A stretch of DNA of 64,000 bases from NCBI RefSeq assembly GCF_013401515.1, contig NZ_CP058530.1, positions 1 to 64,000 on the forward strand. The letters run 5' to 3'. This stretch comes from Halorarum halophilum. Its GTDB lineage: Archaea; Halobacteriota; Halobacteria; Halobacteriales; Haloferacaceae. Each line of letters opens with the position of its first letter. The first letter of the stretch is position 1. A program made the position numbers and the translations under genes. The notes beneath the pieces were generated by a model. That model worked only from the letters and a program-made list of their open reading frames with translations. It did not search any database and was not told the DNA's origin. This document shows positions 1 through 64,000 of this stretch, piece by piece.

Positions 1-1029
1 CGACCTCGACGAGGACGGGCGCGCGAGCTCGCCGACGAGTACGACATCGAGGCGTACTTCGACGTGGAGGAACTGGTCGCGGAGGCCGACCTGGACTGGC
101 TGCACGTCTGTACGCCCGTCCAGACGCACCTCGAGGTGGCCAAGACGGCCATCGAGGCCGGCATCCCCATCCAGATCGAGAAGCCGGTCACGGAGACGTA
201 CGAGGAGTTCGAGGAGCTCGCGTCGTTCGCCGACCGCCACGGCGTCACCGTCTCCGTGAAGCACAACCACAACTTCGATCCCGCGATGCGCGCGGCGATG
301 GCGAAGGTCGACGCCGGCGAACTCGGCCGGGTGAAGGGGGTCGACGTGATCTACACCGGCTCCAGCCTCGCCGACGACCCGAACCGCGGCGAGTGGAACC
401 TCGACCTCTCGGGCGGCGAGTTCGAGGAGGGGATCCCCCACCCCATCTACATCACGCTCCGCGCTGGCGGCTACCCCCGCGACGAGTCGGAGGTCCAGGC
501 GCTCACCGGGATGTTCGGGACGTACGACCGGGAGTTCGACTACGACGCCGCACAGCTGAGCTACGTCAGCGAGGACGGCGTGCTCTGCACGACGAAGATG
601 CTCGGGGGGACCATCCCGAACCGCGTCGTGCTCATCCACGGCGAGGACACGTCGCTCACCGTCGACCTCGTCTCGCAGACGATCGAGGAGCACGACCGTG
701 ACTACAAGGCCTCGGCCGCCGCGCGCGCGCTCAACAACGTCGACCGGGCGGGCGACCGCCTGCTCGGGACGGTCCGGAACGCCCGGTCGGTGATCCGGCG
801 CGCCCGCGACGACAGCTGGGACGTCGCCCGGCAGCTCAACGCCCACTACTACCAGAACGACGCCGAGTCGAAGGCGCTCTCGGGCGAGGGGGAGATGCCG
901 GTCCCGCTTGAGGAGGCGCGCTGGACGATCCTGCTGATGGAGGAGATCCGGAACGCAGCGGGGCGCGGGGAGGCGACCGAACCGGACGCCCACCCCGCCG
1001 AGCCGGCGGTCGCCCGGGACGGTGAGTGA
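1..1029 (+). CDS. Gfo/Idh/MocA-family oxidoreductase, 5'-truncated by the window edge
   Basis: This is the C-terminal part of an NAD(P)-dependent sugar or cyclitol dehydrogenase; the N-terminal Rossmann glycine motif lies outside the window. The visible frame shows the family's HVCTP strand, the catalytic EKP motif (IEKPVTE, about codon 60) and KHNHNFDPA, then the long C-terminal beta-sheet domain. A GTG at 64 is open but is not the true start, because residues such as ARELADEY before it fit the fold. The first 15 or so bases read better one base out of frame (DLDED before RARELAD would be typical), so a frameshift or a base error near position 16 is possible. It ends inside the leader of the next gene. 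A role in sugar-nucleotide oxidation for the glycan cluster is inferred from context. Confidence 0.85.
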   Translation, partial: RPRRGRARELADEYDIEAYFDVEELVAEADLDWLHVCTPVQTHLEVAKTAIEAGIPIQIEKPVTETYEEFEELASFADRHGVTVSVKHNHNFDPAMRAAMAKVDAGELGRVKGVDVIYTGSSLADDPNRGEWNLDLSGGEFEEGIPHPIYITLRAGGYPRDESEVQALTGMFGTYDREFDYDAAQLSYVSEDGVLCTTKMLGGTIPNRVVLIHGEDTSLTVDLVSQTIEEHDRDYKASAAARALNNVDRAGDRLLGTVRNARSVIRRARDDSWDVARQLNAHYYQNDAESKALSGEGEMPVPLEEARWTILLMEEIRNAAGRGEATEPDAHPAEPAVARDGE

Positions 1030-1030
1030 G

Positions 1031-1035
1031 GGAGG
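1031..1035 (+). promoter_or_regulatory. Shine-Dalgarno site GGAGG deciding the 1043 start
   Basis: GGAGG lies 7 bases before ATG 1043 and just after the stop codon of the upstream gene at 1027-1029. It favours ATG 1043 over the in-frame GTG at 1022. Confidence 0.6.
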
Positions 1036-1042
1036 AACCGGG

Positions 1043-1852
1043 ATGGCCGTCGCTCCGGCGTTCGACACCGCCGACACCGCGCTCCGATCGGTCGGCCGGC
1101 GGCTGGTCGAACAGCGCCCCGAGCTGAAGCAGCCACTCCTCGCGGCTCGGGACGCGTACGCTCGCAGCTACGTTCGCACGCGAGCGATCGTCAACGCCGT
1201 CCGGTACGACGCGCCGATCGACCCGTACCGGCTCATCCGGGTCGACCCCGCGGAGATCGAGGTCGCCCGGGAGACCGGGGTTCCCAAGTTCCGGATCGCC
1301 GGCACCGTCGTCGGCGGCGACTGGGACCGGACCGACAGCCGGTTCGAGGACTACGACGTGTTCCGGGCGTACGCCCGCCACTTCGAGGAGGGCGTCCCGT
1401 GGGAGGACACCGAGTTCTTCGACCGCATCGTGGGCCTGCTCGAGGAGGGGGAGGTGAAGTGGGGCTGTGCGACGGAGGCGGAGTTCCGCGAGCGGTGCGA
1501 GCGGCTCGAGGAGCTGTACGCCTCCATCGAGGAGCACGGCTACAAGTCCCAGGAGGAGCTCCACGCGGGCGACGTGTCGGACCCCATCAGGTCCGGCACC
1601 CGGCTGAAGACCGAGCGGCTGAAGGACGAGATCGCCATCCACATCGACCGCGACGGCGACCTGCTGTTCGACGACGGCCGCAACCGGCTCTCCATCGCGA
1701 AGGTCCAGGGGCTCGACTCCGTCCCCGTGCGCGTCCTGCAGCGGCACGAGCGCTGGCAGGCGATCCGCGACGCGTACGTCCGCGGCGACGACCGCGTCCG
1801 CGACTGCGGCGACCACCCCGACCTCCGCTACCTCGAGTTCGGCGGCAGCTGA
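1043..1852 (+). CDS. Conserved haloarchaeal protein with a ParB/sulfiredoxin-like C-terminal motif
   Basis: A 269-residue soluble acidic protein. The N-terminal half (Arg-rich helices, then PIDPYRLIRVDP) is not recognised. Residues from about 195 (IAIHIDRDGDLLFDDGRNRL, then a helix and DSVPVRVL) match the shape of ParB-like nuclease or kinase folds, where a D-G-R-H/N-R loop precedes a helix and a beta strand ending in VPVRV. It follows the Gfo/Idh/MocA gene by 13 bases and has its own Shine-Dalgarno site, so the two are probably co-transcribed. ParB-like folds include nucleotide-binding enzymes as well as DNA-binding proteins; here a glycan-related or regulatory role is only a guess from position. 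Confidence 0.75.
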   Translation: MAVAPAFDTADTALRSVGRRLVEQRPELKQPLLAARDAYARSYVRTRAIVNAVRYDAPIDPYRLIRVDPAEIEVARETGVPKFRIAGTVVGGDWDRTDSRFEDYDVFRAYARHFEEGVPWEDTEFFDRIVGLLEEGEVKWGCATEAEFRERCERLEELYASIEEHGYKSQEELHAGDVSDPIRSGTRLKTERLKDEIAIHIDRDGDLLFDDGRNRLSIAKVQGLDSVPVRVLQRHERWQAIRDAYVRGDDRVRDCGDHPDLRYLEFGGS

Positions 1853-1975
1853 CCCCGCGTTCGGCCCTCAGACGCTCGACCTCGGGCACGGCTCCGGCCC
1901 GAATCCGGCGCCGACCCGACCGCGGAACCGACCGACGTCCCACCGTTTTTGTCGCCGCACCCCGTACGTTCGGAC

Positions 1976-2671
1976 GTGGCGTCAGCACTGTTCGTGGTAA
2001 GCGAGGAGGGGTACTGGGCCGAGGAATGCGTCGAGCCGCTCACGACGCTCGACGACGCCGGCGTGGACGTGACCGTCGCGACGCCGTCGGGCGGGCCGGC
2101 GCTCGTCGACGAGCGCTCGACCGACCCGGAGAACGTCGGCGAGGAGACGGCCGAGTTCGTCCAGGACGTCGCCGAGAACGACGAGCGGCTGAACAACCCG
2201 GAGCCGATCGCGACCGTGTCGGCGGCCGACCACGACGCCGTCGTCTTCCCCGGCGGCCACGGCACCGAGTGGGACGTGAACCAGGACCGTCACGCCCGCG
2301 CGCTCCTGCGCGAGGCGGTCGAGTCCGACGACGGGACGGCGCTCGTGGTCTGCCATGCCGTCGGCCTGCTCGCGTTCGCCCGCGACTCCGAGGGCGGCTT
2401 CGTGGTCGAGGGGCGTGACGTGACCGGCTTCCCCAACGACTGGGAGGAGGGCATCGTCGGCGACGACGACCTGATGCCGGACGGCCGCAAGCTCCCCTAC
2501 TGGGTCGAGGACGAGGTGAAGGCGGCCGGCGCGAACTGGGACGCCGAACTGGAGGAGGACTCCTCGGTGACGGTGGACGGCGACCTCGTCACCGCCCGGG
2601 GCCCGGAATCCTCGGCGGAGGCGGCCGAGACGTTGCTCGACGAACTGGGCGTCGAACAGCCGGCGGACTGA
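1976..2671 (+). CDS. DJ-1/PfpI (class I glutamine amidotransferase-like) protein
   Basis: A 231-residue protein of the DJ-1/PfpI superfamily, related to Hsp31-type chaperone/deglycases. The nucleophile elbow VVCHAVG puts the catalytic cysteine at about residue 126; FPGGHG (about 91-96) supplies the oxyanion region and E16/E17 the conserved acidic partner. The inserts around DPENVG and GFPNDWEE are typical of the longer Hsp31-like members. I chose GTG 1976 because the product then starts with the first beta strand (ASALFVVSEEG) and a T-rich box lies at 1945-1950; a TTG at 1949 would only add an unstructured tail. It stands alone, pointing toward the convergent lipoprotein gene. A protein-repair or stress role is the usual family assignment. 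Confidence 0.85.
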   Translation: MASALFVVSEEGYWAEECVEPLTTLDDAGVDVTVATPSGGPALVDERSTDPENVGEETAEFVQDVAENDERLNNPEPIATVSAADHDAVVFPGGHGTEWDVNQDRHARALLREAVESDDGTALVVCHAVGLLAFARDSEGGFVVEGRDVTGFPNDWEEGIVGDDDLMPDGRKLPYWVEDEVKAAGANWDAELEEDSSVTVDGDLVTARGPESSAEAAETLLDELGVEQPAD

Positions 2672-2716
2672 ACCGACCGACCGGCCCACTCGGCCCACTC
2701 GGCCGATGCGGCCGGC

Positions 2717-3211
2717 TCAGTCCGGAACGCCGAGGACGGCGACGTCGTAGTCGGCGATGTCCTCGGCCGACGCGAGGAGAATCACCTCGAACCGCCAGGT
2801 CGCTCCGGGGGCGACGTCGCCGGTACTGGCGACGTAGCGGCCGAGCTGGGCGCCCGTGTCGTCGTACACCCGCACGCGCACCTCGACGACCTCGACGGGG
2901 TCGTCGCCGGTGTTGGTGACGGCGCCCTGGACCGTCGGCCCCTTGTATCCGGACTCGACGACGAACTCGTGCTCCTCGAGCGAGAGTACCTCGAGGTGGC
3001 TGGCGGCGTCGTTCACCTCCCGCTCGGCCACCGCCTCCGCGGCGGCCATCTCGCTCGCGTTGCGCGACCCGCCGCCCGCGTCGTCGACGGTCCCGTCCAC
3101 GTACGTCGGGCCGTCGCTCACGCCGGCACACCCGCCGAGTACGGCGGCCGTCCCGACGCCCAGCGTGCCCAGGAGCCGTCGGCGAGTCGTGCGTTCGGGC
3201 GGCGCGGTCAC
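2717..3211 (-). CDS. Tat-exported lipoprotein with a FxLYD/DUF-like beta domain
   Basis: A 164-residue lipoprotein. The N terminus has a twin-arginine motif (TTRRRLLG), a hydrophobic stretch and a lipobox ending GGC at about residue 27, so it is probably exported folded and lipid-anchored outside the membrane. A helix (about 50-75) leads into a small beta sandwich (VQGAVTNTGDDPVEVVEVRV) of the FxLYD or transglutaminase-associated type common in haloarchaeal envelope proteins. GTG 3211 places the Tat signal at the N terminus; the open frame continues upstream to 3352 but that part has no export features. It is convergent with the DJ-1/PfpI gene 45 bases away and downstream of the epimerase gene. 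Function is unknown. Confidence 0.8.
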   Translation of the reverse strand: MTAPPERTTRRRLLGTLGVGTAAVLGGCAGVSDGPTYVDGTVDDAGGGSRNASEMAAAEAVAEREVNDAASHLEVLSLEEHEFVVESGYKGPTVQGAVTNTGDDPVEVVEVRVRVYDDTGAQLGRYVASTGDVAPGATWRFEVILLASAEDIADYDVAVLGVPD

Positions 3212-3369
3212 TCCCGGCCAGCCTCCCGTTCGGTTCCGCTCTCGACCATCACTGTCGGAACGAAGGCGCGGGACGCATTTCAATCTGGTCGCCACCCATC
3301 GCCGCCGGCTCGTGGCCTCGCCGCCACTCACCACCACTACCCACCGCGGCACCCGAGCGTCGGTCCGTC

Positions 3370-4401
3370 CTACCGATTGGTCGTCGCGTCAGCGGAACCG
3401 GTCGTGTCGGAAGCGGCGGTCGGATCCGTCGACTCGACGAGGTCGGCCAGCCCGTCCCGGAGCGACGTCGTGGGCTCGAAATCCAGCACCTCGCGCGCGC
3501 GGGAGACGTCGGCGCGGCTCCGCCGGAGGTCGCCCTGGCGGGGGTCGGTGTGGACGATGTCCACGTCCTCGCCGCTCACGTCCCGCACCGTCTCGGCCAG
3601 CTCCCGGATGGTGACGCTCTCGCCCGTGCCCACGTTGACGGCCGTCCCGACCTCGTCCGTGCGGGCGGCGGCCAGGTTGGCGTCCACCACGTCGGAGACG
3701 TGCACGAAGTCGCGCGTCTGTTCGCCGTCGCCCTCGACCGTGAGCGGTCCGCCCGAGCGCGCCTGGTCGAGGAACGCACTGATGACGCCGCTGTACGGCC
3801 CGCTCGCCTGTCTGGGTCCGTAGATGTTGAAGTAGCGCAGCGCCACCGTCTCCAGCCCGTACAGGTCGTGGTACAGCCGCGCGTAGTGGTCGAGCGCCAG
3901 TTTGTCGAGGCCGTAGGGCGACCCCGGCGCCTTCGGGTGATCCTCGGCGACGGGGATCGACTCCGGCTCGCCGTAGATGGCGACGCTCGAGGCGAGGACG
4001 ACCCGGGCGTCGGCCCGGCGTGCGGCCTCGAGGAGCTGCACCGTCGCCGTCGCGTTGCGGTCGTGGCTCTCGGTCGGGCGATCGACGGACTTCGGGACCG
4101 ACACCAGTCCCGCCTCGTGGAAGACGAGGTCGACGCCCGCCATCGCCTCGGCGAGGGTGTCCGGGTCGCGGACGTCGCCCTCGATGAACGTCGCCCCGTC
4201 CGGGACGATCCGCGGCCGGCCGGTCGAGAGGTCGTCGAGCACGCGCACCTCGTTGTCCGCGACGAGCGCGTCGGCGATGTGGCCCCCGACGAATCCGGCG
4301 CCGCCGGTCACGAGCACGGTCTCCCCGCTGGGCCCCTCGCGGTCCGTGTCGAGGCCGCGAGCGTCGGCGTGGTCGCCGCCTCGAGGGTGATCGTCGGTCA
4401 C
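3370..4401 (-). CDS. NAD-dependent epimerase/dehydratase (UDP-glucose 4-epimerase-like)
   Basis: A 343-residue extended short-chain dehydrogenase. The NAD-binding motif GGAGFVGG lies near residue 30, followed by DDLSTG, SSVAIYGE and the catalytic Y-x3-K pair in YGLDKLALDHY. The RYFNIYGPRQ block identifies the UDP-sugar 4-epimerase/dehydratase subfamily. It probably makes an epimerised UDP-sugar for the glycan cluster. Start choice: GTG 4401 (MTDDHPRGGD) or GTG 4407 give a short tail before the Rossmann fold; upstream codons to 4488 lack conservation features. A TATA-like box at 4461-4468 supports a short-leader transcript, though read-through from the flippase gene (stop at 4485) is also possible. 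The C-terminal tail is Thr/Ala/Asp-rich. Confidence 0.88.
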   Translation of the reverse strand: MTDDHPRGGDHADARGLDTDREGPSGETVLVTGGAGFVGGHIADALVADNEVRVLDDLSTGRPRIVPDGATFIEGDVRDPDTLAEAMAGVDLVFHEAGLVSVPKSVDRPTESHDRNATATVQLLEAARRADARVVLASSVAIYGEPESIPVAEDHPKAPGSPYGLDKLALDHYARLYHDLYGLETVALRYFNIYGPRQASGPYSGVISAFLDQARSGGPLTVEGDGEQTRDFVHVSDVVDANLAAARTDEVGTAVNVGTGESVTIRELAETVRDVSGEDVDIVHTDPRQGDLRRSRADVSRAREVLDFEPTTSLRDGLADLVESTDPTAASDTTGSADATTNR

Positions 4402-4484
4402 GGGCACGCACCTCGCGTCGGTGGTCGCACGTCCATACGACCGAGCAGGGTCGAACGCGGGATTGTTAGCCGTCTCCTTCCGCC

Positions 4485-5954
4485 TCACGCGAGGAAGTCG
4501 GCCACCTCGCGCACGTCGAGGACGCCACCGAGGACGGCGAGCACGCCCCAGACGAGCAGCCCCGCGAGGACCGCGCCGATGAGCGTCGGGATGCCCGACA
4601 CGACGGGGAGCATGGCGACGACGACCGCGACCATCCCGACGGTCACCAGGCAGACGACCCCGACGTGGCGGCCCACCCGCCGGACGCTGAAGCCGAGTTC
4701 GCCGTGGATGACCCAGACGTTCATCCCGGTGTAGACGGAGTAGGTGATGACCGTCGCGACGGCCGCGCCGACGACGCCCATCGTCGGGATGAGCAGCAGG
4801 TTCAGGACGAAGTTCGAGACCGCGGTCGCGCTCTTCACGATGGCGCGCGAGCGCGCCCGGCCGAGGTAGTCCAGCCCGTCGCTCGTCACCTTGTTCACGG
4901 CGTTGACGAGGATGAAGCCGCTGAACACCTGGACGACCGGCACGGCGCCGAGGTACTCCCCGCCGAACACGTACTGGATCATCGGCTCGGCGACGAGTAT
5001 CAGCCCGGCCGCGGCGGGAATGTACGCCAGCAGGACGTACTCGAGCGAGCGCTCGTACAGGTTGGCGGCCCGGTCCAGGCGGTCCCCCGACTGCTGCTCA
5101 CCTATCGCGGGCGAGATCGTGAAGCCGAACGAGGCGGCCGGCACCGCGACGAAGTCGGCGACCTGCTTCGCGACCGTGTAGTAGCCGACCGCGGTCATGT
5201 TCATGAGGACGCCGACCAGCACCGTGTCGACCTTCTTGTCGAGGACGTTCGCGCCCCTGGTCGCGGTCAGCGGGACGGCGTACTCGAGCATGCGCCGCGT
5301 GAGCCCCTCCTCCACCTCGTCGGCCGGCTCGTACTGCCGGTAGAACTTGAAGTACAGCGCGGCGAAACCGACCGCCGCGGCGACGACGAACCCGGCGACG
5401 TAGCCCGCCAGCGCGCCGACCGCGCCGAAACCGAGCAGCACGAACAGGACGACGAACACGAGCCGGGAGGCGTTGTTGACGACGCCGACGATCGCCGTCC
5501 ACGAGACGCGGTTGAACCCCTGGAACGTCGCGCCGAGGAACTTCGTCCCCGAGCGGGCGGCGACGTACCCCCCGCCGACGAGCAGGAACGGCACGAGCGC
5601 CGTCTCCCCGAGCATCCGGGCGACCGGGCGGCCGACGACGACGACCCCGACGCTGACGACGAGCGTGAGCGCGGCGAGGTACATGAGCGACCGCCGAACG
5701 AGGTGGGGGATCTGGCCGGGATCGGTCTCCGTGAAGTCGGTGATGTACCGCGCGACCGACTTGGGCAGGCCGAGCGTCGCGAGGATGCTCACCACCACGA
5801 GCACCGAGAGCGCGAAGTTGAGCCGTCCGAACTCCTCCGGGGTGAGGAGGTAGCGCGTGAGGACGATGATGAGCGCGGCGTTGGACAGCATGTTCACCAC
5901 GTTCGCCCCGAACGTGGCTTTCAGCCCGCGGGAGAGGCGATCGGCGAGCGACAT
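4485..5954 (-). CDS. Polysaccharide/lipid-linked oligosaccharide flippase (Wzx/MATE-like)
   Basis: A 489-residue integral membrane protein with about 14 predicted hydrophobic segments, beginning with a short amphipathic start (SRGLKATFGANVVNML) typical of the RfbX/Wzx/MurJ-like MOP superfamily. It probably flips lipid-linked oligosaccharide across the cytoplasmic membrane so that it can be assembled outside. Conserved-looking features are the N-terminal RYLLTPEEFGRLNFA loop, the GFNRVSW segment and the mid-protein TRGANVLDKK helix. Its ATG is immediately adjacent to the stop codon of the GT-C-like gene upstream (5955), so the two are surely co-transcribed. Together with the GT4, epimerase and diacetamido-uronate genes it marks the cluster as glycan export or N-glycosylation related. 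Confidence 0.88.
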   Translation of the reverse strand: MSLADRLSRGLKATFGANVVNMLSNAALIIVLTRYLLTPEEFGRLNFALSVLVVVSILATLGLPKSVARYITDFTETDPGQIPHLVRRSLMYLAALTLVVSVGVVVVGRPVARMLGETALVPFLLVGGGYVAARSGTKFLGATFQGFNRVSWTAIVGVVNNASRLVFVVLFVLLGFGAVGALAGYVAGFVVAAAVGFAALYFKFYRQYEPADEVEEGLTRRMLEYAVPLTATRGANVLDKKVDTVLVGVLMNMTAVGYYTVAKQVADFVAVPAASFGFTISPAIGEQQSGDRLDRAANLYERSLEYVLLAYIPAAAGLILVAEPMIQYVFGGEYLGAVPVVQVFSGFILVNAVNKVTSDGLDYLGRARSRAIVKSATAVSNFVLNLLLIPTMGVVGAAVATVITYSVYTGMNVWVIHGELGFSVRRVGRHVGVVCLVTVGMVAVVVAMLPVVSGIPTLIGAVLAGLLVWGVLAVLGGVLDVREVADFLA

Positions 5955-7811
5955 CTATCGGTCCGCCGCGTCGATGCGGTAGAGGCTGAACCCGTCGTTC
6001 GCCCGTACCCTGTTCACCCCAGGCGTCGTCTCGAGGGCCCTGAACCCCGCCTCGCCGTATCGGAAGCCGTCGTACAGCCTGGTCTCGCTCTCGTACTCGG
6101 CGTCGGTCACGCTCAGGTAGTAGTCCTCGTCGCGCAACTCGGTGTAGTTGGCGCGCGTGAACACGGCCTCCCCCACCCCCTCGCGGTAGCCGGGGAACTC
6201 CAGCGTGGTTCGGGCGCGCTCCGTGCCGTAGGCGAGGTCGACGTACCGCCGCGGCCCGCCGCGGATCCCCCTGAACTCCGTCCCCGGTTCGCGGTGCTCG
6301 AAGGCGGCCGCGTAGCCGTCGGCCTGGCTCTCGGGGACGTGCTGGTTCGGCTTGTAGACGTGGGGCGAGGAGTGGAACGCCGCGGCCCCGATGGGCAACA
6401 GGAGCAGGAACAGCACGACCAGCCCCACGCGGACGCCGGTGCGCGCCCGCTTCCCCTCGAGGGCGTGGGCCGCCCGCGCCAGCCCGACCGCGCCGAGGAT
6501 GGTCACGGGGACCATGATGAACCCCTGGTAGCGGAAGTACATGTCGCCGGCCGAGGAGGCGACGAGCAGGAGGAACACCGCGAACAGCGGGACCAGCGCG
6601 GCGGCGAGGTACGTGAGCAGCGAGGTGCCGTCCGAGCGCTCGTCGCTCAGCCGACCGGTGAACAGCGCGAAGAGCAGCCCCCCGGCGACGATCGAGAGGA
6701 CGAGCGCCGGCAAGAACAGTTTGACGAACACGACGAGCAGGCTCCCGCCGACGGCGACCAGCGACACCGACTTGTCGGCGACGACGGTGCCGGCGGACGG
6801 CCCCTCGAGGATCACGCTCGTCACCGTCGAGATGATGGCCCCCCGAACGCGGGGGAACCGGGGCGCCCACAGGAGGAACGCGACCGCGACGAGCGCGGTC
6901 TGGGCGTACAGCGGGCGGTGCGTGGCGATCGGGTGGTCGGCCGACCGCCGCCGGTACAGCGCCTGTACGGTCGCGATGGCGCCGAAGAACAGCACGACGT
7001 TCAGCGCCTGCTGCGGGTGGACGAGCACGATCGCGCTCGAGGCCAGCGCGAGCAGGATCCCGACGGCGGTCACGCGGTCGTCGGCCGCGGGCCTGCTTGC
7101 CCCGCCGACGCCCCGGGTCCGCCACGGTCGCGTGCTGTAGCGCAGCACGAGGTACAGCAGGAACGGGAAGAAGAGGATCGCCTGGCTCGCCGGGTGCGCG
7201 GTGATGTGGACCGAGATGCCGTTGACCGGCGCGAGCAGCAGCGCGGCGAGCACGCCGATCGCCAGCGCCAGCCGGGAGTCGTCGAGCAGCCGGACGCACA
7301 GCGGGACGAACAGCATGAAGACGAGCGTGTAACACCCGAGCACCACGAGCATCAGCGCGATCCGGAGCGGGAGGCCGGTGACGGCGCCGATGAAGACGGC
7401 CGTGGTGTGGACGCCCGGGTAGAGGAGGTTCACCGGCGCGAGCGACCCCGACGCCAGCTCGCGGGCCCAGCCGAGGTGGCTCAACGAGTCGCCGGCGCCG
7501 ACGAAGAAGTAGCCGCGCAACAGCGGCATCGCCACGACGGCCAACGTCGCCGCACCGGCGAGCACGAGCCCCGCGTCGCGCAGCCGGTTCGGTCCCCCCC
7601 GGTCCGCGCGGTCGACAGTGAGTGCGACGCCGACGCCCGTCGCGGCCGCGAGCGCGAGACACCCCCAGACCGCGACCGGCGTCGACCGGTACAGCGAGAG
7701 TTCGTACTCCGTGGCCGGCGCCTGCCGTGCGAGTAGCACCGCGCCGAGGAGTGCGAGAAATCCGACCGTCAGCCCGACTTTCGAGACGCTATGTTGATTC
7801 CTTACTGACAT
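5955..7811 (-). CDS. Polytopic membrane protein, GT-C/glycosyltransferase-39-like
   Basis: A 618-residue membrane protein with roughly 12-13 hydrophobic segments and a C-terminal soluble domain of about 150 residues (from about 460). The first extracellular loop holds FFVGAGDSLSHLGWARE, resembling the acidic D-x-x-H loop of lipid-phosphate-sugar-dependent GT-C enzymes such as GT39 and STT3 relatives. The HITAHPASQA and HPQQALN loops are further membrane-face motifs. I infer an outward-facing glycosyltransferase or O-antigen-ligase/polymerase-like role; the specific reaction is not readable. The gene directly abuts the flippase. ATG 7811 starts just before the first membrane segment; a possible promoter box lies at 7866-7873. 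Confidence 0.75.
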   Translation of the reverse strand: MSVRNQHSVSKVGLTVGFLALLGAVLLARQAPATEYELSLYRSTPVAVWGCLALAAATGVGVALTVDRADRGGPNRLRDAGLVLAGAATLAVVAMPLLRGYFFVGAGDSLSHLGWARELASGSLAPVNLLYPGVHTTAVFIGAVTGLPLRIALMLVVLGCYTLVFMLFVPLCVRLLDDSRLALAIGVLAALLLAPVNGISVHITAHPASQAILFFPFLLYLVLRYSTRPWRTRGVGGASRPAADDRVTAVGILLALASSAIVLVHPQQALNVVLFFGAIATVQALYRRRSADHPIATHRPLYAQTALVAVAFLLWAPRFPRVRGAIISTVTSVILEGPSAGTVVADKSVSLVAVGGSLLVVFVKLFLPALVLSIVAGGLLFALFTGRLSDERSDGTSLLTYLAAALVPLFAVFLLLVASSAGDMYFRYQGFIMVPVTILGAVGLARAAHALEGKRARTGVRVGLVVLFLLLLPIGAAAFHSSPHVYKPNQHVPESQADGYAAAFEHREPGTEFRGIRGGPRRYVDLAYGTERARTTLEFPGYREGVGEAVFTRANYTELRDEDYYLSVTDAEYESETRLYDGFRYGEAGFRALETTPGVNRVRANDGFSLYRIDAADR

Positions 7812-7865
7812 AGTCGATCCCCATCAGAGAGTGGGTGGTCGTCATACACCGCCGCCGTTACGGGC

Positions 7866-7873
7866 TTAGTTAT
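7866..7873 (-). promoter_or_regulatory. TATA-like box (ATAACTAA on the minus strand)
   Basis: The minus strand reads ATAACTAA here, about 55 bases from ATG 7811, which would give a leader near 28 bases. It resembles boxes in front of several other genes of the glycan cluster. This is a position- and sequence-based inference. Confidence 0.4.
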
Positions 7874-8049
7874 GGAGCGAGTACCCCGTGCGGTCCGGTC
7901 GCTCGACGGTGTTCGGCCCGGCGGTCCCCGGTTCGCCGCCCCCGGGCCGACGACGAGTGGCCGTCCGTGTCGGGCGGTAGCGTCCGGTTATGCGGCCCGA
8001 ACAGCCGTGTGGGGGCGCCCGAACGCGCGCGGGCGGTCGGCCGCCGGGC

Positions 8050-8286
8050 TCACCCCGGTCCGGCGGTCGGGTCGTTCCCGAAGTACAGCAGGAGCGCCCC
8101 GACGCCGGCGACGATCGCCACGACGAGCGTCGTCCCCGCCGGGAGGATCGAGTCGGCGATATCCATCACGTCGAGGAGGTACAGCAGCCCCATGACGACG
8201 AACCCCGCGACGGAGAACCACCCGAACGATCCGATGTCGTTCCCGGCGCTCGTCCGCTCCCGCTCGGTCATCTCCTGTTCTGCCAT
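8050..8286 (-). CDS. Small two-segment membrane protein
   Basis: A 78-residue protein with an acidic N-terminal tail (MAEQEMTERERT), a first hydrophobic segment (about 24-42, WFSVAGFVVMGLLYLLDV), a short turn and a second hydrophobic segment (about 50-68, TTLVVAIVAGVGALLLYF), ending in a short polar tail. Small proteins of this shape are frequent in haloarchaea and their function is unknown. A T/A-rich box at 8303-8313 (minus strand TTTATTGAAAT) sits in the right place for a leaderless transcript from ATG 8286. It lies between the GT4 gene and the GT-C-like gene on the same strand but appears to have its own promoter. Confidence 0.7.
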   Translation of the reverse strand: MAEQEMTERERTSAGNDIGSFGWFSVAGFVVMGLLYLLDVMDIADSILPAGTTLVVAIVAGVGALLLYFGNDPTAGPG

Positions 8287-8441
8287 ACTCGCCGTTCGAG
8301 CCGAATTTCAATAAACGTTCGACTATTCGTCGTGGTTAGTGGTAAGATACGGGGGACAACTGGACGGCTATCCCGACTCCCCGGGTCGAATCGGTCGGAT
8401 TCCGGGTTCGATACGAACGGCGACTGGTGGGTTCGCGGCGG

Positions 8442-9383
8442 TCAGGTGCCGTCCGCGACCACGGTGCGGTACACGGCGCGGAGCCGCTCGTTCGACCGCT
8501 GGACGCTCACCTCGCGCGCGGCCTCGCGGCCGTTCGAGCGCTCCCGCGCCGCGAGCACGTCGGCGAGCGCGCCCGCGAGGTCCTCGTCGGTGGTCTCGAC
8601 CGCCGAGGGCGAGACGTCCGCCAGCCGGGCGCGCACGTCGCCGACGTCGGTCGTCACGACCGGAAGGTTGCACGCCATCGCCTCCTTCACGGCGTTGGGG
8701 GAGCCCTCGCGCCGGGAGGTGACCAGCAGCGAGTCGGCGGCGTTCATGTAGACGGGCATCCGGGCGTGCGGGACGCCCGTGACGGCGTGGAGTTCGACGG
8801 GTTCGTCGAGCCGCTCGCGGGCCGCCTCGACCACGCGCTCGGCGCGCGGGTAGTCCTTCACGCCGCGTTCGGGCGGGTACGGGAACAGAACGTGCCGGAC
8901 GTCGGGGTCCCAGCCGAGTTCCGCGCGCGCCTCGTCGGCGGGCGCGGGCGCGAACCGCTCGAGGTCGACGCCGTGAGGGATGACGTAGGAGTCGCAGTTC
9001 AGCCGGTCGGCCATCTCGTGGGACATGACGACGACGGCGTCGGCGAAGCGGGCGCAGGCCGCGCTCACCGGGCCGTAGGGGCCCATCAGGTCGGTCCCCC
9101 ACAGCGAGACGACGACGGGGAGCGACGGCTGGGCCACGGCGGCCGGGGCGGTCAGGCCGTAGTTCGCGTGGATCAGGTCGTAGTCGCCGAACGAGTGGCG
9201 CAGCACCGTCGGGTAGAGCCGGAGGTAGTCGAGCGGGCTCCGGCCGTCCACGTCGCCGTCGCCGACGTGCCGGTTCCCCGGCACGGGCAGCGTGGTCGTC
9301 TCGACTCCAGCGGCCTCCAGGTACCGGATCTGCTGGTTGAAGAACCGGGACTCGGTGTTCGTGACGAGCTGGAGCGCGCGCAT
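8442..9383 (-). CDS. Glycosyltransferase family 4
   Basis: A 313-residue cytoplasmic GT-B glycosyltransferase. The N-terminal domain has the short Rossmann start (MRALQLVTN) and HANYGLTAP; the C-terminal domain has HGVDLERFAP, LLVTSRREGSPNAVKEAMAC with the family EX7E-type sequence, and LPVVTTDVGD, which bind the sugar-nucleotide donor. ATG 9383 is one base after the stop of the FemAB-like gene (9385-9387), so this is the last gene of the long overlapping operon. An open frame continues upstream to 9515 but runs inside the FemAB gene. Donor and acceptor cannot be read from sequence; transfer of a uronate or hexose to the lipid-linked glycan is a reasonable inference. Confidence 0.9.
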   Translation of the reverse strand: MRALQLVTNTESRFFNQQIRYLEAAGVETTTLPVPGNRHVGDGDVDGRSPLDYLRLYPTVLRHSFGDYDLIHANYGLTAPAAVAQPSLPVVVSLWGTDLMGPYGPVSAACARFADAVVVMSHEMADRLNCDSYVIPHGVDLERFAPAPADEARAELGWDPDVRHVLFPYPPERGVKDYPRAERVVEAARERLDEPVELHAVTGVPHARMPVYMNAADSLLVTSRREGSPNAVKEAMACNLPVVTTDVGDVRARLADVSPSAVETTDEDLAGALADVLAARERSNGREAAREVSVQRSNERLRAVYRTVVADGT

Positions 9384-9384
9384 G

Positions 9385-10395
9385 CTATCGGGCCACCAGG
9401 TTGTACGCCCGCTTGGCCACGTCCATCCCCGCGCCGCCCGATTCGACGACGTAGTACGGCGCGAGGTCGGCGCCGAACTTGCTCTTGTACCGGCAGAGGC
9501 GTTCGGTGTTCGCACCCATCAGGTCGTACGTGTGAATCGACTCGCGCGGTTCCCCCGCGGCGATGTCCTGGACGATGGTCCAGTGGACGAGGCTGTTGAC
9601 GCTCACGCCCTCGTGGGTCGTGCGCGCGCCCCCGAGCCAGTAGTAGGCGGCGTCGTTCGAGAACAGCGCGATGACGCCGGTGAGGAACTCCCCGTCGGGC
9701 CCGCGGACGACGTAGGTGCGGGACCGGTCGTCCGCGGCCATCGCGTCGGTCAGATCGCGGACGTAGGGCCAGGTCAGGCTGAATCCGCGGTCCTGCTCGG
9801 CGTAGCGTTCGGCCGTGCGGTCGAACACCGCGCGGGTCCCCTCCTGCCCCTCGACGTCGACGGTCACGTCGAGGTCGCGGGCGTCGCGGATCTCCCGGCG
9901 CAGGCTCTTGCTACACGCCGTGAGCAGGTCCTCGGGGTCCTCGTCGCCGACGTGGAGTTCGTAGGTGAAGCGGGTCTCGAGGTCGAAGTCGTTCCAGATG
10001 TACGGCCGCGGGTCGGGGAACGACGTGTTGCAGACGGTCCGGAACAGCGTCAGCGACGACTCGACGCCGAGTTCGTCCACGAGCGCCTCGGCGAACTTCG
10101 TGTTCACCTTCTCGCGCTTGCGCCGCTTGGGGCTGGCCGGCATCACGAGCGGGCCGAGGTGTGGGATCGAGAAGCCGGGCGGCGGCGACATCACCGCGGT
10201 GCCGACCGACTGCTCGCGGACGACCGCGGGGAACAGGCCGACCGGCCTGTCGCCCTTGAACGCGCCGTAGAGTCGGAGGTCGCCGTCGGCGTGCTCGTCG
10301 AGGACGCCGAGCGCGGCCGGCGCGTGGAACGGCTCGAACCCGGACGACGGCAGGGCGTCCCCCCACTCCTCGAGCGAGAGCGTGTCGAGTTTCAT
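9385..10395 (-). CDS. FemAB-like GNAT-fold transferase
   Basis: A 336-residue protein with the tandem GNAT fold of the FemABX family: an N-terminal GNAT half (FEPFHAPAALGVLDE, then SPPPGFSIPHLGPLVM) and a C-terminal half with the conserved SKSLRREIRDARD helix, the GVIALFSNDAAYYWLGG core and YDLMGAN...YKSKFG. In bacteria FemABX enzymes transfer aminoacyl groups from tRNA to peptidoglycan; archaea lack murein, so the likely acceptor is a glycan or amino sugar. ATG 10395 overlaps the upstream stop by 4 bases, and a TATA-like box at 10423-10430 may also give a separate leaderless transcript. It is clearly related to the gene at 25241-26236 (same KRRKR/K block, same DLVGANxERxxxYKxKFxxDLxPY ending). 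Confidence 0.85.
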   Translation of the reverse strand: MKLDTLSLEEWGDALPSSGFEPFHAPAALGVLDEHADGDLRLYGAFKGDRPVGLFPAVVREQSVGTAVMSPPPGFSIPHLGPLVMPASPKRRKREKVNTKFAEALVDELGVESSLTLFRTVCNTSFPDPRPYIWNDFDLETRFTYELHVGDEDPEDLLTACSKSLRREIRDARDLDVTVDVEGQEGTRAVFDRTAERYAEQDRGFSLTWPYVRDLTDAMAADDRSRTYVVRGPDGEFLTGVIALFSNDAAYYWLGGARTTHEGVSVNSLVHWTIVQDIAAGEPRESIHTYDLMGANTERLCRYKSKFGADLAPYYVVESGGAGMDVAKRAYNLVAR

Positions 10396-11477
10396 TCGCT
10401 CCGGTCGGGGGCTCCCGTCGGGTTTGTTATCTCCCGCCTACCGTCCGAACGGTCTGGGTCGGGCGATTCTACCGGGCCCGAGGTGGGAGCGTCCGACCGG
10501 GACGGATCGGGGGCCGATCCGCCGTCCGACGCGGGCGGTTCGTGGAGGTCCTCCCGCTCGTACAGCTCGCCGGGCGGGCCGACCCAGGCGCCCAGGTCGA
10601 GCGCGTGCTCGATCAGCCGGCGGTACAGCCGGCGGTGGCCGGGGAAGTCGCCCTCGCTGAAGTGGCGCGGGTGCCAGAGCACGGTCATCACCGCGCCGTT
10701 GTCGCGCGCCTCGGCGAGCAGTTCCTCGCAGGCCTCCCAGGCGCGGTCGAAGTCGTCGGCGGGGTCGGGGAGGGCCTGCTCCATGATCGTCAGCGGGAAG
10801 ACGACGAACCCGTCGTCGAACGGGCGCTGGATGCCGTAGCCGTGCTGGAAACCGTACTCGTCGCTGGAGCCGAGCGACGCGTCGTACGACAGCCCGATGT
10901 CGCGGTGGTGCTCCCACGTCTCCGGGCGCGAGAGGTTGAGGTAGTGCTGGCGCCCGCCGAGCACCTCGTGGCCGACCGCCGCCTCGACGGCGGCCTTCTC
11001 CTCGCGGAGGCGCTCGCGGTCGGTGGGCGACTCGTAAGAGCCGTGTAACCCGAGCTCCCAGCCGCCCTCGTCCAGCCGCGAGAGGGCCTCCAGGACGTCC
11101 GGGTCGTCGAGGCTGTAGCGCCCGGCGAACAGCTGCCACCCCTCCATCGAGAGCCACTCGCGGGGCGGCCGGTCGCGGAAGAGGCGCTGCTCGCGGAGGA
11201 CGTAGACCGCCGACCGGACCCCGAGGTCGTCCTCGAGGTCCATCATCGTCCCGAACTGCCAGTACGGGTTCCGCCCCGGCAGCGCGGTCGAGAGGTGGTA
11301 CCGCCGCCGCGCCGGCTCCGTGAGCGCGTAGTAGAGCGACTGGTACGTCTTGTACGGCCGGTCGAGGTCGTGGGTGAGCAGCAGCGCGAAACTGTGGCCG
11401 TCCGGGACGGGCCGTTCCGCGTCGCCACCGGCGGGACCGTCGTCGCCGGCGCCGTCGCGGTCGTTCGTGGGGCTCAC
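10392..11477 (-). CDS. Polysaccharide deacetylase-like protein (NodB-fold)
   Basis: A 361-residue protein. The core resembles NodB-fold carbohydrate esterase family 4-like proteins: LLLTHDLDR (about residue 35) as the metal-site start, then ELGLHGSYES with a histidine that would be the second ligand motif, RQHYLNLSRPETWEHH, and a late VLWHPRHF strand. The C-terminal 50 residues are Pro/Asp/Ser-rich and probably disordered. GTG 11477 overlaps the stop of the DUF354 gene (11474-11476) by 4 bases. It may de-N-acetylate an amino sugar in the glycan, which would create a free amine that the adjacent FemAB-like enzyme could acylate; that coupling is an inference. No signal peptide is seen, so it acts in the cytoplasm. 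Confidence 0.8.
   Translation of the reverse strand: MSPTNDRDGAGDDGPAGGDAERPVPDGHSFALLLTHDLDRPYKTYQSLYYALTEPARRRYHLSTALPGRNPYWQFGTMMDLEDDLGVRSAVYVLREQRLFRDRPPREWLSMEGWQLFAGRYSLDDPDVLEALSRLDEGGWELGLHGSYESPTDRERLREEKAAVEAAVGHEVLGGRQHYLNLSRPETWEHHRDIGLSYDASLGSSDEYGFQHGYGIQRPFDDGFVVFPLTIMEQALPDPADDFDRAWEACEELLAEARDNGAVMTVLWHPRHFSEGDFPGHRRLYRRLIEHALDLGAWVGPPGELYEREDLHEPPASDGGSAPDPSRSDAPTSGPVESPDPDRSDGRREITNPTGAPDRSE
10423..10430 (-). promoter_or_regulatory. Internal TATA-like box before the FemAB-like gene
   Basis: The minus strand reads ATAACAAA 28 bases before ATG 10395, inside the disordered tail coding region of the deacetylase gene. It closely resembles the ATAACAAT boxes at 21438, 19054 and 23580. 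A leaderless internal transcript is inferred. Confidence 0.45.
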
Positions 11478-12508
11478 GCCGCGCCCACCTCCTGGACGGT
11501 GTCGAGCATGTACGCGGTCACGTCGACCTTCTCCGCGAGCATGTCGCGCCGCCGCGCCCGCCACCGGTCGCCCGCGTCCGGATCGGCGGCCAGGTCGACG
11601 GCCGTCTCGACGAACTCGTCGTCGTCGCGGACGGTGGTGACGAGGCCGTACTCGTGGAGCTCGTGGAACACGCCCATCTCGCCGTCGAAGGGGTTGAGCC
11701 GGACGGTCGGCGTGCCGAGGACTGCCGCCTCGGCCGCCGTCGTCCCGGAGTCCCCGGCGTACAGGTCAGCGTGCGCGAGGAGCTGGTGGAGGTCCTCGGG
11801 CGGCACGGGCAGCCGGCGGTCGTCGAGGTCGGCGGGGAGCGGCCCCTCGCTCGACACGTACACCGTCAGCCCCGCCCCCTCGAGGCGCTCGACGAGGTCG
11901 CGCTTTCCCTCGGGCGTGAGGCTCTCGTGGCCGGTGTCGTGGTGGGCGCCCATCGCGACGAACCGGAGGACGGCGTACGGCTCGTCGGGGTCGACGCCCG
12001 ACTCGCGGAGCGACTCGGGGTCGGGGTCGAAGCGCGCCGGGTGGAGGTAGGCGAGTTCGTGGAACCCCTCGTACCGGCGCTGGTGGGCGCCCAGGTCGCG
12101 CCCGTAGCGGGACGGCGTGCAGACGACGCTCGCGAACGGGGTCGTGACCCGTTCGAGCAGCCCCGCGTTCTCGGTGTCGTGGAAGACGACGTTCGGGACG
12201 CCGAGCAGCCGCGAGACGTGCGCGGCGGCGGGGTTGAGCCTGCTCACCACCACGTCGGGGTCGAACCGGCGGGCCAGCCTGAGCAACCGCGCCTCGCGGG
12301 CGACCCACTCGCGGACCAGCCCGCCGCGACCCTCGGTCACGCCGGTCAGGGGCGTGTGTGCGACGCCGGCCGCGTCGAGCAGGTCGGTCGTCACGTCCTT
12401 CTCGCGGGAGGCGACGTGGACGTCGTGGCCCGACTCCCGCAGGCCGTCGGCGGCGTGTTTGAACAGGTGGACGTGGGCCGGGTGACTCACGTCGAACAGC
12501 ACGCGCAT
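11474..12508 (-). CDS. DUF354 family protein (GT-B / UDP-GlcNAc 2-epimerase-like)
   Basis: A 344-residue cytoplasmic protein starting RVLFDVSHPAHVHLFK, the hallmark of DUF354. The fold is GT-B, related to the non-hydrolysing UDP-N-acetylglucosamine 2-epimerases and to GT28-like transferases. The C-terminal half has YAGDSGTTAAEAAVLGTPTVRLNP, the sugar-nucleotide-binding G-x-T-x-x-E-A signature. In the neighbouring uronate pathway the last classical step is a 2-epimerase of this fold, so this gene could be either that epimerase or the transferase that uses the product. The start is taken as ATG 12508, which shares bases with the TGA of the preceding gene; a GTG at 12511 is one codon earlier. 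It is part of the overlapping operon. Confidence 0.85.
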   Translation of the reverse strand: MRVLFDVSHPAHVHLFKHAADGLRESGHDVHVASREKDVTTDLLDAAGVAHTPLTGVTEGRGGLVREWVAREARLLRLARRFDPDVVVSRLNPAAAHVSRLLGVPNVVFHDTENAGLLERVTTPFASVVCTPSRYGRDLGAHQRRYEGFHELAYLHPARFDPDPESLRESGVDPDEPYAVLRFVAMGAHHDTGHESLTPEGKRDLVERLEGAGLTVYVSSEGPLPADLDDRRLPVPPEDLHQLLAHADLYAGDSGTTAAEAAVLGTPTVRLNPFDGEMGVFHELHEYGLVTTVRDDDEFVETAVDLAADPDAGDRWRARRRDMLAEKVDVTAYMLDTVQEVGAA

Positions 12509-14082
12509 CACTCCAGGTAGCCGAGGTCGGCGAGCCGTTGCTCCATCTCCTCACCTCCTCCCTCGCTCGCGTCGCGCTCGGCGTCAAGCGGCGGTCGGGT
12601 CGCGATACCCCGCTCCGCCGGGTCGCTGCCGGGTTCGAACACGTCGAGCACGGTCCCGTCCATGTCCGTCGGCACCGACGCGCCCATCGCGTGCAGCAGC
12701 GTCGGCGCGAGGTCGACGATGCGGGCGCGCTCGCCCAGCCCCTCGCTCCGGAAGCTCGGCCCGGAGAAGAGGAACACCCCCTCGGGCATGTTGCCGCCGC
12801 GCCAGACGCCCTCGCTCGCGTACCACGAGTCGGGGCCGATGGCGTCGCTGGTGTGGACGTTCTCGCCCTGGTCGAGGATGAGGTCCGGGGCGTTGTCGGC
12901 GTACTCCCCCTCGTAGTACTCCTCGCCGCGCTGGACCGAGCGAACGATCCGCTGGCCGGTCTCGGGGTGGCGAAGCCCCTCGAGTTCCTCGATGAGTTCG
13001 TCCCGGAGGTCCTCGTAGCGCGGGTCGTCCTCGGGGACGTTGAGGTAGATCGGCCCCTGGTTGCTCGCGACCGCGGTCGTCGCGTCCCAGTCGACGACCG
13101 AGAGCACGCGGTCGCGCTTGACGCCCTCCTCCCACGGGACCATGCGCTGGACCCGCTCGGGGACGACCTCGCTCAGCGTCTCGACCATGCCGAGTCGCTT
13201 GGCGACCGAGAGCGCGCGCTCCTTCGTGATGCCGAGCGACTGGAGCGCGGAGTCGACGCCCGCGTCGACCGTCAGGTACCCCCGCTCGGCGAGCCAGGCG
13301 TTGATGTAGAACACGGTCTCCACCTCGCAGGTGCCGTGGTCGGACATGACGAGGATGTCGTGGTCCTCCTCGTCGTCGAGGAACCGGCCGATGTGCTCGT
13401 CGATGCGCTGCCACGCGCGGTAGACGGGCTCCTCGTCCCAGAAGTAGTGCTGGAGCGCCATGCTGTAGAACACCGTGAGGTGGAGGAAGTCGGGCTCCTC
13501 CCGCTCCAGCAGCTTCCGTGCGGCCTCGAACCGGAGGTCCACGAGGTCGAGCACCGCCTCGACCTCCGCCTCGCCGGTCTCGGTCGGGGAGATCATCGGC
13601 GACGGGTGGACCCGGTAGTCCAGTTCCTCGCGCAGGAACTCCTCCACGTCGGGCGGCGTGGCGAAGTCGGTGTCCAGCGAGCGGTACGTCCCCTCGGAGG
13701 CGTCCGGCCCGCCGGCGACGACGAAGCCGTCGATGTCCTTCGGCGGGTACGTCGAGGGCTTGTTGATGACCCCCGCGCTCATCCCGTCCGCGTTGAGGTA
13801 GTCCCACAGCTCGCCGCTCTTGAAGTCGGTCGCGTCGTGGAACACGTGCTCCCTGTTCTCGGTGTCGATGCGGTCGAACCGGAAGACGTCGAGCTTGCCG
13901 GGGTTCTTCCCCGTCGCGTAGCACTTCCAGTTCGGAACCGTCAGCGGCGGCAGGCAGCTCTCGGAGACGCCCCCGATGCCGTCGTCGATCAGCCGCTGGA
14001 GGTTCGGCAGGTCCCCCCCGTCGAGCCAATCGCCGATGAGGTCCCAGTTCGCTCCGTCGAGTCCGATGGTGATTGTCGTCAT
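12508..14082 (-). CDS. Alkaline-phosphatase-superfamily phosphodiesterase-like protein with altered metal site
   Basis: A 524-residue protein of the type I phosphodiesterase/nucleotide pyrophosphatase branch. It begins IGLDGANWDLI (metal ligand D9), has the nucleophile region PPLTVPNW (T48), and VMSDHGTCE (D248, H249). It ends with the EQRLADLGYLE tail found also in the paralogue at 23613-25244. Two predicted ligands of the first metal differ from the norm: the usual D-x3-H motif reads M208-A-L-Q-H212, and the late histidine is replaced by asparagine (GGNMPEG, N431). The paralogue keeps both. It may bind one metal only or act non-catalytically. Ten bases separate it from the upstream gene stop, and its own stop overlaps the DUF354 start. 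Confidence 0.85.
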   Translation of the reverse strand: MTTITIGLDGANWDLIGDWLDGGDLPNLQRLIDDGIGGVSESCLPPLTVPNWKCYATGKNPGKLDVFRFDRIDTENREHVFHDATDFKSGELWDYLNADGMSAGVINKPSTYPPKDIDGFVVAGGPDASEGTYRSLDTDFATPPDVEEFLREELDYRVHPSPMISPTETGEAEVEAVLDLVDLRFEAARKLLEREEPDFLHLTVFYSMALQHYFWDEEPVYRAWQRIDEHIGRFLDDEEDHDILVMSDHGTCEVETVFYINAWLAERGYLTVDAGVDSALQSLGITKERALSVAKRLGMVETLSEVVPERVQRMVPWEEGVKRDRVLSVVDWDATTAVASNQGPIYLNVPEDDPRYEDLRDELIEELEGLRHPETGQRIVRSVQRGEEYYEGEYADNAPDLILDQGENVHTSDAIGPDSWYASEGVWRGGNMPEGVFLFSGPSFRSEGLGERARIVDLAPTLLHAMGASVPTDMDGTVLDVFEPGSDPAERGIATRPPLDAERDASEGGGEEMEQRLADLGYLE

Positions 14083-14092
14083 GAGTTGGTAG

Positions 14093-14878
14093 TCACGTCG
14101 TGGTGGTCCGAACCGCGTTGAGCCCCCGTTTCACGAGGTTGACCGCGGTGTCCTTCGTGCGCTCAGCGACGAGTTCGGGGTAGGAGTCCGCCCACCGGTT
14201 CGGGTGTGCCAGCACGCAGGCCCGCGAGACCTCCCGGTCCGCGAGCAGCGCCGCCAGCTCCGCGGTCGTGTCGGCGGCGACGGTCTTCTCCCCCTCGCCC
14301 ATCGTGTGGTCCTTGATCTTCAGCGGGCCGTCCCGCCAGGTCCGGCTCGTGTCCGAGAAGTACGTCACGTCCTCGAAGTCCATCGACAGGTACGCCTCGC
14401 CGAGCAGGTCGTACTCGTCGAACCCGGGCGCGCCCTCGGCGGCGAACATGTCCCGGTTGTCGTGGGGCGACAGCGGGTTGCCGTGCATGCACACCGTGTC
14501 GATGTCGCAGACGTGCCGGAACCAACGGAGCGAGTCCTCGAACAGCTCGTGGGCGCGTTCGAGGTCCCCGCCGGCCTTGACGTAGTCCTCGTAGTGGTAG
14601 CCGACCTCGTGGCCGAGGTGCTCGACCTCCCGCGCCATCGTCGGCTCGAACGTCGAGGTCCGGAAGTAGTACGTGCTCTCGACGCCGCGCTCGGCCTCGA
14701 GCCGGGCCATCTTGAGTGAGTTCTCGGCCTTCCGGTCCACGTCGTGTCTGAGCACGACGAACCGCTCGGGCAGTTCCTCGGCCGAGAGGTAGTCCCGGAC
14801 GGTGACGAACTCGTAGCCGGCGTCCGCGCACGCGTCGAGCAGGCCGGCGTAGTCCGCGAAGGTGAAGCCGTCCGTCAT
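14093..14878 (-). CDS. Polysaccharide deacetylase-like protein (second NodB-fold copy)
   Basis: A 261-residue protein with VVLRHDVDRKAENS near residue 43 as the D-D/H metal-site motif, then STYYFRTSTFEP, EVGYHYEDYVKAGGD and VCMHGNPLSPHDNRD, and a late CVLAHPNRWADS strand. This pattern is the WalW/NodB-like family often found in archaeal and bacterial polysaccharide loci. It is unlike the other copy at 10392-11477 outside the HDxDR motif, so the two may act on different residues. ATG 14878 overlaps the stop of the 6-dehydrogenase gene by 4 bases, which fixes the start and ties it to the operon. No export signal is present. Confidence 0.85.
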   Translation of the reverse strand: MTDGFTFADYAGLLDACADAGYEFVTVRDYLSAEELPERFVVLRHDVDRKAENSLKMARLEAERGVESTYYFRTSTFEPTMAREVEHLGHEVGYHYEDYVKAGGDLERAHELFEDSLRWFRHVCDIDTVCMHGNPLSPHDNRDMFAAEGAPGFDEYDLLGEAYLSMDFEDVTYFSDTSRTWRDGPLKIKDHTMGEGEKTVAADTTAELAALLADREVSRACVLAHPNRWADSYPELVAERTKDTAVNLVKRGLNAVRTTTT

Positions 14879-16239
14879 TCCCAGCCCCGCCCCACGGTGT
14901 AGAGCCGGTGGTCTGCGCCCCCGAGGTCGACGACGTCCCGGCCGTCGACGACGACCAGCCCGTCGTCGAACGCGGGCCAGTCGACCGCGTCGAACTCGGG
15001 GTGGTCGGTGACGAGCGCGACGGCGTCGACGTCCCGGTCGTAGATCTCCTCGAGCGGGACGTCGTCGGCGTCGAACCCCTCGGCGTCGACGAGCGGGTCC
15101 GCGGCGAGCACCTCCGCGCCGTGGTCGGAGAGCGCCGAGCACACCCCGAGCGCGGGGCTGGCGCGGGTCTCCTTCACGCCGGCGCGGTAGGTGAGCCCCA
15201 GGACGAGCACGCGCGCGTCGTCCAGGGCCGTCCCGTCGGCCTGGAGCCCCTCGGCCACCTTCGCGGCGACGAAGTCCGGCATGGCGTCGTTCACCCCGCG
15301 CGCCGTCTCCAGCAGCGGCGCCGCGGTCTCCAGCCAGTTGATGAGGAAGTACGGGTAGTACGGGATGCAGTGACCGCCCACGCCCGGACCGGGGGTGTGG
15401 ATGTCGCAGAACGGCTGGGTGTTGGCGGTCGCGATCGCCTCGCGGGTGTCGATGTCGAGCTCGTCGGTGAACCGCGCGGCCTCGTTGGCGAGCGCGATGT
15501 TCACGTCGCGGTACAGCCCCTCGAACACCTTCACCGCCTCAGCGGTCGTCGCGTCCGACACCGGGAGCACCTCGTTGTCCACGAGCTCCTCGTAGATCGT
15601 CCGCGCACACCGGGTGCTCTCGGCGTCGACGCCGCCGACGACCTTCGGGTGCGCCCCGCGCACGTCCCGGAGCGCGCGCCCGCTGGAGGTCCGCTCGGGA
15701 CAGAACGCCAGCCCGAACTCGCCGCGCCGGAGGCCGCTCTCACGCTCCAGCAGCGGGAGCACGACGTCGCGGCACGTTCCCGGCGGCACGGTCGACTCGA
15801 CGACGACGAGGTCGCCGGGGTAGAGGCCGCTCGCGACGCCCTCGACCGCCGCCTCCAGCGTGGAGAGGTCGGGTTCGTTCGCCTCGGTGACGAGCGTCGG
15901 CACGATGACGACGTGGACGCTCGCGTCCCGGGCGGCCGCGGCCGGGTCGGTCGTCGCCGTCAGCGCACCTGCCTCGGAGACCGCCGAGACCGCCTCGGGC
16001 AGGCCCGGCTCGCGCTCGACGTGGCACTCGCCGGCCTCGACGGCCGCGACCACGTCGGGGTCGACGTCGACGCCGGTGACGTTCCCGCACGTCTCGGCGT
16101 ACACGGTCGCGAGCGGGAGGCCCATCTTGCCGAGGCCGTACACCGCGACCGGCACCTCGCCGTTCACGAACGCGGCGCGCCGGGCGTCGTCGTCGAGGTC
16201 CGTGCCGTACAGCGACCGGACCTCGGACCTCGTCGTCAC
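14875..16239 (-). CDS. UDP-N-acetyl-hexosamine 6-dehydrogenase (WecC/WbpA-like)
   Basis: A 454-residue NAD-dependent nucleotide-sugar 6-dehydrogenase. It has the Rossmann glycine motif GLGKMGLP (about 36-43), PTLVTEANEPDL, VVVESTVPPGT, the helix region AEAVKVFEGLYRDVNIALANE, the catalytic cysteine loop GPGVGGHCIPYYPYF, and GLTYRAGVKETRASPA in the UDP-binding C-terminal domain. GGHCIP favours N-acetylhexosamine substrates (UDP-GlcNAc or UDP-ManNAc) over UDP-glucose. It oxidises C6 to a uronic acid, the first committed step of a UDP-diacetamido-uronate route encoded with the next three genes upstream. GTG 16239 overlaps the TGA of the 3-dehydrogenase gene. Confidence 0.9.
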   Translation of the reverse strand: MTTRSEVRSLYGTDLDDDARRAAFVNGEVPVAVYGLGKMGLPLATVYAETCGNVTGVDVDPDVVAAVEAGECHVEREPGLPEAVSAVSEAGALTATTDPAAAARDASVHVVIVPTLVTEANEPDLSTLEAAVEGVASGLYPGDLVVVESTVPPGTCRDVVLPLLERESGLRRGEFGLAFCPERTSSGRALRDVRGAHPKVVGGVDAESTRCARTIYEELVDNEVLPVSDATTAEAVKVFEGLYRDVNIALANEAARFTDELDIDTREAIATANTQPFCDIHTPGPGVGGHCIPYYPYFLINWLETAAPLLETARGVNDAMPDFVAAKVAEGLQADGTALDDARVLVLGLTYRAGVKETRASPALGVCSALSDHGAEVLAADPLVDAEGFDADDVPLEEIYDRDVDAVALVTDHPEFDAVDWPAFDDGLVVVDGRDVVDLGGADHRLYTVGRGWE

Positions 16240-17219
16240 GACGCCACCTCCTTCTCCCGCTCCTCCCGCCGTCGGCCGGCGGCGATGTCGTCGATGCGGC
16301 GGGCGACCTCGACCGCCCGGAGGCCGTCCTCGGCGGTGACGACCGGCTCGGACCCGTTCCGCACCGCGGCGGCGAACGACTCCAGTTCGGCCTTCAGCGG
16401 TTCGCCGTTCTCGACGGTGGGCCGCTCGACGACGCTCTCGACGCGCTCGCGCACCGTGCCGTCGTTCTCGACGTACGCCGGCGCGGTGTGGCGGTGGATC
16501 TCCACCGACTGGTTCATGTAGTCCACGCAGACCCGGCACTCGCGGGCGGTGATGCCGAGCTTTCGCACCTTCCGCTGGGTGACGCGGCTCGCCGTCAGGT
16601 TCGCGATGACGCCGTCCTCGAACCGGCAGGTCGCGGTGGCGTAGCGGTTGCCGTCCACGCCCGCCGCGTCCACGGAGACGGGGGCGTCGTCGAGCAGCGA
16701 GCACACGATGTCGATGTCGTGGATCATCAGGTCGAACACGGCCGAGTCGGCCACCTCGCGCTGGCGCGGCGGTCCGAGCCGCTGGGCGTCGACCGCGAGC
16801 ACGTCGATGTTCGGGAGCACGTCGGCCAGCGCCCGCACGGCGGGGTTGAACCGCTCGATGTGGCCGACCTGGAGCACAAGCCCCTCGTCGCGGGCGCGCT
16901 CCGCGAGTTCGCGTCCCCGCTGGAGGTCGTCGACGTACGGTTTCTCGACCAGCGCGTGCGTGCCCGCGTCGATCGCGCGTTCGAGCATCGCGGGGTGGGC
17001 GGCCGTCGGCACCGCGACGGAGACGAGGTCGGCGTCCTCGAGGAGGTCGCCGGCGTCGCGGGCGACCGAGCCGTAGTCGTCGGCGACTCCCCGGGCGGCC
17101 TGCGTGTCGAGGTCGGCGACGCCGACCAGGTCCACGTCCGGGAGTTCGCTGTACACCCGGGCGTGGTTGCGTCCCATACTGCCGACGCCGATGACGCCGG
17201 CGGCCAGCGGGTCGCTCAT
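16236..17219 (-). CDS. UDP-GlcNAcA 3-dehydrogenase (WlbA/WbpB-like, Gfo/Idh/MocA family)
   Basis: A 327-residue NAD-dependent dehydrogenase with GVIGVGSMGRNHARVY at the N terminus and the catalytic EKP motif (K93) in VEKPYVDD. HIERFNPAVRAL and MIHDIDIVCSLL carry further family residues. It matches the WlbA/WbpB group, which oxidise C3 of UDP-N-acetylglucosaminuronic acid before transamination. The flanking aminotransferase, acetyltransferase and 6-dehydrogenase, each overlapping by 4 bases, strongly support this assignment over an inositol or glucose dehydrogenase. The start ATG 17219 is fixed by the ATGA overlap with the aminotransferase stop. The charged C-terminal tail (RRREEREKE) is short. 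Confidence 0.9.
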   Translation of the reverse strand: MSDPLAAGVIGVGSMGRNHARVYSELPDVDLVGVADLDTQAARGVADDYGSVARDAGDLLEDADLVSVAVPTAAHPAMLERAIDAGTHALVEKPYVDDLQRGRELAERARDEGLVLQVGHIERFNPAVRALADVLPNIDVLAVDAQRLGPPRQREVADSAVFDLMIHDIDIVCSLLDDAPVSVDAAGVDGNRYATATCRFEDGVIANLTASRVTQRKVRKLGITARECRVCVDYMNQSVEIHRHTAPAYVENDGTVRERVESVVERPTVENGEPLKAELESFAAAVRNGSEPVVTAEDGLRAVEVARRIDDIAAGRRREEREKEVAS

Positions 17220-18337
17220 GCGTTCCCGCGGCCGGTGTCGGCCGTCGGTTCCGGGGCGTCCCCGTTCGCGTACGATTCGACCGCCTCGCAGATCGTCCGG
17301 AGGTCGTCGGTCGAGAGCTCCGGGTGGACGGGCAGCGAGAGCACCTGGTCGGCCGCGCGTTCCGCGACCGGGCAGTCGGCGTCGACGTCGGCGTACGCAG
17401 GCTGCTGGTGGATGGGCGTCGGGTAGTAGATCCCCGTGCCGACGCCGGCGTCCGAGAGGTGGTCGCGGAGGCCGTCGCGGTCGTCGTAGCGGATCGTGTA
17501 CTGGTGGTAGACGTGGCGCGTCCTCGACGGCTCGTTGGGGGTGATGACGCCCGCGTCGGCCAGCCGCTTCGAGAGGTAGGCGGCGTGCCCGCGCCGGGCG
17601 ATGGTGTAGTCGACCAGCTTCGGGAGCTGCGCGCGGCCGATAGCCGCACACAGGCTCGTCATCCGGAAGTTGTGCCCCACCTCGGCGTGCTCGTACCCCG
17701 AGGTGCGACCGTGGTCCGCGAACCGGGCGACCCTCTCGGCAACGTCGGCGCGGTCCGTCGTCACCATCCCGCCCTCCCCCGTGGTCATGTTCTTCGTCGG
17801 GTAGAACGAGAAGCAGGCCGCGTCGCCGAACGATCCGACGCGCCGTCGGTCGTACTCGGCGCCGTGCGCCTGCGCGGCGTCCTCGACGAGCGCGAGGTCG
17901 TGCTCGTCGGCGATCTCCCGGAGGCGATCCAGCTCCGCGGGGAGCCCGTAGAGGTGGACCGCGAGGATGGCGGCGACGTCGTCGCGCTCGCGGACGACCC
18001 GCTCGACCTCGCGCGGGTCGAGCGTGAACGTCGCGGGGTCGATGTCCGCGAACACGGGCTCGGCGCCCGCGTGGCGGACGGCGTTCGCGCTCGCGACGAA
18101 CGAGAACGGCGTCGTGACGACCGCGTCGCCCTCGCCGATCCCGAGCGCCTCGAAGGCGGCGTGGAGCGCCGTCGTCCCGTTCGTGGTGGCGACGCCGTGG
18201 CCCGCGCCGCAGAAGTCGGCGAACTCGTCCTCGAAGCGGCGGACCTCCTCCCCGTCGGCCAGCTGTCCGCTGTCGAGCACGCGCTGGACGCCCTCGCGTT
18301 CCTCCTCCCCGATCCGCGGGTCCGCGATGGGGATCAT
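17216..18337 (-). CDS. DegT/DnrJ/EryC1/StrS aminotransferase (WlbC/WbpE-like)
   Basis: A 373-residue PLP-dependent sugar aminotransferase. It has TNGTTALHAA (phosphate-binding), VEDAAQAHGA (Asp contacting the PLP nitrogen), and the Schiff-base lysine K182 in FYPTKNMTTGEGG. NFRMTSLCAAIGRAQL and the late GIYYPTPIHQQPAY are typical of the group. It is expected to use glutamate to aminate the 3-keto uronate made by the WlbA-like enzyme. The gene sits inside a 4-base-overlap chain, so translation is probably coupled. The first residues MIPIADPRIG match the usual N terminus of the family and support ATG 18337. Confidence 0.92.
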   Translation of the reverse strand: MIPIADPRIGEEEREGVQRVLDSGQLADGEEVRRFEDEFADFCGAGHGVATTNGTTALHAAFEALGIGEGDAVVTTPFSFVASANAVRHAGAEPVFADIDPATFTLDPREVERVVRERDDVAAILAVHLYGLPAELDRLREIADEHDLALVEDAAQAHGAEYDRRRVGSFGDAACFSFYPTKNMTTGEGGMVTTDRADVAERVARFADHGRTSGYEHAEVGHNFRMTSLCAAIGRAQLPKLVDYTIARRGHAAYLSKRLADAGVITPNEPSRTRHVYHQYTIRYDDRDGLRDHLSDAGVGTGIYYPTPIHQQPAYADVDADCPVAERAADQVLSLPVHPELSTDDLRTICEAVESYANGDAPEPTADTGRGNA

Positions 18338-18909
18338 CGGACTGTGTTCCCTCCCTGGAGCCGCTCGGGGAGCGGTTGGTGCTCGGCCGGGGAGCCGACC
18401 GCGAGGGTGTCGGCGGGCACGTCCTCCGTGACGACGGCGCCGGCGGCGACGAACGCGCGCTCGCCGATGGTGACGCCGGGGAGCACCGTCGCGTTCGCGC
18501 CGACGGTCGCGTCGTCCTCGAGGGTCGGCCCCTCAAGTTCGACCTCCTCCCGCAGCGGGTAGTCGTCGTTCGTGAGCACCGCGCCCGGACCGACGAACAC
18601 GCGGTCACCCACGGTGGTGTTCGTCGGGAGGTACGCGCCGGTCTGGATGCTCACCTCGTCGCCGACGGTCGAGCCGCCGTCGATCACCGCGCGCGTGCCC
18701 ACGAGCACGTCGTCGCCGATGACGGTGTCCTCGCGAACCAGCGCGTCGTGACCGGTGGTGAACCCTTCGCCGATGGTCACGTCGCCGTAGACGACGGTGC
18801 CGCGGCGGATGGTCGCCCCGCGCTCGATGGTCGGCATCGAGCCGTCGGGGTCGCCCAGCGTCACGTTCGGGTGTATCTCGGCGCCGTCGCCGATCGTCGC
18901 GTTCGTCAC
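18334..18909 (-). CDS. Left-handed beta-helix N-acetyltransferase (WlbB/WbpD-like)
   Basis: A 191-residue hexapeptide-repeat acyltransferase. From TIGDGAEIHPNVTLG to VTIGERAFVAAGAVVTED it shows about nine imperfect [LIV]-G-x4 turns, with GPGAVLTNDDYP as the loop that carries the active-site region, and ends with a proline-containing helix (GSPAEHQPLP). It should acetylate the 3-amino group to give the 2,3-diacetamido uronate. GTG 18909 is preceded by the Shine-Dalgarno AGGAGG at 18916-18921; the upstream open frame to 19047 lacks repeat features. A TATA-like box at 19054-19061 implies a leader of about 120 bases. It is the first gene of the ten-gene minus-strand unit. Confidence 0.9.
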   Translation of the reverse strand: MTNATIGDGAEIHPNVTLGDPDGSMPTIERGATIRRGTVVYGDVTIGEGFTTGHDALVREDTVIGDDVLVGTRAVIDGGSTVGDEVSIQTGAYLPTNTTVGDRVFVGPGAVLTNDDYPLREEVELEGPTLEDDATVGANATVLPGVTIGERAFVAAGAVVTEDVPADTLAVGSPAEHQPLPERLQGGNTVR

Positions 18910-18915
18910 TGGACG

Positions 18916-18921
18916 CCTCCT
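18916..18921 (-). promoter_or_regulatory. Shine-Dalgarno site AGGAGG for the acetyltransferase gene
   Basis: AGGAGG on the minus strand ends 6 bases before GTG 18909. It decides the start of the first operon gene and contrasts with the leaderless pattern of most single genes here. Confidence 0.65.
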
Positions 18922-19053
18922 GGCGAGTCCACCGCACGCGCTCGCGCGCGGCTTCTCCGGCCGGTGCGTCGGGTGTGTGAATGTGTCCGAGACATGGATA
19001 CAAACTGCGCGGTCAGTTTCCCGGCAGTATCCGGTCTTGCCCGTCATCGAACC

Positions 19054-19061
19054 ATTGTTAT
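19054..19061 (-). promoter_or_regulatory. TATA-like box ATAACAAT of the glycan operon
   Basis: The minus strand reads ATAACAAT. The same octamer occurs at 21438-21445 (minus) and 23580-23587 (plus). Transcription starting about 26 bases later would give a long leader to GTG 18909. Confidence 0.5.
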
Positions 19062-19147
19062 GAGCGGCTTTGGCGCGTTAATTACAGGCTGCCACTACCG
19101 CACCGACGTTCCCACTGCGACGCACGAACGGCGGGGCCGAGCCCCAG

Positions 19148-19879
19148 TCACGCGGTTCCTTTGCGCGCGACGTAGTACACCGTCGGGCCGAACAGCCGGG
19201 AGAGCGTTCCGGTCCGGCCGAGCGTCGTAAGCGGCTCGAAGCCGAACGAGCGGAGCTGCCGTCGCTGGGCCGGGGGTGTGATGTGGTACACCGGGTAGAC
19301 GCCCCTGACGCCCTCGACCCGCTTGTACGGCGTCCCGATACGACCGTCCGCGAGGTTGCGCGCCCAGAACGCCGCCGTCTCCCGGAGTTCGGCCGGCGTT
19401 GGGGGGTAGACCAGCGCCAGTCGCCGGCTGTTGTGCGCGCTGAACACGAACAGCCCGTCGTCGGCGAGCACGCGGTTGATCTCGCCGAGCGCGGCGTACC
19501 GGCTCGACTCGGGGTACAGGTCGTCGAGGCCGTTGTACGAGAACAGGACGGTCCCGAACGCCCCGTCCCGGAAGGGGAGCTGCGTCGCGTCGGCCGTGAG
19601 ACACGTCGCGTCGGTGGCCGCCTCGGCCGCCCGGACCATCGGGGCGCTGATGTCGACGCCGACCACGTCGTAGCCGCGCTCGGCGATCGCCGCGGTCGTC
19701 CGCCCGGCCCCGCACCCGAGGTCGAGTACGGGCGCGTCGGCGTCGAAGAACCCGCGTTCGAGCGCCTCGCGCTCCTGTTCGAACAGTCCGTCCTCCCGGA
19801 GCGAGACGTACCTGTCGACGACGCCGTCGCTCCCGTAGTGGGACACAGCCGGGACCTCCCCCTGTTCCCTCGTATGCAT
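19148..19879 (-). CDS. Class I SAM-dependent methyltransferase
   Basis: A 243-residue soluble methyltransferase. Motif I is VLDLGCGAGRTT (about residue 51), followed by GVDISAPMV (acidic loop that binds the SAM ribose), TADATQLPFRDGAF and FSYNGLDDLYPES. The pattern matches the UbiE/Coq5-like Methyltransf_11 group. Its location next to the diacetamido-uronate operon suggests O-methylation of a sugar or a lipid carrier, as seen in other archaeal glycans, but this is inferred. A TATA-like box at 19907-19914 lies 28 bases before ATG 19879, consistent with an independent leaderless transcript. The N terminus before the core (HTREQGEVPAVSHYGSD) is flexible. Confidence 0.85.
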   Translation of the reverse strand: MHTREQGEVPAVSHYGSDGVVDRYVSLREDGLFEQEREALERGFFDADAPVLDLGCGAGRTTAAIAERGYDVVGVDISAPMVRAAEAATDATCLTADATQLPFRDGAFGTVLFSYNGLDDLYPESSRYAALGEINRVLADDGLFVFSAHNSRRLALVYPPTPAELRETAAFWARNLADGRIGTPYKRVEGVRGVYPVYHITPPAQRRQLRSFGFEPLTTLGRTGTLSRLFGPTVYYVARKGTA

Positions 19880-19906
19880 GGCTTCCCTGCTACCGCCGGA
19901 TTTCGC

Positions 19907-19914
19907 TTAGTTAC
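19907..19914 (-). promoter_or_regulatory. TATA-like box (GTAACTAA) of the methyltransferase gene
   Basis: The minus strand reads GTAACTAA 28 bases before ATG 19879, the distance expected for a leaderless haloarchaeal start. Confidence 0.5.
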
Positions 19915-20058
19915 AGGCGGCGTACGCGGACACGGCGCTCGCCCGCCGTTCTCGCGTTCTTGCGGTCTCGGGACCCGTGAAGTCCGGGACGGGGTCGGGG
20001 TCGAGCGCGGTAAGCACCTGTTCGTCCCGGCCGACGACTCGCCGACGAGGTGCGCCGG

Positions 20059-21411
20059 TCAGCCGCACTCGCCGGTGGGGGACTGCGAGCCGCCCCCGCC
20101 GAGTTGCCGGACGGACACGTCGACCGTCTCGATGTCCGAGTCCCTGAAGCGGTACGGCTTGCTGGTCACCGCGAGGTGCGCGTCGCGGATGGTCCCGTTA
20201 ACCCGATCCGCGTCGACGCCGCTTCGTTCCCGTCCGGGCTGGTGGACGCAGAGCCCCTCGAACACGCAGTTGTCCCGCCTGCTCGCCTGGATGGCGGCAC
20301 CCGTGGCGGCCGCGCCGGTGATGACCACGTTCTCGACGGTGAACGACTCCCCCATGCGGAGGAGGCCGCCGGTCGGCTCCTTGATGCGGATCGCGTTGAC
20401 GCCGTCGGCGTCGACGCGGATGCGGGTGTTCCGGAGCGTCGCCGACTCCAGTTCCGAGGAGAACGTCACGGCGCCGTCGCTGAACGAGACGTCGAGCAGT
20501 TCGACGAGGCAGTCCTCGACGAGGATGCCCTTGCCGCCGCGCAGGCGGATCCCGCGCATGTTCCTGAACCCGTTGCGGGCCTCGTCGCACCTGACGTGGA
20601 CGCCGCGGACGAGGCTCCCGGCGTCGGCGTTCACCCGGACGCTCGCCACCTCGTTGTTGGCGTAGTAGCCGCCGAGCACCCGCACGCGTCCCTCCGGCGG
20701 GTCGGCGTACAGGCCGTTGTCGGAGAACCCCTCGATGCGGCAGTCGACGAAGGAGATGTCCCCGCGCGTGTCGTCGCCGACCTCGCACCCCGTGATGGGC
20801 CACTTGACCACCGCGCCGTCGGGGAGGTGGAGCCGTTCGACCCGCCCGACTCCGTCCGGGCTGGTGACGTCCACCCGGACCGTGTCCGTGTCCACGTCCT
20901 GCCTACCCCGGACGGTGACGTTCCGGAGGTTCAGTTCGTGGTCGACGCGGGCGACGATCGGCCGGCCGCCGGTCCGCTTCGCGCGGAAGTCGAACTCGAG
21001 CCCGTCGACGAGCAGGCGGGAGGCCGTCCCGGGGGTGCCGAGCGTGAACAGTTCGTCGTCGAACCCCTGCGGGGGGACGATCGTCGCCCCGTCGGCCACC
21101 AGGCCGAACAGCGAGAACTCCGTGAACGACCACTGCTCCTCCATCCGATAGCGCCCGGGCGGGAGGTACAGCATCCGGTTGTTCGCCGCGGCGTCGTCGA
21201 GGACGGGACCGAGCGGCTCGGTGCCGAACGGGTCGGCGCCGTGTTCCCCCAAGTTGCGGATCTCGCCGAACCCCCACGCGTCGGCGACGGCTTCCAGGTC
21301 GGGCTGGTCGGCCGGCGTCGGCTCGTCCCAGGGGTCGAGGGAGCGCCCACCACAGCCGGCGAGCCCCGCCGTCGCCGCCGCTGCTGTCGCCAGCAGCGTT
21401 CGTCTGCGCAT
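20059..21411 (-). CDS. Exported lipoprotein with right-handed parallel beta-helix
   Basis: A 450-residue protein with a Tat-type signal (MRRRTLLATAAAA) and lipobox LAGC at about residue 20. The mature part opens with a pectate-lyase-like cap (GADPFGTEPLGPVLDDAAANNRMLYLPPGRYRM) and continues with repeated short beta turns (VRVLGGYYANNEVASVRVN, GIRLRGGKGILVEDCLVELL, ATLRNTRIRVDADGVNAIRI), the right-handed beta-helix pattern of carbohydrate-active or structural proteins. No lyase or glycosidase active site can be assigned with confidence. It is probably lipid-anchored outside the cell and interacts with the glycan made by the cluster. A TATA-like ATAACAAT box lies 27 bases before ATG 21411. Confidence 0.82.
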   Translation of the reverse strand: MRRRTLLATAAAATAGLAGCGGRSLDPWDEPTPADQPDLEAVADAWGFGEIRNLGEHGADPFGTEPLGPVLDDAAANNRMLYLPPGRYRMEEQWSFTEFSLFGLVADGATIVPPQGFDDELFTLGTPGTASRLLVDGLEFDFRAKRTGGRPIVARVDHELNLRNVTVRGRQDVDTDTVRVDVTSPDGVGRVERLHLPDGAVVKWPITGCEVGDDTRGDISFVDCRIEGFSDNGLYADPPEGRVRVLGGYYANNEVASVRVNADAGSLVRGVHVRCDEARNGFRNMRGIRLRGGKGILVEDCLVELLDVSFSDGAVTFSSELESATLRNTRIRVDADGVNAIRIKEPTGGLLRMGESFTVENVVITGAAATGAAIQASRRDNCVFEGLCVHQPGRERSGVDADRVNGTIRDAHLAVTSKPYRFRDSDIETVDVSVRQLGGGGSQSPTGECG

Positions 21412-21781
21412 ATGGCTAACGACGACACCCTCGTGGGATTGTTATAACATCCGTACCGCCGGACGACGGCCAGTAGCGGCGTCCTGCGCGGCTCGGCTTC
21501 GACTTGCGGCGGGCGACGAGCGTGAGAAACGTCCGAGTACGAGGACGCCCGGTTCGAACCGTCGAACTGCGGTTTCGGTCCCGACGCCCGGACGGCGGAC
21601 GGGACGTCAGGGCCCGATTCGACGTGTAACGGTCGGTATCCTCCCCTTACTACCGCGACGAGGCCAGAGAACGACGCCTGGGTTCTGCACCCGGTTCCGG
21701 GACGGTCGACGTGGGCTGTTCCCGCCCGGCCGGCGCGTCGGTCGCCGTCGGGGGTGGTCGGTGTTGCCGACGTGGCCGGCC
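21412..21781. other. Intergenic region, 370 bases, upstream of the beta-helix lipoprotein gene
   Basis: It holds the ATAACAAT box at 21438-21445 close to the 21411 gene. The remainder is GC-rich and I see no credible gene, RNA or strong repeat in it. Confidence 0.6.
21438..21445 (-). promoter_or_regulatory. TATA-like box ATAACAAT of the 21411 gene
   Basis: The minus strand reads ATAACAAT 27 bases before ATG 21411, implying a leaderless transcript. It is followed on the plus strand by TAACAT, making GTTATAAC a small palindrome at 21441-21448. Confidence 0.55.
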
Positions 21782-22003
21782 TTACACCATCGTCTCGAGT
21801 TCGCAGACGACGTCGGGGTCCGCGACGATGAACGCGTTCTCCCGGAGCAGGTCCTCGTCCGAGGGGAGAACGAGCACGTTCCGCCCGTCCGAGGAGTGCA
21901 GCACGTCCAGCTCCAGGAGCTGGTACCCGAGATCCGACTCGGGGTCCGGGTTGCGCGGGAGCAGCTCCAGGTCCCGGAGGCGGCCGCCGCTCGTCTTAGG
22001 CAT
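21782..22003 (-). CDS. Small hypothetical protein following the second beta-helix gene
   Basis: A 73-residue acidic protein without signal or membrane segment. It is rich in Asp, Glu and Leu (GYQLLELDVLHSSDGRNVLVLPSDEDLLRENAF) and could form a small alpha/beta domain. ATG 22003 lies inside the last codons of the beta-helix gene, overlapping it by 8 bases, so the two are probably translated from one message. I do not recognise the family. A role linked to the exported beta-helix protein, such as regulation or assembly, is possible only by position. Confidence 0.6.
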   Translation of the reverse strand: MPKTSGGRLRDLELLPRNPDPESDLGYQLLELDVLHSSDGRNVLVLPSDEDLLRENAFIVADPDVVCELETMV

Positions 22004-23228
22004 GGCGGCTGAACTCGACGCTGGACGCGTCCTCGCTCGAGTCTTCGCTCGATCCGTCACCACCCGACTCGTCGCCCTCCTGTTGGCTGCCGCCGGCCGA
22101 CCCGCCCGAGTTCCACGGGCCGACGCCGGAGCCGACGCCCTTGATCTCGTCCGCGGAGGGGTAGCCGGTCAGTTCGCCGGGGGTGGGGAACGAGGCGTCG
22201 CCGTCCGACGTGACGCCGGACCCGCCGAACTCGGCGTCGATCTCGTGGTTCCCCGAGCCGACGGCGACGCAGTTCTCGACCGTCAGGTCGAGGTCGCCGC
22301 CCGTCTCGTCCACGAGGAGGGGGTTCTCCGTCTCGTTGTAGAACGCGCAGTTGCGGATCTCGACGGTCGAACCGGGTGCGTCGTCCTCGATCTCGATCGG
22401 GTTGCCCGCGCCCTCGACGTCGAGGTAGACGAAGTAGCAGTCCTCGATGACGAACGTCCCCGGGTGGCGGATGCGGAGGCCGCGCGCGTTCGCGGAGTTG
22501 GTGTCGTCGCTCGGGATCTCGCCCGTGACGGCGATCAGGCAGTTCCGGACGTGACTAGTCTTCCCGCTGCTGGTGCCGTCGCGGTGGCCGACGCGGATGC
22601 CGGCGATGTTGTTGTTCACCGCCGCGCAGTTCTCGATCGTCACCGGGGGCTTGTCGACGTACGCCCCGTTGTTGGCCATGGACCCCCAGGCGGAGTTCCG
22701 GATCGTCACGCGCTCGTCGCCGCCGGAGTCGGTGTACAGCGCGCGGTCCTCGCTCTGCTGGCCGCCCTCGGGCCAGATGAACCCGTCGAGCGTCGCGCCG
22801 GGGGACAGGTCGAGCCCGGCCTTCGGCTCGGGGTTCTTCCCGCGGACGACGACGTTCTCGAGGGTCCCCTCCACGGTTCCCTGCATCGTCCCGGACTCGA
22901 GGTTCAGCACCACGTCGCCCTCCGACCCGCCGCCGACCAGCGCCGCGTCGGAGCCGATCTCGAGCTCCTCGCCCTCCCACGCGTACTTGCCGGGCTCGAT
23001 GGTGGTCTTCCCGTCGGGGCTGAGCGGCAGCGAGGACTCCTGGGCGGCCGCGCCGCCCGTGGCGACGCCGACGGTCCCCAGCGTGGCGGCGGCGGCGGCC
23101 GCCCCCTTCAGCAGCGAGCGCCGCGACGTGGTCCCCGTTCGACCCCGTTTGGAGGGCGTACCGCTCCCGTTCGACTGGTCGGTAACCGCTTCCTTCTCCC
23201 CTGCATCGTCGATGTGGCTTGGCGCCAT
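21996..23228 (-). CDS. Tat-exported right-handed beta-helix protein
   Basis: A 410-residue protein with a long N-region and twin-arginine motif (TTSRRSLLKGAAAA, about residue 35) and an Ala-rich hydrophobic stretch ending GGAAAQES, probably a cleavable rather than lipid-anchored signal. The mature domain shows parallel beta-helix turns (EGTLENVVVRGKNP, VTIENCAAVNNNIAGIRVGH, FVIEDCYFVYLDVEG, LTVENCVAVGSGNHEI). The last 60 residues are Gly/Ser/Glu/Asp-rich and likely disordered. It is the second such protein in the cluster; both share short motifs such as DSGGDERVTIRN-type turns but differ in length and anchor. A structural or glycan-modifying role at the surface is inferred. Confidence 0.82.
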   Translation of the reverse strand: MAPSHIDDAGEKEAVTDQSNGSGTPSKRGRTGTTSRRSLLKGAAAAAATLGTVGVATGGAAAQESSLPLSPDGKTTIEPGKYAWEGEELEIGSDAALVGGGSEGDVVLNLESGTMQGTVEGTLENVVVRGKNPEPKAGLDLSPGATLDGFIWPEGGQQSEDRALYTDSGGDERVTIRNSAWGSMANNGAYVDKPPVTIENCAAVNNNIAGIRVGHRDGTSSGKTSHVRNCLIAVTGEIPSDDTNSANARGLRIRHPGTFVIEDCYFVYLDVEGAGNPIEIEDDAPGSTVEIRNCAFYNETENPLLVDETGGDLDLTVENCVAVGSGNHEIDAEFGGSGVTSDGDASFPTPGELTGYPSADEIKGVGSGVGPWNSGGSAGGSQQEGDESGGDGSSEDSSEDASSVEFSRHA

Positions 23229-23612
23229 GCCTGGTAGGACGGTGTTTACCGAAAAGGGGTTTCGACCACCTCGAACTCGCTCGTGGATAGGAAGGTCCTA
23301 CTTGGGGTCCGTTGGTTACCACGTCACCGCCACTCCGCTGTCGGCTCCCGTTGGTACGCGGTAGCGTCGATTTAATTACGCGCGATGGAAAAATGACCGC
23401 AACCGATGGGCCGATTCCGCGGAGTAAGACCCCCTTTCCGACGGTGGCGCCGGAAGTAGGGCGTCCGACGGGCCTCAAACGCCGAGTAAGAGCCCGTTAC
23501 CGCCGAAACGGCGGGGGGTGGTCGCCACACTGCCGACTTACTGGCCCGACCTACCGGCCGCCCGGACGGCAGTGTCCGTATAACAATTGTGGCGGGGTAG
23601 GTGGAGGGAGCC
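23229..23612. other. Divergent intergenic region, 384 bases
   Basis: It separates two outward-pointing envelope genes. It contains GAGTAAGA twice (23422-23429 and 23484-23491), a hairpin with 6-base arms (CCGCCG/CGGCGG, 23500-23514), and the ATAACAAT box of the plus-strand gene. No coding sequence is convincing. The repeats may be operators. Confidence 0.55.
23580..23587 (+). promoter_or_regulatory. TATA-like box ATAACAAT of the 23613 gene
   Basis: ATAACAAT ends 26 bases before GTG 23613. This distance supports a leaderless start at 23613 rather than the in-frame GTG at 23601. Confidence 0.55.
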
Positions 23613-25244
23613 GTGAGCCGACACGACGACGACGGACTCCGGACCTTACTCGTGGGGCTCGACGGCGCGTGCCTGCCGGTGGTCGATCCGCTGATCGACG
23701 ACGGTCGGCTCCCCGTGCTCGCGGACCTGCTGGAGCGCGGCGCCTCGGGCCCACTCGAGTCGCAGATCCCCCCGTGGACGCCCAGCGCCTGGCCGTCGCT
23801 GTACACGGGCACGAACCCCGGGAGCCACGGCGCGTTCGACTTCCTGACGTTCGACGGCTACGACTGGGACGTCGTGAACCGGTCGCACGTCCGGGAACAC
23901 GCCATCTGGGAACTCCTCTCCGAGCACGACCGCACGAGCGTCGTGGTCAACGTCCCCGTCACCGCGCCGCCGCCGGCGTTCGACGGGGCGCTCGTTCCCG
24001 GGTACGTCGGGCCCGAGTCGCCGCCGACACACCCCGAGGGGTTGATCGAGGACCTCCGCGAGGAGCTGGGCGAGTACCGCGTCTACGCGCCCCGCGGCGT
24101 GGAGGGCGACGAGCAGATCGAGTGGTACCGACGGCTTACTCGCATGCGCGGGGCGGCGTTCCGCCACCTCGCGGATCGGTTCGACCCGGAGTTCGGCTTC
24201 CTCCAGTTCCAGCAGACCGACACGGTGTTCCACGAGCGACCGGAGGACGACGAGGCCGTCAACGCCGTCTACGAGACGGTCGACGAGGAGCTGGGGGCCG
24301 TCCTCGACGCCTGCGACCCGGAGACGGTGTTCGTCGTCAGCGACCACGGGATCGGCCCGTACCGCGACGAGGAGTTCCGCGTCAACGAGTTCCTCCGCGA
24401 GCGCGGCTTCGTGGCCACGACGCGGGGGGAGGGCGGGATGCCGTCCTGGGGCGCCCTCGGGCCGGAGAACCTCGGCGAGGACGGGGGAGAGGGCGATGAC
24501 GATCGGTCGCTGGCCGAGCGCGCCGTCGCGACCGCGGCCGCCCACGGGCTGACGAGCCAGCGCATCGAGGCCATCCTCTCGCGGCTCGGGCTGGCGGACC
24601 TGGCGCTGAAGCTCGTCTCGACGGACACGGTCAGGGCCGGCACCGAGCGCGTCGACTTCGAGCGCTCGACCGCCTACATGCGCTCGCGAACCGAACTCGG
24701 AATCCGCATCAACCTGGCCGGCCGGGAGCCGAACGGCACCGTCTCGCCCGCCGAGTACCCCAGCGTCCGGGACGACGTCGTCGACGAACTCGCGAGCGCG
24801 CGGACCCCCGACGGCGACCCCGTGTTCTCGGAGGTCGGGCCCCGCGAGGAGTTCTTCGAGGGCGAGTACATCGACGACGCCGCCGACATCATCGCCGTCC
24901 CGGACGAGTTCGACACGTTCCTCACCGCGTCGCTGCGGGGGGACCTCTTCGGCCCGACGTCCGAGACGTGGAACCACAAGCGCGACGGGCTGGTCGCCGC
25001 CGTCGGCGCCGGGGTCGACGCGGACGGGAGCGTCGAGGGGGCCCACCTCTTCGACGTGGCGCCGACGGTCCTCTCCGCGCTCGGCGTCCCGCCGAGCGAC
25101 CGGATGGACGGCGGCCCGCTTCCGGTCGTCGACCCGGTTCCGCCCGACGAGTACCCGCCCTACGTGGCGACGGGGACGCGCCGGACCGACGACGACGACG
25201 TCGAACAGCGGCTCGCAGATCTCGGATATCTCGACGACTCATGA
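23613..25244 (+). CDS. Alkaline-phosphatase-superfamily phosphodiesterase-like protein, intact metal site
   Basis: A 543-residue protein of the type I phosphodiesterase/nucleotide pyrophosphatase family. It has VGLDGACLPVVD (D17), PPWTPSAWPSLYTG (nucleophile T56), QTDTVFH (D203, H207), VVSDHGIGPY (D244, H245) and TWNHKRDG with the last histidine, so both metal sites look complete. It ends VEQRLADLGYLDDS like its paralogue at 12508-14082. No signal peptide is present. Members can hydrolyse phosphodiesters or phosphonates, or act on sugar phosphates; the substrate here is unknown. The stop overlaps the ATG of the FemAB-like gene (ATGA), so the two are translationally coupled and probably act together. 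Confidence 0.87.
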   Translation: MSRHDDDGLRTLLVGLDGACLPVVDPLIDDGRLPVLADLLERGASGPLESQIPPWTPSAWPSLYTGTNPGSHGAFDFLTFDGYDWDVVNRSHVREHAIWELLSEHDRTSVVVNVPVTAPPPAFDGALVPGYVGPESPPTHPEGLIEDLREELGEYRVYAPRGVEGDEQIEWYRRLTRMRGAAFRHLADRFDPEFGFLQFQQTDTVFHERPEDDEAVNAVYETVDEELGAVLDACDPETVFVVSDHGIGPYRDEEFRVNEFLRERGFVATTRGEGGMPSWGALGPENLGEDGGEGDDDRSLAERAVATAAAHGLTSQRIEAILSRLGLADLALKLVSTDTVRAGTERVDFERSTAYMRSRTELGIRINLAGREPNGTVSPAEYPSVRDDVVDELASARTPDGDPVFSEVGPREEFFEGEYIDDAADIIAVPDEFDTFLTASLRGDLFGPTSETWNHKRDGLVAAVGAGVDADGSVEGAHLFDVAPTVLSALGVPPSDRMDGGPLPVVDPVPPDEYPPYVATGTRRTDDDDVEQRLADLGYLDDS

Positions 25245-26236
25245 GCATCGAAATCCGCACCACCGACGACGACCAGTGGAACGACATCGTTGACGACTCG
25301 CCGCAGACGACTCCCTTCCATCGGGCGGAGGCGCTCGACGTGATCGCGGAGCACTCCGGGGCGGACCTCTACCGGCTCGTGGGGTACAAGGGGCAGGAAC
25401 CGGTCGGCGTCTTCCCGGTGTTCTCCATCTCGAAGGGCCCCATCAGCGGCGCGTTCTCCCCGCCGCCGAACCTCAAGGTCCACTACCTCGGCCCGGCGCT
25501 CCTCAACTTCGAGAAGCTGAAACGCCGCAAGCGCGACAAGCGAAACCAGCGGTTCGTCGACGGCGTGATCGAGTGGGTCGACGAGGAGGTCTCGCCGCGC
25601 TACTGGAACCTCCGGACGCCGATCGGGTACGGCGACGCCCGGCCGTTCACGTGGAACGAGTTCGACGCCTCCCCCCGGTACACGTACGTCGTCGACCTGA
25701 CGCGGGACGAGGACGAGCTGCTCTCGCGGTTCAGCAGCGACGCGCGCCGTAACATCACCGGGGAGTACGACGTCGACTTCGAGGTGACGGAGGGGGGGCT
25801 AGACGCCATCGACAGCATCATCGCGCGGACGCGGGAGCGCCACGAGGAACAGGGCGAGTCCTACCCCGTCACCGCCGAGTTCGTTCGCGACCTCCACGAT
25901 AGACTTCCCACGGGGACGATCCGCCCGTACGTCTGCCGGGTTGAGGGCGAGTTCGCCGGCGGCGCGATCGACCTCGAGAGCGACGGGCGGGCGGGCGCGT
26001 GGATCGGGGGCGCCAAGGCCGACGCGCCGGTCCCCGTCAACGACCTGCTCGAGTGGCGGATAGCGACGGACGCACGCGATCGCGGCTGCTCCGCGTTCGA
26101 CCTCGTCGGCGCGAACCACGAGCGAATCTACTCGTACAAGGCGAAGTTCGCGCCCGATCTCGTCCCGTACTTCAGCATCGAGCGGGGGTCGACCGCGATG
26201 ACCTTCGCCGCCCAGATGTACAAGAATCTGCGTTGA
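25241..26236 (+). CDS. FemAB-like GNAT-fold transferase (paralogue)
   Basis: A 331-residue FemABX-like protein. It shares with the copy at 9385-10395 the FSPPPNLKVHYLGP segment, the basic KLKRRKRDKRNQRF helix, RTPIGYGDARPFTWNEFD, the SSDARRNI helix and the C-terminal DLVGANHERIYSYKAKF. The double GNAT fold would bind an acyl or aminoacyl donor and a glycan acceptor. The gene is coupled to the phosphodiesterase-like gene by ATGA. The repeated pairing of these two families at both sides of the glycan cluster argues for a shared pathway, perhaps decoration of a surface polymer with acyl or amino-acid groups; the reaction itself is not proven by the sequence. Confidence 0.85.
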   Translation: MSIEIRTTDDDQWNDIVDDSPQTTPFHRAEALDVIAEHSGADLYRLVGYKGQEPVGVFPVFSISKGPISGAFSPPPNLKVHYLGPALLNFEKLKRRKRDKRNQRFVDGVIEWVDEEVSPRYWNLRTPIGYGDARPFTWNEFDASPRYTYVVDLTRDEDELLSRFSSDARRNITGEYDVDFEVTEGGLDAIDSIIARTRERHEEQGESYPVTAEFVRDLHDRLPTGTIRPYVCRVEGEFAGGAIDLESDGRAGAWIGGAKADAPVPVNDLLEWRIATDARDRGCSAFDLVGANHERIYSYKAKFAPDLVPYFSIERGSTAMTFAAQMYKNLR

Positions 26237-26445
26237 CAGGACCGGGGGACGACGGTCGATCGCCCCTACCCTTGCACGAGCCTAAGCACGCCCTTCCCGG
26301 TTCAGGCGGGCGGTACTGCCGGCCAGGAGCGGTCTATTCACAAACCTTTCCAAGCGAGAAAACGAATACAACCGACGTTTCGGTCGGCGTTACGTTTGAA
26401 CACGCTGTTCATACCAAAGTAAAGCCCGGTTGTACGCCAGCCAGC

Positions 26446-26793
26446 ATGCCAGACACTGACCGACGACGCATCCTTCAGATCGCGGCGACGGGAATCGCAG
26501 TCGGCCTCGCGGGCTGTGGAGACGGCGGCGGGAACGGCGGCGGGAACGGCGGCGGCGAGGAGACCGACCCGCTCGAAGCCGATACCGAGACGGAGACGGA
26601 GGAGGAGACCGAGACGGAGACGGAGGAGGAGGTCGGCGAGGAGACCGAGACGGGCATGGAGACCGAGACTGGAATGGGGACGGAAACCGGAATGGGGACA
26701 GAGACAGGCATGGAGACCGAGACCGGAATGGGGACGGAAACCGATGCCTTCGGCAACGAGACCGAAACCGAGACGGAGACGGAGGCCCCGTAA
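26446..26793 (+). CDS. Tat lipoprotein with Glu-Thr repeat tail
   Basis: A 115-residue protein. The first 30 residues are a Tat lipoprotein signal (DTDRRRILQIAATG, lipobox LAGC), followed by GDGGGNGGGNGGGEE and then a low-complexity tail of Glu/Thr with Gly/Met spacers (TETEEETETE, then ETGMGTETGM units). There is no globular domain. It would be an acid-rich extended chain anchored at the outer membrane face, or a remnant of a lipoprotein that lost its domain. ATG 26446 gives a proper signal; the longer open frame upstream runs in the FemAB gene. The DNA behind the tail is a tandem repeat that can vary in copy number by slippage. Confidence 0.7.
   Translation: MPDTDRRRILQIAATGIAVGLAGCGDGGGNGGGNGGGEETDPLEADTETETEEETETETEEEVGEETETGMETETGMGTETGMGTETGMETETGMGTETDAFGNETETETETEAP
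26581..26790 (+). repeat. Low-complexity tandem repeat of GAGACC/GAGACGG units
   Basis: The stretch is built from 6-base GAGAC[CGT]-like units (Glu-Thr codons) and a longer unit of about 18-24 bases encoding ET-GMGTETGM, for instance at 26641-26740. It is wholly inside the small lipoprotein gene. Confidence 0.8.
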
Positions 26794-27144
26794 CCGCCGC
26801 GAGCGTCCTGGCGGACGTCACACGTGATGGCTCCACGCCGGGAGCTCCCGACGTGCAGGGCGGACTGATCGCCGCTTCGTGACGGCTGACGCCGTCCAGT
26901 CGTGACGGTCCGCATCCCGTGCGTCGATCGCGTCGTCGTCGCTGTGACGACGGCTGCCAGCCCAGCAGCTGCTATTTTGGCTAGCAAAACTATCACAACT
27001 AACCGTACTATCCAAACCAGCTGTACTCGCGGAACCGAGTCGAACGGCACAGGGAGCCCGTTCCTCCCCGGGTGATCCCCAGCGACGGCTCACGGAGTCG
27101 GCGGACCCAAACGCTTGTCCACCCTCCACGAGACCTCACGGCCG
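26794..27144. other. Intergenic region, 351 bases
   Basis: It contains a less GC-rich stretch at 26970-27016 (TATTTTGGCTAGCAAAACTA) and a 10-base palindrome AGCAGCTGCT at 26964-26973. It may hold the promoter of the stress-protein gene, but I cannot place a clear TATA box. No gene is credible here. Confidence 0.5.
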
Positions 27145-27573
27145 ATGGTCGAACGGATCCTCCTGCCCGTCGACGACTCCCCACGGTCGAACGCCGCCGT
27201 CGAGCACGCGCTCTCGGTGTACCCGGACGCGTCCTTCGTGCTGTTGCACGTGGTCGACCCGCGGGACTGGGTCTCGACCGACGAGTACGGCGAGGTGTAC
27301 TACGCCGCGGAGACGAAGGACGCCGTCGTCGAGGAGGCGGACGACCTCCTCGCGACCGCCCGCGAGCAGGTGGCCGCGGCCGACAGGCCGGTCGAGACCG
27401 TCCGCGCCTTCGGCCAGCCGGCCAAGGAGATCGTCGCATACGCGCGGGAGAACGACGTCGACGCCGTCGTCATGGGGAGCCACGGGCGAACTGGCCTCGA
27501 CCGTCTCCTCCTCGGCAGCGTCGCGGAGACGGTGGTCAGGCGCTCGCCCGTCCCGGTGACGGTCGTCCGCTGA
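27145..27573 (+). CDS. Universal stress protein (UspA family)
   Basis: A 142-residue UspA-fold protein. MVERILLPVDDS is the usual first strand and ATP-contact Asp; VLLHVVDP follows, and the C-terminal ATP-binding motif is MGSHGRTGLDRLLLGSVAE, matching G-x2-G-x9-G-S. It is therefore predicted to bind ATP. ATG 27145 fits the family N terminus; the frame is open to 27115 but the extra ten residues (STLHETSRP) have no counterpart. It stands alone between intergenic regions, upstream of the first FAH gene. A stress-survival role is the generic family assignment. Confidence 0.9.
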   Translation: MVERILLPVDDSPRSNAAVEHALSVYPDASFVLLHVVDPRDWVSTDEYGEVYYAAETKDAVVEEADDLLATAREQVAAADRPVETVRAFGQPAKEIVAYARENDVDAVVMGSHGRTGLDRLLLGSVAETVVRRSPVPVTVVR

Positions 27574-28125
27574 CGCGCCGGTCGTGTGCCTCGGCGCACC
27601 GACGCTCGTGCGGTTCGTGAGCGGTCGACACACTATCTATCTAACCTCGAATTTCAGATAGTAGTGGTACTATTTCAGATATTCTAGTGAAACCATGAAA
27701 GGGGTTCGTTCCTCGCCCTCCGAACGAGCAGACGATACCGGAGGACTCGAACGGGGTGAATCCGCGAACCCGGAGTCGCTCGAACGAGCACTCCCTCCAC
27801 GATCCACTCCGACGGAGGATCTATCCTTCGGGTAAAACCAACCGACCGACCGCGTTAGTTCCCCTTTAACCACCATTCCCCCGTCGAACCAGTTGTTCGT
27901 CCGGCGTCCCACCGAAGTTCGGCTCGTCACGGAGGAAGCGAAATAGTATCTAATCGAGGTATAAAACATATCTTATATGTGGTGGTGGGCCTGCCGACTC
28001 TGTCTCCTCCAGGACGACCGCTCGGGAAACCCGAATCCGGAGCCCCGGCCGTCGCCGTTTGGGCGGCAAATACTGCGGGGCGTCCAGACACGCTTATGGT
28101 GTTCCCTGTCAACGTGTGACTCGAC
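27574..28125. other. Intergenic region, 552 bases, with short repeats
   Basis: It holds two copies of ATTTCAGATA (27651-27660, 27672-27681) spaced 21 bases, an inverted repeat ACTATCT/AGATAGT (27632-27638, 27656-27662), and an AT-rich block at 27950-27980. A box CGCTTATGG at 28091-28099 is a likely promoter for the FAH gene. I see no convincing gene. Confidence 0.6.
27651..27681. repeat. Direct repeat ATTTCAGATA, two copies two helical turns apart
   Basis: Both copies are identical 10-mers, start to start 21 bases, flanking AGTGGTACT. This arrangement suits a dimeric regulator binding one DNA face. No regulator is identified. Confidence 0.5.
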
Positions 28126-28899
28126 ATGCGAAAGGTACGATTCCTGGACCCGGCGGGTAGCGTGCGAACTGGCGAGTGGATCGACGGCGCCGTGGAGTTC
28201 GGCAGCCAGCGGTTCGACCTCGAGGACGTCTCGCTCCTCCCGCCGACCGACCCGTCGAAGATCGTCTGCGTCGGGCTGAACTACGCGAAGCACGCCGAGG
28301 AGACGGACTCCGACATCCCGGAGCGGCCGCTGCTGTTCCTCAAGACACCGAACACCCTCGCGGGCCACGGCGACACCATCACCCTCCCCGAGTCGAGGGA
28401 GCGCATCGACTTCGAGGGGGAGCTCGGCGTCGTCATCGGCGAGCAGTGCCGCAACGTCGCCGAGGAGGACGCCGAGGACGTCATCGCGGGCTACACCTGC
28501 GTCAACGACCTCTCGAACCGCGACGACCAGCGCGTCGAGCAGAACTGGGTGCGAGGCAAGTCGTTCGACAACTCCGCGCCCATCGGCCCGGTGCTCGCCA
28601 CCCCGGAGCACCTCCCGGACGGGGCGAGCATCGAGACCCGACAGAACGGCGAGGTGAGACAGTCGTCGTCCATCGACGACCTCATCTTCGAGATCCCGGA
28701 GCTGATCGCGGAGATCACCGAGCTGGTGACGCTGGAGGCCGGCGACGTCATCGCCACCGGGACGCCCGAGGGCGTCGGCCCCATCAGCGGCGGCGACGAG
28801 GTGGAGGTGGAGGTCGAGGGCGTCGGGACGCTGAAGAACGACTACGTCGCGGGCGAGTTCAGCGGGGACGACACCCACGACTTCGTCCCGAACCAGTAA
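28126..28899 (+). CDS. FAH-family hydrolase/isomerase (copy 1)
   Basis: A 257-residue fumarylacetoacetate-hydrolase-fold protein. The short N-terminal beta domain (MRKVRFLDPAGS) leads to KIVCVGLNYAKHA, the metal-binding FEGELGVVIGE (two Glu), VNDLSNRDDQ (third acidic ligand region) and GDVIATGTPEGVGPI. Family members open or isomerise aromatic-catabolite acids (2-hydroxyhepta-2,4-diene-1,7-dioate isomerase, acylpyruvase, beta-diketone hydrolase). It is very close to the copy at 35433-36227: both have GEQCRNV and NWVRGKxFDNSAPIGPVLATP. The box at 28091 lies 31 bases before ATG 28126, indicating a leaderless start. The true substrate is unknown. Confidence 0.87.
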   Translation: MRKVRFLDPAGSVRTGEWIDGAVEFGSQRFDLEDVSLLPPTDPSKIVCVGLNYAKHAEETDSDIPERPLLFLKTPNTLAGHGDTITLPESRERIDFEGELGVVIGEQCRNVAEEDAEDVIAGYTCVNDLSNRDDQRVEQNWVRGKSFDNSAPIGPVLATPEHLPDGASIETRQNGEVRQSSSIDDLIFEIPELIAEITELVTLEAGDVIATGTPEGVGPISGGDEVEVEVEGVGTLKNDYVAGEFSGDDTHDFVPNQ

Positions 28900-29013
28900 C
28901 CCCGTCGTCGCGTCGGCCTCGGATCGTCGCGCCGGCGATGCACTGCGGGTGACGGTCCCGCGTTCCGATTCTCGCTTTCGTTCCGTAGCGTTCCAGTCCG
29001 TCGACTCGCGGTT

Positions 29014-29068
29014 CTGCCGACTCCCGCTTCACCGACTTTCGTTCCTGCCGACTCCCGCTTCACCGACT
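29014..29068. repeat. Tandem direct repeat, two 24-base copies
   Basis: The 24-base unit starting CTGCCGACTCCCGCTTC occurs at 29014-29037 and 29045-29068, period 31. A weaker related stretch precedes it (28990-29010). It lies between two convergent FAH genes and could be a termination or recombination signal. Confidence 0.65.
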
Positions 29069-29117
29069 CACGGTTCCGTCGATTCCTGATTCAGTCATGC
29101 CGCCGGCCGGACGCCGG

Positions 29118-29972
29118 CTACTCCACCTGCTCGACCCGGTTCGTGAGCGTGCCGAGGCCCTCGACGGTCACGGACAGCTCGTCGCCGTCGGAGAGCGACA
29201 CGTCCTGGAAGTGGCCGACGCCCTTCGGCGTCCCGGTGGCGACGACGTCGCCCGGCTGGAGCTCCACCCGCGAGGAGACGTACGACACCAGGTCCGCGAC
29301 GTCGTAGATCATCAGGTTCGTGCCCTCGTCCTGGACGACGTCGCCGTTGTGGCGGGTCTCGATGTGGAGGTCGTTCGGGTCGCCCACCTCGTCGCTCGTG
29401 ACGACCGCCGGGCCGACCGGCGTCGAGTTCTGGAGCCCCTTCGCGGAGAACCAGTCGAGCCACTCCTCGTCCTTCGCCCGCACGTTCTGGAGGTCACGGG
29501 CCGTGACGTCGTTCAGCACCGTGTAGCCCGCGACGTGGTCCAGCGCGTCCTCGGGCGCGACGTGCCGGCCCGGCTCGCCGACGACGGCCGCCAGCTCCCC
29601 CTCGTAGTCGAGGTCCGTCGTCAACCGGGTGTCGTACTCGATGGGCGCGCCCTGGCCGACCAGCGCGCGGGTGGCCTTGGTGAATATCAGCGGCCGCTCG
29701 AACTCCTCCTGCGTGCGGTCGACCTCCTCGATGTGGGAGTAGTAGTTCAGCGCCACCGCGAAGGTGGTGTTGCGCCGGGTCGTGGGCGGCAGCAGCGTCA
29801 CATCGGCCGCGTCGTGCTCCTCGCCGCCGTCGCCGACGCCGTCCCCGGTCGTGACCGCCGCCAGCGCGGCGTCGAACGCCCCGACCTCGTCCGTGACGTC
29901 CCGTACCGTCTCGTCCTTGAGGACGCCGACGCGTCGCTCGTCCCCGCCCGTGTGAAAGTGTACCAGTCGCAT
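29118..29972 (-). CDS. FAH-family hydrolase/isomerase (copy 2)
   Basis: A 284-residue FAH-fold protein with a longer N-terminal domain (MRLVHFHTGGDERRVG). It has NTTFAVALNYYSHIEE, the metal motif LDYEGELAAVVGE, VLNDVTARDLQ and GDVVATGTPKGVGHF. VTARDLQ is the classical family motif, unlike the SNRDDQ of copies 1 and 3, so the reaction may differ. NVRAKDEEWLDWFSAKGLQNSTPVGPAVV replaces the NWVRGK block. A TATA-like box (minus CTTTATG, 30001-30007) lies 29 bases before ATG 29972. It is convergent with copy 1. Confidence 0.87.
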   Translation of the reverse strand: MRLVHFHTGGDERRVGVLKDETVRDVTDEVGAFDAALAAVTTGDGVGDGGEEHDAADVTLLPPTTRRNTTFAVALNYYSHIEEVDRTQEEFERPLIFTKATRALVGQGAPIEYDTRLTTDLDYEGELAAVVGEPGRHVAPEDALDHVAGYTVLNDVTARDLQNVRAKDEEWLDWFSAKGLQNSTPVGPAVVTSDEVGDPNDLHIETRHNGDVVQDEGTNLMIYDVADLVSYVSSRVELQPGDVVATGTPKGVGHFQDVSLSDGDELSVTVEGLGTLTNRVEQVE

Positions 29973-30074
29973 GCTCCCGTGAACGGCGGGCTCGTTCGGG
30001 CATAAAGATTGGCGTCCCGACGGCGCCGGGAGGTGGAATCCGGACTGCTGATCAGGAACCCGGGAGCGAGCGTG

Positions 30075-30887
30075 CTACCAGTCGGGGGCGTAGTCCGGCG
30101 AGTACTGTCGCTCCACGTCGTCGATGGCGTCGATGCGCTCGACTTCCGCGTCGGTGAGGTCGAGGTCGCGGGCGCGCCAGTTGTCCTCGATGTGGTCGCG
30201 GCCGGTCGCCTTGGGGATGGGTATCGTCCCCTTCTCCAGACACCACGCGATGCTCACGCGGGCCGGGCTGACCCCGCGGTCGTCGGCGATCTCCCGGATC
30301 TCGGGCTCGTCGAGGACGCGGCCGTTGCCGAGCGGCGCGTAGGCGACGAAAGCGATCCCGTTGGCCTCGCAGTACTCGCGGAGGTCCTGCTGCGGGAGGA
30401 GGGGGTGCATCTCGGCCTGGAGTACCGAGACGGGGACCGCCGAGGCGTCGCGGGCCTCCTCGAGCTGGTCGACGGTCACGTTACACACGCCGAGCCGGTC
30501 GAACAGCCCCTCGTCGTGCAGGGCCGCGAGGACCTCGAAGGTGGTCTCGGGGTCGTAGCCGCCGGCCGGCCAGTGGACGCCGTACAGCAGGTCGACCGAC
30601 TCCACGTCCAGTCGGTCGAGACACGACCGCACGTTCGCCTCGATGCTCCCGGCCGAGTAGTCGTCGGTGAACCGCGGGTGAAGCACCTTCGTCGCCAGGA
30701 ACACGTCGTCGTCGACGTCGGCGGCCGCGATACCCTCGCCGACGGCAGCCTCGTTCCCGTACGCCTCGGCGGTGTCGACGTGTCGGTAGCCGACCTCCAG
30801 CGCGGTCCGCACGCTGTCGACGCACTCCCCGTGGTCCGTGTTCCGGTACGTTCCGAGCCCCGGCGACGGGATATCGTGATTCGCCAT
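30075..30887 (-). CDS. Aldo/keto reductase
   Basis: A 270-residue NADPH-dependent (beta/alpha)8 reductase. The catalytic tetrad is readable: Asp and Tyr in DTAEAYGNE, Lys in FLATKVLHP, His in LYGVHWPAG. The NADPH-binding end has IPIPKATGRDHIEDN. It would reduce a carbonyl in a metabolite or aldehyde. ATG 30887 begins MANHDIPSPGLGT, a typical family start; the open frame continues to 30989 without family features. A box GATTATGC lies 31 bases upstream. It is placed next to the IclR regulator and FAH genes, so it may be part of their catabolic set. Confidence 0.9.
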   Translation of the reverse strand: MANHDIPSPGLGTYRNTDHGECVDSVRTALEVGYRHVDTAEAYGNEAAVGEGIAAADVDDDVFLATKVLHPRFTDDYSAGSIEANVRSCLDRLDVESVDLLYGVHWPAGGYDPETTFEVLAALHDEGLFDRLGVCNVTVDQLEEARDASAVPVSVLQAEMHPLLPQQDLREYCEANGIAFVAYAPLGNGRVLDEPEIREIADDRGVSPARVSIAWCLEKGTIPIPKATGRDHIEDNWRARDLDLTDAEVERIDAIDDVERQYSPDYAPDW

Positions 30888-31205
30888 TGTGTACGTTCGG
30901 ACCTCCGACGCCACCGGCATAATCGTTCCCCCGGGCCAGGACCGACCGGTCGACCACGGTGCGGCCACGATCCCCCGACGGACGATCACTCCCGGCGACG
31001 GCGTGACGGATTGGGGATACCGTCCAGCTGTTCTGCATCGTCGAACAGAATGGGGGCGGTCCGTGGATTGTCAGCCGTCTACCCTGCCGCAATCGTTCGT
31101 CTGGGGAGCGATACGGGCGGTCTCCGACGGACGAGCGGGGGGTACGATGGAATTACAAACATACGTCTGTAATCCACATCTTCGTTCGGCATCGTAGAAC
31201 GGCGA
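30888..31205. other. Intergenic region, 318 bases, with two palindromes
   Basis: It holds the aldo/keto reductase promoter near 30918-30923, an inverted repeat CTGTTC/GAACAG (31028-31033, 31043-31048) and an imperfect palindrome TTACAAAC-ATAC-GTCTGTAA (31153-31172). No gene is evident. Confidence 0.55.
31153..31172. promoter_or_regulatory. Imperfect palindrome, candidate regulator site
   Basis: Arms TTACAAAC and GTCTGTAA around ATAC, one mismatch. It lies just past the IclR stop codon and upstream of the aldo/keto reductase. An operator of the IclR protein or another dimeric regulator is an inference. Confidence 0.4.
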
Positions 31206-31976
31206 TCAGGCGTACCTGATGTTGAGTTCCAGTTCGTTAGCGACGGCCAGGAGCAGGTCCGGGAGCTCCGACCGGATGCGCTCGCCCTTCATCCGCTGGC
31301 TCGGGCCGGAGACGCTCAGCGCCCCCAGGACGCGCCCGTCGGCGGTCGAGACTGGCACGCCGACCGCCCAGAGGCTGTTGGTGCTCTCCCCCCGGTTGTC
31401 GGCGTAGCCGCGCTCGCGGATGCGCTCCAGCTCCTCGTACAGCTCCCCCTCGTCGGTGATCGTCCGGTCGGTGAAGCGTTCGAGGCCGCGCCGTGCGATG
31501 ACCTCCTCGACGTCGGGCTCCGGGAGGCTCGCGAGGATGGCCTTGCCGGCCGACGTGGCGTGCAGGGGGACCCGCTTGCCGATCTCCGAGTCGGTGTGGA
31601 CGGCCTCGCTCCCGGACTCGCGGAACATGTAGACGCCGTAGCCGTGCTCCTCGACGATGAACTGGGATCGCTCGCCCGTCTGCGCGGCGAGCTTCTTCAC
31701 CTTGTCCCGCGCGAGCTCGTAGGCCGGCTGCCGGGTCCGCACCCGCTGTCCCAGGTGGAGAAAGCGCAGGCTGAGCCGGTACTCGTCGCCGTCCTGCAGC
31801 ACGTACCCCCGACGACGGAGCGTCTGCAGGTGGTTGTGGACGGTGCTCTTGGCCATGCCGAGCTCGTCCGCCAGTTCGGTGACGCGCGCCTCGCCGCGCT
31901 CCCCGATCTGTTCTATCACGTCGAACGTGGTCTCGGTCGCCCCGATCCCGCCCAGCGCGTCGTTTCGTGAGGTCAT
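31206..31976 (-). CDS. IclR-family transcriptional regulator
   Basis: A 256-residue regulator. The N-terminal winged helix-turn-helix (TTFDVIEQIGERGEARVTELADELGMAKSTVHNHLQTL) is followed by the IclR effector domain (SGSEAVHTDSEIGKRVPLHATSAGKAIL, then GVPVSTADGRVLGALSVSGPSQRM). Such proteins sense small carboxylic or aromatic acids and control catabolic genes. Its promoter has a TATA box (minus TATAAAT, about 32001-32007) flanked by AACAA/TTGTT arms (31991-31995, 32011-32015), a layout suited to autoregulation. Likely targets are the adjacent aldo/keto reductase, acyl-CoA dehydrogenase and amidase genes. Confidence 0.92.
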   Translation of the reverse strand: MTSRNDALGGIGATETTFDVIEQIGERGEARVTELADELGMAKSTVHNHLQTLRRRGYVLQDGDEYRLSLRFLHLGQRVRTRQPAYELARDKVKKLAAQTGERSQFIVEEHGYGVYMFRESGSEAVHTDSEIGKRVPLHATSAGKAILASLPEPDVEEVIARRGLERFTDRTITDEGELYEELERIRERGYADNRGESTNSLWAVGVPVSTADGRVLGALSVSGPSQRMKGERIRSELPDLLLAVANELELNIRYA

Positions 31977-31990
31977 GGGAGAGTATCACA

Positions 31991-32015
31991 AACAACGCTA
32001 TTTATAACTATTGTT
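31991..32015 (-). promoter_or_regulatory. IclR gene promoter with palindromic flanks
   Basis: AACAA and TTGTT arms enclose a TATA-like TTTATAA, about 28 bases before ATG 31976. Binding here would block the promoter, so autoregulation is plausible. Confidence 0.5.
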
Positions 32016-32048
32016 CTACAGGACCGAACGCGGTTCGGGTCGCGGTGA

Positions 32049-33254
32049 TCAGTACGAGCGCGGCAGGCTCAGGACCTTCTCCGCGACGTAGTTGAGCGCG
32101 AGCTGCTGGGTGACGGGGACCAGCCGGGTGAGCCGGGCCTCCCGCAAGTACCGCTCGACGTCGTACTCCCGGGCGACGCCGAACCCCCCGTGGGCCTGGA
32201 CCGCCGCGTCGGCGGCCTCGAAGCAGGCCTCGGCCGCGAGGTACTTGGCGGTGTTCGCGCGGCCGCCGAGCTCCCGCCGCGTGAGGTCGTCCGTCCGGCG
32301 GGCCGCCGCGTAGGTGACCTCCTTGGCCGCCTGGACGTGGGCGTGTGCGGCGGCAAGCGGGTGCTGGACGGCCTGGTTGGCGCCGATGGGCCGGCCGAAC
32401 ACCTCGCGCTCCCGGGCGTAGGCGGCCCCCCGTTCGACTGCGAGTTCGCCCAGCCCGACGCACTCGGCGGCGACGACGAGCCGTTCCTCGTTGAGGCCGT
32501 CGAGGAGGTGGTAGAACCCCTCCCCCTCGGTGCCGACGAGGTTCCCCGCGGGGACCCGGAGGTCGTCGAACCACAGTTCGAACGAGTGGACGAACTCCCC
32601 CGCGGTCTTCGGGATCGGCTCCATCCGCAGCGCGCCCTGCCCGGTCGCGTCGTCGAGGTCCACGAGCAGCAGCGACAGGCCGCGGGTCTCCTTCTCGACG
32701 TCCGCGACCGGCGTAGTCCGGACCACGAGGAGGAGGTAGTCCGAGACGTCGACGCGCGAGGTCCAGATCTTCTGGCCGTTCACGACGTACTCGTCGCCCT
32801 CGCGGGTCGCGGTCGTCTCGATCGCCGTCGACTCCGAGCCCGCGTTGGGCTCGGTCAGCCCGAACGACTGGACGGACACCTCGCCGGCCGCGACCTTCGG
32901 CAGCAACTCCGCCTTCGTCGCCTCGTCGGCGTAGTTCACCAACGGGACCGAGTTGTAGACGCCGCCGTGGACCGCCTGGGCGGCGCCGAAGCCGCCGCCG
33001 CTCGCGGCGATCTCCTCCATCAGTATCACCGACTCCACCGTCGACATCCCGGCGCCGCCGTACTCCTCCGGGATGAGCACGCCCAGCCAGCCGCCGTCGG
33101 CGAGCGCGTCCACGAACTCGTGCGGGTACTCGCCGGTCGCGTCGCGCTCGCGCCAGTACGCGTCGTCGAACTCCGAACAGAGCTCCCGGACGCTCCGCCG
33201 GAACACCCGCTGTTCCTCCGATAGCTCCACGCTACCCCGAACGGGATGGACCAT
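32049..33254 (-). CDS. Acyl-CoA dehydrogenase
   Basis: A 401-residue FAD-dependent acyl-CoA dehydrogenase. The N-terminal helical domain (LSEEQRVFRRSVRELC) leads to the beta domain with FGLTEPNAGSES and YVVNGQKIWTSR, and the C-terminal helical domain with ERLVVAAECVGLGELA, REVFGRPIGANQAVQHPLA and QAHGGFGVAREYDVERYLREARL. The usual catalytic YEGT region reads RLVPVTQQ, so the canonical Glu is not at that place; the base may be elsewhere as in some branched-chain members. GTG/ATG choice: ATG 33254 lies 27 bases after a TATA box (33281-33287). It could act on a CoA ester made by the class III CoA-transferase. Confidence 0.9.
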   Translation of the reverse strand: MVHPVRGSVELSEEQRVFRRSVRELCSEFDDAYWRERDATGEYPHEFVDALADGGWLGVLIPEEYGGAGMSTVESVILMEEIAASGGGFGAAQAVHGGVYNSVPLVNYADEATKAELLPKVAAGEVSVQSFGLTEPNAGSESTAIETTATREGDEYVVNGQKIWTSRVDVSDYLLLVVRTTPVADVEKETRGLSLLLVDLDDATGQGALRMEPIPKTAGEFVHSFELWFDDLRVPAGNLVGTEGEGFYHLLDGLNEERLVVAAECVGLGELAVERGAAYAREREVFGRPIGANQAVQHPLAAAHAHVQAAKEVTYAAARRTDDLTRRELGGRANTAKYLAAEACFEAADAAVQAHGGFGVAREYDVERYLREARLTRLVPVTQQLALNYVAEKVLSLPRSY

Positions 33255-33280
33255 CTACCGGGTGAGAGGGGTCCCGGTCC

Positions 33281-33287
33281 ATATAAT
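33281..33287 (-). promoter_or_regulatory. TATA box of the acyl-CoA dehydrogenase gene
   Basis: The minus strand reads ATTATAT 27-33 bases before ATG 33254. Confidence 0.6.
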
Positions 33288-33366
33288 TCCCTCCCCTCGG
33301 CGCTGAACGGGAGCGATTGGCCCCAGGAGGCGAGGGTGTGCTCGTCGGACGGGCCGACGGAGGAAC

Positions 33367-33374
33367 CTTTTTGA
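33367..33374 (+). promoter_or_regulatory. TATA-like box of the amidase gene
   Basis: CTTTTTGA ends 24 bases before GTG 33398, the distance expected for a leaderless start, and so supports that start over the in-frame ATG at 33317. Confidence 0.5.
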
Positions 33375-33397
33375 GCCGTTCCCACGGCCTTGAGTGT

Positions 33398-34840
33398 GTG
33401 ACAGAAATCCACACGCTCTCGGCGACCCGTCTCGCACGCGAGATCCGCAACGGCGACCGCTCGCCGGTCGCCGTGGTCGACGCCGTGCTCGACCGTATCG
33501 ACGCGCGCAACGACCGGACGAACGCCTTCGTGACCGTCACCGCCGACCGCGCCCGGGAGGACGCCCAGGCGGCCGAGCGCGCCGTCGAGGAGGGTCGATC
33601 GCTCGGCCCGCTCCACGGCGTCCCGGTGGCGGTGAAGGACCTGGACGACGTCGCCGGCGTCCGGACGACGTTCGGCTCCCGCCTGTTCGAGAACAACGTC
33701 GCCGACGAGGACGACGAGTTCGTGCGGCGGCTGGAGGCGGCCGGCGCGATCGTCGTCGGCAAGACCAACACGCCCGAGTTCGGCCTCGGCTGTACCACGG
33801 ACAACCTCGTGCTCGGGCCGACCGGCACCCCGTTCGACCCGTCGAAGGTCGCCGGCGGCTCCTCGGGCGGCGCGGGCGCGGCGCTGGCAGACCAGCTGGT
33901 CCCCATCGCCCAGGGCTCGGATACCGGCGGCTCGATCCGCACGCCCGCCTCCTGCTGTGGCGTGTTCGGCATCAAGCCCTCGTTCGGGCGCGTCCCGCGG
34001 GTAAACCGGCCCGACGCCTTCGCCGACCACACGCCGTTCTCCCACACCGGCCCGATGGCCCGCACGGTCGCCGACGCGGCGGTGATGCTCGACGTGATGG
34101 CCGGCCCGGACCCGGGGGACCCGTTCAGCCTCCCGGACGACGGCACCGACTACGTCGGCGCCACCGAGCGCCCGATCGACGACATGCAAGTGGCGTATAG
34201 CCCCGACCTGGGCATCTACCCGGTCGACCAGGCCGTTCGGGACGTCGTGGACGGGGCCGTGGGGGCGTTCGAGGACGCGGGCGCGACGGTCGAGCGGGTC
34301 GACCCCGACATCGACTGCGAGCGGGAGGACGTCCTCCACGCCTTCTACACGTTCGCCAAGGTGCGCTGGGAGTCGCTGTTCGACAACCTGGAGGAGGTTC
34401 ACGGGCTGGACCCGCGTGGCGCCGACCGCGACCTGCTCCGGCCGGTCACCGTCGAGACCATCCTCGAGAGCGACCCGGTCACGACGCGCGAGTACAAGCG
34501 CGCGGACGTGACCCGGACGACGGTGTACGACGGCGTCGTTGACCTCCTCCGGGAGTACGACCTGCTCGTGACGCCGACGCTCGGCGTCACGCCGTTCCCG
34601 CACGGCGAGCACCCGACGGAGGTGGACGGCGTCGAGGTCGAACCGCTGCGCGGCTGGCTGCTCACCCAGCCGTTCAACTTCTCGGGCCACCCCGTCGGCG
34701 CCGTCCCGGCGGGGCTCGCCGACGACGGGCTCCCCGTGGGAATGCAGGTGGTGGGTCGCCGTCACGCCGACGGGGACGTGCTGGCTGCCAGCGCGGCCGT
34801 CGAACGGGAGCGTCCCTGGGCGGACGCCTACCCCGAGTGA
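33398..34840 (+). CDS. Amidase signature enzyme
   Basis: A 480-residue amidase-signature protein. The Ser-cisSer-Lys triad is visible: K80 in VAVKDLDD, S155/S156 in GGSSGGAGA, and S179 in GSDTGGSIRTPA. Length and the C-terminal region (GHPVGAVPAGLADDGLPVGMQVVGRR) are typical of free-standing amidases rather than GatA. It would hydrolyse an amide such as an aryl- or acyl-amide. The 3' neighbour is a universal stress protein, and the 5' neighbour, divergent, is the acyl-CoA dehydrogenase. GTG 33398 gives the normal N terminus. GatA is unlikely because no GatB/C genes are nearby. Confidence 0.92.
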   Translation: MTEIHTLSATRLAREIRNGDRSPVAVVDAVLDRIDARNDRTNAFVTVTADRAREDAQAAERAVEEGRSLGPLHGVPVAVKDLDDVAGVRTTFGSRLFENNVADEDDEFVRRLEAAGAIVVGKTNTPEFGLGCTTDNLVLGPTGTPFDPSKVAGGSSGGAGAALADQLVPIAQGSDTGGSIRTPASCCGVFGIKPSFGRVPRVNRPDAFADHTPFSHTGPMARTVADAAVMLDVMAGPDPGDPFSLPDDGTDYVGATERPIDDMQVAYSPDLGIYPVDQAVRDVVDGAVGAFEDAGATVERVDPDIDCEREDVLHAFYTFAKVRWESLFDNLEEVHGLDPRGADRDLLRPVTVETILESDPVTTREYKRADVTRTTVYDGVVDLLREYDLLVTPTLGVTPFPHGEHPTEVDGVEVEPLRGWLLTQPFNFSGHPVGAVPAGLADDGLPVGMQVVGRRHADGDVLAASAAVERERPWADAYPE

Positions 34841-34882
34841 GGAATCAGTCGCCGGTTCAGAAGGTGGTCGCGGGTCCCGCCG

Positions 34883-35326
34883 TCAGTCCCGCATCGTGGT
34901 CACGACGGGGCACTCCGCGCTCAGCAGGATCTCCTGGGTGACGCTCCCGAAGATGGCCTTGCCGACGGGGGACCGTCGCCGCCCACCCACCGCGAGGAAC
35001 TCCGGGTCGATGTCGGCCGCCTCCGCGAGGACCTCGTCGGCCGGGTCGCCGACGCGGCCCCGCGGCTCGACGCGGTCGTCGACCCCCCCGAGCGCGTCCT
35101 CGGCCGCGCGGTAGGCGAACCGCGCGGCGCTGTCCTCCTCCTGCGCGATGGTGACGTCGCCGAACCCCGGAAGCTCCTCGATCGATTTGCGGTACTCGTC
35201 GAACTCCTCGGCGGGCGCCACGTGCAGGACGACGAGCGGCTCGTCGTACCGCTCGGCCAGTTCGTAGGACACCGGAAGCACCCGTTCGGATCGCTGGTTC
35301 TCCCCGATCGCGGCCAGTATCGGCAT
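34883..35326 (-). CDS. Universal stress protein (UspA family), second copy
   Basis: A 147-residue UspA-fold protein starting MPILAAIGENQRSERVL, with VVLHVAPAEEF and the C-terminal GGRRRSPVGKAIFGSVTQEIL loop corresponding to the G-x2-G-x9-G-S ATP site (here GGRRRSPVGKAIFGS). The acidic nucleotide-contact Asp in the first strand is replaced (AAIGEN), so ATP binding is less certain than for the 27145 copy. ATG 35326 is chosen because the preceding residues of the open frame are low-complexity. It is convergent with the amidase gene and divergent from FAH copy 3. Confidence 0.85.
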   Translation of the reverse strand: MPILAAIGENQRSERVLPVSYELAERYDEPLVVLHVAPAEEFDEYRKSIEELPGFGDVTIAQEEDSAARFAYRAAEDALGGVDDRVEPRGRVGDPADEVLAEAADIDPEFLAVGGRRRSPVGKAIFGSVTQEILLSAECPVVTTMRD

Positions 35327-35390
35327 GCCCGTCCCATTACCATCCCTCCCTAAGTAGATTGTCCCGGGCGGACCCCCACCCGACGCAAAG

Positions 35391-35397
35391 CTATATG
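35391..35397 (+). promoter_or_regulatory. TATA box of FAH copy 3
   Basis: CTATATG lies about 24 bases before ATG 35418 and 39 before ATG 35433. Transcription near 35421 would exclude 35418 and leave a 12-base leader with GAGGT at 35423-35427 before ATG 35433. Confidence 0.5.
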
Positions 35398-35432
35398 CCG
35401 GCGTGGTCCACCGGTCGATGCGAGGTAAGACA

Positions 35433-36227
35433 ATGCGACGAGTCCGATTCAGGGACCGCGGCGGTTCCGTACGGCGGGGCGAGTGGACAGACGACGGCAT
35501 CGAGTTCGGCGGCGAGGTGTACGACCCGGAGGCGGTCGACGTCCTCCCGCCGGTCGAGCCGTCGAAGATCGTGTGCGTGGCCGCGAACTACGTCGAGCAC
35601 ATCAAGGAGGCGGGCCGGAGCATCCCCGAGGACCTCCCGCCCCGCCCGGGCTTCTTCCTCAAGGGTCCGAACGCGGTGGCCGGCCACGGCGACACCGTGA
35701 AACTGCCGACCCCCGCGGCGACCGAGGAGGAGCTGGCCGGGCGCGAGAAGGGCGACATCGAACTCGGACAGGGTCGGATGGACTACGAGGGCGAGTTCGG
35801 CGTCGTCATCGGCGAGCAGTGCCGCAACGTCCCGGAGGACGACTACATGGACGTGGTCGCGGGCTACACGTGTCTCAACGACGTCTCGAACCGCGACGAC
35901 CAGGACGTCGAGCGGAACTGGGTGCGCGGAAAGGCGTTCGACAACTCCGCGCCCATCGGCCCGGTGCTGGCGACGCCCGACGAGGTGCCGGAGCAACCGC
36001 GGGTGCGGCTCTGGCTGAACGGCGAGAAGCGGCAGGACTCCGACGACGACGAGCTGGTCTTCCCCGTCGGGCGGGCCATCAGCGACGTCTCGACGTTCCT
36101 GACGCTGGAACCCGGCGACATCGTCGCCATGGGGACCACCGTCGGCGTCGGGCCGCTGAGCGACGGCGACCACGTGGAGATCGAGGTGGAGGGCGTGGGA
36201 CGGCTCGAACACGACGTCGAGGCCTGA
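35433..36227 (+). CDS. FAH-family hydrolase/isomerase (copy 3)
   Basis: A 264-residue FAH-fold enzyme closely related to copy 1 at 28126. It has KIVCVAANYVEHI, the metal motif MDYEGEFGVVIGEQCRNV, LNDVSNRDDQ and GDIVAMGTTVGVGPL. An insertion (about 90-115, TPAATEEELAGREKGDIEL) next to the active site is absent from copy 1, suggesting a different substrate pocket. GTPEGVG of copy 1 is GTTVGVG here. ATG 35433 matches the start of copy 1 (MRxVRF). It lies upstream of the thioredoxin-like gene on the same strand but the latter has its own TATA box. Confidence 0.87.
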   Translation: MRRVRFRDRGGSVRRGEWTDDGIEFGGEVYDPEAVDVLPPVEPSKIVCVAANYVEHIKEAGRSIPEDLPPRPGFFLKGPNAVAGHGDTVKLPTPAATEEELAGREKGDIELGQGRMDYEGEFGVVIGEQCRNVPEDDYMDVVAGYTCLNDVSNRDDQDVERNWVRGKAFDNSAPIGPVLATPDEVPEQPRVRLWLNGEKRQDSDDDELVFPVGRAISDVSTFLTLEPGDIVAMGTTVGVGPLSDGDHVEIEVEGVGRLEHDVEA

Positions 36228-36292
36228 GCCCGCCGACCGGGTGACGATCGGATCCGACCTCACCCGTTCGGGCGTGGTGTCGACGTGCGAAC

Positions 36293-36299
36293 TTTTTAT
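36293..36299 (+). promoter_or_regulatory. TATA box of the thioredoxin-fold gene
   Basis: TTTTTAT lies 25-31 bases before ATG 36324 and indicates a leaderless transcript. Confidence 0.6.
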
Positions 36300-36323
36300 C
36301 CATCCGTGCGATAGAGGGCCGCC

Positions 36324-37043
36324 ATGGAAGACGCCGCGGCCAGCGAATCCCTGTTCACGACTGGCGTCCTGACGACGCGAGATGGGGAGGTAACGACGAC
36401 CGAGCGCTTCGAGTCCTCGGTCGAGGACTACGTCGACGAGGTCGCCGGCCGGACTCGCGAGGAGCTGGCCGAGCTCGTCCGGGAGCGGGTCGAACGGGAG
36501 GCGGTCGTCGACCCGTTCGCGGCCCTCGGCGCCGAGGACTCCCGCACCCTCGCGGAGCTGTTCGCGCTCCACGACCACCTGACGGCCGCCGCCGACGGTG
36601 GGGAGCTGGCCGCCGCCGACGCGTTCCTCTCGTCCGGCGACTGGCTGTCGCTGCTCCCGGTGTTGCGGCTGTTCCGTCCCGTCGAGACGCCGACCGACGG
36701 CGTCCCGGAGTCGTTCGTCCCGGTCCCGGCGACGCACGTCCCCCACCTTACGCGGATCTACTCGCCGGCGGTCGTGTACGTCTGGCTCGACGACTGCTCG
36801 CCCTGCGAAACCGTCAAGGACGACCTCGAGTCGATCTTCGCGGACCCGCAGGAGGTGATGCCGTTCGCGGTGTACGGTCCCGACCACCAGGAGTTCCTCG
36901 CCGAAGAGTACCAGGTGACCGCCGGACCGGCGCTGCTGTTCGTGCTCGACGGGACCGTCGACTCGCGGATCTACGGCGCCCAGGGGAGGCGGGGAATCGA
37001 GGCGGAACTGGCGACGCTCCGCGAACTGGCCGCAGGCGACTGA
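36324..37043 (+). CDS. Thioredoxin-fold protein with helical N-terminal domain
   Basis: A 239-residue acidic cytoplasmic protein. Residues 1-125 are mostly helical and not recognised (VEDYVDEVAGRTREELAELV). The C-terminal 100 residues form a thioredoxin fold with VVYVWLDDCSPCETVKDDL, whose CxxC is C-S-P-C, and AGPALLFVLDGTVDSRIYG with the cis-Pro region. It could act as a disulfide or peroxide redox partner or simply as a thiol chaperone. Haloarchaeal homologues of this two-part type are common but lack a defined role. It precedes the ABC transporter operon by 180 bases. Confidence 0.8.
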   Translation: MEDAAASESLFTTGVLTTRDGEVTTTERFESSVEDYVDEVAGRTREELAELVRERVEREAVVDPFAALGAEDSRTLAELFALHDHLTAAADGGELAAADAFLSSGDWLSLLPVLRLFRPVETPTDGVPESFVPVPATHVPHLTRIYSPAVVYVWLDDCSPCETVKDDLESIFADPQEVMPFAVYGPDHQEFLAEEYQVTAGPALLFVLDGTVDSRIYGAQGRRGIEAELATLRELAAGD

Positions 37044-37223
37044 CGCGACCGCCCCGAACCCACCGCCTCGGCCGGGTTCGGGGGGTCGGCCATCGAAACT
37101 CTTAATATGGCGGCTGGGTTGAGAACTGTTGACATACGACTCTATGATATCAGGAGCCGAGTGTGGCTGTCGTCACGCCAGTAGGCACGAAACAAACGGC
37201 GTCGAGGGCCACGTGGAAACCAC

Positions 37224-38129
37224 ATGAGTGTCGTGAGCAAACTGCAAGGATTCGGCGGCGGCGACCTCGGAACCATGGTCAGGCGGACCCTGCGGAACCT
37301 GCTCCGTGAGCGGATCACCAAGTTCGCGTTCGTCTGCCTGCTGTTCATCCTCCTGATCGGACTCATGGGGCCGGAGATCGCGCCATACGACTACGCCGAG
37401 CAACAGCGGACCGCGGACGGCCAGCTGAACCGGTACGCCCAGCCGTCGCTCGAGCACCCGCTGGGGACGAACGACCGCGGCGAGGACGTGCTCTCGCGGC
37501 TGCTGGTCGGGGCACGGGCGACGCTCATCACCGGGCTGCTCGCGGGGAGCCTGATGCTCGTGCTCGGCCTGTTCGTCGGCGTGACCGCCGGCTACGTCGG
37601 CGGACGGACGGAGAGCCTGCTGATGCGCTTCGTCGACTTCATCTACGGCATCCCGTTCATCCCCTTCGCCATCGTGCTCATCACGTTCTTCGGGGCGGGC
37701 TTCTACACCACCATCGCCATCATCGGGCTGGTGCTGTGGCGGTTCATCGCGCGGGTGATACGCTCGCAGGTGCTCCAGATCAAACAGCGCCCGTACATCA
37801 TGGCGGCGAAGGCCTCGGGGGCCAGCACGCCCTGGATCATCCGCAAGCACATCCTGCCGAACATCGCCAACATGGCCGCGCTGTTCTTCGCCATGGGCGT
37901 CGGGCTGGCCATCCTCGAACAGGCCGGCCTCTCGTTCATCGGCGTCACCGACCCGTTCACGCCGACCTGGGGGATCATGATCCGCAACGCCCACCAGTCG
38001 GGTCGGGTCGCCGAGGCGTGGTGGTGGTCGTTCCCGCCGGGAATCATGATCTCGCTGACGGTGCTCTCGCTGTACCTCCTCGGACGGGGGTACGAGGGCG
38101 CGGGCGGCGAGGACGAGGTGGTCGTGTAA
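37224..38129 (+). CDS. Peptide/nickel-type ABC transporter permease (DppC-like)
   Basis: A 301-residue inner-membrane permease. The N-terminal OppC-type segment (TKFAFVCLLFILLIGLMGPEIAPYDY) is followed by HPLGTNDRGEDVLSRLLVGARATL, about five further membrane segments, and the EAA loop AAKASGASTPWIIRKHILPN that contacts the ATPase. The product pairs with the DppB-like permease at 40384. The gene opens the five-gene transporter operon; it is followed by the ATPase gene after 1 base. A box CTTAATATGG near 37101-37110 suggests a leader of about 100 bases. Gene order C-D-F-x-B-A is unusual; most such operons begin with the binding protein and B. Confidence 0.9.
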   Translation: MSVVSKLQGFGGGDLGTMVRRTLRNLLRERITKFAFVCLLFILLIGLMGPEIAPYDYAEQQRTADGQLNRYAQPSLEHPLGTNDRGEDVLSRLLVGARATLITGLLAGSLMLVLGLFVGVTAGYVGGRTESLLMRFVDFIYGIPFIPFAIVLITFFGAGFYTTIAIIGLVLWRFIARVIRSQVLQIKQRPYIMAAKASGASTPWIIRKHILPNIANMAALFFAMGVGLAILEQAGLSFIGVTDPFTPTWGIMIRNAHQSGRVAEAWWWSFPPGIMISLTVLSLYLLGRGYEGAGGEDEVVV

Positions 38130-38130
38130 C

Positions 38131-39174
38131 ATGTCCGAGCCAATACTGGAGTTCGACGACGTCGACATCGAGTACAGCACCCGCGGGGACAACGCGGTCC
38201 ACGCGGTCAACGACGCATCGTTCGCCATCGAGGAGCACGACTACTTCGGGCTCGTCGGCGAGAGCGGCTGCGGCAAGAGCACCATCGCCGACGCCATCGT
38301 CGGCGGCCTCGACGAGAACGGCGAGGTCACGTCGGGCGCGATCCGGTTCAAGGGGAAGGAGATCCAGGACTACTCCGAGAAACAGTTCAACAAGGAGATC
38401 CGCTGGAAGGAGATCTCGGTCATCCCCCAGTCCTCGATGAACAGCCTCGACCCGGTGATGAAACTGAGCCAGCAGGCCGTCGAGATGGCGAAGTACCACA
38501 CCGACCTCTCGAAGGCCGAGGCGGTAGACCGTCTCCGGGACCTGTTCGACGTCGTCGGGCTCTCGGAGTCGCGCATCCACGACTACCCGCACCAGTTCTC
38601 CGGCGGGATGCAACAGCGGGCGATCATCGCGTTCTCGCTGTTCCTCCGCCCCAGCCTCATCATCGCGGACGAGCCGACGACGGCGCTGGACGTCATCATG
38701 CAGGACCAGATCCTCGACCACATCAACGAGCTGAAGGACGACTGGAACATCAGCATGCTGATGATCACCCACGACATCTCCGTCGTCTTCGAGAACTGCG
38801 ACTCGATGGCGGTGATGCACGGCGGGCAGGTCGCGGAGGCGGGCAGCACCGTGGACGTGTTCGACCGGCCGCGACACCCGTACGCCATCCTGCTCCAGAA
38901 CGCGTTCCCGGACGTCCGGTACCCCGACCGCGAACTGGCCGTCATCGAGGGTCACCCGCCACAGCTTCGGGAGAAACCGGACTTCTGCACGTTCGCGGAC
39001 CGCTGCCCGTGGTCCACCGACGAGTGTTACGACGGCGCTCCCGACCCGCAGCCGATCGAGGGCGACGAGTCCCACATGGCGTGGTGCGTCCGGGCCCACG
39101 AGATGGAGGAGCTGGCCGCCGAGCACCTCGAGAAACCGCCCGAGGCATCGAGCATCCTGGAGGGGAGCCGATGA
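38131..39174 (+). CDS. ABC transporter ATP-binding protein (DppD/OppD-like)
   Basis: A 347-residue ATPase. Walker A is GESGCGKST (about 45-53), the signature is FSGGMQQRAI and Walker B is SLIIADEPTTALD, with the switch histidine in ITHDIS. The C-terminal oligopeptide-transporter domain contains CTFADRCPWSTDEC, the cysteine-rich loop of the family. It energises uptake together with the OppF-like ATPase. The stop codon TGA overlaps the start of the next gene (ATGA, 39171-39174). Confidence 0.93.
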   Translation: MSEPILEFDDVDIEYSTRGDNAVHAVNDASFAIEEHDYFGLVGESGCGKSTIADAIVGGLDENGEVTSGAIRFKGKEIQDYSEKQFNKEIRWKEISVIPQSSMNSLDPVMKLSQQAVEMAKYHTDLSKAEAVDRLRDLFDVVGLSESRIHDYPHQFSGGMQQRAIIAFSLFLRPSLIIADEPTTALDVIMQDQILDHINELKDDWNISMLMITHDISVVFENCDSMAVMHGGQVAEAGSTVDVFDRPRHPYAILLQNAFPDVRYPDRELAVIEGHPPQLREKPDFCTFADRCPWSTDECYDGAPDPQPIEGDESHMAWCVRAHEMEELAAEHLEKPPEASSILEGSR

Positions 39175-40247
39175 GCGGCGACGCGCCGGTCCTCGAACTC
39201 CGGGGGCTGGAGAAGTACTTCGACACCTCGACGGGGCTGTTCGACACGGTCAAGAACCGCATCGCCGGCCGGGAGCCCGCGTACGTCCAGGCCGTCGACG
39301 GCGTGAACATGGAGCTCCGGGAGAACCAGGTCCAGGGCGTCATCGGCGAGAGCGGCTGCGGGAAGACCACGCTGCTGCGGACGCTCATCGGGCTGTACGA
39401 GCCCACCGGCGGGGAGCTGCTCTTCCACGGCCAGCCGACCTCGGAGTTCACCAAGGAGGAGTGGAAGGAGTTCCGCCGCCAGGTCGGGCTCGTCTTCCAG
39501 GACCCGTTCAACTCGCTGGACCCGAAGTTCAGCGTCCGACGCACGCTGGCGGAGCCGCTCGAGATCCACGGCATGGACTACGACCTCGAGCGCATCGAGG
39601 AGATGCTGGAGTCCGTGGGGCTGTCCCCGGCGGACAAGTACCTGGGGCGGTTCCCGAACCAGCTCTCCGGCGGCGAGAAACAGCGCGTCGCCATCGCGCG
39701 CGGGCTCATCACCGAGCCCGACGTCATCCTGGCCGACGAGCCGGCGTCGATGCTGGACGTCTCCACCCAGGCGGAGATCCTGAACCTCCTGAACCGGCTC
39801 ACCGACGAGTTCGGCGTCTCGATGGTGTACATCTCCCACGACCTCTCGACGGTCTCGTACATCTGCGACGAGATCAACGTCATGTACCTCGGCCGGGTCG
39901 TGGAGAAGTCGCCGACGAGGCGGCTGCTCGCGGAGCCCAAACACCCCTACACGCAGGCGCTCATCCAGTCCATCCCGATCCCGGACCCGCACTACGAGCG
40001 CGAACGGGCGACGATCGGCGGCGAACCGGGCGACCCCATCAACATGCCGAAGGGGTGCCGGTTCAAGAACCGGTGTCCGGAGCGGATGGAGGTGTGCGAC
40101 CACACGCCCTACGACGTCCCGCCGGACGGCGAGGACGACCGCACGGTGGCGTGTCACCTCTACTACGACCACCCGACCGGGGAGTCGGCGAAGCAGGAGG
40201 ACTCCGCGCAACCGGAGGAACTCGCAGAACTGGAGGAAACACGATGA
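39171..40247 (+). CDS. ABC transporter ATP-binding protein (DppF/OppF-like)
   Basis: A 358-residue ATPase. Walker A is GESGCGKTT, Walker B VILADEPASMLDVS, signature LSGGEKQRVAIARGL, and switch ISHDLS. The C-terminal domain has CRFKNRCPERMEVCDHTP. The last 20 residues are Glu/Gln-rich (GESAKQEDSAQPEELAELEE). The ATG is fixed by the 4-base overlap with the OppD-like gene. Its TGA (40245-40247) overlaps the ATG of a 47-residue ORF. With the OppD-like partner it forms the usual asymmetric ATPase pair. Confidence 0.93.
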   Translation: MSGDAPVLELRGLEKYFDTSTGLFDTVKNRIAGREPAYVQAVDGVNMELRENQVQGVIGESGCGKTTLLRTLIGLYEPTGGELLFHGQPTSEFTKEEWKEFRRQVGLVFQDPFNSLDPKFSVRRTLAEPLEIHGMDYDLERIEEMLESVGLSPADKYLGRFPNQLSGGEKQRVAIARGLITEPDVILADEPASMLDVSTQAEILNLLNRLTDEFGVSMVYISHDLSTVSYICDEINVMYLGRVVEKSPTRRLLAEPKHPYTQALIQSIPIPDPHYERERATIGGEPGDPINMPKGCRFKNRCPERMEVCDHTPYDVPPDGEDDRTVACHLYYDHPTGESAKQEDSAQPEELAELEETR

Positions 40248-40387
40248 ACTCGACACCGAACGACGATCGACCGACCGACCACGGGCGGGCCTCGGCCGTA
40301 CGCGAACCCGATGCGAGCGACCCGCGACCACCCGCAGACGACCGCCCGCAGTCACCGACTCCGGCGACGGGAGGTGAGCGCGCGTGA
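40244..40387 (+). CDS. 47-residue hydrophilic ORF coupled between ATPase and permease genes
   Basis: A 47-residue, Asp/Pro/Arg-rich, probably disordered peptide (MNSTPNDDRPTDHGRASAVR at the start, ending TPATGGERA). Its ATG overlaps the OppF-like stop (ATGA at 40244-40247) and its TGA overlaps the GTG of the permease (GTGA at 40384-40387), so ribosomes can pass from gene to gene. It has no Cys, no membrane segment and no known domain. It may be a real small subunit, or a spacer ORF that keeps translation running into the permease gene. Both couplings are exact, which argues against chance. Confidence 0.5.
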   Translation: MNSTPNDDRPTDHGRASAVREPDASDPRPPADDRPQSPTPATGGERA

Positions 40388-41385
40388 GCCGCCTCCGCTA
40401 CTTCGCCCGGCGGACGGCGATCACGGCGGTGCTCATCTTCATGGTGGCGTCGGCGCTGTTCGTGTTCTTCCGGCTGATGCCGGGGGACTACTCGGCGCTC
40501 CTCATCCAGCAGGGGATGACACCCGATCAGGCCGCCAAGCTCGAAGCGAAGTGGGGGCTGAACGCGCCGCTTCACGAGCAGTACTTCAAGTACGTGGTCA
40601 ACCTGCTCACCGCGGACGCCGGTCAGTCGTTCCGACACGGGTCGCCCGTCTGGGAGCTCGTCCGGCCCCGTATCATCAACTCGGCCATCCTGGTGTTCCC
40701 GGCGATCACGGCGACGTACATCATCGGGAGCGTCATCGGCACGATCATCGGCCGGTACCGCGGCGGCTTCCTCGAGAAGTCGAGCATCATCACCGTCTCG
40801 ATGTTCCACTCGATCCCCGACTTCTTCCTGGGCATCCTGCTGATCGCCGCGTTCTCCTCGACGCTCGGCATCTTCCCCACGTCGGGGATGCTCTCGACGC
40901 AGACCTCGATCATGATCCAGGACCAGCCGTTCTGGCACCGGTTCCTCCTGAAGGAGTTCTGGATGCACTACGCGCTCCCGTTCGCGACCATCACGCTGTA
41001 CTTCATGCAGTACCCGGCGCTCATCATGCGCAACAGCGTCGTGGAGGTGAGCGACCAGGAGTTCCTCCACTACCACCGCCTGAAGGGGCTCCCGCGCGGG
41101 AAGCTGCTCCGGAAGCTCATGCGGCACGCGTCCCTGCCGGTCATAACGCTGTACCCGATCTCGCTGGCGACGTCCATCAGCGGGCTCGTCCTCATCGAGA
41201 TCGTGTTCAACTGGCCCGGCATCGGGCGGCTCCTCGTGGACTCCGTGCTGGCCCGGGACTTCCCGGTCATCCAGTTCGTCTTCCTCGTCGCGGCCGTCTG
41301 GGTCATCCTGGGGAACTTCGTCGTGGACCTGCTCTACGGCGTCATCGACCCCCGGGTGTCAGTCGCGGGCGACGGGAACGAGTAG
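40384..41385 (+). CDS. Peptide/nickel-type ABC transporter permease (DppB-like)
   Basis: A 333-residue permease with an N-terminal membrane helix (YFARRTAITAVLIFMVASALFVFFRL), the LMPGDYSALL motif typical of DppB, five more membrane segments and the loop YHRLKGLPRGKLLRKLMRHASLPV (EAA loop). LVLIEIVFNWPGIGRLLVDSVLARDFPVIQ is a highly typical DppB block. GTG 40384 is set by the overlap with the small ORF. It forms the translocation pore with the DppC-like protein. Confidence 0.92.
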   Translation: MSRLRYFARRTAITAVLIFMVASALFVFFRLMPGDYSALLIQQGMTPDQAAKLEAKWGLNAPLHEQYFKYVVNLLTADAGQSFRHGSPVWELVRPRIINSAILVFPAITATYIIGSVIGTIIGRYRGGFLEKSSIITVSMFHSIPDFFLGILLIAAFSSTLGIFPTSGMLSTQTSIMIQDQPFWHRFLLKEFWMHYALPFATITLYFMQYPALIMRNSVVEVSDQEFLHYHRLKGLPRGKLLRKLMRHASLPVITLYPISLATSISGLVLIEIVFNWPGIGRLLVDSVLARDFPVIQFVFLVAAVWVILGNFVVDLLYGVIDPRVSVAGDGNE

Positions 41386-41548
41386 TCCCGCGGCCGCCCC
41401 TTCGACCGGGTTCGTCGTCCGTGCGGATCGGCGAGATGGAAGTCGGCCCGGAAATCGCCGGCATCCGTCGGAATCCAGTCGGCGTTCTCCCGTCCGACAG
41501 GGCCGGAATCACCGAAAACCTTTTGCTTGCATATGGGAACATTGAGAC

Positions 41549-43372
41549 ATGCCATCAAGTGGCAGGCAGAGCAGCGAACAGCGTGTCGACCGGAGACGAG
41601 TGTTACAGACGATCGGCGTCGCGTCCGCCGCCGCTCTGGCGGGCTGCGGCGGGAACGGCGGGAACGGCGGCAACGGTGGGAACGGAGGCAACGGCGGGAA
41701 CGGCGGTGGGGGCGGAGGGGCCGGGGACCTTGGCGAGCGGGTTCCCACGCTCACGTTCCAGTACTGGTCCGACCAGGGACCGCCGACGGTCCTGTTCGAG
41801 GAGACGATCTCGAACATCCAGGCCCGAACCGGCGATATGGGGTTCCAGATCGAGACGATGCCGATGACGACCGGCGAGGGGGTGGCGGCGGTCGGGAACG
41901 ACAACCGGGACTTCCACATCGCGGTGAACAGCCACGGCCCCTCGCCCGGCCGACTCGACCCGGACGAGCTGCTGACAAACTACAGCCTCGACTACGCCGG
42001 GGCCAACGGCAGGTACAACCCGGGGAACTACGCCAACTGCGAGTTCACCGAGCACGCCCGCGCGCAGTCGGTCGCGGCACCGGGTGAGCGCGAGGAGGCC
42101 GTCAACAACGCGATGTCGGTCTTTTCGGAGGACCTCGGCTTCATCCCGACGATCGAGCGCCCGTTCACGGCGGCGGTCAACACCGACGTGCTCACCGAAC
42201 TCGAGACCGGACCGGCGGGGCTGAGCGACATCCACTGGTCCTCGCTGCTCGAGTCGGGGCTGGAGGCGCGGGACGGACAGGGGCCGATCGTCGCGAACCT
42301 CCCGTCCGAGATGCTGACGAGCAGCTTCTACCCCACCGTCAGCGACGGCGACGCGATGGTCCTGTACACGAATCTGACCACGTCGCCGCTCCTGATGTAC
42401 GACTCCAACTACGAGCTGATCCCGGTCCTCGCCGAGAGCTGGGAGACGAACGACGAGGGGACGCGGACGACGTTCCAGCTCCGGGACGCCACGTTCCACA
42501 ACGGTGACCCGGTGACGCCGGAGGACGTCAAGTGGACCTACGAGTTCCTGCGCGACCAGTACCACAACGGCGACTACCAGTGGACGAACCTCCCGGAGGA
42601 CCTGACCGTCGAGGTCGTCGACGACAGCACGGTCGCGTTCAACACCGAGGACCCGGCGCCACAACTCCTCACCGCGCGGCTCTCCATCTACGGCGTCCTG
42701 CCGCGGGAGCCGTACGTCCAGGCGGGCATCGAGGACAACCCGACGAACTTCGAGGACCCGATGATCGGGGCCGGTCCGTACCGGATGGCGTCCTACAACA
42801 ACCAGCAGAACATGTCGCTGGAGCCCCACGACGGACACCCGGTGTGGAGCCCGCAGACGCCGATCATCACGCAAATCTACGAGAGCGTCGATGGCGTGGT
42901 GCGGGCGTTCGAGAACGGGGAACTCAACCTCGCGGTGGCGCTCCACCCCGAGGCCGGCCAGCAGCTCCAGAGCCGGATGGGCGACAGCGTCCAGATCGTG
43001 ACGGGCATGGCCCACCTCCCGTACGGGATCATGCCCCAGCAGTCGTTCGCACCGGGGATGTTCCCGGAGTTCCGCCAGGCGCTCTCGCACATGGTCGACC
43101 GACAGAACCTGAACGAGACGTACGCGTTCGGGGAGTCCGAGGTCGTCATCCACGGGACGTTCAACTCCCAGGCGCACCCTTGGTACAACCAGGACGTCCT
43201 CACCCAGATCGCCGGCGAGACCGCCGACGTCGACCAGGCGAAGCAGGTGCTCGAGGACGCCGGGTGGGGCTGGGACAACAACGGCAACCTGCACTACCCC
43301 CAGGACGCCAGCATGGAGGCCTGGCCGCAGGGCGAGACGCCCAGCCCCGAGGACTTCCCCTGCCTCGAGTGA
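41549..43372 (+). CDS. Family 5 ABC substrate-binding lipoprotein, apparently circularly permuted
   Basis: A 607-residue Tat lipoprotein (VDRRRVLQT, lipobox LAGC with C33, then a Gly/Asn linker to residue 58). In the usual family the chain starts with the region TSPLLMYDSNYELIPVLAESWETND and FHNGDPVTPEDV and ends with a segment that follows the AGW-nGnlhYP helix. Here that final segment (residues about 65-220: LTFQYWSDQG, DFHIAVNSHGPSPGRLDPDELL, NPGNYANCEF, REEAVNNAMSVFSEDLGFIPTIE) comes first, and the canonical N-terminal region begins only near residue 245. The protein ends GWGWDNNGNLHYPQD. A T-rich box near 41520 indicates its own promoter. It should deliver a peptide or other solute to the adjacent permeases. 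Confidence 0.88.
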   Translation: MPSSGRQSSEQRVDRRRVLQTIGVASAAALAGCGGNGGNGGNGGNGGNGGNGGGGGGAGDLGERVPTLTFQYWSDQGPPTVLFEETISNIQARTGDMGFQIETMPMTTGEGVAAVGNDNRDFHIAVNSHGPSPGRLDPDELLTNYSLDYAGANGRYNPGNYANCEFTEHARAQSVAAPGEREEAVNNAMSVFSEDLGFIPTIERPFTAAVNTDVLTELETGPAGLSDIHWSSLLESGLEARDGQGPIVANLPSEMLTSSFYPTVSDGDAMVLYTNLTTSPLLMYDSNYELIPVLAESWETNDEGTRTTFQLRDATFHNGDPVTPEDVKWTYEFLRDQYHNGDYQWTNLPEDLTVEVVDDSTVAFNTEDPAPQLLTARLSIYGVLPREPYVQAGIEDNPTNFEDPMIGAGPYRMASYNNQQNMSLEPHDGHPVWSPQTPIITQIYESVDGVVRAFENGELNLAVALHPEAGQQLQSRMGDSVQIVTGMAHLPYGIMPQQSFAPGMFPEFRQALSHMVDRQNLNETYAFGESEVVIHGTFNSQAHPWYNQDVLTQIAGETADVDQAKQVLEDAGWGWDNNGNLHYPQDASMEAWPQGETPSPEDFPCLE

Positions 43373-43609
43373 TCGGGTCCAGGTCGGGGGCGGTCGGTCG
43401 TCGCGGCCGCGAACGCTCCCGCCGGACTCGTCCCGGACGGCGGATAACCGCACCCGGGTAGCACCGCCGACCCTTCGCCGTCCGTGTCGGGGGTTCCCAC
43501 GGGCGTCCCGGACGAGGGCCGACGTTCCGGCCCACTGCGAACCGAACACGAATGACGACGCGGTACTCCACAGAACGATGCTCTCGAACCGATCGGATGC
43601 GACGTAGCA

Positions 43610-44872
43610 ATGGCTGAAGAACAGCAGCGGCGACGGGTGCTGGAGGACGTCGTCGTCGTCGACGTCTCGACGTTCGTCACCGGCGGCTTCGCGACGATGA
43701 TGCTCGCCAACCAGGGGGCGGACGTGATCAAGGTCGAACGGCCGGACGTCGGGGACGATAGCCGCCACTCCGGCCCCCCGTTCGTCGACGTGGCCGACTA
43801 CGACGGCCCCGGTCGCGCCGCCGCCGAAGGGGGGGAGTCGCCCTACTTCTGGACGATCAACTACGGCAAGCGGAGCGTCGAACTGGACCTGAAGACCGAC
43901 GAGGGCCGCGAGGCGCTGTTCGACCTCGTCTCGGGGGCGGACGTGTTCGTCGAGAACTTCCGGCCCGGCACGGCCGAGCGGCTCGGGGTCGACTACGAAC
44001 GCGTCCGCGGGGAGAACGAGGACGTGATCTACTGTTCGATCTCGGCGTTCGGCGAGACCGGCCCCTGGAGTGACCGTCCCGGCTACGACCAGCTCGTCCA
44101 GGGGCTGAGCGGCATGATGAGCGTGACCGGCTACCCGGACCGATCGCCGGTGAAGGTCGGGCTCCCACAGACCGACCTCATCACGGCGATGTGGGCCGCG
44201 TTCGGCGTCGTCAACGCGCTCTACCGCCGGGAGCGGACGGGGGAGGGAGACCGCGTCGAACTCGCCATGCTCGACGCCAGCCTCCCGTGGCTGACCAAAC
44301 AGGCGGCCCGGGTGTTCGCCGGCGAGACGCCGACGCGCATGGGGACCGGTGACCCCGTCATCGCGCCGTACCGGACGTACGCGACGGCCGACGGCCACCT
44401 CAACGTGGCCTGCGGCAACCAGCGGCTCTGGGAGGGGCTCTGTGACGCGCTCGACCGGCCAGATCTCGCGGGCGATGACCGCTTCGGGACGAACGGCGAC
44501 CGCGTCGAACACCGCGAGGACCTCGACGCGGAACTGGCCGCCGAGTTCGAGGACCGAACCACCGAGGAGTGGATGGCGTTCCTCGCGGAGGAGCGTGGTC
44601 TCCCCGTCGGTCCGGTTCTCGACGTCGAGGGGGCACTGTCGAACGAGCAGGTGTCGGCCCGTGGCGTCGTCGGATCGATCGAGCACTCGGCGCTCGGGGA
44701 CGTCCCCCTCATCGAACACCCGCTCAACTACGACGGCGCGGACGCCGGGTTCGAGGACGGCCCCCCGCTGCTCGGCGAACACACCGAGGAGATCCTCCGT
44801 GAACTCGGCTACGACGACGAACGCATCGCCCGCCTGCGGAAGGCGGGGACGATTCCGGACGACGAGGGGTAG
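43610..44872 (+). CDS. CaiB/BaiF family (class III) CoA-transferase
   Basis: A 420-residue CoA-transferase of the class III type. It has the N-terminal VVDVSTFVTGGFATMMLANQGADVIKVE, NYGKRSVELDLKTDEGR, VFVENFRPGTAERLG and the catalytic Asp D189 in GLPQTDLITAM. Dimeric interlocked enzymes of this family move CoA between carboxylic acids such as formyl-, carnitine- or aromatic-succinyl-type esters. Here it would activate an acid for the acyl-CoA dehydrogenase and hydratase set. The gene follows the binding protein by 237 bases in the same direction, without a clear promoter. Confidence 0.92.
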   Translation: MAEEQQRRRVLEDVVVVDVSTFVTGGFATMMLANQGADVIKVERPDVGDDSRHSGPPFVDVADYDGPGRAAAEGGESPYFWTINYGKRSVELDLKTDEGREALFDLVSGADVFVENFRPGTAERLGVDYERVRGENEDVIYCSISAFGETGPWSDRPGYDQLVQGLSGMMSVTGYPDRSPVKVGLPQTDLITAMWAAFGVVNALYRRERTGEGDRVELAMLDASLPWLTKQAARVFAGETPTRMGTGDPVIAPYRTYATADGHLNVACGNQRLWEGLCDALDRPDLAGDDRFGTNGDRVEHREDLDAELAAEFEDRTTEEWMAFLAEERGLPVGPVLDVEGALSNEQVSARGVVGSIEHSALGDVPLIEHPLNYDGADAGFEDGPPLLGEHTEEILRELGYDDERIARLRKAGTIPDDEG

Positions 44873-45228
44873 CGACCTCCCCGGCGAACACAAACTCTCG
44901 GTGATGAGTCGAAACGGACCAGAAGTCGACTGCGGCTCCGAACGTCGATTCTACCCGATTACCGAGTCGGAGAGGGTGTCCTCTCCTGAAACCTCGGATG
45001 GACGCTCTGGACGGGAGCCGAAGAACCACGAGCGACTCGTGGGAAAACGCGACGGCATATTCTATATCGCGAAATGTGATTTACGAGTCCCCGTGGCTCC
45101 TGGATATCGGGGCTCGGAGGCTCAAGCGCCGGTATTTCGGCGTTTCGAGGCACTGGGCAGCTCACTCGGTTGTAATCGAATACAACCAAGTGGTTATATG
45201 GGGGGCCACGCCGTCGGGTCGTCGTACG
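44873..45228. other. Intergenic region, 356 bases, upstream of the recombinase
   Basis: It becomes AT-rich after 45040 (CATATTCTATATCGCG at about 45056-45071) and contains two adjacent palindromes and a TATA box next to the recombinase start. No gene or tRNA is seen. Confidence 0.6.
45168..45195. promoter_or_regulatory. Two overlapping palindromes before the recombinase gene
   Basis: GGTTGTA-ATCGAA-TACAACC (45168-45187) has perfect 7-base arms. AACCA-AG-TGGTT (45184-45195) has perfect 5-base arms and shares bases with it. A TATA-like TTATATG follows at 45194-45200, 29 bases before ATG 45229. Regulator binding here would block the promoter. Confidence 0.6.
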
Positions 45229-46395
45229 ATGGCATCGACGGATGCAGCCGGGTCGACAGGGGGGGAAACGGCGGTTCGGCGGCTGATCGACGACTTCCTC
45301 GCGTCGAAGGAGGAGCGGGGGTCGGGCGCGTACGTCGCCAGCGCGTCCTCCGTGCTCGACCGGTTCGCCGAGTGGCTGGAGGCGCGCGACCGGACGCTCG
45401 CGGACCTGGACGACGAGCGGCGCGGCCCGCAGCTCATGCGCAGGTACGCGAAGCATCTTCGGCGCAGGGCGAACGCCCCCGACGGGATCTCGCCGACGAC
45501 CGCGAACACATACTACGCGTACGTCTCGGGCTGTCTGGCCTACGGCGTCCGGGACATGGTGCTCTCGGTCAACCCGGCGCGGACCGAGGCGGCACGGGAG
45601 GAGCTTCCCGCCGACGAGGGGAAGCGGTCGGACCAGCAGTTCTGGACCCGCGACCAGCGCGAGTCGCTGGTCGGGCACGCGCGGGCTCGCGCCGGCGACG
45701 CGATCGAGGCCGACCCCTTCGGGGCCTACCCGGAGGTGCGGGACCACGCTCTCGTCGCCGTCCTGGCGTTCGCGGGCGTGCGCGGTGCCGAGGTGCTCCG
45801 CCACCGGAAGGACGACCGCCGGGGGCGGCAGGGGCTCCGGTGGTCGCGAGTCGACCTCGATGCCGGTACCGCGGAGGTGCTCGGCAAGTCGAAGACCGAG
45901 GGCAAGCGGTGGCAGCACGCCTCGCTGCCGGGGCCGGCGCGCGACGCGCTCGAGACGCTCCGGCGCGTCCAGCGTCCGCCCACCCCGGAGTGGCCGGTGT
46001 TCGAGTCGAGTCACGCGCCGTCGCTGTGGGCTCGTGCGCGGGAAGAACTCCCCGAGGGAGCGGTCGAAGGCGCGGTCGCGGAACGGGGGAATATCCGCGA
46101 TGTGCTGCGGGCCGAGGGGATCGCGCCGCCGGCGCTCACCACCGACGGCGGCCGGTCGGTCCTGCGTCGGCTCACCGACGGGGCCGGGATCGATCTCCCC
46201 GAGGACGCCGACTACCTCCAGCCGCACGGCGCGCGACGGGGGATCGGCGAGGAACTGTACCGGGTTGACCGGGGGCTCGCCCAGGACCTCCTCCGCCACG
46301 AGGAACTGACGACGACGCGGGACCACTACCAGCACATCGACGCGGCCGAGCGGACGCGCGAGATCGACGCGGAACTCGAGCGACTCGGGGAGTAG
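45229..46395 (+). CDS. Tyrosine recombinase / phage-integrase family protein
   Basis: A 388-residue site-specific recombinase. Residues 14-120 form the SAM-like core-binding domain; the catalytic domain carries R185 (GVRGAEVLR), K220 (LGKSK), H333 and R336 (LQPHGARRGIG), H357 (LLRHEELTTTRDH) and nucleophile Y367 (DHYQHI). All residues of the family active site are present, so the enzyme should be functional. ATG 45229 is 29 bases after the TATA box. It may belong to a decayed or small integrative element; I find no tRNA target, no second mobile gene and no flanking direct repeat. A chromosomal XerC-like role is the alternative. Confidence 0.88.
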   Translation: MASTDAAGSTGGETAVRRLIDDFLASKEERGSGAYVASASSVLDRFAEWLEARDRTLADLDDERRGPQLMRRYAKHLRRRANAPDGISPTTANTYYAYVSGCLAYGVRDMVLSVNPARTEAAREELPADEGKRSDQQFWTRDQRESLVGHARARAGDAIEADPFGAYPEVRDHALVAVLAFAGVRGAEVLRHRKDDRRGRQGLRWSRVDLDAGTAEVLGKSKTEGKRWQHASLPGPARDALETLRRVQRPPTPEWPVFESSHAPSLWARAREELPEGAVEGAVAERGNIRDVLRAEGIAPPALTTDGGRSVLRRLTDGAGIDLPEDADYLQPHGARRGIGEELYRVDRGLAQDLLRHEELTTTRDHYQHIDAAERTREIDAELERLGE

Positions 46396-47460
46396 GACCC
46401 ACGAGGCGCACCGAGACGATCCGATGAATCCTATGACGATATACTGATGTTTGCCACGGGCTGGCTGACGGCCCACGGGGCCACGTGCGACGGATACTGG
46501 CCTCCTCCGTGCCGATCTTGTCGGATGCGTCGTTGGTTGAGAAGGACGTATTCGGTGAGCTATCCACTTCGGACGTCGGTGTTCACCGACCTGCTGACAC
46601 ACCTCCGAACTCGACCCGTTTCGAGCACGAAACTGCCGCCGAACCCAGTGCGACGGTATCGTGAAAACTGGTGTGTCCGACCCGATCGTACGAACTGGTT
46701 GTACTGGTTTGGACGAGCGAACTGGAACTGCTTGTTCGTACAGCAACCAACGAGTACGGACGATCTCGCACGCCTCCGTCGGGCGCGATCCGAAGCGCAG
46801 GCCTGCCGAATCGGCGTTCCTGCTCTCGGTTGGGCGAGAACGACCGGTGGAGGTGCAGCACCCGCGTGACCTCGGGAACTTATTGTGGGTTCCCGCGATG
46901 GACGGGCCATGACCGCCGTCAGGTTCCCCCAACACCCCCGATCCCACGACGGTGCGTCCTCCACCGCTCACGTGATCGTCGTCGGCTCTGTTCCGTTTCG
47001 CCGCGCACTCGAAATTACACGGTTATCCTTGTAACGGGCCCGCGAACTACCGCGTCCGTCCATTGCCTGCAGGCAGCGTTCGATTTGCCGACACCGACGA
47101 TATTCGCCCAACCCGGACGAACGTCTCCTATCAACTATATTGACACTCTTCCTATTCGTAGATTCACAAACCGAACGAATGCGGATTACGGGAGAACAGG
47201 ATTCTATGGTAGTATCTCAACTGTAGGTGGTCGAACGGAGATAGTATTCGAAGTTGTATATTCGAGGACTACTCGGACACTTGTCTATTGAAAACACACC
47301 GCCAACCGACGGAGCTGAGTCGGTCCGGAGGGCGGTACTCGTGGCCGGCCCCCGCGACGGGTCGGAGGGGAATCGAACCATAATCCAAAAGCTGTAATTA
47401 ACTCACAATCCAGTGCTATATATACGAAGCATTTAACACAATATCTGTTTACTGGCTTCT
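46396..47460. other. 1.06-kb low-GC region without a convincing gene
   Basis: The stretch is distinctly poorer in G+C than its surroundings, especially 47080-47300 and 47380-47460. Several short frames are open but none has acidic haloarchaeal composition or a recognisable domain. It contains a hairpin with arms GTCGGTG/CACCGAC (46575-46590). It may be decayed mobile-element DNA next to the recombinase, plus the regulatory region of the following gene. Confidence 0.6.
47417..47438 (+). promoter_or_regulatory. TATA-rich promoter of the Liv-type binding protein gene
   Basis: TATATATA at 47417-47424 and TTTAACA at 47432-47438 precede ATG 47461; the second is 26 bases upstream, the distance for a leaderless start, the first would give a leader of about 17 bases. 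Confidence 0.55.
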
Positions 47461-48702
47461 ATGGACAGATTCGATAATTCGAGCTCCCGGCGGAGCTACC
47501 TCAAGACGGCGGGCGCAATCGGCGCGCTCGGGGTGAGCGGCCTGGCCGGCTGTACGGCGTTCGGCGGCGGCGGCGAGTCCGACACGATCACCATCGCGGC
47601 CGCGGTTCCCGAGACCGGTCCGCTCTCCAGCGTCGGCAACGAGATGCTGAACGGCTACCAGCTCGGCATCGACCTGCTAAACCAGGACGGCGGGGTCGAC
47701 GGGAACGAGGTCGAACTGATCGTCGAGGACGACGAGAGCGACCCGAAGACGCTCCGCGAGGTGCTCCAGCAGATCACGAGCGACAACGAGGTGGACATGA
47801 TCTGGGGGAGCTTCTCCAGCCCGCTCGTGATGGCCGGCAGCGCGTTCGCCGAGAACCAGGGGCTCCCGTTCCTCGCCGTCGCGACGTGTTTCGAGGAGCC
47901 GCTCACGGACGGCTCCAAGGAGTGGACCTACACGCCGTTCCCGAAGACGCGGGACGTGACACGCGCGACGGGGGAGATCCTCGGGCAACTGCCCGAGGGC
48001 AACCGGCCACAGCGGGTCGGCATCTGGGAGGAGAACTCCGGGTGGGGCGCCGAGATGGCCGAGGCGTGGGAGTCGAAACTCTCGGACGCCGGCTACGACG
48101 TCGCGATGCGGTCGACGTACAACACTGGGAACGGCGACTTCTCGACGCTCATCTCGCAGGCGGAGAGCGCGAACGTCGAGGCGCTGCTCGCGAACCCCCA
48201 GCCGCCGGACGGCATCACCGCGATGAAACAGCTCCGGAACAGCGGCTACATGCCGAAGTTCGTCGAGTTCGTCCGCGCGGCCGACCCGCAGGCGTGGTGG
48301 TCGGCGCTCGGCGAGGCCGGGAACTCGGTCATCATGAGCCCGGGCTGGGCCCCGGGGATGACCGGCAACGGGAACGAGGAGCTGCTGAACGCCTACGGTG
48401 AGAAGTTCGCCGAGTCGGACGACGAGATCCCACGGGTGATGGTCGGGGTCGGCTACAACCTCGCCCAGACGACCCTGCAGGCGCTCCAGGCAGCGGAGTC
48501 GACCGAGCCGGACGCGGTCAGGAGCGCGCTCGACGAGGAGGAGTTCAACACCGTCATCGGCGACTTCTCGTTCGACGAGTACGGGATGCCCCAGGAGGGG
48601 CAGCTGGCGGCCGCGAGCGCGCAGTGGCAGGACGGCGAGCAGCGCCTCGTCTTCCCGCAGACCGAGCAGTCCTCGGAGCTGACATACCCCATCGAGGGGT
48701 AG
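47461..48702 (+). CDS. Branched-chain amino acid-type ABC substrate-binding lipoprotein (LivJ-like)
   Basis: A 413-residue Tat lipoprotein (SSRRSYLKTAG, lipobox LAGC at about residue 31) of the periplasmic-binding fold type I. It has ITIAAAVPETGPLSSVGNEMLNGYQLGIDLLN, VDMIWGSFSSPLVMAGSAFAE and VGIWEENSGWGAEMAE, typical of LivJ-like receptors that also bind aromatic acids or amides. It has no permease or ATPase genes beside it; LivF, LivM and LivH lie about 13-15 kb away at the window end. Convergent with the regulator gene downstream. Confidence 0.9.
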   Translation: MDRFDNSSSRRSYLKTAGAIGALGVSGLAGCTAFGGGGESDTITIAAAVPETGPLSSVGNEMLNGYQLGIDLLNQDGGVDGNEVELIVEDDESDPKTLREVLQQITSDNEVDMIWGSFSSPLVMAGSAFAENQGLPFLAVATCFEEPLTDGSKEWTYTPFPKTRDVTRATGEILGQLPEGNRPQRVGIWEENSGWGAEMAEAWESKLSDAGYDVAMRSTYNTGNGDFSTLISQAESANVEALLANPQPPDGITAMKQLRNSGYMPKFVEFVRAADPQAWWSALGEAGNSVIMSPGWAPGMTGNGNEELLNAYGEKFAESDDEIPRVMVGVGYNLAQTTLQALQAAESTEPDAVRSALDEEEFNTVIGDFSFDEYGMPQEGQLAAASAQWQDGEQRLVFPQTEQSSELTYPIEG

Positions 48703-48762
48703 CCGTCGACGGCCGGGGCGGGGGTCGTCACGGAACCGAACGAGCGGGAGTTTCGCGTCGGT

Positions 48763-49284
48763 CTACGACCCCTCGTCGTACGGCAGGCTGTCGAACAGCC
48801 GCGGATCGGTCTCGAACTTGAGGACGTTCGTCATCACCGAGTTGCGGAGGTTGCTGACGACCCGGCCGTGCTCCTTGTAGAACTCGTGGATCCAGCGCGA
48901 ACCGGCCTCCCGGGTCGGGAACATCATCACCGACGTCCACTGGTACTCGCCGTCGGAGAGGAAGTAGAAGAGGGTGTGCTCGTCGTCCCGGATGTACTCC
49001 ATCGCGTCGCGCCACTCCTCGGCGAAGTACTCCGGGTTGAACTTGAACTCGAACTTCTCGAAGATGAAGTACTCCTCGTTCGGGATGATCGCCTCCCGGA
49101 AGACGCCCTCCTCGCGCATGTTCCGGATCGACTTGCTCACGGTGACGTGGGAGATGTCCACGCCGTGGTCCTCTTCTAACACCTCGGTGATCTCGCGGGC
49201 CGACCGCTGCGGATCGGTCGCCAGTTCGCGGAGGATGAGCACGTCGCGCCGCTTGAACTCCCAGTCGGGTTCTGTGTCGTCCAT
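48763..49284 (-). CDS. Winged-helix (Lrp/AsnC-like) transcriptional regulator
   Basis: A 173-residue regulator. The N-terminal HTH (FKRRDVLILRELATDPQRSAREITEVLEEDHGVDISHVTVSKSIRNMREEGVFREA) is a winged helix of the archaeal Lrp-like type. The C-terminal part (FEKFEFKFNPEYFAEEW, then WTSVMMFPTREAGSRWIHEFY) could be an alpha/beta effector domain. ATG 49284 is selected because preceding codons lack structure. Placed opposite the binding protein and just upstream of the dispersed element, it may control the neighbouring CoA genes; direct evidence is lacking. Confidence 0.85.
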   Translation of the reverse strand: MDDTEPDWEFKRRDVLILRELATDPQRSAREITEVLEEDHGVDISHVTVSKSIRNMREEGVFREAIIPNEEYFIFEKFEFKFNPEYFAEEWRDAMEYIRDDEHTLFYFLSDGEYQWTSVMMFPTREAGSRWIHEFYKEHGRVVSNLRNSVMTNVLKFETDPRLFDSLPYDEGS

Positions 49285-49707
49285 GCTGATACTGCCCGCC
49301 ACGGAGGTGGTTTCCGAGAGTGTTTCGATGGTTCGCGGCGATTGTGTTTGGATAGGAGCTGAATCCGAGAAGAGCCGTGGAGACGACCGTGAAAGCCCCC
49401 AGGTGCTACGGTCGCGCGCCCCGCGCTGCGCTCCTCGTTCGCTCACTCCGTTCCCTCTCTGCGGTGCTTGCGGGGTCGTACTTCCCGTAGCACCCGGCCC
49501 CTTTCAGTCCCACCCGACCGCAGCCACTCGCGCTCGCTCACTTCGTTCGCTCGCGTGAGCCCTCCCCAACCGATTCGCTCCTTCGCTCCCCCCGGTCGCT
49601 CACTCGCTCATCCCTCGCGCGCGTTGGCCGCGCACGAGGCGCGGCCGCCACGCGCCAATCGGCTGAACACTTCAGTGGGAGGCGGGAAGTCGGAGGAATG
49701 CCCGAAC
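49285..49707. other. Intergenic region, 423 bases, containing dispersed element copy A
   Basis: Apart from about 100 bases next to the regulator start, the region is occupied by an element with low-complexity CGCTCGCT-like motifs and a terminal hairpin (see the repeat entry). No gene is credible. Confidence 0.65.
49391..49664 (+). repeat. Dispersed intergenic element, copy A, with two stem-loops
   Basis: It begins GAAAGCCCCC and includes a long-range inverted repeat GTGCTACGG/CCGTAGCAC (49403-49411, 49485-49493) and then ACCGCAGCCAC, CGCTCGCGTGAGC, CCGATT and CGGTCGCTCACTC-type blocks. It ends with a hairpin: outer arms GCGCG/CGCGC (49619-49623, 49651-49655), inner arms GGCCGCGC/GCGCGGCC (49626-49633, 49639-49646). 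The same blocks in the same order occur on the minus strand at 58489-58672. Confidence 0.75.
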
Positions 49708-51657
49708 CTACTCTCCCTCGAACTCGGGTTCGCGGTCGTCGCGGAACGCGGTCACGCCCTCGAGCATGTCGTCCGTGCTCACGAGCAGGCCGAAGCCCTG
49801 GCTCTCCAGGTTCAGCGCCGTCTCCAGGCTCGCGTCCTGCCCGTCGTTGATGACCTTCTTCGCCACCTTCAGCGCGACCGGCGGGCCAGAGACGAGGTCG
49901 TCGACGTACTCCGCGACGACGTCGTCGAACTCCTCGGCGGGGACGGCGCGGTTGATGATGCCCCAGTCGGCCGCCTGCTCGGCGCCGATGTGGTTCCCGC
50001 GTAACACCAGCTCCTTCGTACGTACCTCGCCGACGAGGCGGACGAGCCGCTGGGTCGCGCCGCCGCCCGGGATGACGCCCAGGTCGATCTCGGGCGTCCC
50101 GAACGTCGCGTCCTCGGTGGCGACCCGGAGGTCGCAGGCGAGCGCGAGTTCGAACCCCGCGCCGAGACAGTAGCCGTCGATCTTCGCCAGCGTCGGCCGG
50201 TCGAACTCGTAGACGGTCCGGAACACGTCGTCGACGTCCATCATGTCCCGCGGCTCCGCGGTCGGGAAGGCGGTCAGGTCCGCCCCCGCGCTGAACGCCT
50301 TGTCGCCGGCGCCCTCGAAGGTGACGCAGGCGACGTCCTCGGGGTCGGTCTCCCGGAGCAGGCGGTCGACCTCGTTCAGCATGTCCTCGTTGAACGCGTT
50401 GAGCCGCTCCTCGCGCTGGAACGTCACGCGGAGGACGCCGTCGTCGTCGACCTCGTGGTCGACGTAGTGGTACGGCCCGCCGTGGCTGTAGTCGTAGAAC
50501 CCCTCGCCGGCGGCCTCGCCCGTGTGGCCCGCCTCGACGAGTTCGCGCAGGTAGTCGGCCGGCTCGTACCGGTCGGCGCCCTTCTCGGCGTACAGCGTCT
50601 CCAGTTTCTCGAGGACCGCGTCGAGGCCGCGCTTGTCGCCCATCCGGCAGACGCCCTCGGCGAAGCCGCCGCCGAGGCGCATCCCGACGTCGATCTCCTC
50701 GGGCGTCGCCACGTCGTTCCCGACGAGCTTCGCGGCCTCGTTGACCATCCGGGCCTCGATGCGGAGGGTGTCGAACGCCTCGCCCTGCCCGTGCTCGTAG
50801 TCGACGCCGTCGCCGTCCTCGTGGTCGTAGTACCCCTTCCCGGACTTCTTGCCGTAGTGGCCCGCCTCGACCTTCTCCTCCCAGACGGGCGGCACCTCGC
50901 GGCCGGCCTCCTTCCGGGCGTGGTAGCCGATGTCGATGCCGGTGAAGTCGGCGAGTTCGAACGGACCCATCGGGTAGCCGCCGCGGAACACCATCGCCGC
51001 GTCGGTCTCCCGGATCGTGGTCTCGTCGGCCGAGAGCATCCACGCCGCCTCCTCCATGAACGGGACGAGGACGTTGTTGACGACGAACCCGTTGACGTCC
51101 TTCCGGACGAAGATCGGCGTCTTGTCGCACGCCTCGGCGAACGCGGCCGCGGCCTCGGCGGTCGCGTCGTCCGTGTGGTCGCCGTAGACGACCTCGACGA
51201 GGTCCATCTTCACCGGCGGGTTGAAGAAGTGCGTGCCGACGACCTGCCCGGGCCGGTCGGTCGCCTCCGAGATCTCTGTGATGGAGAGGCTGGAGGTGTT
51301 CGTCGCGAGGATGGCGTCGGCGGGCGCGAACTCGTCCAGGTCGCCGAAGATCTCGCGCTTCAGCTCCATGTTCTCCGGCGCCGCCTCGATCACGAGGTCG
51401 GCGTCGTGGACGGCCGCGTCGAGCTCCGTCGCCGTGTCGACGCGATCGAGGACCGCCTCGGCGGACTCGTCGAGCGCCCCCTTCTCCTCGAGCTTCCCGA
51501 GGCTCCACTCGATCTGTTCGTACCCGTCGCGGACGAGGTCCGCCTCGACGTCCCGGAGGGTCACGTCGTAGCCGCCGAGCGCCGCCACCTCGGCGATGCC
51601 GTGGCCCATGCTCCCGGCACCGAGGACAGCGACCCTTTCGATCGTATCGACAACCAT
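49708..51657 (-). CDS. Fused 3-hydroxyacyl-CoA dehydrogenase / enoyl-CoA hydratase
   Basis: A 649-residue bifunctional beta-oxidation enzyme. The N-terminal dehydrogenase (1-380) has VAVLGAGSMGHGIAEVA, NTSSLSITEISEAT, GTHFFNPPVKMDLVEVV (catalytic His) and FVVNNVLVPFMEEAAW. The C-terminal crotonase domain (about 385-649) has FEGAGDKAFSAGADL for the oxyanion hole and both acidic catalytic positions (GAGFE and TPEIDLGVIPGGG). The order dehydrogenase-then-hydratase is opposite to bacterial FadB but usual in haloarchaea. ATG 51657 gives the normal start (VVDTIERVAVLG); the open frame upstream is composition only. Confidence 0.93.
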   Translation of the reverse strand: MVVDTIERVAVLGAGSMGHGIAEVAALGGYDVTLRDVEADLVRDGYEQIEWSLGKLEEKGALDESAEAVLDRVDTATELDAAVHDADLVIEAAPENMELKREIFGDLDEFAPADAILATNTSSLSITEISEATDRPGQVVGTHFFNPPVKMDLVEVVYGDHTDDATAEAAAAFAEACDKTPIFVRKDVNGFVVNNVLVPFMEEAAWMLSADETTIRETDAAMVFRGGYPMGPFELADFTGIDIGYHARKEAGREVPPVWEEKVEAGHYGKKSGKGYYDHEDGDGVDYEHGQGEAFDTLRIEARMVNEAAKLVGNDVATPEEIDVGMRLGGGFAEGVCRMGDKRGLDAVLEKLETLYAEKGADRYEPADYLRELVEAGHTGEAAGEGFYDYSHGGPYHYVDHEVDDDGVLRVTFQREERLNAFNEDMLNEVDRLLRETDPEDVACVTFEGAGDKAFSAGADLTAFPTAEPRDMMDVDDVFRTVYEFDRPTLAKIDGYCLGAGFELALACDLRVATEDATFGTPEIDLGVIPGGGATQRLVRLVGEVRTKELVLRGNHIGAEQAADWGIINRAVPAEEFDDVVAEYVDDLVSGPPVALKVAKKVINDGQDASLETALNLESQGFGLLVSTDDMLEGVTAFRDDREPEFEGE

Positions 51658-51996
51658 CTTGTGGAATATGTATCGTACATCTCGGGCTTGAATCTGGCGA
51701 TTGTTGTAATACGAATGCCCTTCGAGGATTTCCAGTGTGTCACCCCGATCCTGGAACCGCCTGCCGTCCCGCCGAAGTCGCCGGCGGCGGCGAGGTGAAC
51801 GTGCTCGACTGTCGGCGCCGGCTTCACGAGGGATCGGCTCGATTTCCAGGACAGCTGATTTCCAGGGAATACTGATACGGTAAAATAGGTCCAAAATGTT
51901 AATTAGCGCGGCGACACAGTGACGGGCAATGGGAGTCGTGACCACGGTAGGACGGACCGGCCGACGGTCGAGGGCCGATCGATCGAGGGCCCGGCG
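51658..51996. other. Divergent intergenic region, 339 bases
   Basis: It separates the fused dehydrogenase-hydratase gene from the thiolase operon. It contains a palindrome ATGTA-TCG-TACAT (51668-51680) close to the minus-strand start, and GATTTCCAG three times (51726-51734, 51841-51849, 51857-51865). AT-rich runs near 51886-51904 are likely the thiolase promoter. No gene is present. Confidence 0.6.
51668..51680. promoter_or_regulatory. Palindrome ATGTATCGTACAT near the beta-oxidation gene start
   Basis: Arms ATGTA and TACAT around TCG, 11-23 bases upstream of ATG 51657, so over the expected transcription start. A repressor site is an inference. Confidence 0.45.
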
Positions 51997-53187
51997 ATGA
52001 CGCGCGCGGTCGGCATCGTCGGCGGCGGGCACACGCAGTGGGGTCGCCGCGAGGCGACGTGGAAGGACATGGCCCAGGAGGCCGGGAAGGCGGCGTTCGA
52101 CGCGGTGCCGGACGTCGGCCCGGAGGACGTCGAGGGCCTCTTCGTCGGCGCCGTCCAGCCCGAACGCTTCGCGTTCCAGTCGCACGTCGCGCCGCTCGTC
52201 GCCGAACTGCTCGGCATCGACGTGGACGCGATGATCGCCCGCACGGAGCTCGCCTGCGCGAGCGGCCAGGCGGCGCTCCGGTACGCCTGGCTCGCCATCG
52301 CCGCGGGACAGCTCGACACCGCGCTCGTGCTCGGCGTCGAGAAGATGAACCTCCCGAAGTCGGCCTCGGAGGAGGCCCAGGCGAGCATGACGAACGTGCT
52401 CGACCGGGAGTTCGACGGCGTCAACGGGCTGAACGCGCCGCCGTACTTCGCGATGATCGCCCAGCGGCACATGCACGAGTACGGCACCACGCGCGAGCAG
52501 CTCGCGCAGGTGAGCGCCAAGAACAAGAACCACGCAGTCCACACGGACTACGCCCAGTTCCGCGACGAGGTGAGCGTCGACGACGTGCTGGAGTCGTTCC
52601 CGCTCTCGCCGCCGCTGTGTCTGTACGACTGCAGCGGCGTCACGGACGGCGCCGCCGGCCTGATCCTCATGAGCGAGGAGAAGGCCCGCGAGGTGACAGA
52701 CGAGGCGACCTGGATCGCCGGCAGCGGGCAGTCGTGCATGGCGAGCAACTCCATCAACAACCTCCCGTCGCTGTCGGCGTGGCCGCAGGCGACCGAGGCC
52801 GCCGAGTCGGCGTACGACGACGCGGGCATCGACGACCCGCTGCGCGAGATCGACGTGGCGGAGATCCACGACTGCTTCTCCATTAGCGAGATCGTCGAGT
52901 ACGAGGACCTCGGCTGGGTGGAGAAGGGCGAGGGCGGCCAGTTCGCCGAGGACGGGCGGAGCGAACTCGACGGCGACATCGGCGTCAACCCGCGCGGGGG
53001 CCTGCTCGGCTGCGGCCACCCGCTCGGCGCGACGGGCGTCTCGCAGGCGCTCGAGATCCACGACCAGTTCCGCGGCGACGTGCCGGAGGAGCGGCGCGTG
53101 CCCGACCCGGAGACGGGACTGATACACAACCTGAGCGGCAGCGGCTCCGTCCACAGCGTGATGGTCATGGAGCGTGAGCGCCCATGA
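51997..53187 (+). CDS. Thiolase-superfamily acetyl-CoA acyltransferase (SCP2-type)
   Basis: A 396-residue thiolase of the archaeal SCP2/ketothiolase branch. The nucleophilic Cys lies in ELACASGQAALRYA, the second motif is AEIHDCFSISE (catalytic His), and the third CGHPLGATGVSQALE (His, and activating Cys-like position). These enzymes usually pair with a DUF35 protein, and the DUF35 gene is indeed next (ATGA overlap at 53184-53187). ATG 51997 fits MTRAVGIVGGG, the family N terminus. It should split or make 3-ketoacyl-CoA, closing the beta-oxidation cycle of this region. Confidence 0.92.
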   Translation: MTRAVGIVGGGHTQWGRREATWKDMAQEAGKAAFDAVPDVGPEDVEGLFVGAVQPERFAFQSHVAPLVAELLGIDVDAMIARTELACASGQAALRYAWLAIAAGQLDTALVLGVEKMNLPKSASEEAQASMTNVLDREFDGVNGLNAPPYFAMIAQRHMHEYGTTREQLAQVSAKNKNHAVHTDYAQFRDEVSVDDVLESFPLSPPLCLYDCSGVTDGAAGLILMSEEKAREVTDEATWIAGSGQSCMASNSINNLPSLSAWPQATEAAESAYDDAGIDDPLREIDVAEIHDCFSISEIVEYEDLGWVEKGEGGQFAEDGRSELDGDIGVNPRGGLLGCGHPLGATGVSQALEIHDQFRGDVPEERRVPDPETGLIHNLSGSGSVHSVMVMERERP

Positions 53188-53711
53188 GCGACGAGCCGAT
53201 GAAATCCGACGGGGGTAGGGAGACGGTCGACCTCCCCGACACGATCGAACTCCCGCGGCTGCTCGACTTCTATGAGCTCCAGACCGACGAACACACCCGC
53301 ATCCACGAGTTCTACGACCGCCTCCGGGACGGCGTCCTCTCGACGACGCGCTGCACCGAGTGCGGCGCGCTCCACTACCCACCGCGGGTGGTCTGCCCGG
53401 AGTGCATGGGCGACGACCTGGAGTACGTCGACCTCCCGGAGACCGGGGAGCTGTACGCGTTCAGCGCGGTCCGCGGCGGCGCGCCGATGGGGATGGCCGA
53501 CGACGTCCCGTTCACCGTCGGCGTCGTCGACCTCGACGACGTCGACGTCCGCCTCTCGGCGCGCATCGACGGCGCGGACGTGGACGACCTCGAGATCGGC
53601 GACCCGGTCCGGCTGAAGGTCGTCGATATCGACGGTCCGGCCGACCACGAACGGGTGTTCTACCGGTTCGAGCCGACCGAAACGACGACGGAGGAGCACG
53701 CGGAGCAGTGA
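53184..53711 (+). CDS. DUF35 zinc-ribbon/OB-fold acyl-CoA partner protein
   Basis: A 175-residue protein with an N-terminal helix, a rubredoxin-like zinc ribbon (CTECGALHYPPRVVCPEC with four Cys) and an OB fold (GELYAFSAVRGGAPMG, VGVVDLDDVDVRLSARI). DUF35 proteins form complexes with thiolases or HMG-CoA synthases in archaea and channel acyl-CoA. It is coupled to the thiolase by ATGA and precedes the ligase by two bases. The 33-residue acidic N-terminal tail is likely disordered. Confidence 0.9.
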   Translation: MSDEPMKSDGGRETVDLPDTIELPRLLDFYELQTDEHTRIHEFYDRLRDGVLSTTRCTECGALHYPPRVVCPECMGDDLEYVDLPETGELYAFSAVRGGAPMGMADDVPFTVGVVDLDDVDVRLSARIDGADVDDLEIGDPVRLKVVDIDGPADHERVFYRFEPTETTTEEHAEQ

Positions 53712-53713
53712 CC

Positions 53714-55339
53714 ATGCACGACTACGAACTCACCCTCACGGCGTTCCTCGAGCGCGCGACCGACCTGTACGGCCACAAGGAGATCGTCACGAAGCTCCCG
53801 GACGGGGGCACCCACCGGTACACGTACGCCGACGCCCACGAGCGCATCGCGCAGCTGGCGCACGCGCTCGACGACTACGGCCTCGACGCGGGCGACCGCG
53901 TGGCGGCGATTGCGGCGAACCACTACCGCCACTACGAACTGTACTTCGGCCCCTCGTGCAGCGGCCGGAGCGTCCACACGGTGAACCACCGCCTCCCCGA
54001 CGAGCACCTGGTCCACATCATCAACGAGGCGGAGGACCGGCTCGTGTTCGTCGACCCCGAGTTCGTCGGGACGGTCGAGGGCGTCGCCGACGACCTGGAG
54101 ACGGTCGAACGGTACGTGATCCTCGACGACGAGGTGCCCGACACCTCGCTCGAGCCGGCCGTCGACTACGAGTCGTTCATCGGCGACTACTCGACCGAGT
54201 ACGACTGGCCGGACCTCGACGAGGACACCGAGTGCGGGCTCTGTTACACCTCGGGGACGACGGGGCTCCCGAAGGGCGTCCAGTACTACCACCGGAAGGT
54301 GTACCTCCACACGATGATGCACGGGCACGTCGACGTGTTCGGCGTGGGCGAGCACGACACGGTGATGCCGGTCGTGCCGATGTTCCACGTCAACGGCTGG
54401 GGGTTCCCGTACACGGCGACGTTCTTCGGCTCGAAGCTCGTCCTGCCGGGCGGGCACACCGACGTCGAGTCTGTCGCCGACTTCATCGACGAGGAGGACG
54501 TGACCGTCGCGACGGCGGTCCCGACCGTCTGGATCGACATGGAGTCGCACCTCGGCGACGACCCGGACGGCAAGCTCGACACCCTCGACCGCGTGCTCAC
54601 CGGCGGAAGCTCCCCGCCAGAGTCGCTCATGCGCCACTACGACGAGGTGTACGAGGCGCCCATCAACCAGGGGTACGGCATGACCGAGGCGTCCCCGCAC
54701 CTCGTCAACACGTTCGTGACGACCGAGGCGCAGTCGCTCCCCGAGGAGACCCAGTACCGCCTCCGGATGAAGGCGGGCATCCCGGCGCCCGGCGTCCAGC
54801 TCCGCCTGCGCGACGAGGACGGCGAGCCGGTACCCCACGACGGCGAGATGCGCGGGGAGATCCACGCCCGCGCGCCGTGGCTCATCGACGAGTACTACGA
54901 GCGCCCGGAGGCGAACGAGGAGTCGTTCTCCGAGGACGGCTGGTTCGAGACGGGCGACATCGGCACCATCGACGAGTACGGCTACCTCGACGTGGTCGAC
55001 CGCCTCGACGACGTGATCAAGTCCGGCGGCGAGTGGATCCCCTCGATCCAGCTGGAGAACGAGCTCATGGGCCACGACGGCGTCGAGGAGGCGGTCGTCA
55101 TCAGCGCCGACCACGAGAAGTGGCAGGAGCGCCCGGTGGCGTACGTCGTCCGCGAGGACGAGGCGGTCGACGAGGCGGCGCTCCGCGAGCACCTCCTCGA
55201 ACGGTTCCCGAAGTGGTGGCTCCCGGACCTGTTCGTCTTCGTCGAGGAGGTCCCGCGCACCACCACCGGGAAGTTCGACAAGAAGCTGCTCCGGGACTCG
55301 TTCGACGACGAGTACGGGACGCTCCCGACCGAGGAGTGA
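53714..55339 (+). CDS. Acyl-CoA ligase (AMP-dependent synthetase)
   Basis: A 541-residue adenylate-forming ligase. The A3 motif is CYTSGTTGLPKGV, A5 is YGMTEASP, A7 TGDIGTIDEYGY, A8 region DRLDDVIKSGGEW and the A10 lysine in TTGKFDKK. It matches medium- or long-chain fatty acyl and aryl CoA ligases of the FadD/DitJ group. It activates the acid for the thiolase-DUF35 cycle in the same operon. ATG 53714 follows the DUF35 stop by two bases. Substrate chain length cannot be read reliably. Confidence 0.93.
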   Translation: MHDYELTLTAFLERATDLYGHKEIVTKLPDGGTHRYTYADAHERIAQLAHALDDYGLDAGDRVAAIAANHYRHYELYFGPSCSGRSVHTVNHRLPDEHLVHIINEAEDRLVFVDPEFVGTVEGVADDLETVERYVILDDEVPDTSLEPAVDYESFIGDYSTEYDWPDLDEDTECGLCYTSGTTGLPKGVQYYHRKVYLHTMMHGHVDVFGVGEHDTVMPVVPMFHVNGWGFPYTATFFGSKLVLPGGHTDVESVADFIDEEDVTVATAVPTVWIDMESHLGDDPDGKLDTLDRVLTGGSSPPESLMRHYDEVYEAPINQGYGMTEASPHLVNTFVTTEAQSLPEETQYRLRMKAGIPAPGVQLRLRDEDGEPVPHDGEMRGEIHARAPWLIDEYYERPEANEESFSEDGWFETGDIGTIDEYGYLDVVDRLDDVIKSGGEWIPSIQLENELMGHDGVEEAVVISADHEKWQERPVAYVVREDEAVDEAALREHLLERFPKWWLPDLFVFVEEVPRTTTGKFDKKLLRDSFDDEYGTLPTEE

Positions 55340-55450
55340 GTCGGGGGACGGTCCTGGGTCAAGTCAGGGACTGCCTTGGGTTGAGTCGGGACCGTCCTCA
55401 GGTGAGTCAGGACCGCCCCAGGCAGAGCAGAGGACGGCCCCCGGCGGAGC
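55340..55450. repeat. Degenerate tandem repeat of about 22 bases, 4-5 copies
   Basis: Units start at about 55340, 55363, 55385, 55406 and 55427 and share GTC[AG]GGGACxGxCCT-like sequence, shrinking from 23 to 21 bases. They lie between the convergent ligase and aldehyde dehydrogenase genes, starting right after the ligase stop. Spacers are absent, so this is not CRISPR. Confidence 0.7.
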
Positions 55451-55488
55451 CGGATGCCGGTTTCGTTCGAGACCGGGCGCTCACCAGC

Positions 55489-56979
55489 TCAGAACGGGTA
55501 CTCGCGCGGTTCGCGCTGGATCGAGATCCACTTCGTCTCGGTCACCTCGCGCAGGAACTCGTCGCTGTTGTACCCGCCCATCCCGGAGGCGCCGGTGCCG
55601 CTGAAGGGGACGTGCGCCTCGTCGTTGATCGGCTGATCGCCGATGTGGACCATGCCCGTCTCCATCCGGTCGGCGACGTCCCTCGCGGTCCCCAGGTCGC
55701 CCGCGTGGACCGAGCCCGAGAGCCCGTGTTCGGTGTCGTTGGCGAGTTCGACCGCCTCGTCCACGTCCGAGAACGGGATGACGGGCGCGATGGGGCCGAA
55801 GTGCTCGTTACAGGCGGCGGACATGTCGTTCGTCACCCCCGAGAGCACGGTCGGGGCGACGACGAGCGAGTCGTCGACCCCGTCGAGTTCGACCGTCTCG
55901 CCGCCCGTCTCCAGAGTCGCGCCCTCCTCGACCGTCTCCTCGACGTACTCCAGCATCTGGTCGCGCTGGGACTCGTCGATGATGGGGCCGACGACCGTCT
56001 CGGGGTCGTGGGCGGTGCCGACCGGGAGCGACTCCGCCCGATCGACGAGGGCGTCGACGTACTCGTCGTACACGTCCTCGTGGACGAGGTGGCGGTTGAT
56101 GGAGATGCACACCTGCCCCTGGTGGACGAACGAGCCGAAGGTCGCGGCGTCGACTGCGCGGTCCAGGTCGGCGTCGGCGGTGACGATGTGGGCGTTGTTG
56201 CCGCCGAGTTCCATCGCCGGGGTGGCGAGGTTCTCGGCCGCCTTCGAGGCGACGCGCCGCCCGACGGGGGTCGAGCCGGTGAACGCGACGACGTCGCTGT
56301 GGCGGTGGCTCGCGACCGCGTCGCCGACGTCGGAGCCGCGACCGGTGACGACGTTGAGCAGGCCGTCCGGGAGGCCGGCCTCCTCCGCTAGCTTCGCGAA
56401 GAGAAGCCCGCCCGTGATGGGGGTGTTCGACGCCGGCTTGACGACGACCGCGTTGCCGGCCGCGATGGCGGGCGCGACCGCCCGCATCGACAGGTTGAGC
56501 GGGAAGTTCCACGGCGAGATGACGGTGACGACGCCCTTCGGGACGCGCTCGACGAGGTTCTCCTTGCCGGGGACGTTCGAGCCCGCGTGCTCGCCCTTCA
56601 TCCGGCGGGGGAGCGTCGCCGCCTCGGCGGCCTGGTCGGTGGCGATCTTGATCGACGTCTCGCCCATCGCGCGCGAGCCGCCCGCCTCGTACTCGAGCAG
56701 TTCGACTATCCCCTCCTTGTGCGCCTCGAGCCCGTCGACGAACGCCTCCGCGGCCTGCTGCCGCCGGGCCGGGGGCGCCTCCGCCCACTCCTCGTGGGCC
56801 GCCTGCGCGGCCTCGTAAGCGTCGTCCACGTCCGATTCGACCGCGGCCGGGACCTGCGCGACCGTCTCGCGCGTCGATGGGTCCTCGACGTCGATGGTCC
56901 CGTCGCCAGCGGATTCGGCCCACTCGCCGTCGACGTACAGGCTGTTCCAGTCGGCGTCTATCGAGATACCGTCTCCCAT
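55489..56979 (-). CDS. Aldehyde dehydrogenase (benzaldehyde/vanillin dehydrogenase-like)
   Basis: A 496-residue NAD(P)-dependent aldehyde dehydrogenase. It has SPWNFPLNLSMRAVAPAI, VVKPASNTPI, FTGSTPVGRRVA, the general base MELGGNN and nucleophile GQVCISINR, as well as the late EHFGPIAPVIPF. The start DADWNSLYVDGEW and the pattern around GQVCISINRHLV resemble benzaldehyde and other aromatic aldehyde dehydrogenases. It would oxidise an aromatic or aliphatic aldehyde to the acid used by the CoA ligase. The gene is on the minus strand, 93 bases downstream of the monooxygenase gene. Confidence 0.92.
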   Translation of the reverse strand: MGDGISIDADWNSLYVDGEWAESAGDGTIDVEDPSTRETVAQVPAAVESDVDDAYEAAQAAHEEWAEAPPARRQQAAEAFVDGLEAHKEGIVELLEYEAGGSRAMGETSIKIATDQAAEAATLPRRMKGEHAGSNVPGKENLVERVPKGVVTVISPWNFPLNLSMRAVAPAIAAGNAVVVKPASNTPITGGLLFAKLAEEAGLPDGLLNVVTGRGSDVGDAVASHRHSDVVAFTGSTPVGRRVASKAAENLATPAMELGGNNAHIVTADADLDRAVDAATFGSFVHQGQVCISINRHLVHEDVYDEYVDALVDRAESLPVGTAHDPETVVGPIIDESQRDQMLEYVEETVEEGATLETGGETVELDGVDDSLVVAPTVLSGVTNDMSAACNEHFGPIAPVIPFSDVDEAVELANDTEHGLSGSVHAGDLGTARDVADRMETGMVHIGDQPINDEAHVPFSGTGASGMGGYNSDEFLREVTETKWISIQREPREYPF

Positions 56980-57072
56980 GGCGTTCGACGTTCGGACTCC
57001 AGCGCAAAAACGGATGGGGCGAGAGCGAGGGAGCCGGCGCCGACCCGTCGTTCGGGGGCGTCGAATCGGGGT

Positions 57073-58299
57073 TCAGTACCGCCCGATGCTCGTGATCGGC
57101 GGGCCGCCCCGCGGCCCGTAGGGCGCGTCGTCGAGCCACTCGCCGGCGTCCTCCCAGTACTCGGACAGCTCCGCGGCGGCCCGCTTCTTGAACTTCGTCA
57201 CGACGCTGTCGCCCTGGAGGTACTCGAGCGCCTGTCCGGCGGCGTTCTTGTTCCACTCGGCGGCCTTCTCGCGCCGGGAGGCGTACAGTTCGACCTCGGC
57301 GCGCGCGACCTCGTCGTTCGTCGCCCCCGCGGCGACCGCGATGGCCGAGGCCGCCTCGTCGGCGTCGGCGATGCCGGAGTTCATCCCGCGCGCGCCGAAC
57401 GGCGCGAACAGGTGGCCGGCCTCGCCCGCGAGCAGCACCCGCCGGTGCTCGTCGACGAACGTGTCCGCGGTGACCTGCTTGAACTGGTAGGAGGACACCC
57501 ACGCGACGCGGTCCCGGTAGCGCTCGCCGAGCGTCGTGGCGACCATGTCGCTCACGACCTCCTCGCTCGCGAGGCGCTCGGGGTCGTCGGTCACCTTGCA
57601 CTGGATGTCGACGCGCCAGCCGCCGGTGAACGGGACGAGCAGGACGTTCCGCCCCTCCACGTCCGGGTGGTCGTAGTGGAACACCCGCTCGTTCGGACGG
57701 GGCTCGTCGGGGTCCTCGTCGACGTCGGCGATGATGAAGGAGTTCTCCGACTGGCTCCCCTCGAAGTTCGAGCCGATCTCCTTGCGGACGGTCGAGCCCG
57801 CGCCGTCGGCGCCGACGACGTACGGCGTCTCCCACTCCTCGCCGTCCTCGGTCACGACGCGGACGCCGTCGGGGCTCGACTCGACCGTCTCGACCGCCGA
57901 GTCCCAGTGGACGTCGATGCCGACCTCCTCGAGCGTCTCGAGGAGGAAGTCCTCGGTCTCCACCTGCGGCAGGCTGGTGAAGTGGGGGAGATCGCCGGTG
58001 CCGCCGGGGGTGGAGTACGTTCGCGAGAACACCTCCTTCCCCCGCCACAGCGTCCGCCGGGTGGGCCACACCAGCCCGGCCTCGGCGAGCCGCTTTCCGA
58101 GCCCCTCGTGGTTCCGTTCGAGGGTGTGCAGCGTCGTGCCGTGCACGTAGATGGCCCGGCTCCCCGGTCGTTCGCGGTCCTCCGGCTCGGCTTCGAGGAT
58201 GACGACCGGCACGCCCCGCGCGTGGAGCGCCAGCGCGGCGGTCATCCCGGTCGGCCCAGCGCCGGCTACGACGACGGGCTCGTCCTGACTCTCGGACAT
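57073..58299 (-). CDS. FAD-dependent aromatic-ring monooxygenase (PHBH-fold)
   Basis: A 408-residue group A flavin hydroxylase. The FAD-binding GAGPTGMTAALAL motif is at the N terminus, the DG motif is VVGADGAGSTVRK, and the GD motif region reads LLAGEAGHLFAPFGARGMNSGI, where the usual Asp is Glu. It resembles phenol, salicylate and 3-(3-hydroxyphenyl)propionate hydroxylases. It would hydroxylate an aromatic acid using NAD(P)H, the first oxygenation step ahead of ring cleavage and FAH processing. It lacks the extra C-terminal thioredoxin-like domain of large phenol hydroxylases. Confidence 0.9.
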   Translation of the reverse strand: MSESQDEPVVVAGAGPTGMTAALALHARGVPVVILEAEPEDRERPGSRAIYVHGTTLHTLERNHEGLGKRLAEAGLVWPTRRTLWRGKEVFSRTYSTPGGTGDLPHFTSLPQVETEDFLLETLEEVGIDVHWDSAVETVESSPDGVRVVTEDGEEWETPYVVGADGAGSTVRKEIGSNFEGSQSENSFIIADVDEDPDEPRPNERVFHYDHPDVEGRNVLLVPFTGGWRVDIQCKVTDDPERLASEEVVSDMVATTLGERYRDRVAWVSSYQFKQVTADTFVDEHRRVLLAGEAGHLFAPFGARGMNSGIADADEAASAIAVAAGATNDEVARAEVELYASRREKAAEWNKNAAGQALEYLQGDSVVTKFKKRAAAELSEYWEDAGEWLDDAPYGPRGGPPITSIGRY

Positions 58300-58488
58300 A
58301 CACGCCCCGTTGACGGGGTGCGCCCATAGCGGTTTTGGTTAGCGCACCACGCACCCGTCGCACCGTCCGGAAACTCGCGTGTAAAATCGCCACCGGAGCA
58401 CGACGACCGAGTTCGCCGTCTCACACGTGAGCGACGCGGCCGGCGACTGGCGACATGGAATTCACGCGGACGGACAACGTTCTGACGG

Positions 58489-58672
58489 GCGCGTGCCGGC
58501 TGGCCTCCGTGCCAGCCGGATGCGCGCGAGGGATGACTGAGCGACCGAGCGCCAGCGAGGGAACGAAGGAATCGGCTGCTCACGCGAGCGACCGAAGGGA
58601 GCGAGGGTGAGTTCCGAGGAGCTTGCTCCGAGGTACGGGAGGGCGTGGCTGCGGTTCGAGCGGGGGCTTTCG
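58489..58672 (-). repeat. Dispersed intergenic element, copy B, with hairpin
   Basis: On the minus strand it reads GAAAGCCCCC, ACCGCAGCCAC, CGCTCGCGTGAGC, CCGATT, CGGTCGCTCAGTCATCCCTCG and a terminal hairpin, the same order as copy A. On the plus strand the hairpin has outer arms GCGCG/CGCGC (58489-58493, 58523-58527) and inner arms CCGGCTGGC/GCCAGCCGG (58496-58504, 58511-58519). Inner-arm sequence differs from copy A but still pairs. It lacks the GTGCTACGG inverted repeat of copy A. Confidence 0.75.
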
Positions 58673-58758
58673 AGGACGGTTCCGCATCACGACTGATCCG
58701 GCCTCGCAACTGACAACTGCATAAATCCTGCTCGAATCACGGTGGGACCGAAGAGCAT

Positions 58759-58766
58759 GTTTTATG
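58759..58766 (+). promoter_or_regulatory. TATA box of FAH copy 4
   Basis: GTTTTATG lies 25-32 bases before ATG 58791. The in-frame ATG at 58764 lies within the box, so it is not the start. Confidence 0.6.
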
Positions 58767-58790
58767 GTCGCACTGACCCCACTCGTTCCC

Positions 58791-59669
58791 ATGCGATTCG
58801 TCACCTTCGACGAGGACCGGCTAGGCCTGCTCACCGAGGACGGCGAGGGCGTCGTCGACCTCACCGACCGCCTCGGCATCGACTCGCGCGACCCGCTCGT
58901 CGAGTACATGCGGGGCGACCACGACGCCTCGGAGTACGAGGACGAGGAGCCCGACTTCGACCGCGACGAGGTCGAACTCGGCTCGCCCGTCCGCCGCCCG
59001 GGGAAGGTCATCGCCGCGCCGCTCAACTACGAGAACCACATCGAGGAGGCGCTCGCGGACCGGGACATCACCACCGACGAGTGGTTCACCATCGAGGACA
59101 AGGGCTACTTCCTGAAGGCGCCCTCGAGCGTCGTCGGCCCGGACCACGGCGTCGAACTCCCGTTCTCGGACCGCCGGACGGACCACGAGATCGAACTGGC
59201 GTTCGTGATGGGCGAGGAGGCGAAGGACGTGCCCGCCGAGGAGGCGTGGGACCACATCTTCGGCTACACCATCCTGCTCGACATCTCCGTGCGCGGCGAC
59301 CAGGACCGCTCGAACCGCAAGTCCTACGACACGTTCACCGTCATCGGACCGTGCGTCGTGACGGCCGACGAGATCGACGACCCGCAGGACCTCGAGATGG
59401 AGCTCCAGCTCAACGGCGAGACGCGCCAGCAGGAGAACACCAGCGACATGGTGTACACCTGTGCGGACGTCGTCCAGTACGCCTCCATCGGCGCGACCAT
59501 CGAGGTCGGCGACGTCATCACCACCGGCACGCCCGAGGGCGTGAGCGAGCTGAACGACGGCGACACCATCGACGCCGAGATCGAGGACGTCGGCTCGATG
59601 ACCGTCGACGTCACCGGGCGAGACGTCGCGTTCGCCGACGTGGACGTCAACAAGGGCGGCCAGGAGTAG
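58791..59669 (+). CDS. FAH-family hydrolase/isomerase (copy 4)
   Basis: A 292-residue FAH-fold enzyme, the most divergent of the four. It has VIAAPLNYENHIEEAL, the metal motif TDHEIELAFVMGEEAKDV (Glu-Ile-Glu), ILLDISVRGDQDRSNRKSYDTFTVIGPCVV and GDVITTGTPEGVSEL. The third ligand region differs (ISVRGDQ). Adjacent to the flavin monooxygenase and Liv-type transport genes, it fits a hydrolase or isomerase late in aromatic-acid breakdown, comparable to maleylpyruvate or fumarylpyruvate hydrolases. ATG 58791 is chosen on TATA distance. Confidence 0.88.
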   Translation: MRFVTFDEDRLGLLTEDGEGVVDLTDRLGIDSRDPLVEYMRGDHDASEYEDEEPDFDRDEVELGSPVRRPGKVIAAPLNYENHIEEALADRDITTDEWFTIEDKGYFLKAPSSVVGPDHGVELPFSDRRTDHEIELAFVMGEEAKDVPAEEAWDHIFGYTILLDISVRGDQDRSNRKSYDTFTVIGPCVVTADEIDDPQDLEMELQLNGETRQQENTSDMVYTCADVVQYASIGATIEVGDVITTGTPEGVSELNDGDTIDAEIEDVGSMTVDVTGRDVAFADVDVNKGGQE

Positions 59670-59786
59670 CCCCGACGGCCGCCCCGTCGCGGTCCGCCGG
59701 ACGATCGGGCGGACCGCCGCCGGCTACTGGCGAACCATCGACGCGCCGCCGGGCGTCACCCGGCAGTCGCCGGTGGGGACGGACAT

Positions 59787-59793
59787 CTTTTAC
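59787..59793 (+). promoter_or_regulatory. TATA box of the DUF3179 gene
   Basis: CTTTTAC is 28-34 bases before ATG 59821, favouring that start over ATG 59773. Confidence 0.5.
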
Positions 59794-59820
59794 CTGTGGC
59801 CCGGCGTACCTCGTGACAAC

Positions 59821-61263
59821 ATGCCACAGCAGTCCTCGGAGCGACTCGGCGACATCGTCGACCGCCTGCTCGTCCGCGACGCCGACGAGCACGCCGCGGC
59901 GATCGAGGAACTCGCCGAGGTGGGCAACGAGCGGGTCGTCCCGCACCTGCTCGAACTCGTCGTCATCGACAGCATCGCGAACGACTGGGGCCGGTTCGGC
60001 TTCCCCGAGGTGCTCCGCGAGCACTCGCCACCGCGCTACCTCGAACTCCCGGAGGTCCGCTGGCCGGGCGTCCGCGACGCCCTCGCCGCCCTGGCGGAGC
60101 CGGATTTCGACTCGCCCCACGCCTGGGTCGAGTGGGAGTCGTGGTACTCACAGCAGGAGATCGAGCCGCTGGCCGGGTTCGACGAGTGGAAGCTCCGGCT
60201 CTACACGTCGTACCTCCCGCCCGTCGGCGGCCTCCTCGACGCGGAGCCGCGGTCGTTCGACCTCCAGGACATTCGGTGGGGCAACTGCGACCGGTCGTTC
60301 CTCGCGGCGCTGAACGGGCCGGACTTCGTCCCGGGCGAGGCCGTGGACGCGTCGGCCGAGGGTGGGAACTACGAGCGCTACCTGAAGGACGACGACACGG
60401 TCTTCGGCTTCGAACTCGACGGCGTCGCCTACGCGGTGCCGCGCTGGGTGCTGTTCCCGCACGAGCTCATGAACGCCGAACTGGAGGGCGTCCCCGTGAG
60501 CCTCACCTACTGCACGCTCTGTAACGCGCCCATCCTCTACGACCGGCGCGTCGGCGGCAGCGACGCCGGTGACGGCGACCGCGAGGTCCTCACGTTCGGC
60601 AGTTCGGGGATGCTCGCGTCCGGAAACAAGGTGATGTACGACGAGGAGACGGAGACGCTGTGGGACCAGCACGCGGGCGTCCCCATCGCCGGCGACTACC
60701 TCGCCGAGGACCCCGACCTCGTGCTCGATTTCCACCCGGTCACCCAGACCACGTGGGGCGAGTGGAAGGACGGGTACCCCGACACGCTGGCGCTCGACAT
60801 CGACACCGGCTACGACTTCGACTACTCCCACTACGACGGCGAACTCGGAATCTTCCGGCACTACTGGGAGAACGAGGACGTCGTCCAGCCGGGCGTCCGC
60901 CGCGAGGAGGGCGAACTCCCGGAGAAGGCCGAGGTGTACGGCCTCGTCGGGGACGACGCGAGCGAGGTGTGGGCCGTCCCCCGCGACGCCCTGGCCGACA
61001 TGAACGTCGTGTCCGGCGAGGCGGCGGGGCGCGAGGTGGTCGCGTTCCTCGACGCGACCGACGACGTGGCCGTCTACGAGGCGCCGCCGACGCCCGTGGA
61101 GCTGGTCGCAGACGGCCTTCGCGACGCCGAGGGGGACCTCTGGGCCGTCGGTCGGGACGAACTCCGCAGCCAGGACGGCGAGACCCGCTCGCGGGTCGTC
61201 GGCCGACACGGGCTCTGGTTCGCATTCCGGACGCACTACGACGAGGCGCACGTACTCCGGTAG
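59821..61263 (+). CDS. DUF3179-domain protein with HEAT-like N terminus
   Basis: A 480-residue protein. Residues 1-90 look like one or two HEAT-type helical hairpins (RLGDIVDRLLVRDADEHAAAIEELAEVG). The central DUF3179 domain (about 185-335) shows GVPVSLTYCTLCNAPILYDR with two Cys, LTFGSSGMLASGNKVMYDEETETLWDQHAG and a late FHPVTQTTWGEWKDGYPDT. The function of DUF3179 is unknown; the TYCTLC loop might bind metal. No signal peptide is evident, so it is likely cytoplasmic. ATG 59821 fits the TATA distance. It lies between the FAH copy 4 gene and the LivF gene. Confidence 0.85.
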   Translation: MPQQSSERLGDIVDRLLVRDADEHAAAIEELAEVGNERVVPHLLELVVIDSIANDWGRFGFPEVLREHSPPRYLELPEVRWPGVRDALAALAEPDFDSPHAWVEWESWYSQQEIEPLAGFDEWKLRLYTSYLPPVGGLLDAEPRSFDLQDIRWGNCDRSFLAALNGPDFVPGEAVDASAEGGNYERYLKDDDTVFGFELDGVAYAVPRWVLFPHELMNAELEGVPVSLTYCTLCNAPILYDRRVGGSDAGDGDREVLTFGSSGMLASGNKVMYDEETETLWDQHAGVPIAGDYLAEDPDLVLDFHPVTQTTWGEWKDGYPDTLALDIDTGYDFDYSHYDGELGIFRHYWENEDVVQPGVRREEGELPEKAEVYGLVGDDASEVWAVPRDALADMNVVSGEAAGREVVAFLDATDDVAVYEAPPTPVELVADGLRDAEGDLWAVGRDELRSQDGETRSRVVGRHGLWFAFRTHYDEAHVLR

Positions 61264-61316
61264 CGGTCGGAATCCGATTCCCCCGAGCGAACCGGTTTTC
61301 CCCCGCGTTGGGGTAG

Positions 61317-61342
61317 GCTTATGGCGGCGTGCGGTATACCGC
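61317..61342 (+). promoter_or_regulatory. LivF promoter with perfect palindrome GCGGTATACCGC
   Basis: TATA-like GCTTATGG (61317-61324) is followed by the perfect 12-base palindrome GCGGTATACCGC at 61331-61342, ending 10 bases before ATG 61353. The palindrome covers the expected transcription start, a good place for repression. Confidence 0.55.
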
Positions 61343-61352
61343 GTGGCATACG

Positions 61353-62057
61353 ATGGCAATCCTGGAAGTCGACTCGATCGACGTCGCGTACGGGGCCGTC
61401 CAGGTCATCTGGGACGTGAGCCTCTCGGTGGAGAAGGGCGAGACGGTCGCGCTGCTCGGCGCGAACGGCGCCGGCAAGACGACCGTCCTGAAGAGCATCT
61501 GCGGCCCGCTCGTCCCCACGGCCGGGGACATCCGCTTCGAGGGCGAGTCGATCGGCGGCCTCCAGCAGGACGAGGTCGTGCCGAAGGGCATCACCCACGT
61601 CCCCGAGGGCCGGGAGATCTTCCACGAGAGCTCCGTCCACGAGAACCTCACCCTCGGCGCCTACGCGAACCGGGACGGCATGGAGGACCGGCGGCGGCGG
61701 GTGTACGAGATCTTCCCCCGGCTGGAGGAGCGGAGCGGGCAGAGCGCCGGCACGCTCTCCGGCGGGGAACAGCAGATGCTCGCCATCGGCCGCGGGCTGA
61801 TGAGCGACCCCGACCTCGTGCTCCTCGACGAGGCGAGCCTCGGGCTGGCGCCGGTGCTGGTCGACGACGTGTTCGACGCGATCGAGCGCATCAACGAGGA
61901 GGGGACGACGGTGCTCCTCGTCGAGCAGGACGTCCACAACGCGCTCAGGGTCGCCGACCGGGGGTACGTCCTCGAGTCGGGCCGCGTCTCGCTGTCGGGC
62001 TCCGCCGAGGAACTCGCGGACGACGAGCGCGTCGCGGCGTCGTACCTGGGCGGCTGA
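61353..62057 (+). CDS. livF: Branched-chain amino acid ABC transporter ATPase (LivF-like)
   Basis: A 234-residue ATPase. Walker A is GANGAGKTT, the Q-loop region is GITHVPEGREIF, the signature LSGGEQQMLAIGRGL and Walker B LVLLDEASLGLAP. VPEGR and ASLGLAP are LivF-typical, unlike LivG. It powers uptake with LivM and LivH, which are on the opposite strand just downstream (convergent). No LivG ATPase is seen in the window. ATG 61353 is chosen by the family N terminus (MAILEVDSIDVAYG). Confidence 0.93.
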   Translation: MAILEVDSIDVAYGAVQVIWDVSLSVEKGETVALLGANGAGKTTVLKSICGPLVPTAGDIRFEGESIGGLQQDEVVPKGITHVPEGREIFHESSVHENLTLGAYANRDGMEDRRRRVYEIFPRLEERSGQSAGTLSGGEQQMLAIGRGLMSDPDLVLLDEASLGLAPVLVDDVFDAIERINEEGTTVLLVEQDVHNALRVADRGYVLESGRVSLSGSAEELADDERVAASYLGG

Positions 62058-62132
62058 AGACGGATACTGTTCTGCGGGAGGTGTTCGGAAACCCGAAGGA
62101 AGAAAGTGACCCGAACGCGGCGCGGACGCGGA

Positions 62133-63143
62133 CTATGCGCCCTCTGCCTCGGGTTCCGCGGTCTCGCTCTCCTCGCCGCCGAGGTACCGGTCCTTGATGA
62201 GCCCGTACAGGCCGCTCGGGGCGTAGATCATGAACAGGATGATGAGCAGCCCCTCGATCGTCGTCGCGAACTCGCCGGCCACCGCGCGGAGACCGTTGTC
62301 GAGCACGAGGAACAGCGCCGCGCCGACGATGGGGCCGAGCATCGTCCCCATCCCGCCGAGGATGACGACGACGAGCGTGTCGATCATCCAGACGACGTTG
62401 AGCGTGGACTCGGGGTTCACGTACAGCGTGAACATGGCGTAGATGGCGCCCGTCAGCCCCGCCATGAACGAGGAGATGACGAACGCGTACATCTTGTACT
62501 TCAGCGGGTTCACGCCGAGGCTGCTCGCGGCGCCCTCGCCGCCGTGGATGGCCCGCATGCCCAGCCCGAGCCGGCTGTTGACGATGAGGTACGTGCTCGC
62601 GACCATGCCGACGGTCGCCGCCACCGCCACGAGGAACATGAGGTCCTCCCCGATGCCTCCCTGGATGAAGTAACCCGACGAGCCGCCGGAGAACTGGCGC
62701 TGGTCGAGCAGCACGAGCTGGATGATGGCCGCCAGCGCGAGCGTACCGATGGCGAAGTAGTGGCCGGTCAGCCGGAACATGATGGGCCCGACGGCCAGCG
62801 CGACCAGCGCGGCGACGAGCCCGCCACCGACCAGCGCGAGGAGCACCGGCGTCTGGATGGCCTCCGGGAGGCCGGCGCGGGTCGGCGTCGTCAGCCACGC
62901 CGCGACGTAGGCGCCGATGCCGAAGAAGGCCGCGTGGCCGAGCGAGATCTGGCCGGCGTAGCCGGCGAGCAGGTTCCACGAGACGCCGAGCATCACGAAC
63001 ACCAGCCCGGTGAACACGATCTCGGTGACGTACGCGGTGGTGGTGAACGGCACCACCGCGAGTGCGAGCACCCCGAAGACGAGGGCAGCGACCCGTCGGC
63101 GGTCCGCGAACAGGTCGCTCCCGGCGAACGGGTTGCCGATCAT
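62133..63143 (-). CDS. livM: Branched-chain amino acid ABC transporter permease (LivM-like)
   Basis: A 336-residue permease with about ten membrane segments. NLLAGYAGQISLGHAAFFGIGAYVAAW is the LivM signature, followed by GHYFAIGTLALAAIIQ and AIHGGEGAASSLGVNPLKYKMYAFVISSF. It forms the pore with LivH. ATG 63143 overlaps the LivH stop by 4 bases. The C-terminal tail is acidic. Confidence 0.93.
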   Translation of the reverse strand: MIGNPFAGSDLFADRRRVAALVFGVLALAVVPFTTTAYVTEIVFTGLVFVMLGVSWNLLAGYAGQISLGHAAFFGIGAYVAAWLTTPTRAGLPEAIQTPVLLALVGGGLVAALVALAVGPIMFRLTGHYFAIGTLALAAIIQLVLLDQRQFSGGSSGYFIQGGIGEDLMFLVAVAATVGMVASTYLIVNSRLGLGMRAIHGGEGAASSLGVNPLKYKMYAFVISSFMAGLTGAIYAMFTLYVNPESTLNVVWMIDTLVVVILGGMGTMLGPIVGAALFLVLDNGLRAVAGEFATTIEGLLIILFMIYAPSGLYGLIKDRYLGGEESETAEPEAEGA

Positions 63144-64000
63144 TCCTCGTCACCCCCGCCGGTGCCGAACAGCCCCTGCGGCCTGACGATGAGCACCACC
63201 AGGAAGATGGTGAAGCTGATGATGTCGCGGATGCCGCCGCCGAGGTACAGCGTGCCGAGGTTCTCCGAGACGCCAAGCAGCAGGCCGCCGACGAGCGTGC
63301 CGGCGACGCTCCCGACGCCGCCGAGGACGACGACGGCGAACGCCTTCAGTAGGTACGACCAGCCGACGAACGGCGTGATGGGGAACAGCATCGACAGCAG
63401 CGCGCCCGCGGCGCCCGCGAGCGCCGTGCCGATGCCGAGCGTGATGACGTAGACGCGATCCGTGTCGATGCCCATGTACCGGGCGGCGTCCCGGTTCTGC
63501 GAGGTCGCGCGGATGGCCTGGCCCGTCGTGGTGTACTGCAGGAACGCCCAGGTCCCCATGATGAGGACGACCGCGACCACGAACGTCACCGTCCGCGGGA
63601 ACGACAGCAGCACCGGCCCGAGTTCGATACCCTGTCCGGGGATACCGATGTCGGTCGACCGGGCGTCGCTGCCGAGGACGATCCGGCCGAGGCTCTGCAG
63701 GACGAGCGCCAGCCCGAACAGCACGATGATCGGCTGTTCGATGCCCTCGCCGACGACGCGCTCGAGCAGCACCTTCTGCAGCGCCATCCCGAGCAGGAAC
63801 AGCAGCACGATGGCGACGAACATGCCGACGAGCGGCGTGATACCCGCCTCCGCGAACAGCAGGATGGCGACGTACGCCCCGATCATGAGCATGTGCCCGT
63901 GCGCGAGGTTTACGATGTCCATGATCCCGAAGACGAGCGAGAGGCCGAGCGCTGCCACGGCGTAGATGCCCCCGAGCAGGAGGCCGTTGACCAGTATCTG
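63140..64000 (-). CDS. livH: Branched-chain amino acid ABC transporter permease (LivH-like), 5'-truncated
   Basis: The visible 286 residues include NGLLLGGIYAVAALGLSLVFGIMDIVNLAHGHMLMIGAY-type start, which is the LivH signature, and the loop YLMKAF-like SYLLKAFAVVVLGGVGSVAGTL. The frame is open to the window edge, so the true start is outside; a GTG at 63958 is internal to the signature and not the start. Stop TGA overlaps LivM. Gene order H-M on this strand, with F convergent, suggests a rearranged liv locus. Confidence 0.92.
   Translation of the reverse strand, partial: QILVNGLLLGGIYAVAALGLSLVFGIMDIVNLAHGHMLMIGAYVAILLFAEAGITPLVGMFVAIVLLFLLGMALQKVLLERVVGEGIEQPIIVLFGLALVLQSLGRIVLGSDARSTDIGIPGQGIELGPVLLSFPRTVTFVVAVVLIMGTWAFLQYTTTGQAIRATSQNRDAARYMGIDTDRVYVITLGIGTALAGAAGALLSMLFPITPFVGWSYLLKAFAVVVLGGVGSVAGTLVGGLLLGVSENLGTLYLGGGIRDIISFTIFLVVLIVRPQGLFGTGGGDEE

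Follow-up and report, generated by a model that had tools for sequence, protein, structure and literature searches.

Cluster C substrate-binding proteins (SBPs) of the SBP_bac_5 family, which include DppA of E. coli (1DPP), AppA of B. subtilis (1XOC) and Lmo0135 of Listeria (5ISU), are lipid-anchored in Gram-positives and archaea, and in DppA-type systems the secreted binding protein is encoded in an operon together with two permeases and two ATPases. In structures of oligopeptide-binding proteins, the N- and C-termini are reported to lie close to each other, beside strands of the sheet in domain I (PMC10924461). In DppA, R383 and D436 form salt bridges with the termini of the bound dipeptide and also contact E41/R42 of DppB (PMC12136057). 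Among the open-licence papers that we found, a single natural permuted ABC receptor is described, the circularly permuted lipoprotein Tp0684/MglB-2 of Treponema pallidum (Type Ic / Cluster Bc), which belongs to class I (PMC4990184).

Here, we analysed a window of 64,000 nucleotides (the whole stretch of DNA under study) from Halorarum halophilum that encodes an SBP family 5 (SBP5) protein in a Dpp-like operon. This protein is homologous to the cluster C proteins across the whole fold, but it differs from DppA-type receptors in that its two blocks are reversed, its anchor precedes lobe 2, and R383 and D436 are not conserved. Like Tp0684/MglB-2, it is membrane-tethered, permuted and found across a lineage; unlike it, it is an SBP5, whereas Tp0684/MglB-2 has a class I (cluster B) glucose-binding fold in which the strands of one lobe are permuted. 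All solved-structure matches listed for the window protein are family 5 / cluster C, so that it is not TpMglB-2-like.

The ORF at 41549-43372 on the forward strand encodes 607 amino acids, and the family 5 motifs quoted for it in a preliminary description are present. That description had assigned residues ~65-220 to the C-terminal end of the family and placed them ahead of the canonical N-terminal part. Pfam alone yields an incomplete match, with PF00496 covering only residues 289-581 (profile positions 1-286 of 368; 162.3 bits against a cut-off of 32.4) and no Pfam match in residues 64-251, a pattern that would also suit a truncated SBP carrying an unrelated extra N-terminal domain. A second profile was built from 32 canonical SBP5 taken from the window genome, other archaea and bacterial plasmids as well as E. 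coli DppA and OppA. This profile matched the ORF twice, at residues 70-224 (profile positions 399-549; 26.2 bits) and at residues 255-592 (profile positions 67-400; 163.6 bits). The two matches are complementary and reversed in order, the outcome for which the preliminary description had proposed to look with the SBP_bac_5 profile. When the ORF was rotated in silico, they merged into one match (69-548; 190.9 bits), while 500 control rotations in which the N block had been shuffled gave a mean of 164.8 bits (sd 0.4) and a maximum of 168.0 bits.

Pairwise profile alignment with hhalign gave the same arrangement: residues ~63-233 aligned to residues 375-519 of the DppA precursor (probability 98.7, E 3.9e-16) and residues ~240-580 to residues 29-369 (probability 100, E 1.5e-49). 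Neither block had another credible position on DppA. A wider profile of permuted proteins likewise put the N block at DppA 384-526 with 50 bits. The assignment of residues ~65-220 to the C-terminal end thus holds, as does their position before the N-terminal part. An unrelated extra domain, which these alignments of the N block refute at the level of sequence, is extremely improbable. It was one of two outcomes that the preliminary description had set against its own reading; the other, an in-order full-length match, was absent with both PF00496 and the canonical SBP5 profile. At the level of sequence, it is established that the ORF encodes a circularly permuted, DppA-like lipoprotein of SBP family 5 (cluster C).

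The precursor begins with a predicted Tat-type signal peptide (41549..41647, forward strand, as are all parts of the ORF) that contains RRR at residues 15-17 and a lipobox, LAGC, the commonest lipobox form in haloarchaea (PMC2945643). Cys33 of this lipobox is the predicted lipidation site, and R15, R16 and G32 are invariant in alignment A2. A Gly/Asn-rich, presumably flexible tether (residues 34-60; 41648..41728) leads to the N block (residues 66-223; 41744..42217), which HMM, hhalign and a residue map identify as the homologue of the C-terminal part of canonical SBP5 and which corresponds in that map to residues 344-496 of mature DppA, i.e. to lobe 2 followed by the return to lobe 1. The gap between the blocks is a linker (residues 224-254; 42218..42310) that connects the former C-terminus with the former N-terminus. 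It is followed by the main block (residues 255-585; 42311..43303), identified through PF00496, HMM and hhalign as homologous to the canonical N-terminal part, in which residues 255-570 correspond to mature DppA 9-337, i.e. to lobe 1 and the start of lobe 2. The last segment, defined from alignment A1 and a table of Cys positions, is a C-terminal tail (residues 586-607, plus the stop; 43304..43372) with the conserved pattern WPxGExPxxxxFPCL and Cys605 at its end. The preliminary description was right about the reversed block order but had let the chain stop at GWGWDNNGNLHYP; 23 more conserved residues follow, ending in ...EAWPQGETPSPEDFPCLE. Three canonical SBP5 lipoproteins of the same genome (L001, L002 and L003) resemble the window protein in their Tat/lipobox signal, Gly-rich tether and family, but they have the canonical order, and the permuted profile matches them in reverse arrangement.

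These assignments suggest that the old N- and C-termini, neighbours on lobe 1, were joined by a linker of about 30 residues and that the chain was opened in the loop that leads into lobe 2, ahead of its first core strand, at about residues 338-343 of mature DppA. The permuted chain would then fold into the usual two-lobed Venus-flytrap. Because AlphaFold2 gave pLDDT values of only 37 and 41 for the full-length protein and the mature domain (11 sequences), we infer this fold from homology. The same lack of a confident single-chain model would be compatible with a permuted sequence whose lobes are completed by domain swapping between two molecules. We regard such swapping as very unlikely, since the linker spans termini that reportedly lie near each other in canonical proteins of known structure and since the residue map contains each part of DppA once, with no duplication and no long gap. 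Two Cys residues, Cys164 of the N block (~42038-42040) and Cys605 (~43361-43363), occur together in 16 orthologs and are both missing from 5, with no ortholog having one alone. This co-occurrence across 21 orthologs fits an intrachain staple, although it is phylogenetically weak, and hints at a Cys164-Cys605 disulphide that would fasten the new C-terminus; because the five Cys-less orthologs represent few lineages, we take the pairing as a hint only. For the single permuted chain, export by the Tat pathway would be followed by lipid anchoring, with lobe 2 rather than lobe 1 attached to the anchor. As the lipid anchor now comes before lobe 2, the receptor should be suspended from the membrane by the other lobe than usual.

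Colinear full-length orthologs with 32-76% identity were found in ten haloarchaeal genomes, among them Halorussus, Halegenticoccus, Halorubrum, Halalkalicoccus and one MAG, and are annotated publicly just as 'ABC transporter substrate-binding protein'. In eight of the nine ortholog genomes examined, the gene order is thioredoxin-like protein, DppC, DppD, DppF, DppB and permuted SBP. In the window, these genes are all located on the forward strand and encode an upstream thioredoxin-like protein (36324..37043; PF00085, conserved synteny), a DppC-type permease (37224..38129; 81-89% identical to, and in the equivalent position as, its counterparts in the orthologous operons), a DppD-type ATPase (38131..39174) and a DppF-type ATPase (39171..40247), both assigned by operon comparison, and a DppB-type permease (40384..41385; PF00528 and operon comparison). 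The thioredoxin-like protein matches PF00085 in its C-terminal half only and has 48-57% identity in eight named genomes. Because the ten orthologs are colinear and the operon is common to eight of the nine examined, the permutation is not an artefact. An assembly error, a frameshift or a decaying gene fusion in the window genome would have to account for these independently sequenced haloarchaea and also for two further permuted paralogs within the window genome, and its probability is practically negligible.

Immediately downstream of the permuted SBP lies a gene for a CaiB-like CoA-transferase of family III (43610-44872, forward strand). We rejected it as an operon partner, as it adjoins the SBP in one ortholog genome only and there on the opposite strand. 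Further downstream, an ORF at 44998-46395 (forward strand) resembles a tyrosine recombinase by eye, and the adjoining region contains many ORFs that overlap one another on the two strands.

Like the receptors of peptide/nickel-type importers, the permuted SBP shares its operon with genes for two permeases and two ATPases, a context that speaks for a receptor function in import of the Dpp/Opp type. Taken together, the ORF very probably encodes a lipoprotein that binds the substrate for an ABC importer of this type and has a circularly permuted chain. At both sites aligned to R383 and D436 of DppA, the window SBP has Gly, and the window DppB has QQ at the scoop-loop sites E41/R42 of E. coli DppB. 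Because the equivalents of both residue pairs are absent, the window SBP is unlikely to bind a dipeptide in the manner of DppA, and judging from these residues the substrate is probably of another type. None of the NCBIfam equivalogs passes for the window SBP (the DppA model NF043070 scores 18 bits against a cut-off of 1005). The receptor would thus capture a non-dipeptide solute and hand it to DppBC, with DppDF supplying the power.

The window genome contains 14 SBP_bac_5 matches, three of which end at profile position ~286, and all three are permuted. Altogether, we collected 79 permuted proteins, leaving out a pectate-lyase-like lipoprotein (window 20062-21411, reverse strand) whose resemblance lies in the signal peptide alone. 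The N block comes first in all 79, and rotation raises the score by more than 5 bits in 77 (median gain 55.8), whereas it lowers the score in each of 32 canonical SBP5. The spread of the group was estimated with a junction profile (A4) that matches permuted proteins in one piece across the join and canonical ones in two reversed pieces of at most ~95 bits. We preferred this profile to an earlier tally of 186/194, which was set aside as a measure of prevalence because canonical SBPs also match in it. At least one junction-spanning match (best E <1e-35) was present in 75 of 97 sampled haloarchaeal genomes. Outside the class but within the same phylum, such matches were confined to four genomes of one family (f14). 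One f14 genome (G293) we take to be Archaeoglobus fulgidus DSM 4304, and the label 'Archaeoglobus-type' is used here on that assumption.

Permuted members are also carried by alphaproteobacterial plasmids of Maritalea, Nitratireductor, Ketogulonicigenium, Roseomonas and Neorhizobium, where they adjoin permease and ATPase genes wherever these are annotated; IMG/VR held one weak partial relative. Among solved chains, the best stretch in each of the best 60 of 117 matches to the permuted profile begins no earlier than profile position 224, which corresponds to the canonical order. A permuted SBP5 was described neither in the open-licence papers that we found nor among the solved-structure matches listed, and the permuted SBP5 are a large, old and widespread group that is apparently undescribed. 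One Archaeoglobus-type member (L082:533-2272, reverse strand) has a Sec-like signal and no lipobox, and its C-terminus resembles a PGF-CTERM anchor (PGFGVIAVIAGVMAATYLLRRRR). Because of this C-terminal anchor and the missing lipobox, the L082 protein may hang from its C-terminus.

The two other permuted paralogs of the window genome (L007 and L008, both outside the window) belong to a clade without nearby Dpp genes. In 31 of the 32 loci assigned to the L007 clade, a gene for a PAP2-family membrane phosphatase lies directly downstream; the remaining locus, L078, probably falls outside the clade. In the window genome, the SBP-PAP2 modules are located at L153:3458-6164 (reverse strand) and L154:3518-6816 (forward strand). 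The conservation of this two-gene module suggests a non-transport role, and because the L007 clade is without adjoining ABC genes, some permuted SBP5 may serve as something other than receptors for transport.

We combined permuted sequences, after rotation, with a limited sample of canonical ones in a maximum-likelihood tree, which placed 40 haloarchaeal and alphaproteobacterial permuted proteins on one side of a branch (100/98), and the Archaeoglobus-type proteins and a haloarchaeal pair, L114 and L115, among the canonical ones. Almost all permuted proteins are opened within one and the same loop, which would fit a single permutation event with some canonical SBP5 as revertants. AU tests nevertheless rejected a single clade of all permuted proteins (p 0.0004) as well as the main haloarchaeal clade forced together with the Archaeoglobus-type proteins (p 0.00027), even if these p values are somewhat optimistic because the groups were partly picked after the tree was seen. 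A single clade of the main haloarchaeal proteins and L114/L115 was not rejected (p 0.138), in keeping with a single origin for these two groups. Reversion, however, would require the reverse rearrangement, and we judge one origin for all permuted SBP5 to be rather unlikely. Because the single permuted clade is rejected, at least two origins of the permutation are, within the limited canonical sampling, the better-supported reading and probably the correct one. L114 (661-2304, reverse strand) and L115 (635-2293, forward strand) end ~25 profile positions earlier than the other permuted proteins and may have a different breakpoint. They possibly represent a third permutation; a certain third origin was dropped, as their joining the main clade was not rejected.

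A potential route to such proteins is found in an archaeal draft genome, where L148 (1355-4390, forward strand) encodes a lipoprotein of 1011 amino acids in which one canonical SBP5 domain follows another head-to-tail within a single ORF, immediately upstream of a DppB-type permease. L148 would be the kind of intermediate needed for permutation by duplication and loss of the ends, which makes it suggestive rather than proof. Following this one fused example, the permuted gene may have arisen by tandem duplication and in-frame fusion, after which the N-terminal part of the first copy and the C-terminal part of the second would have been lost. We tentatively propose, as a possibility to be weighed rather than a favoured conclusion, that permutation of cluster C is recurrent: the haloarchaeal/alphaproteobacterial lineage, the Archaeoglobus-type archaea and possibly L114/L115 would each have acquired it separately, at nearly the same loop and via fused tandem genes, and one haloarchaeal clade, present twice in the window genome, would have left ABC transport, its lipoproteins now working together with a membrane phosphatase of the PAP2 family.

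Profile tools read permuted SBPs as truncated proteins and overlook a third of the fold, and therefore annotation and ligand prediction can err. Permuted SBP5 are natural templates for permuted biosensors. The shift of the anchor to the other lobe bears on how the receptor docks to its permease, and a large permuted cluster C family with apparently repeated origins, together with a fused tandem gene that resembles the intermediate, makes it possible to test directly, by comparison, by which route permutations come about and at what cost.
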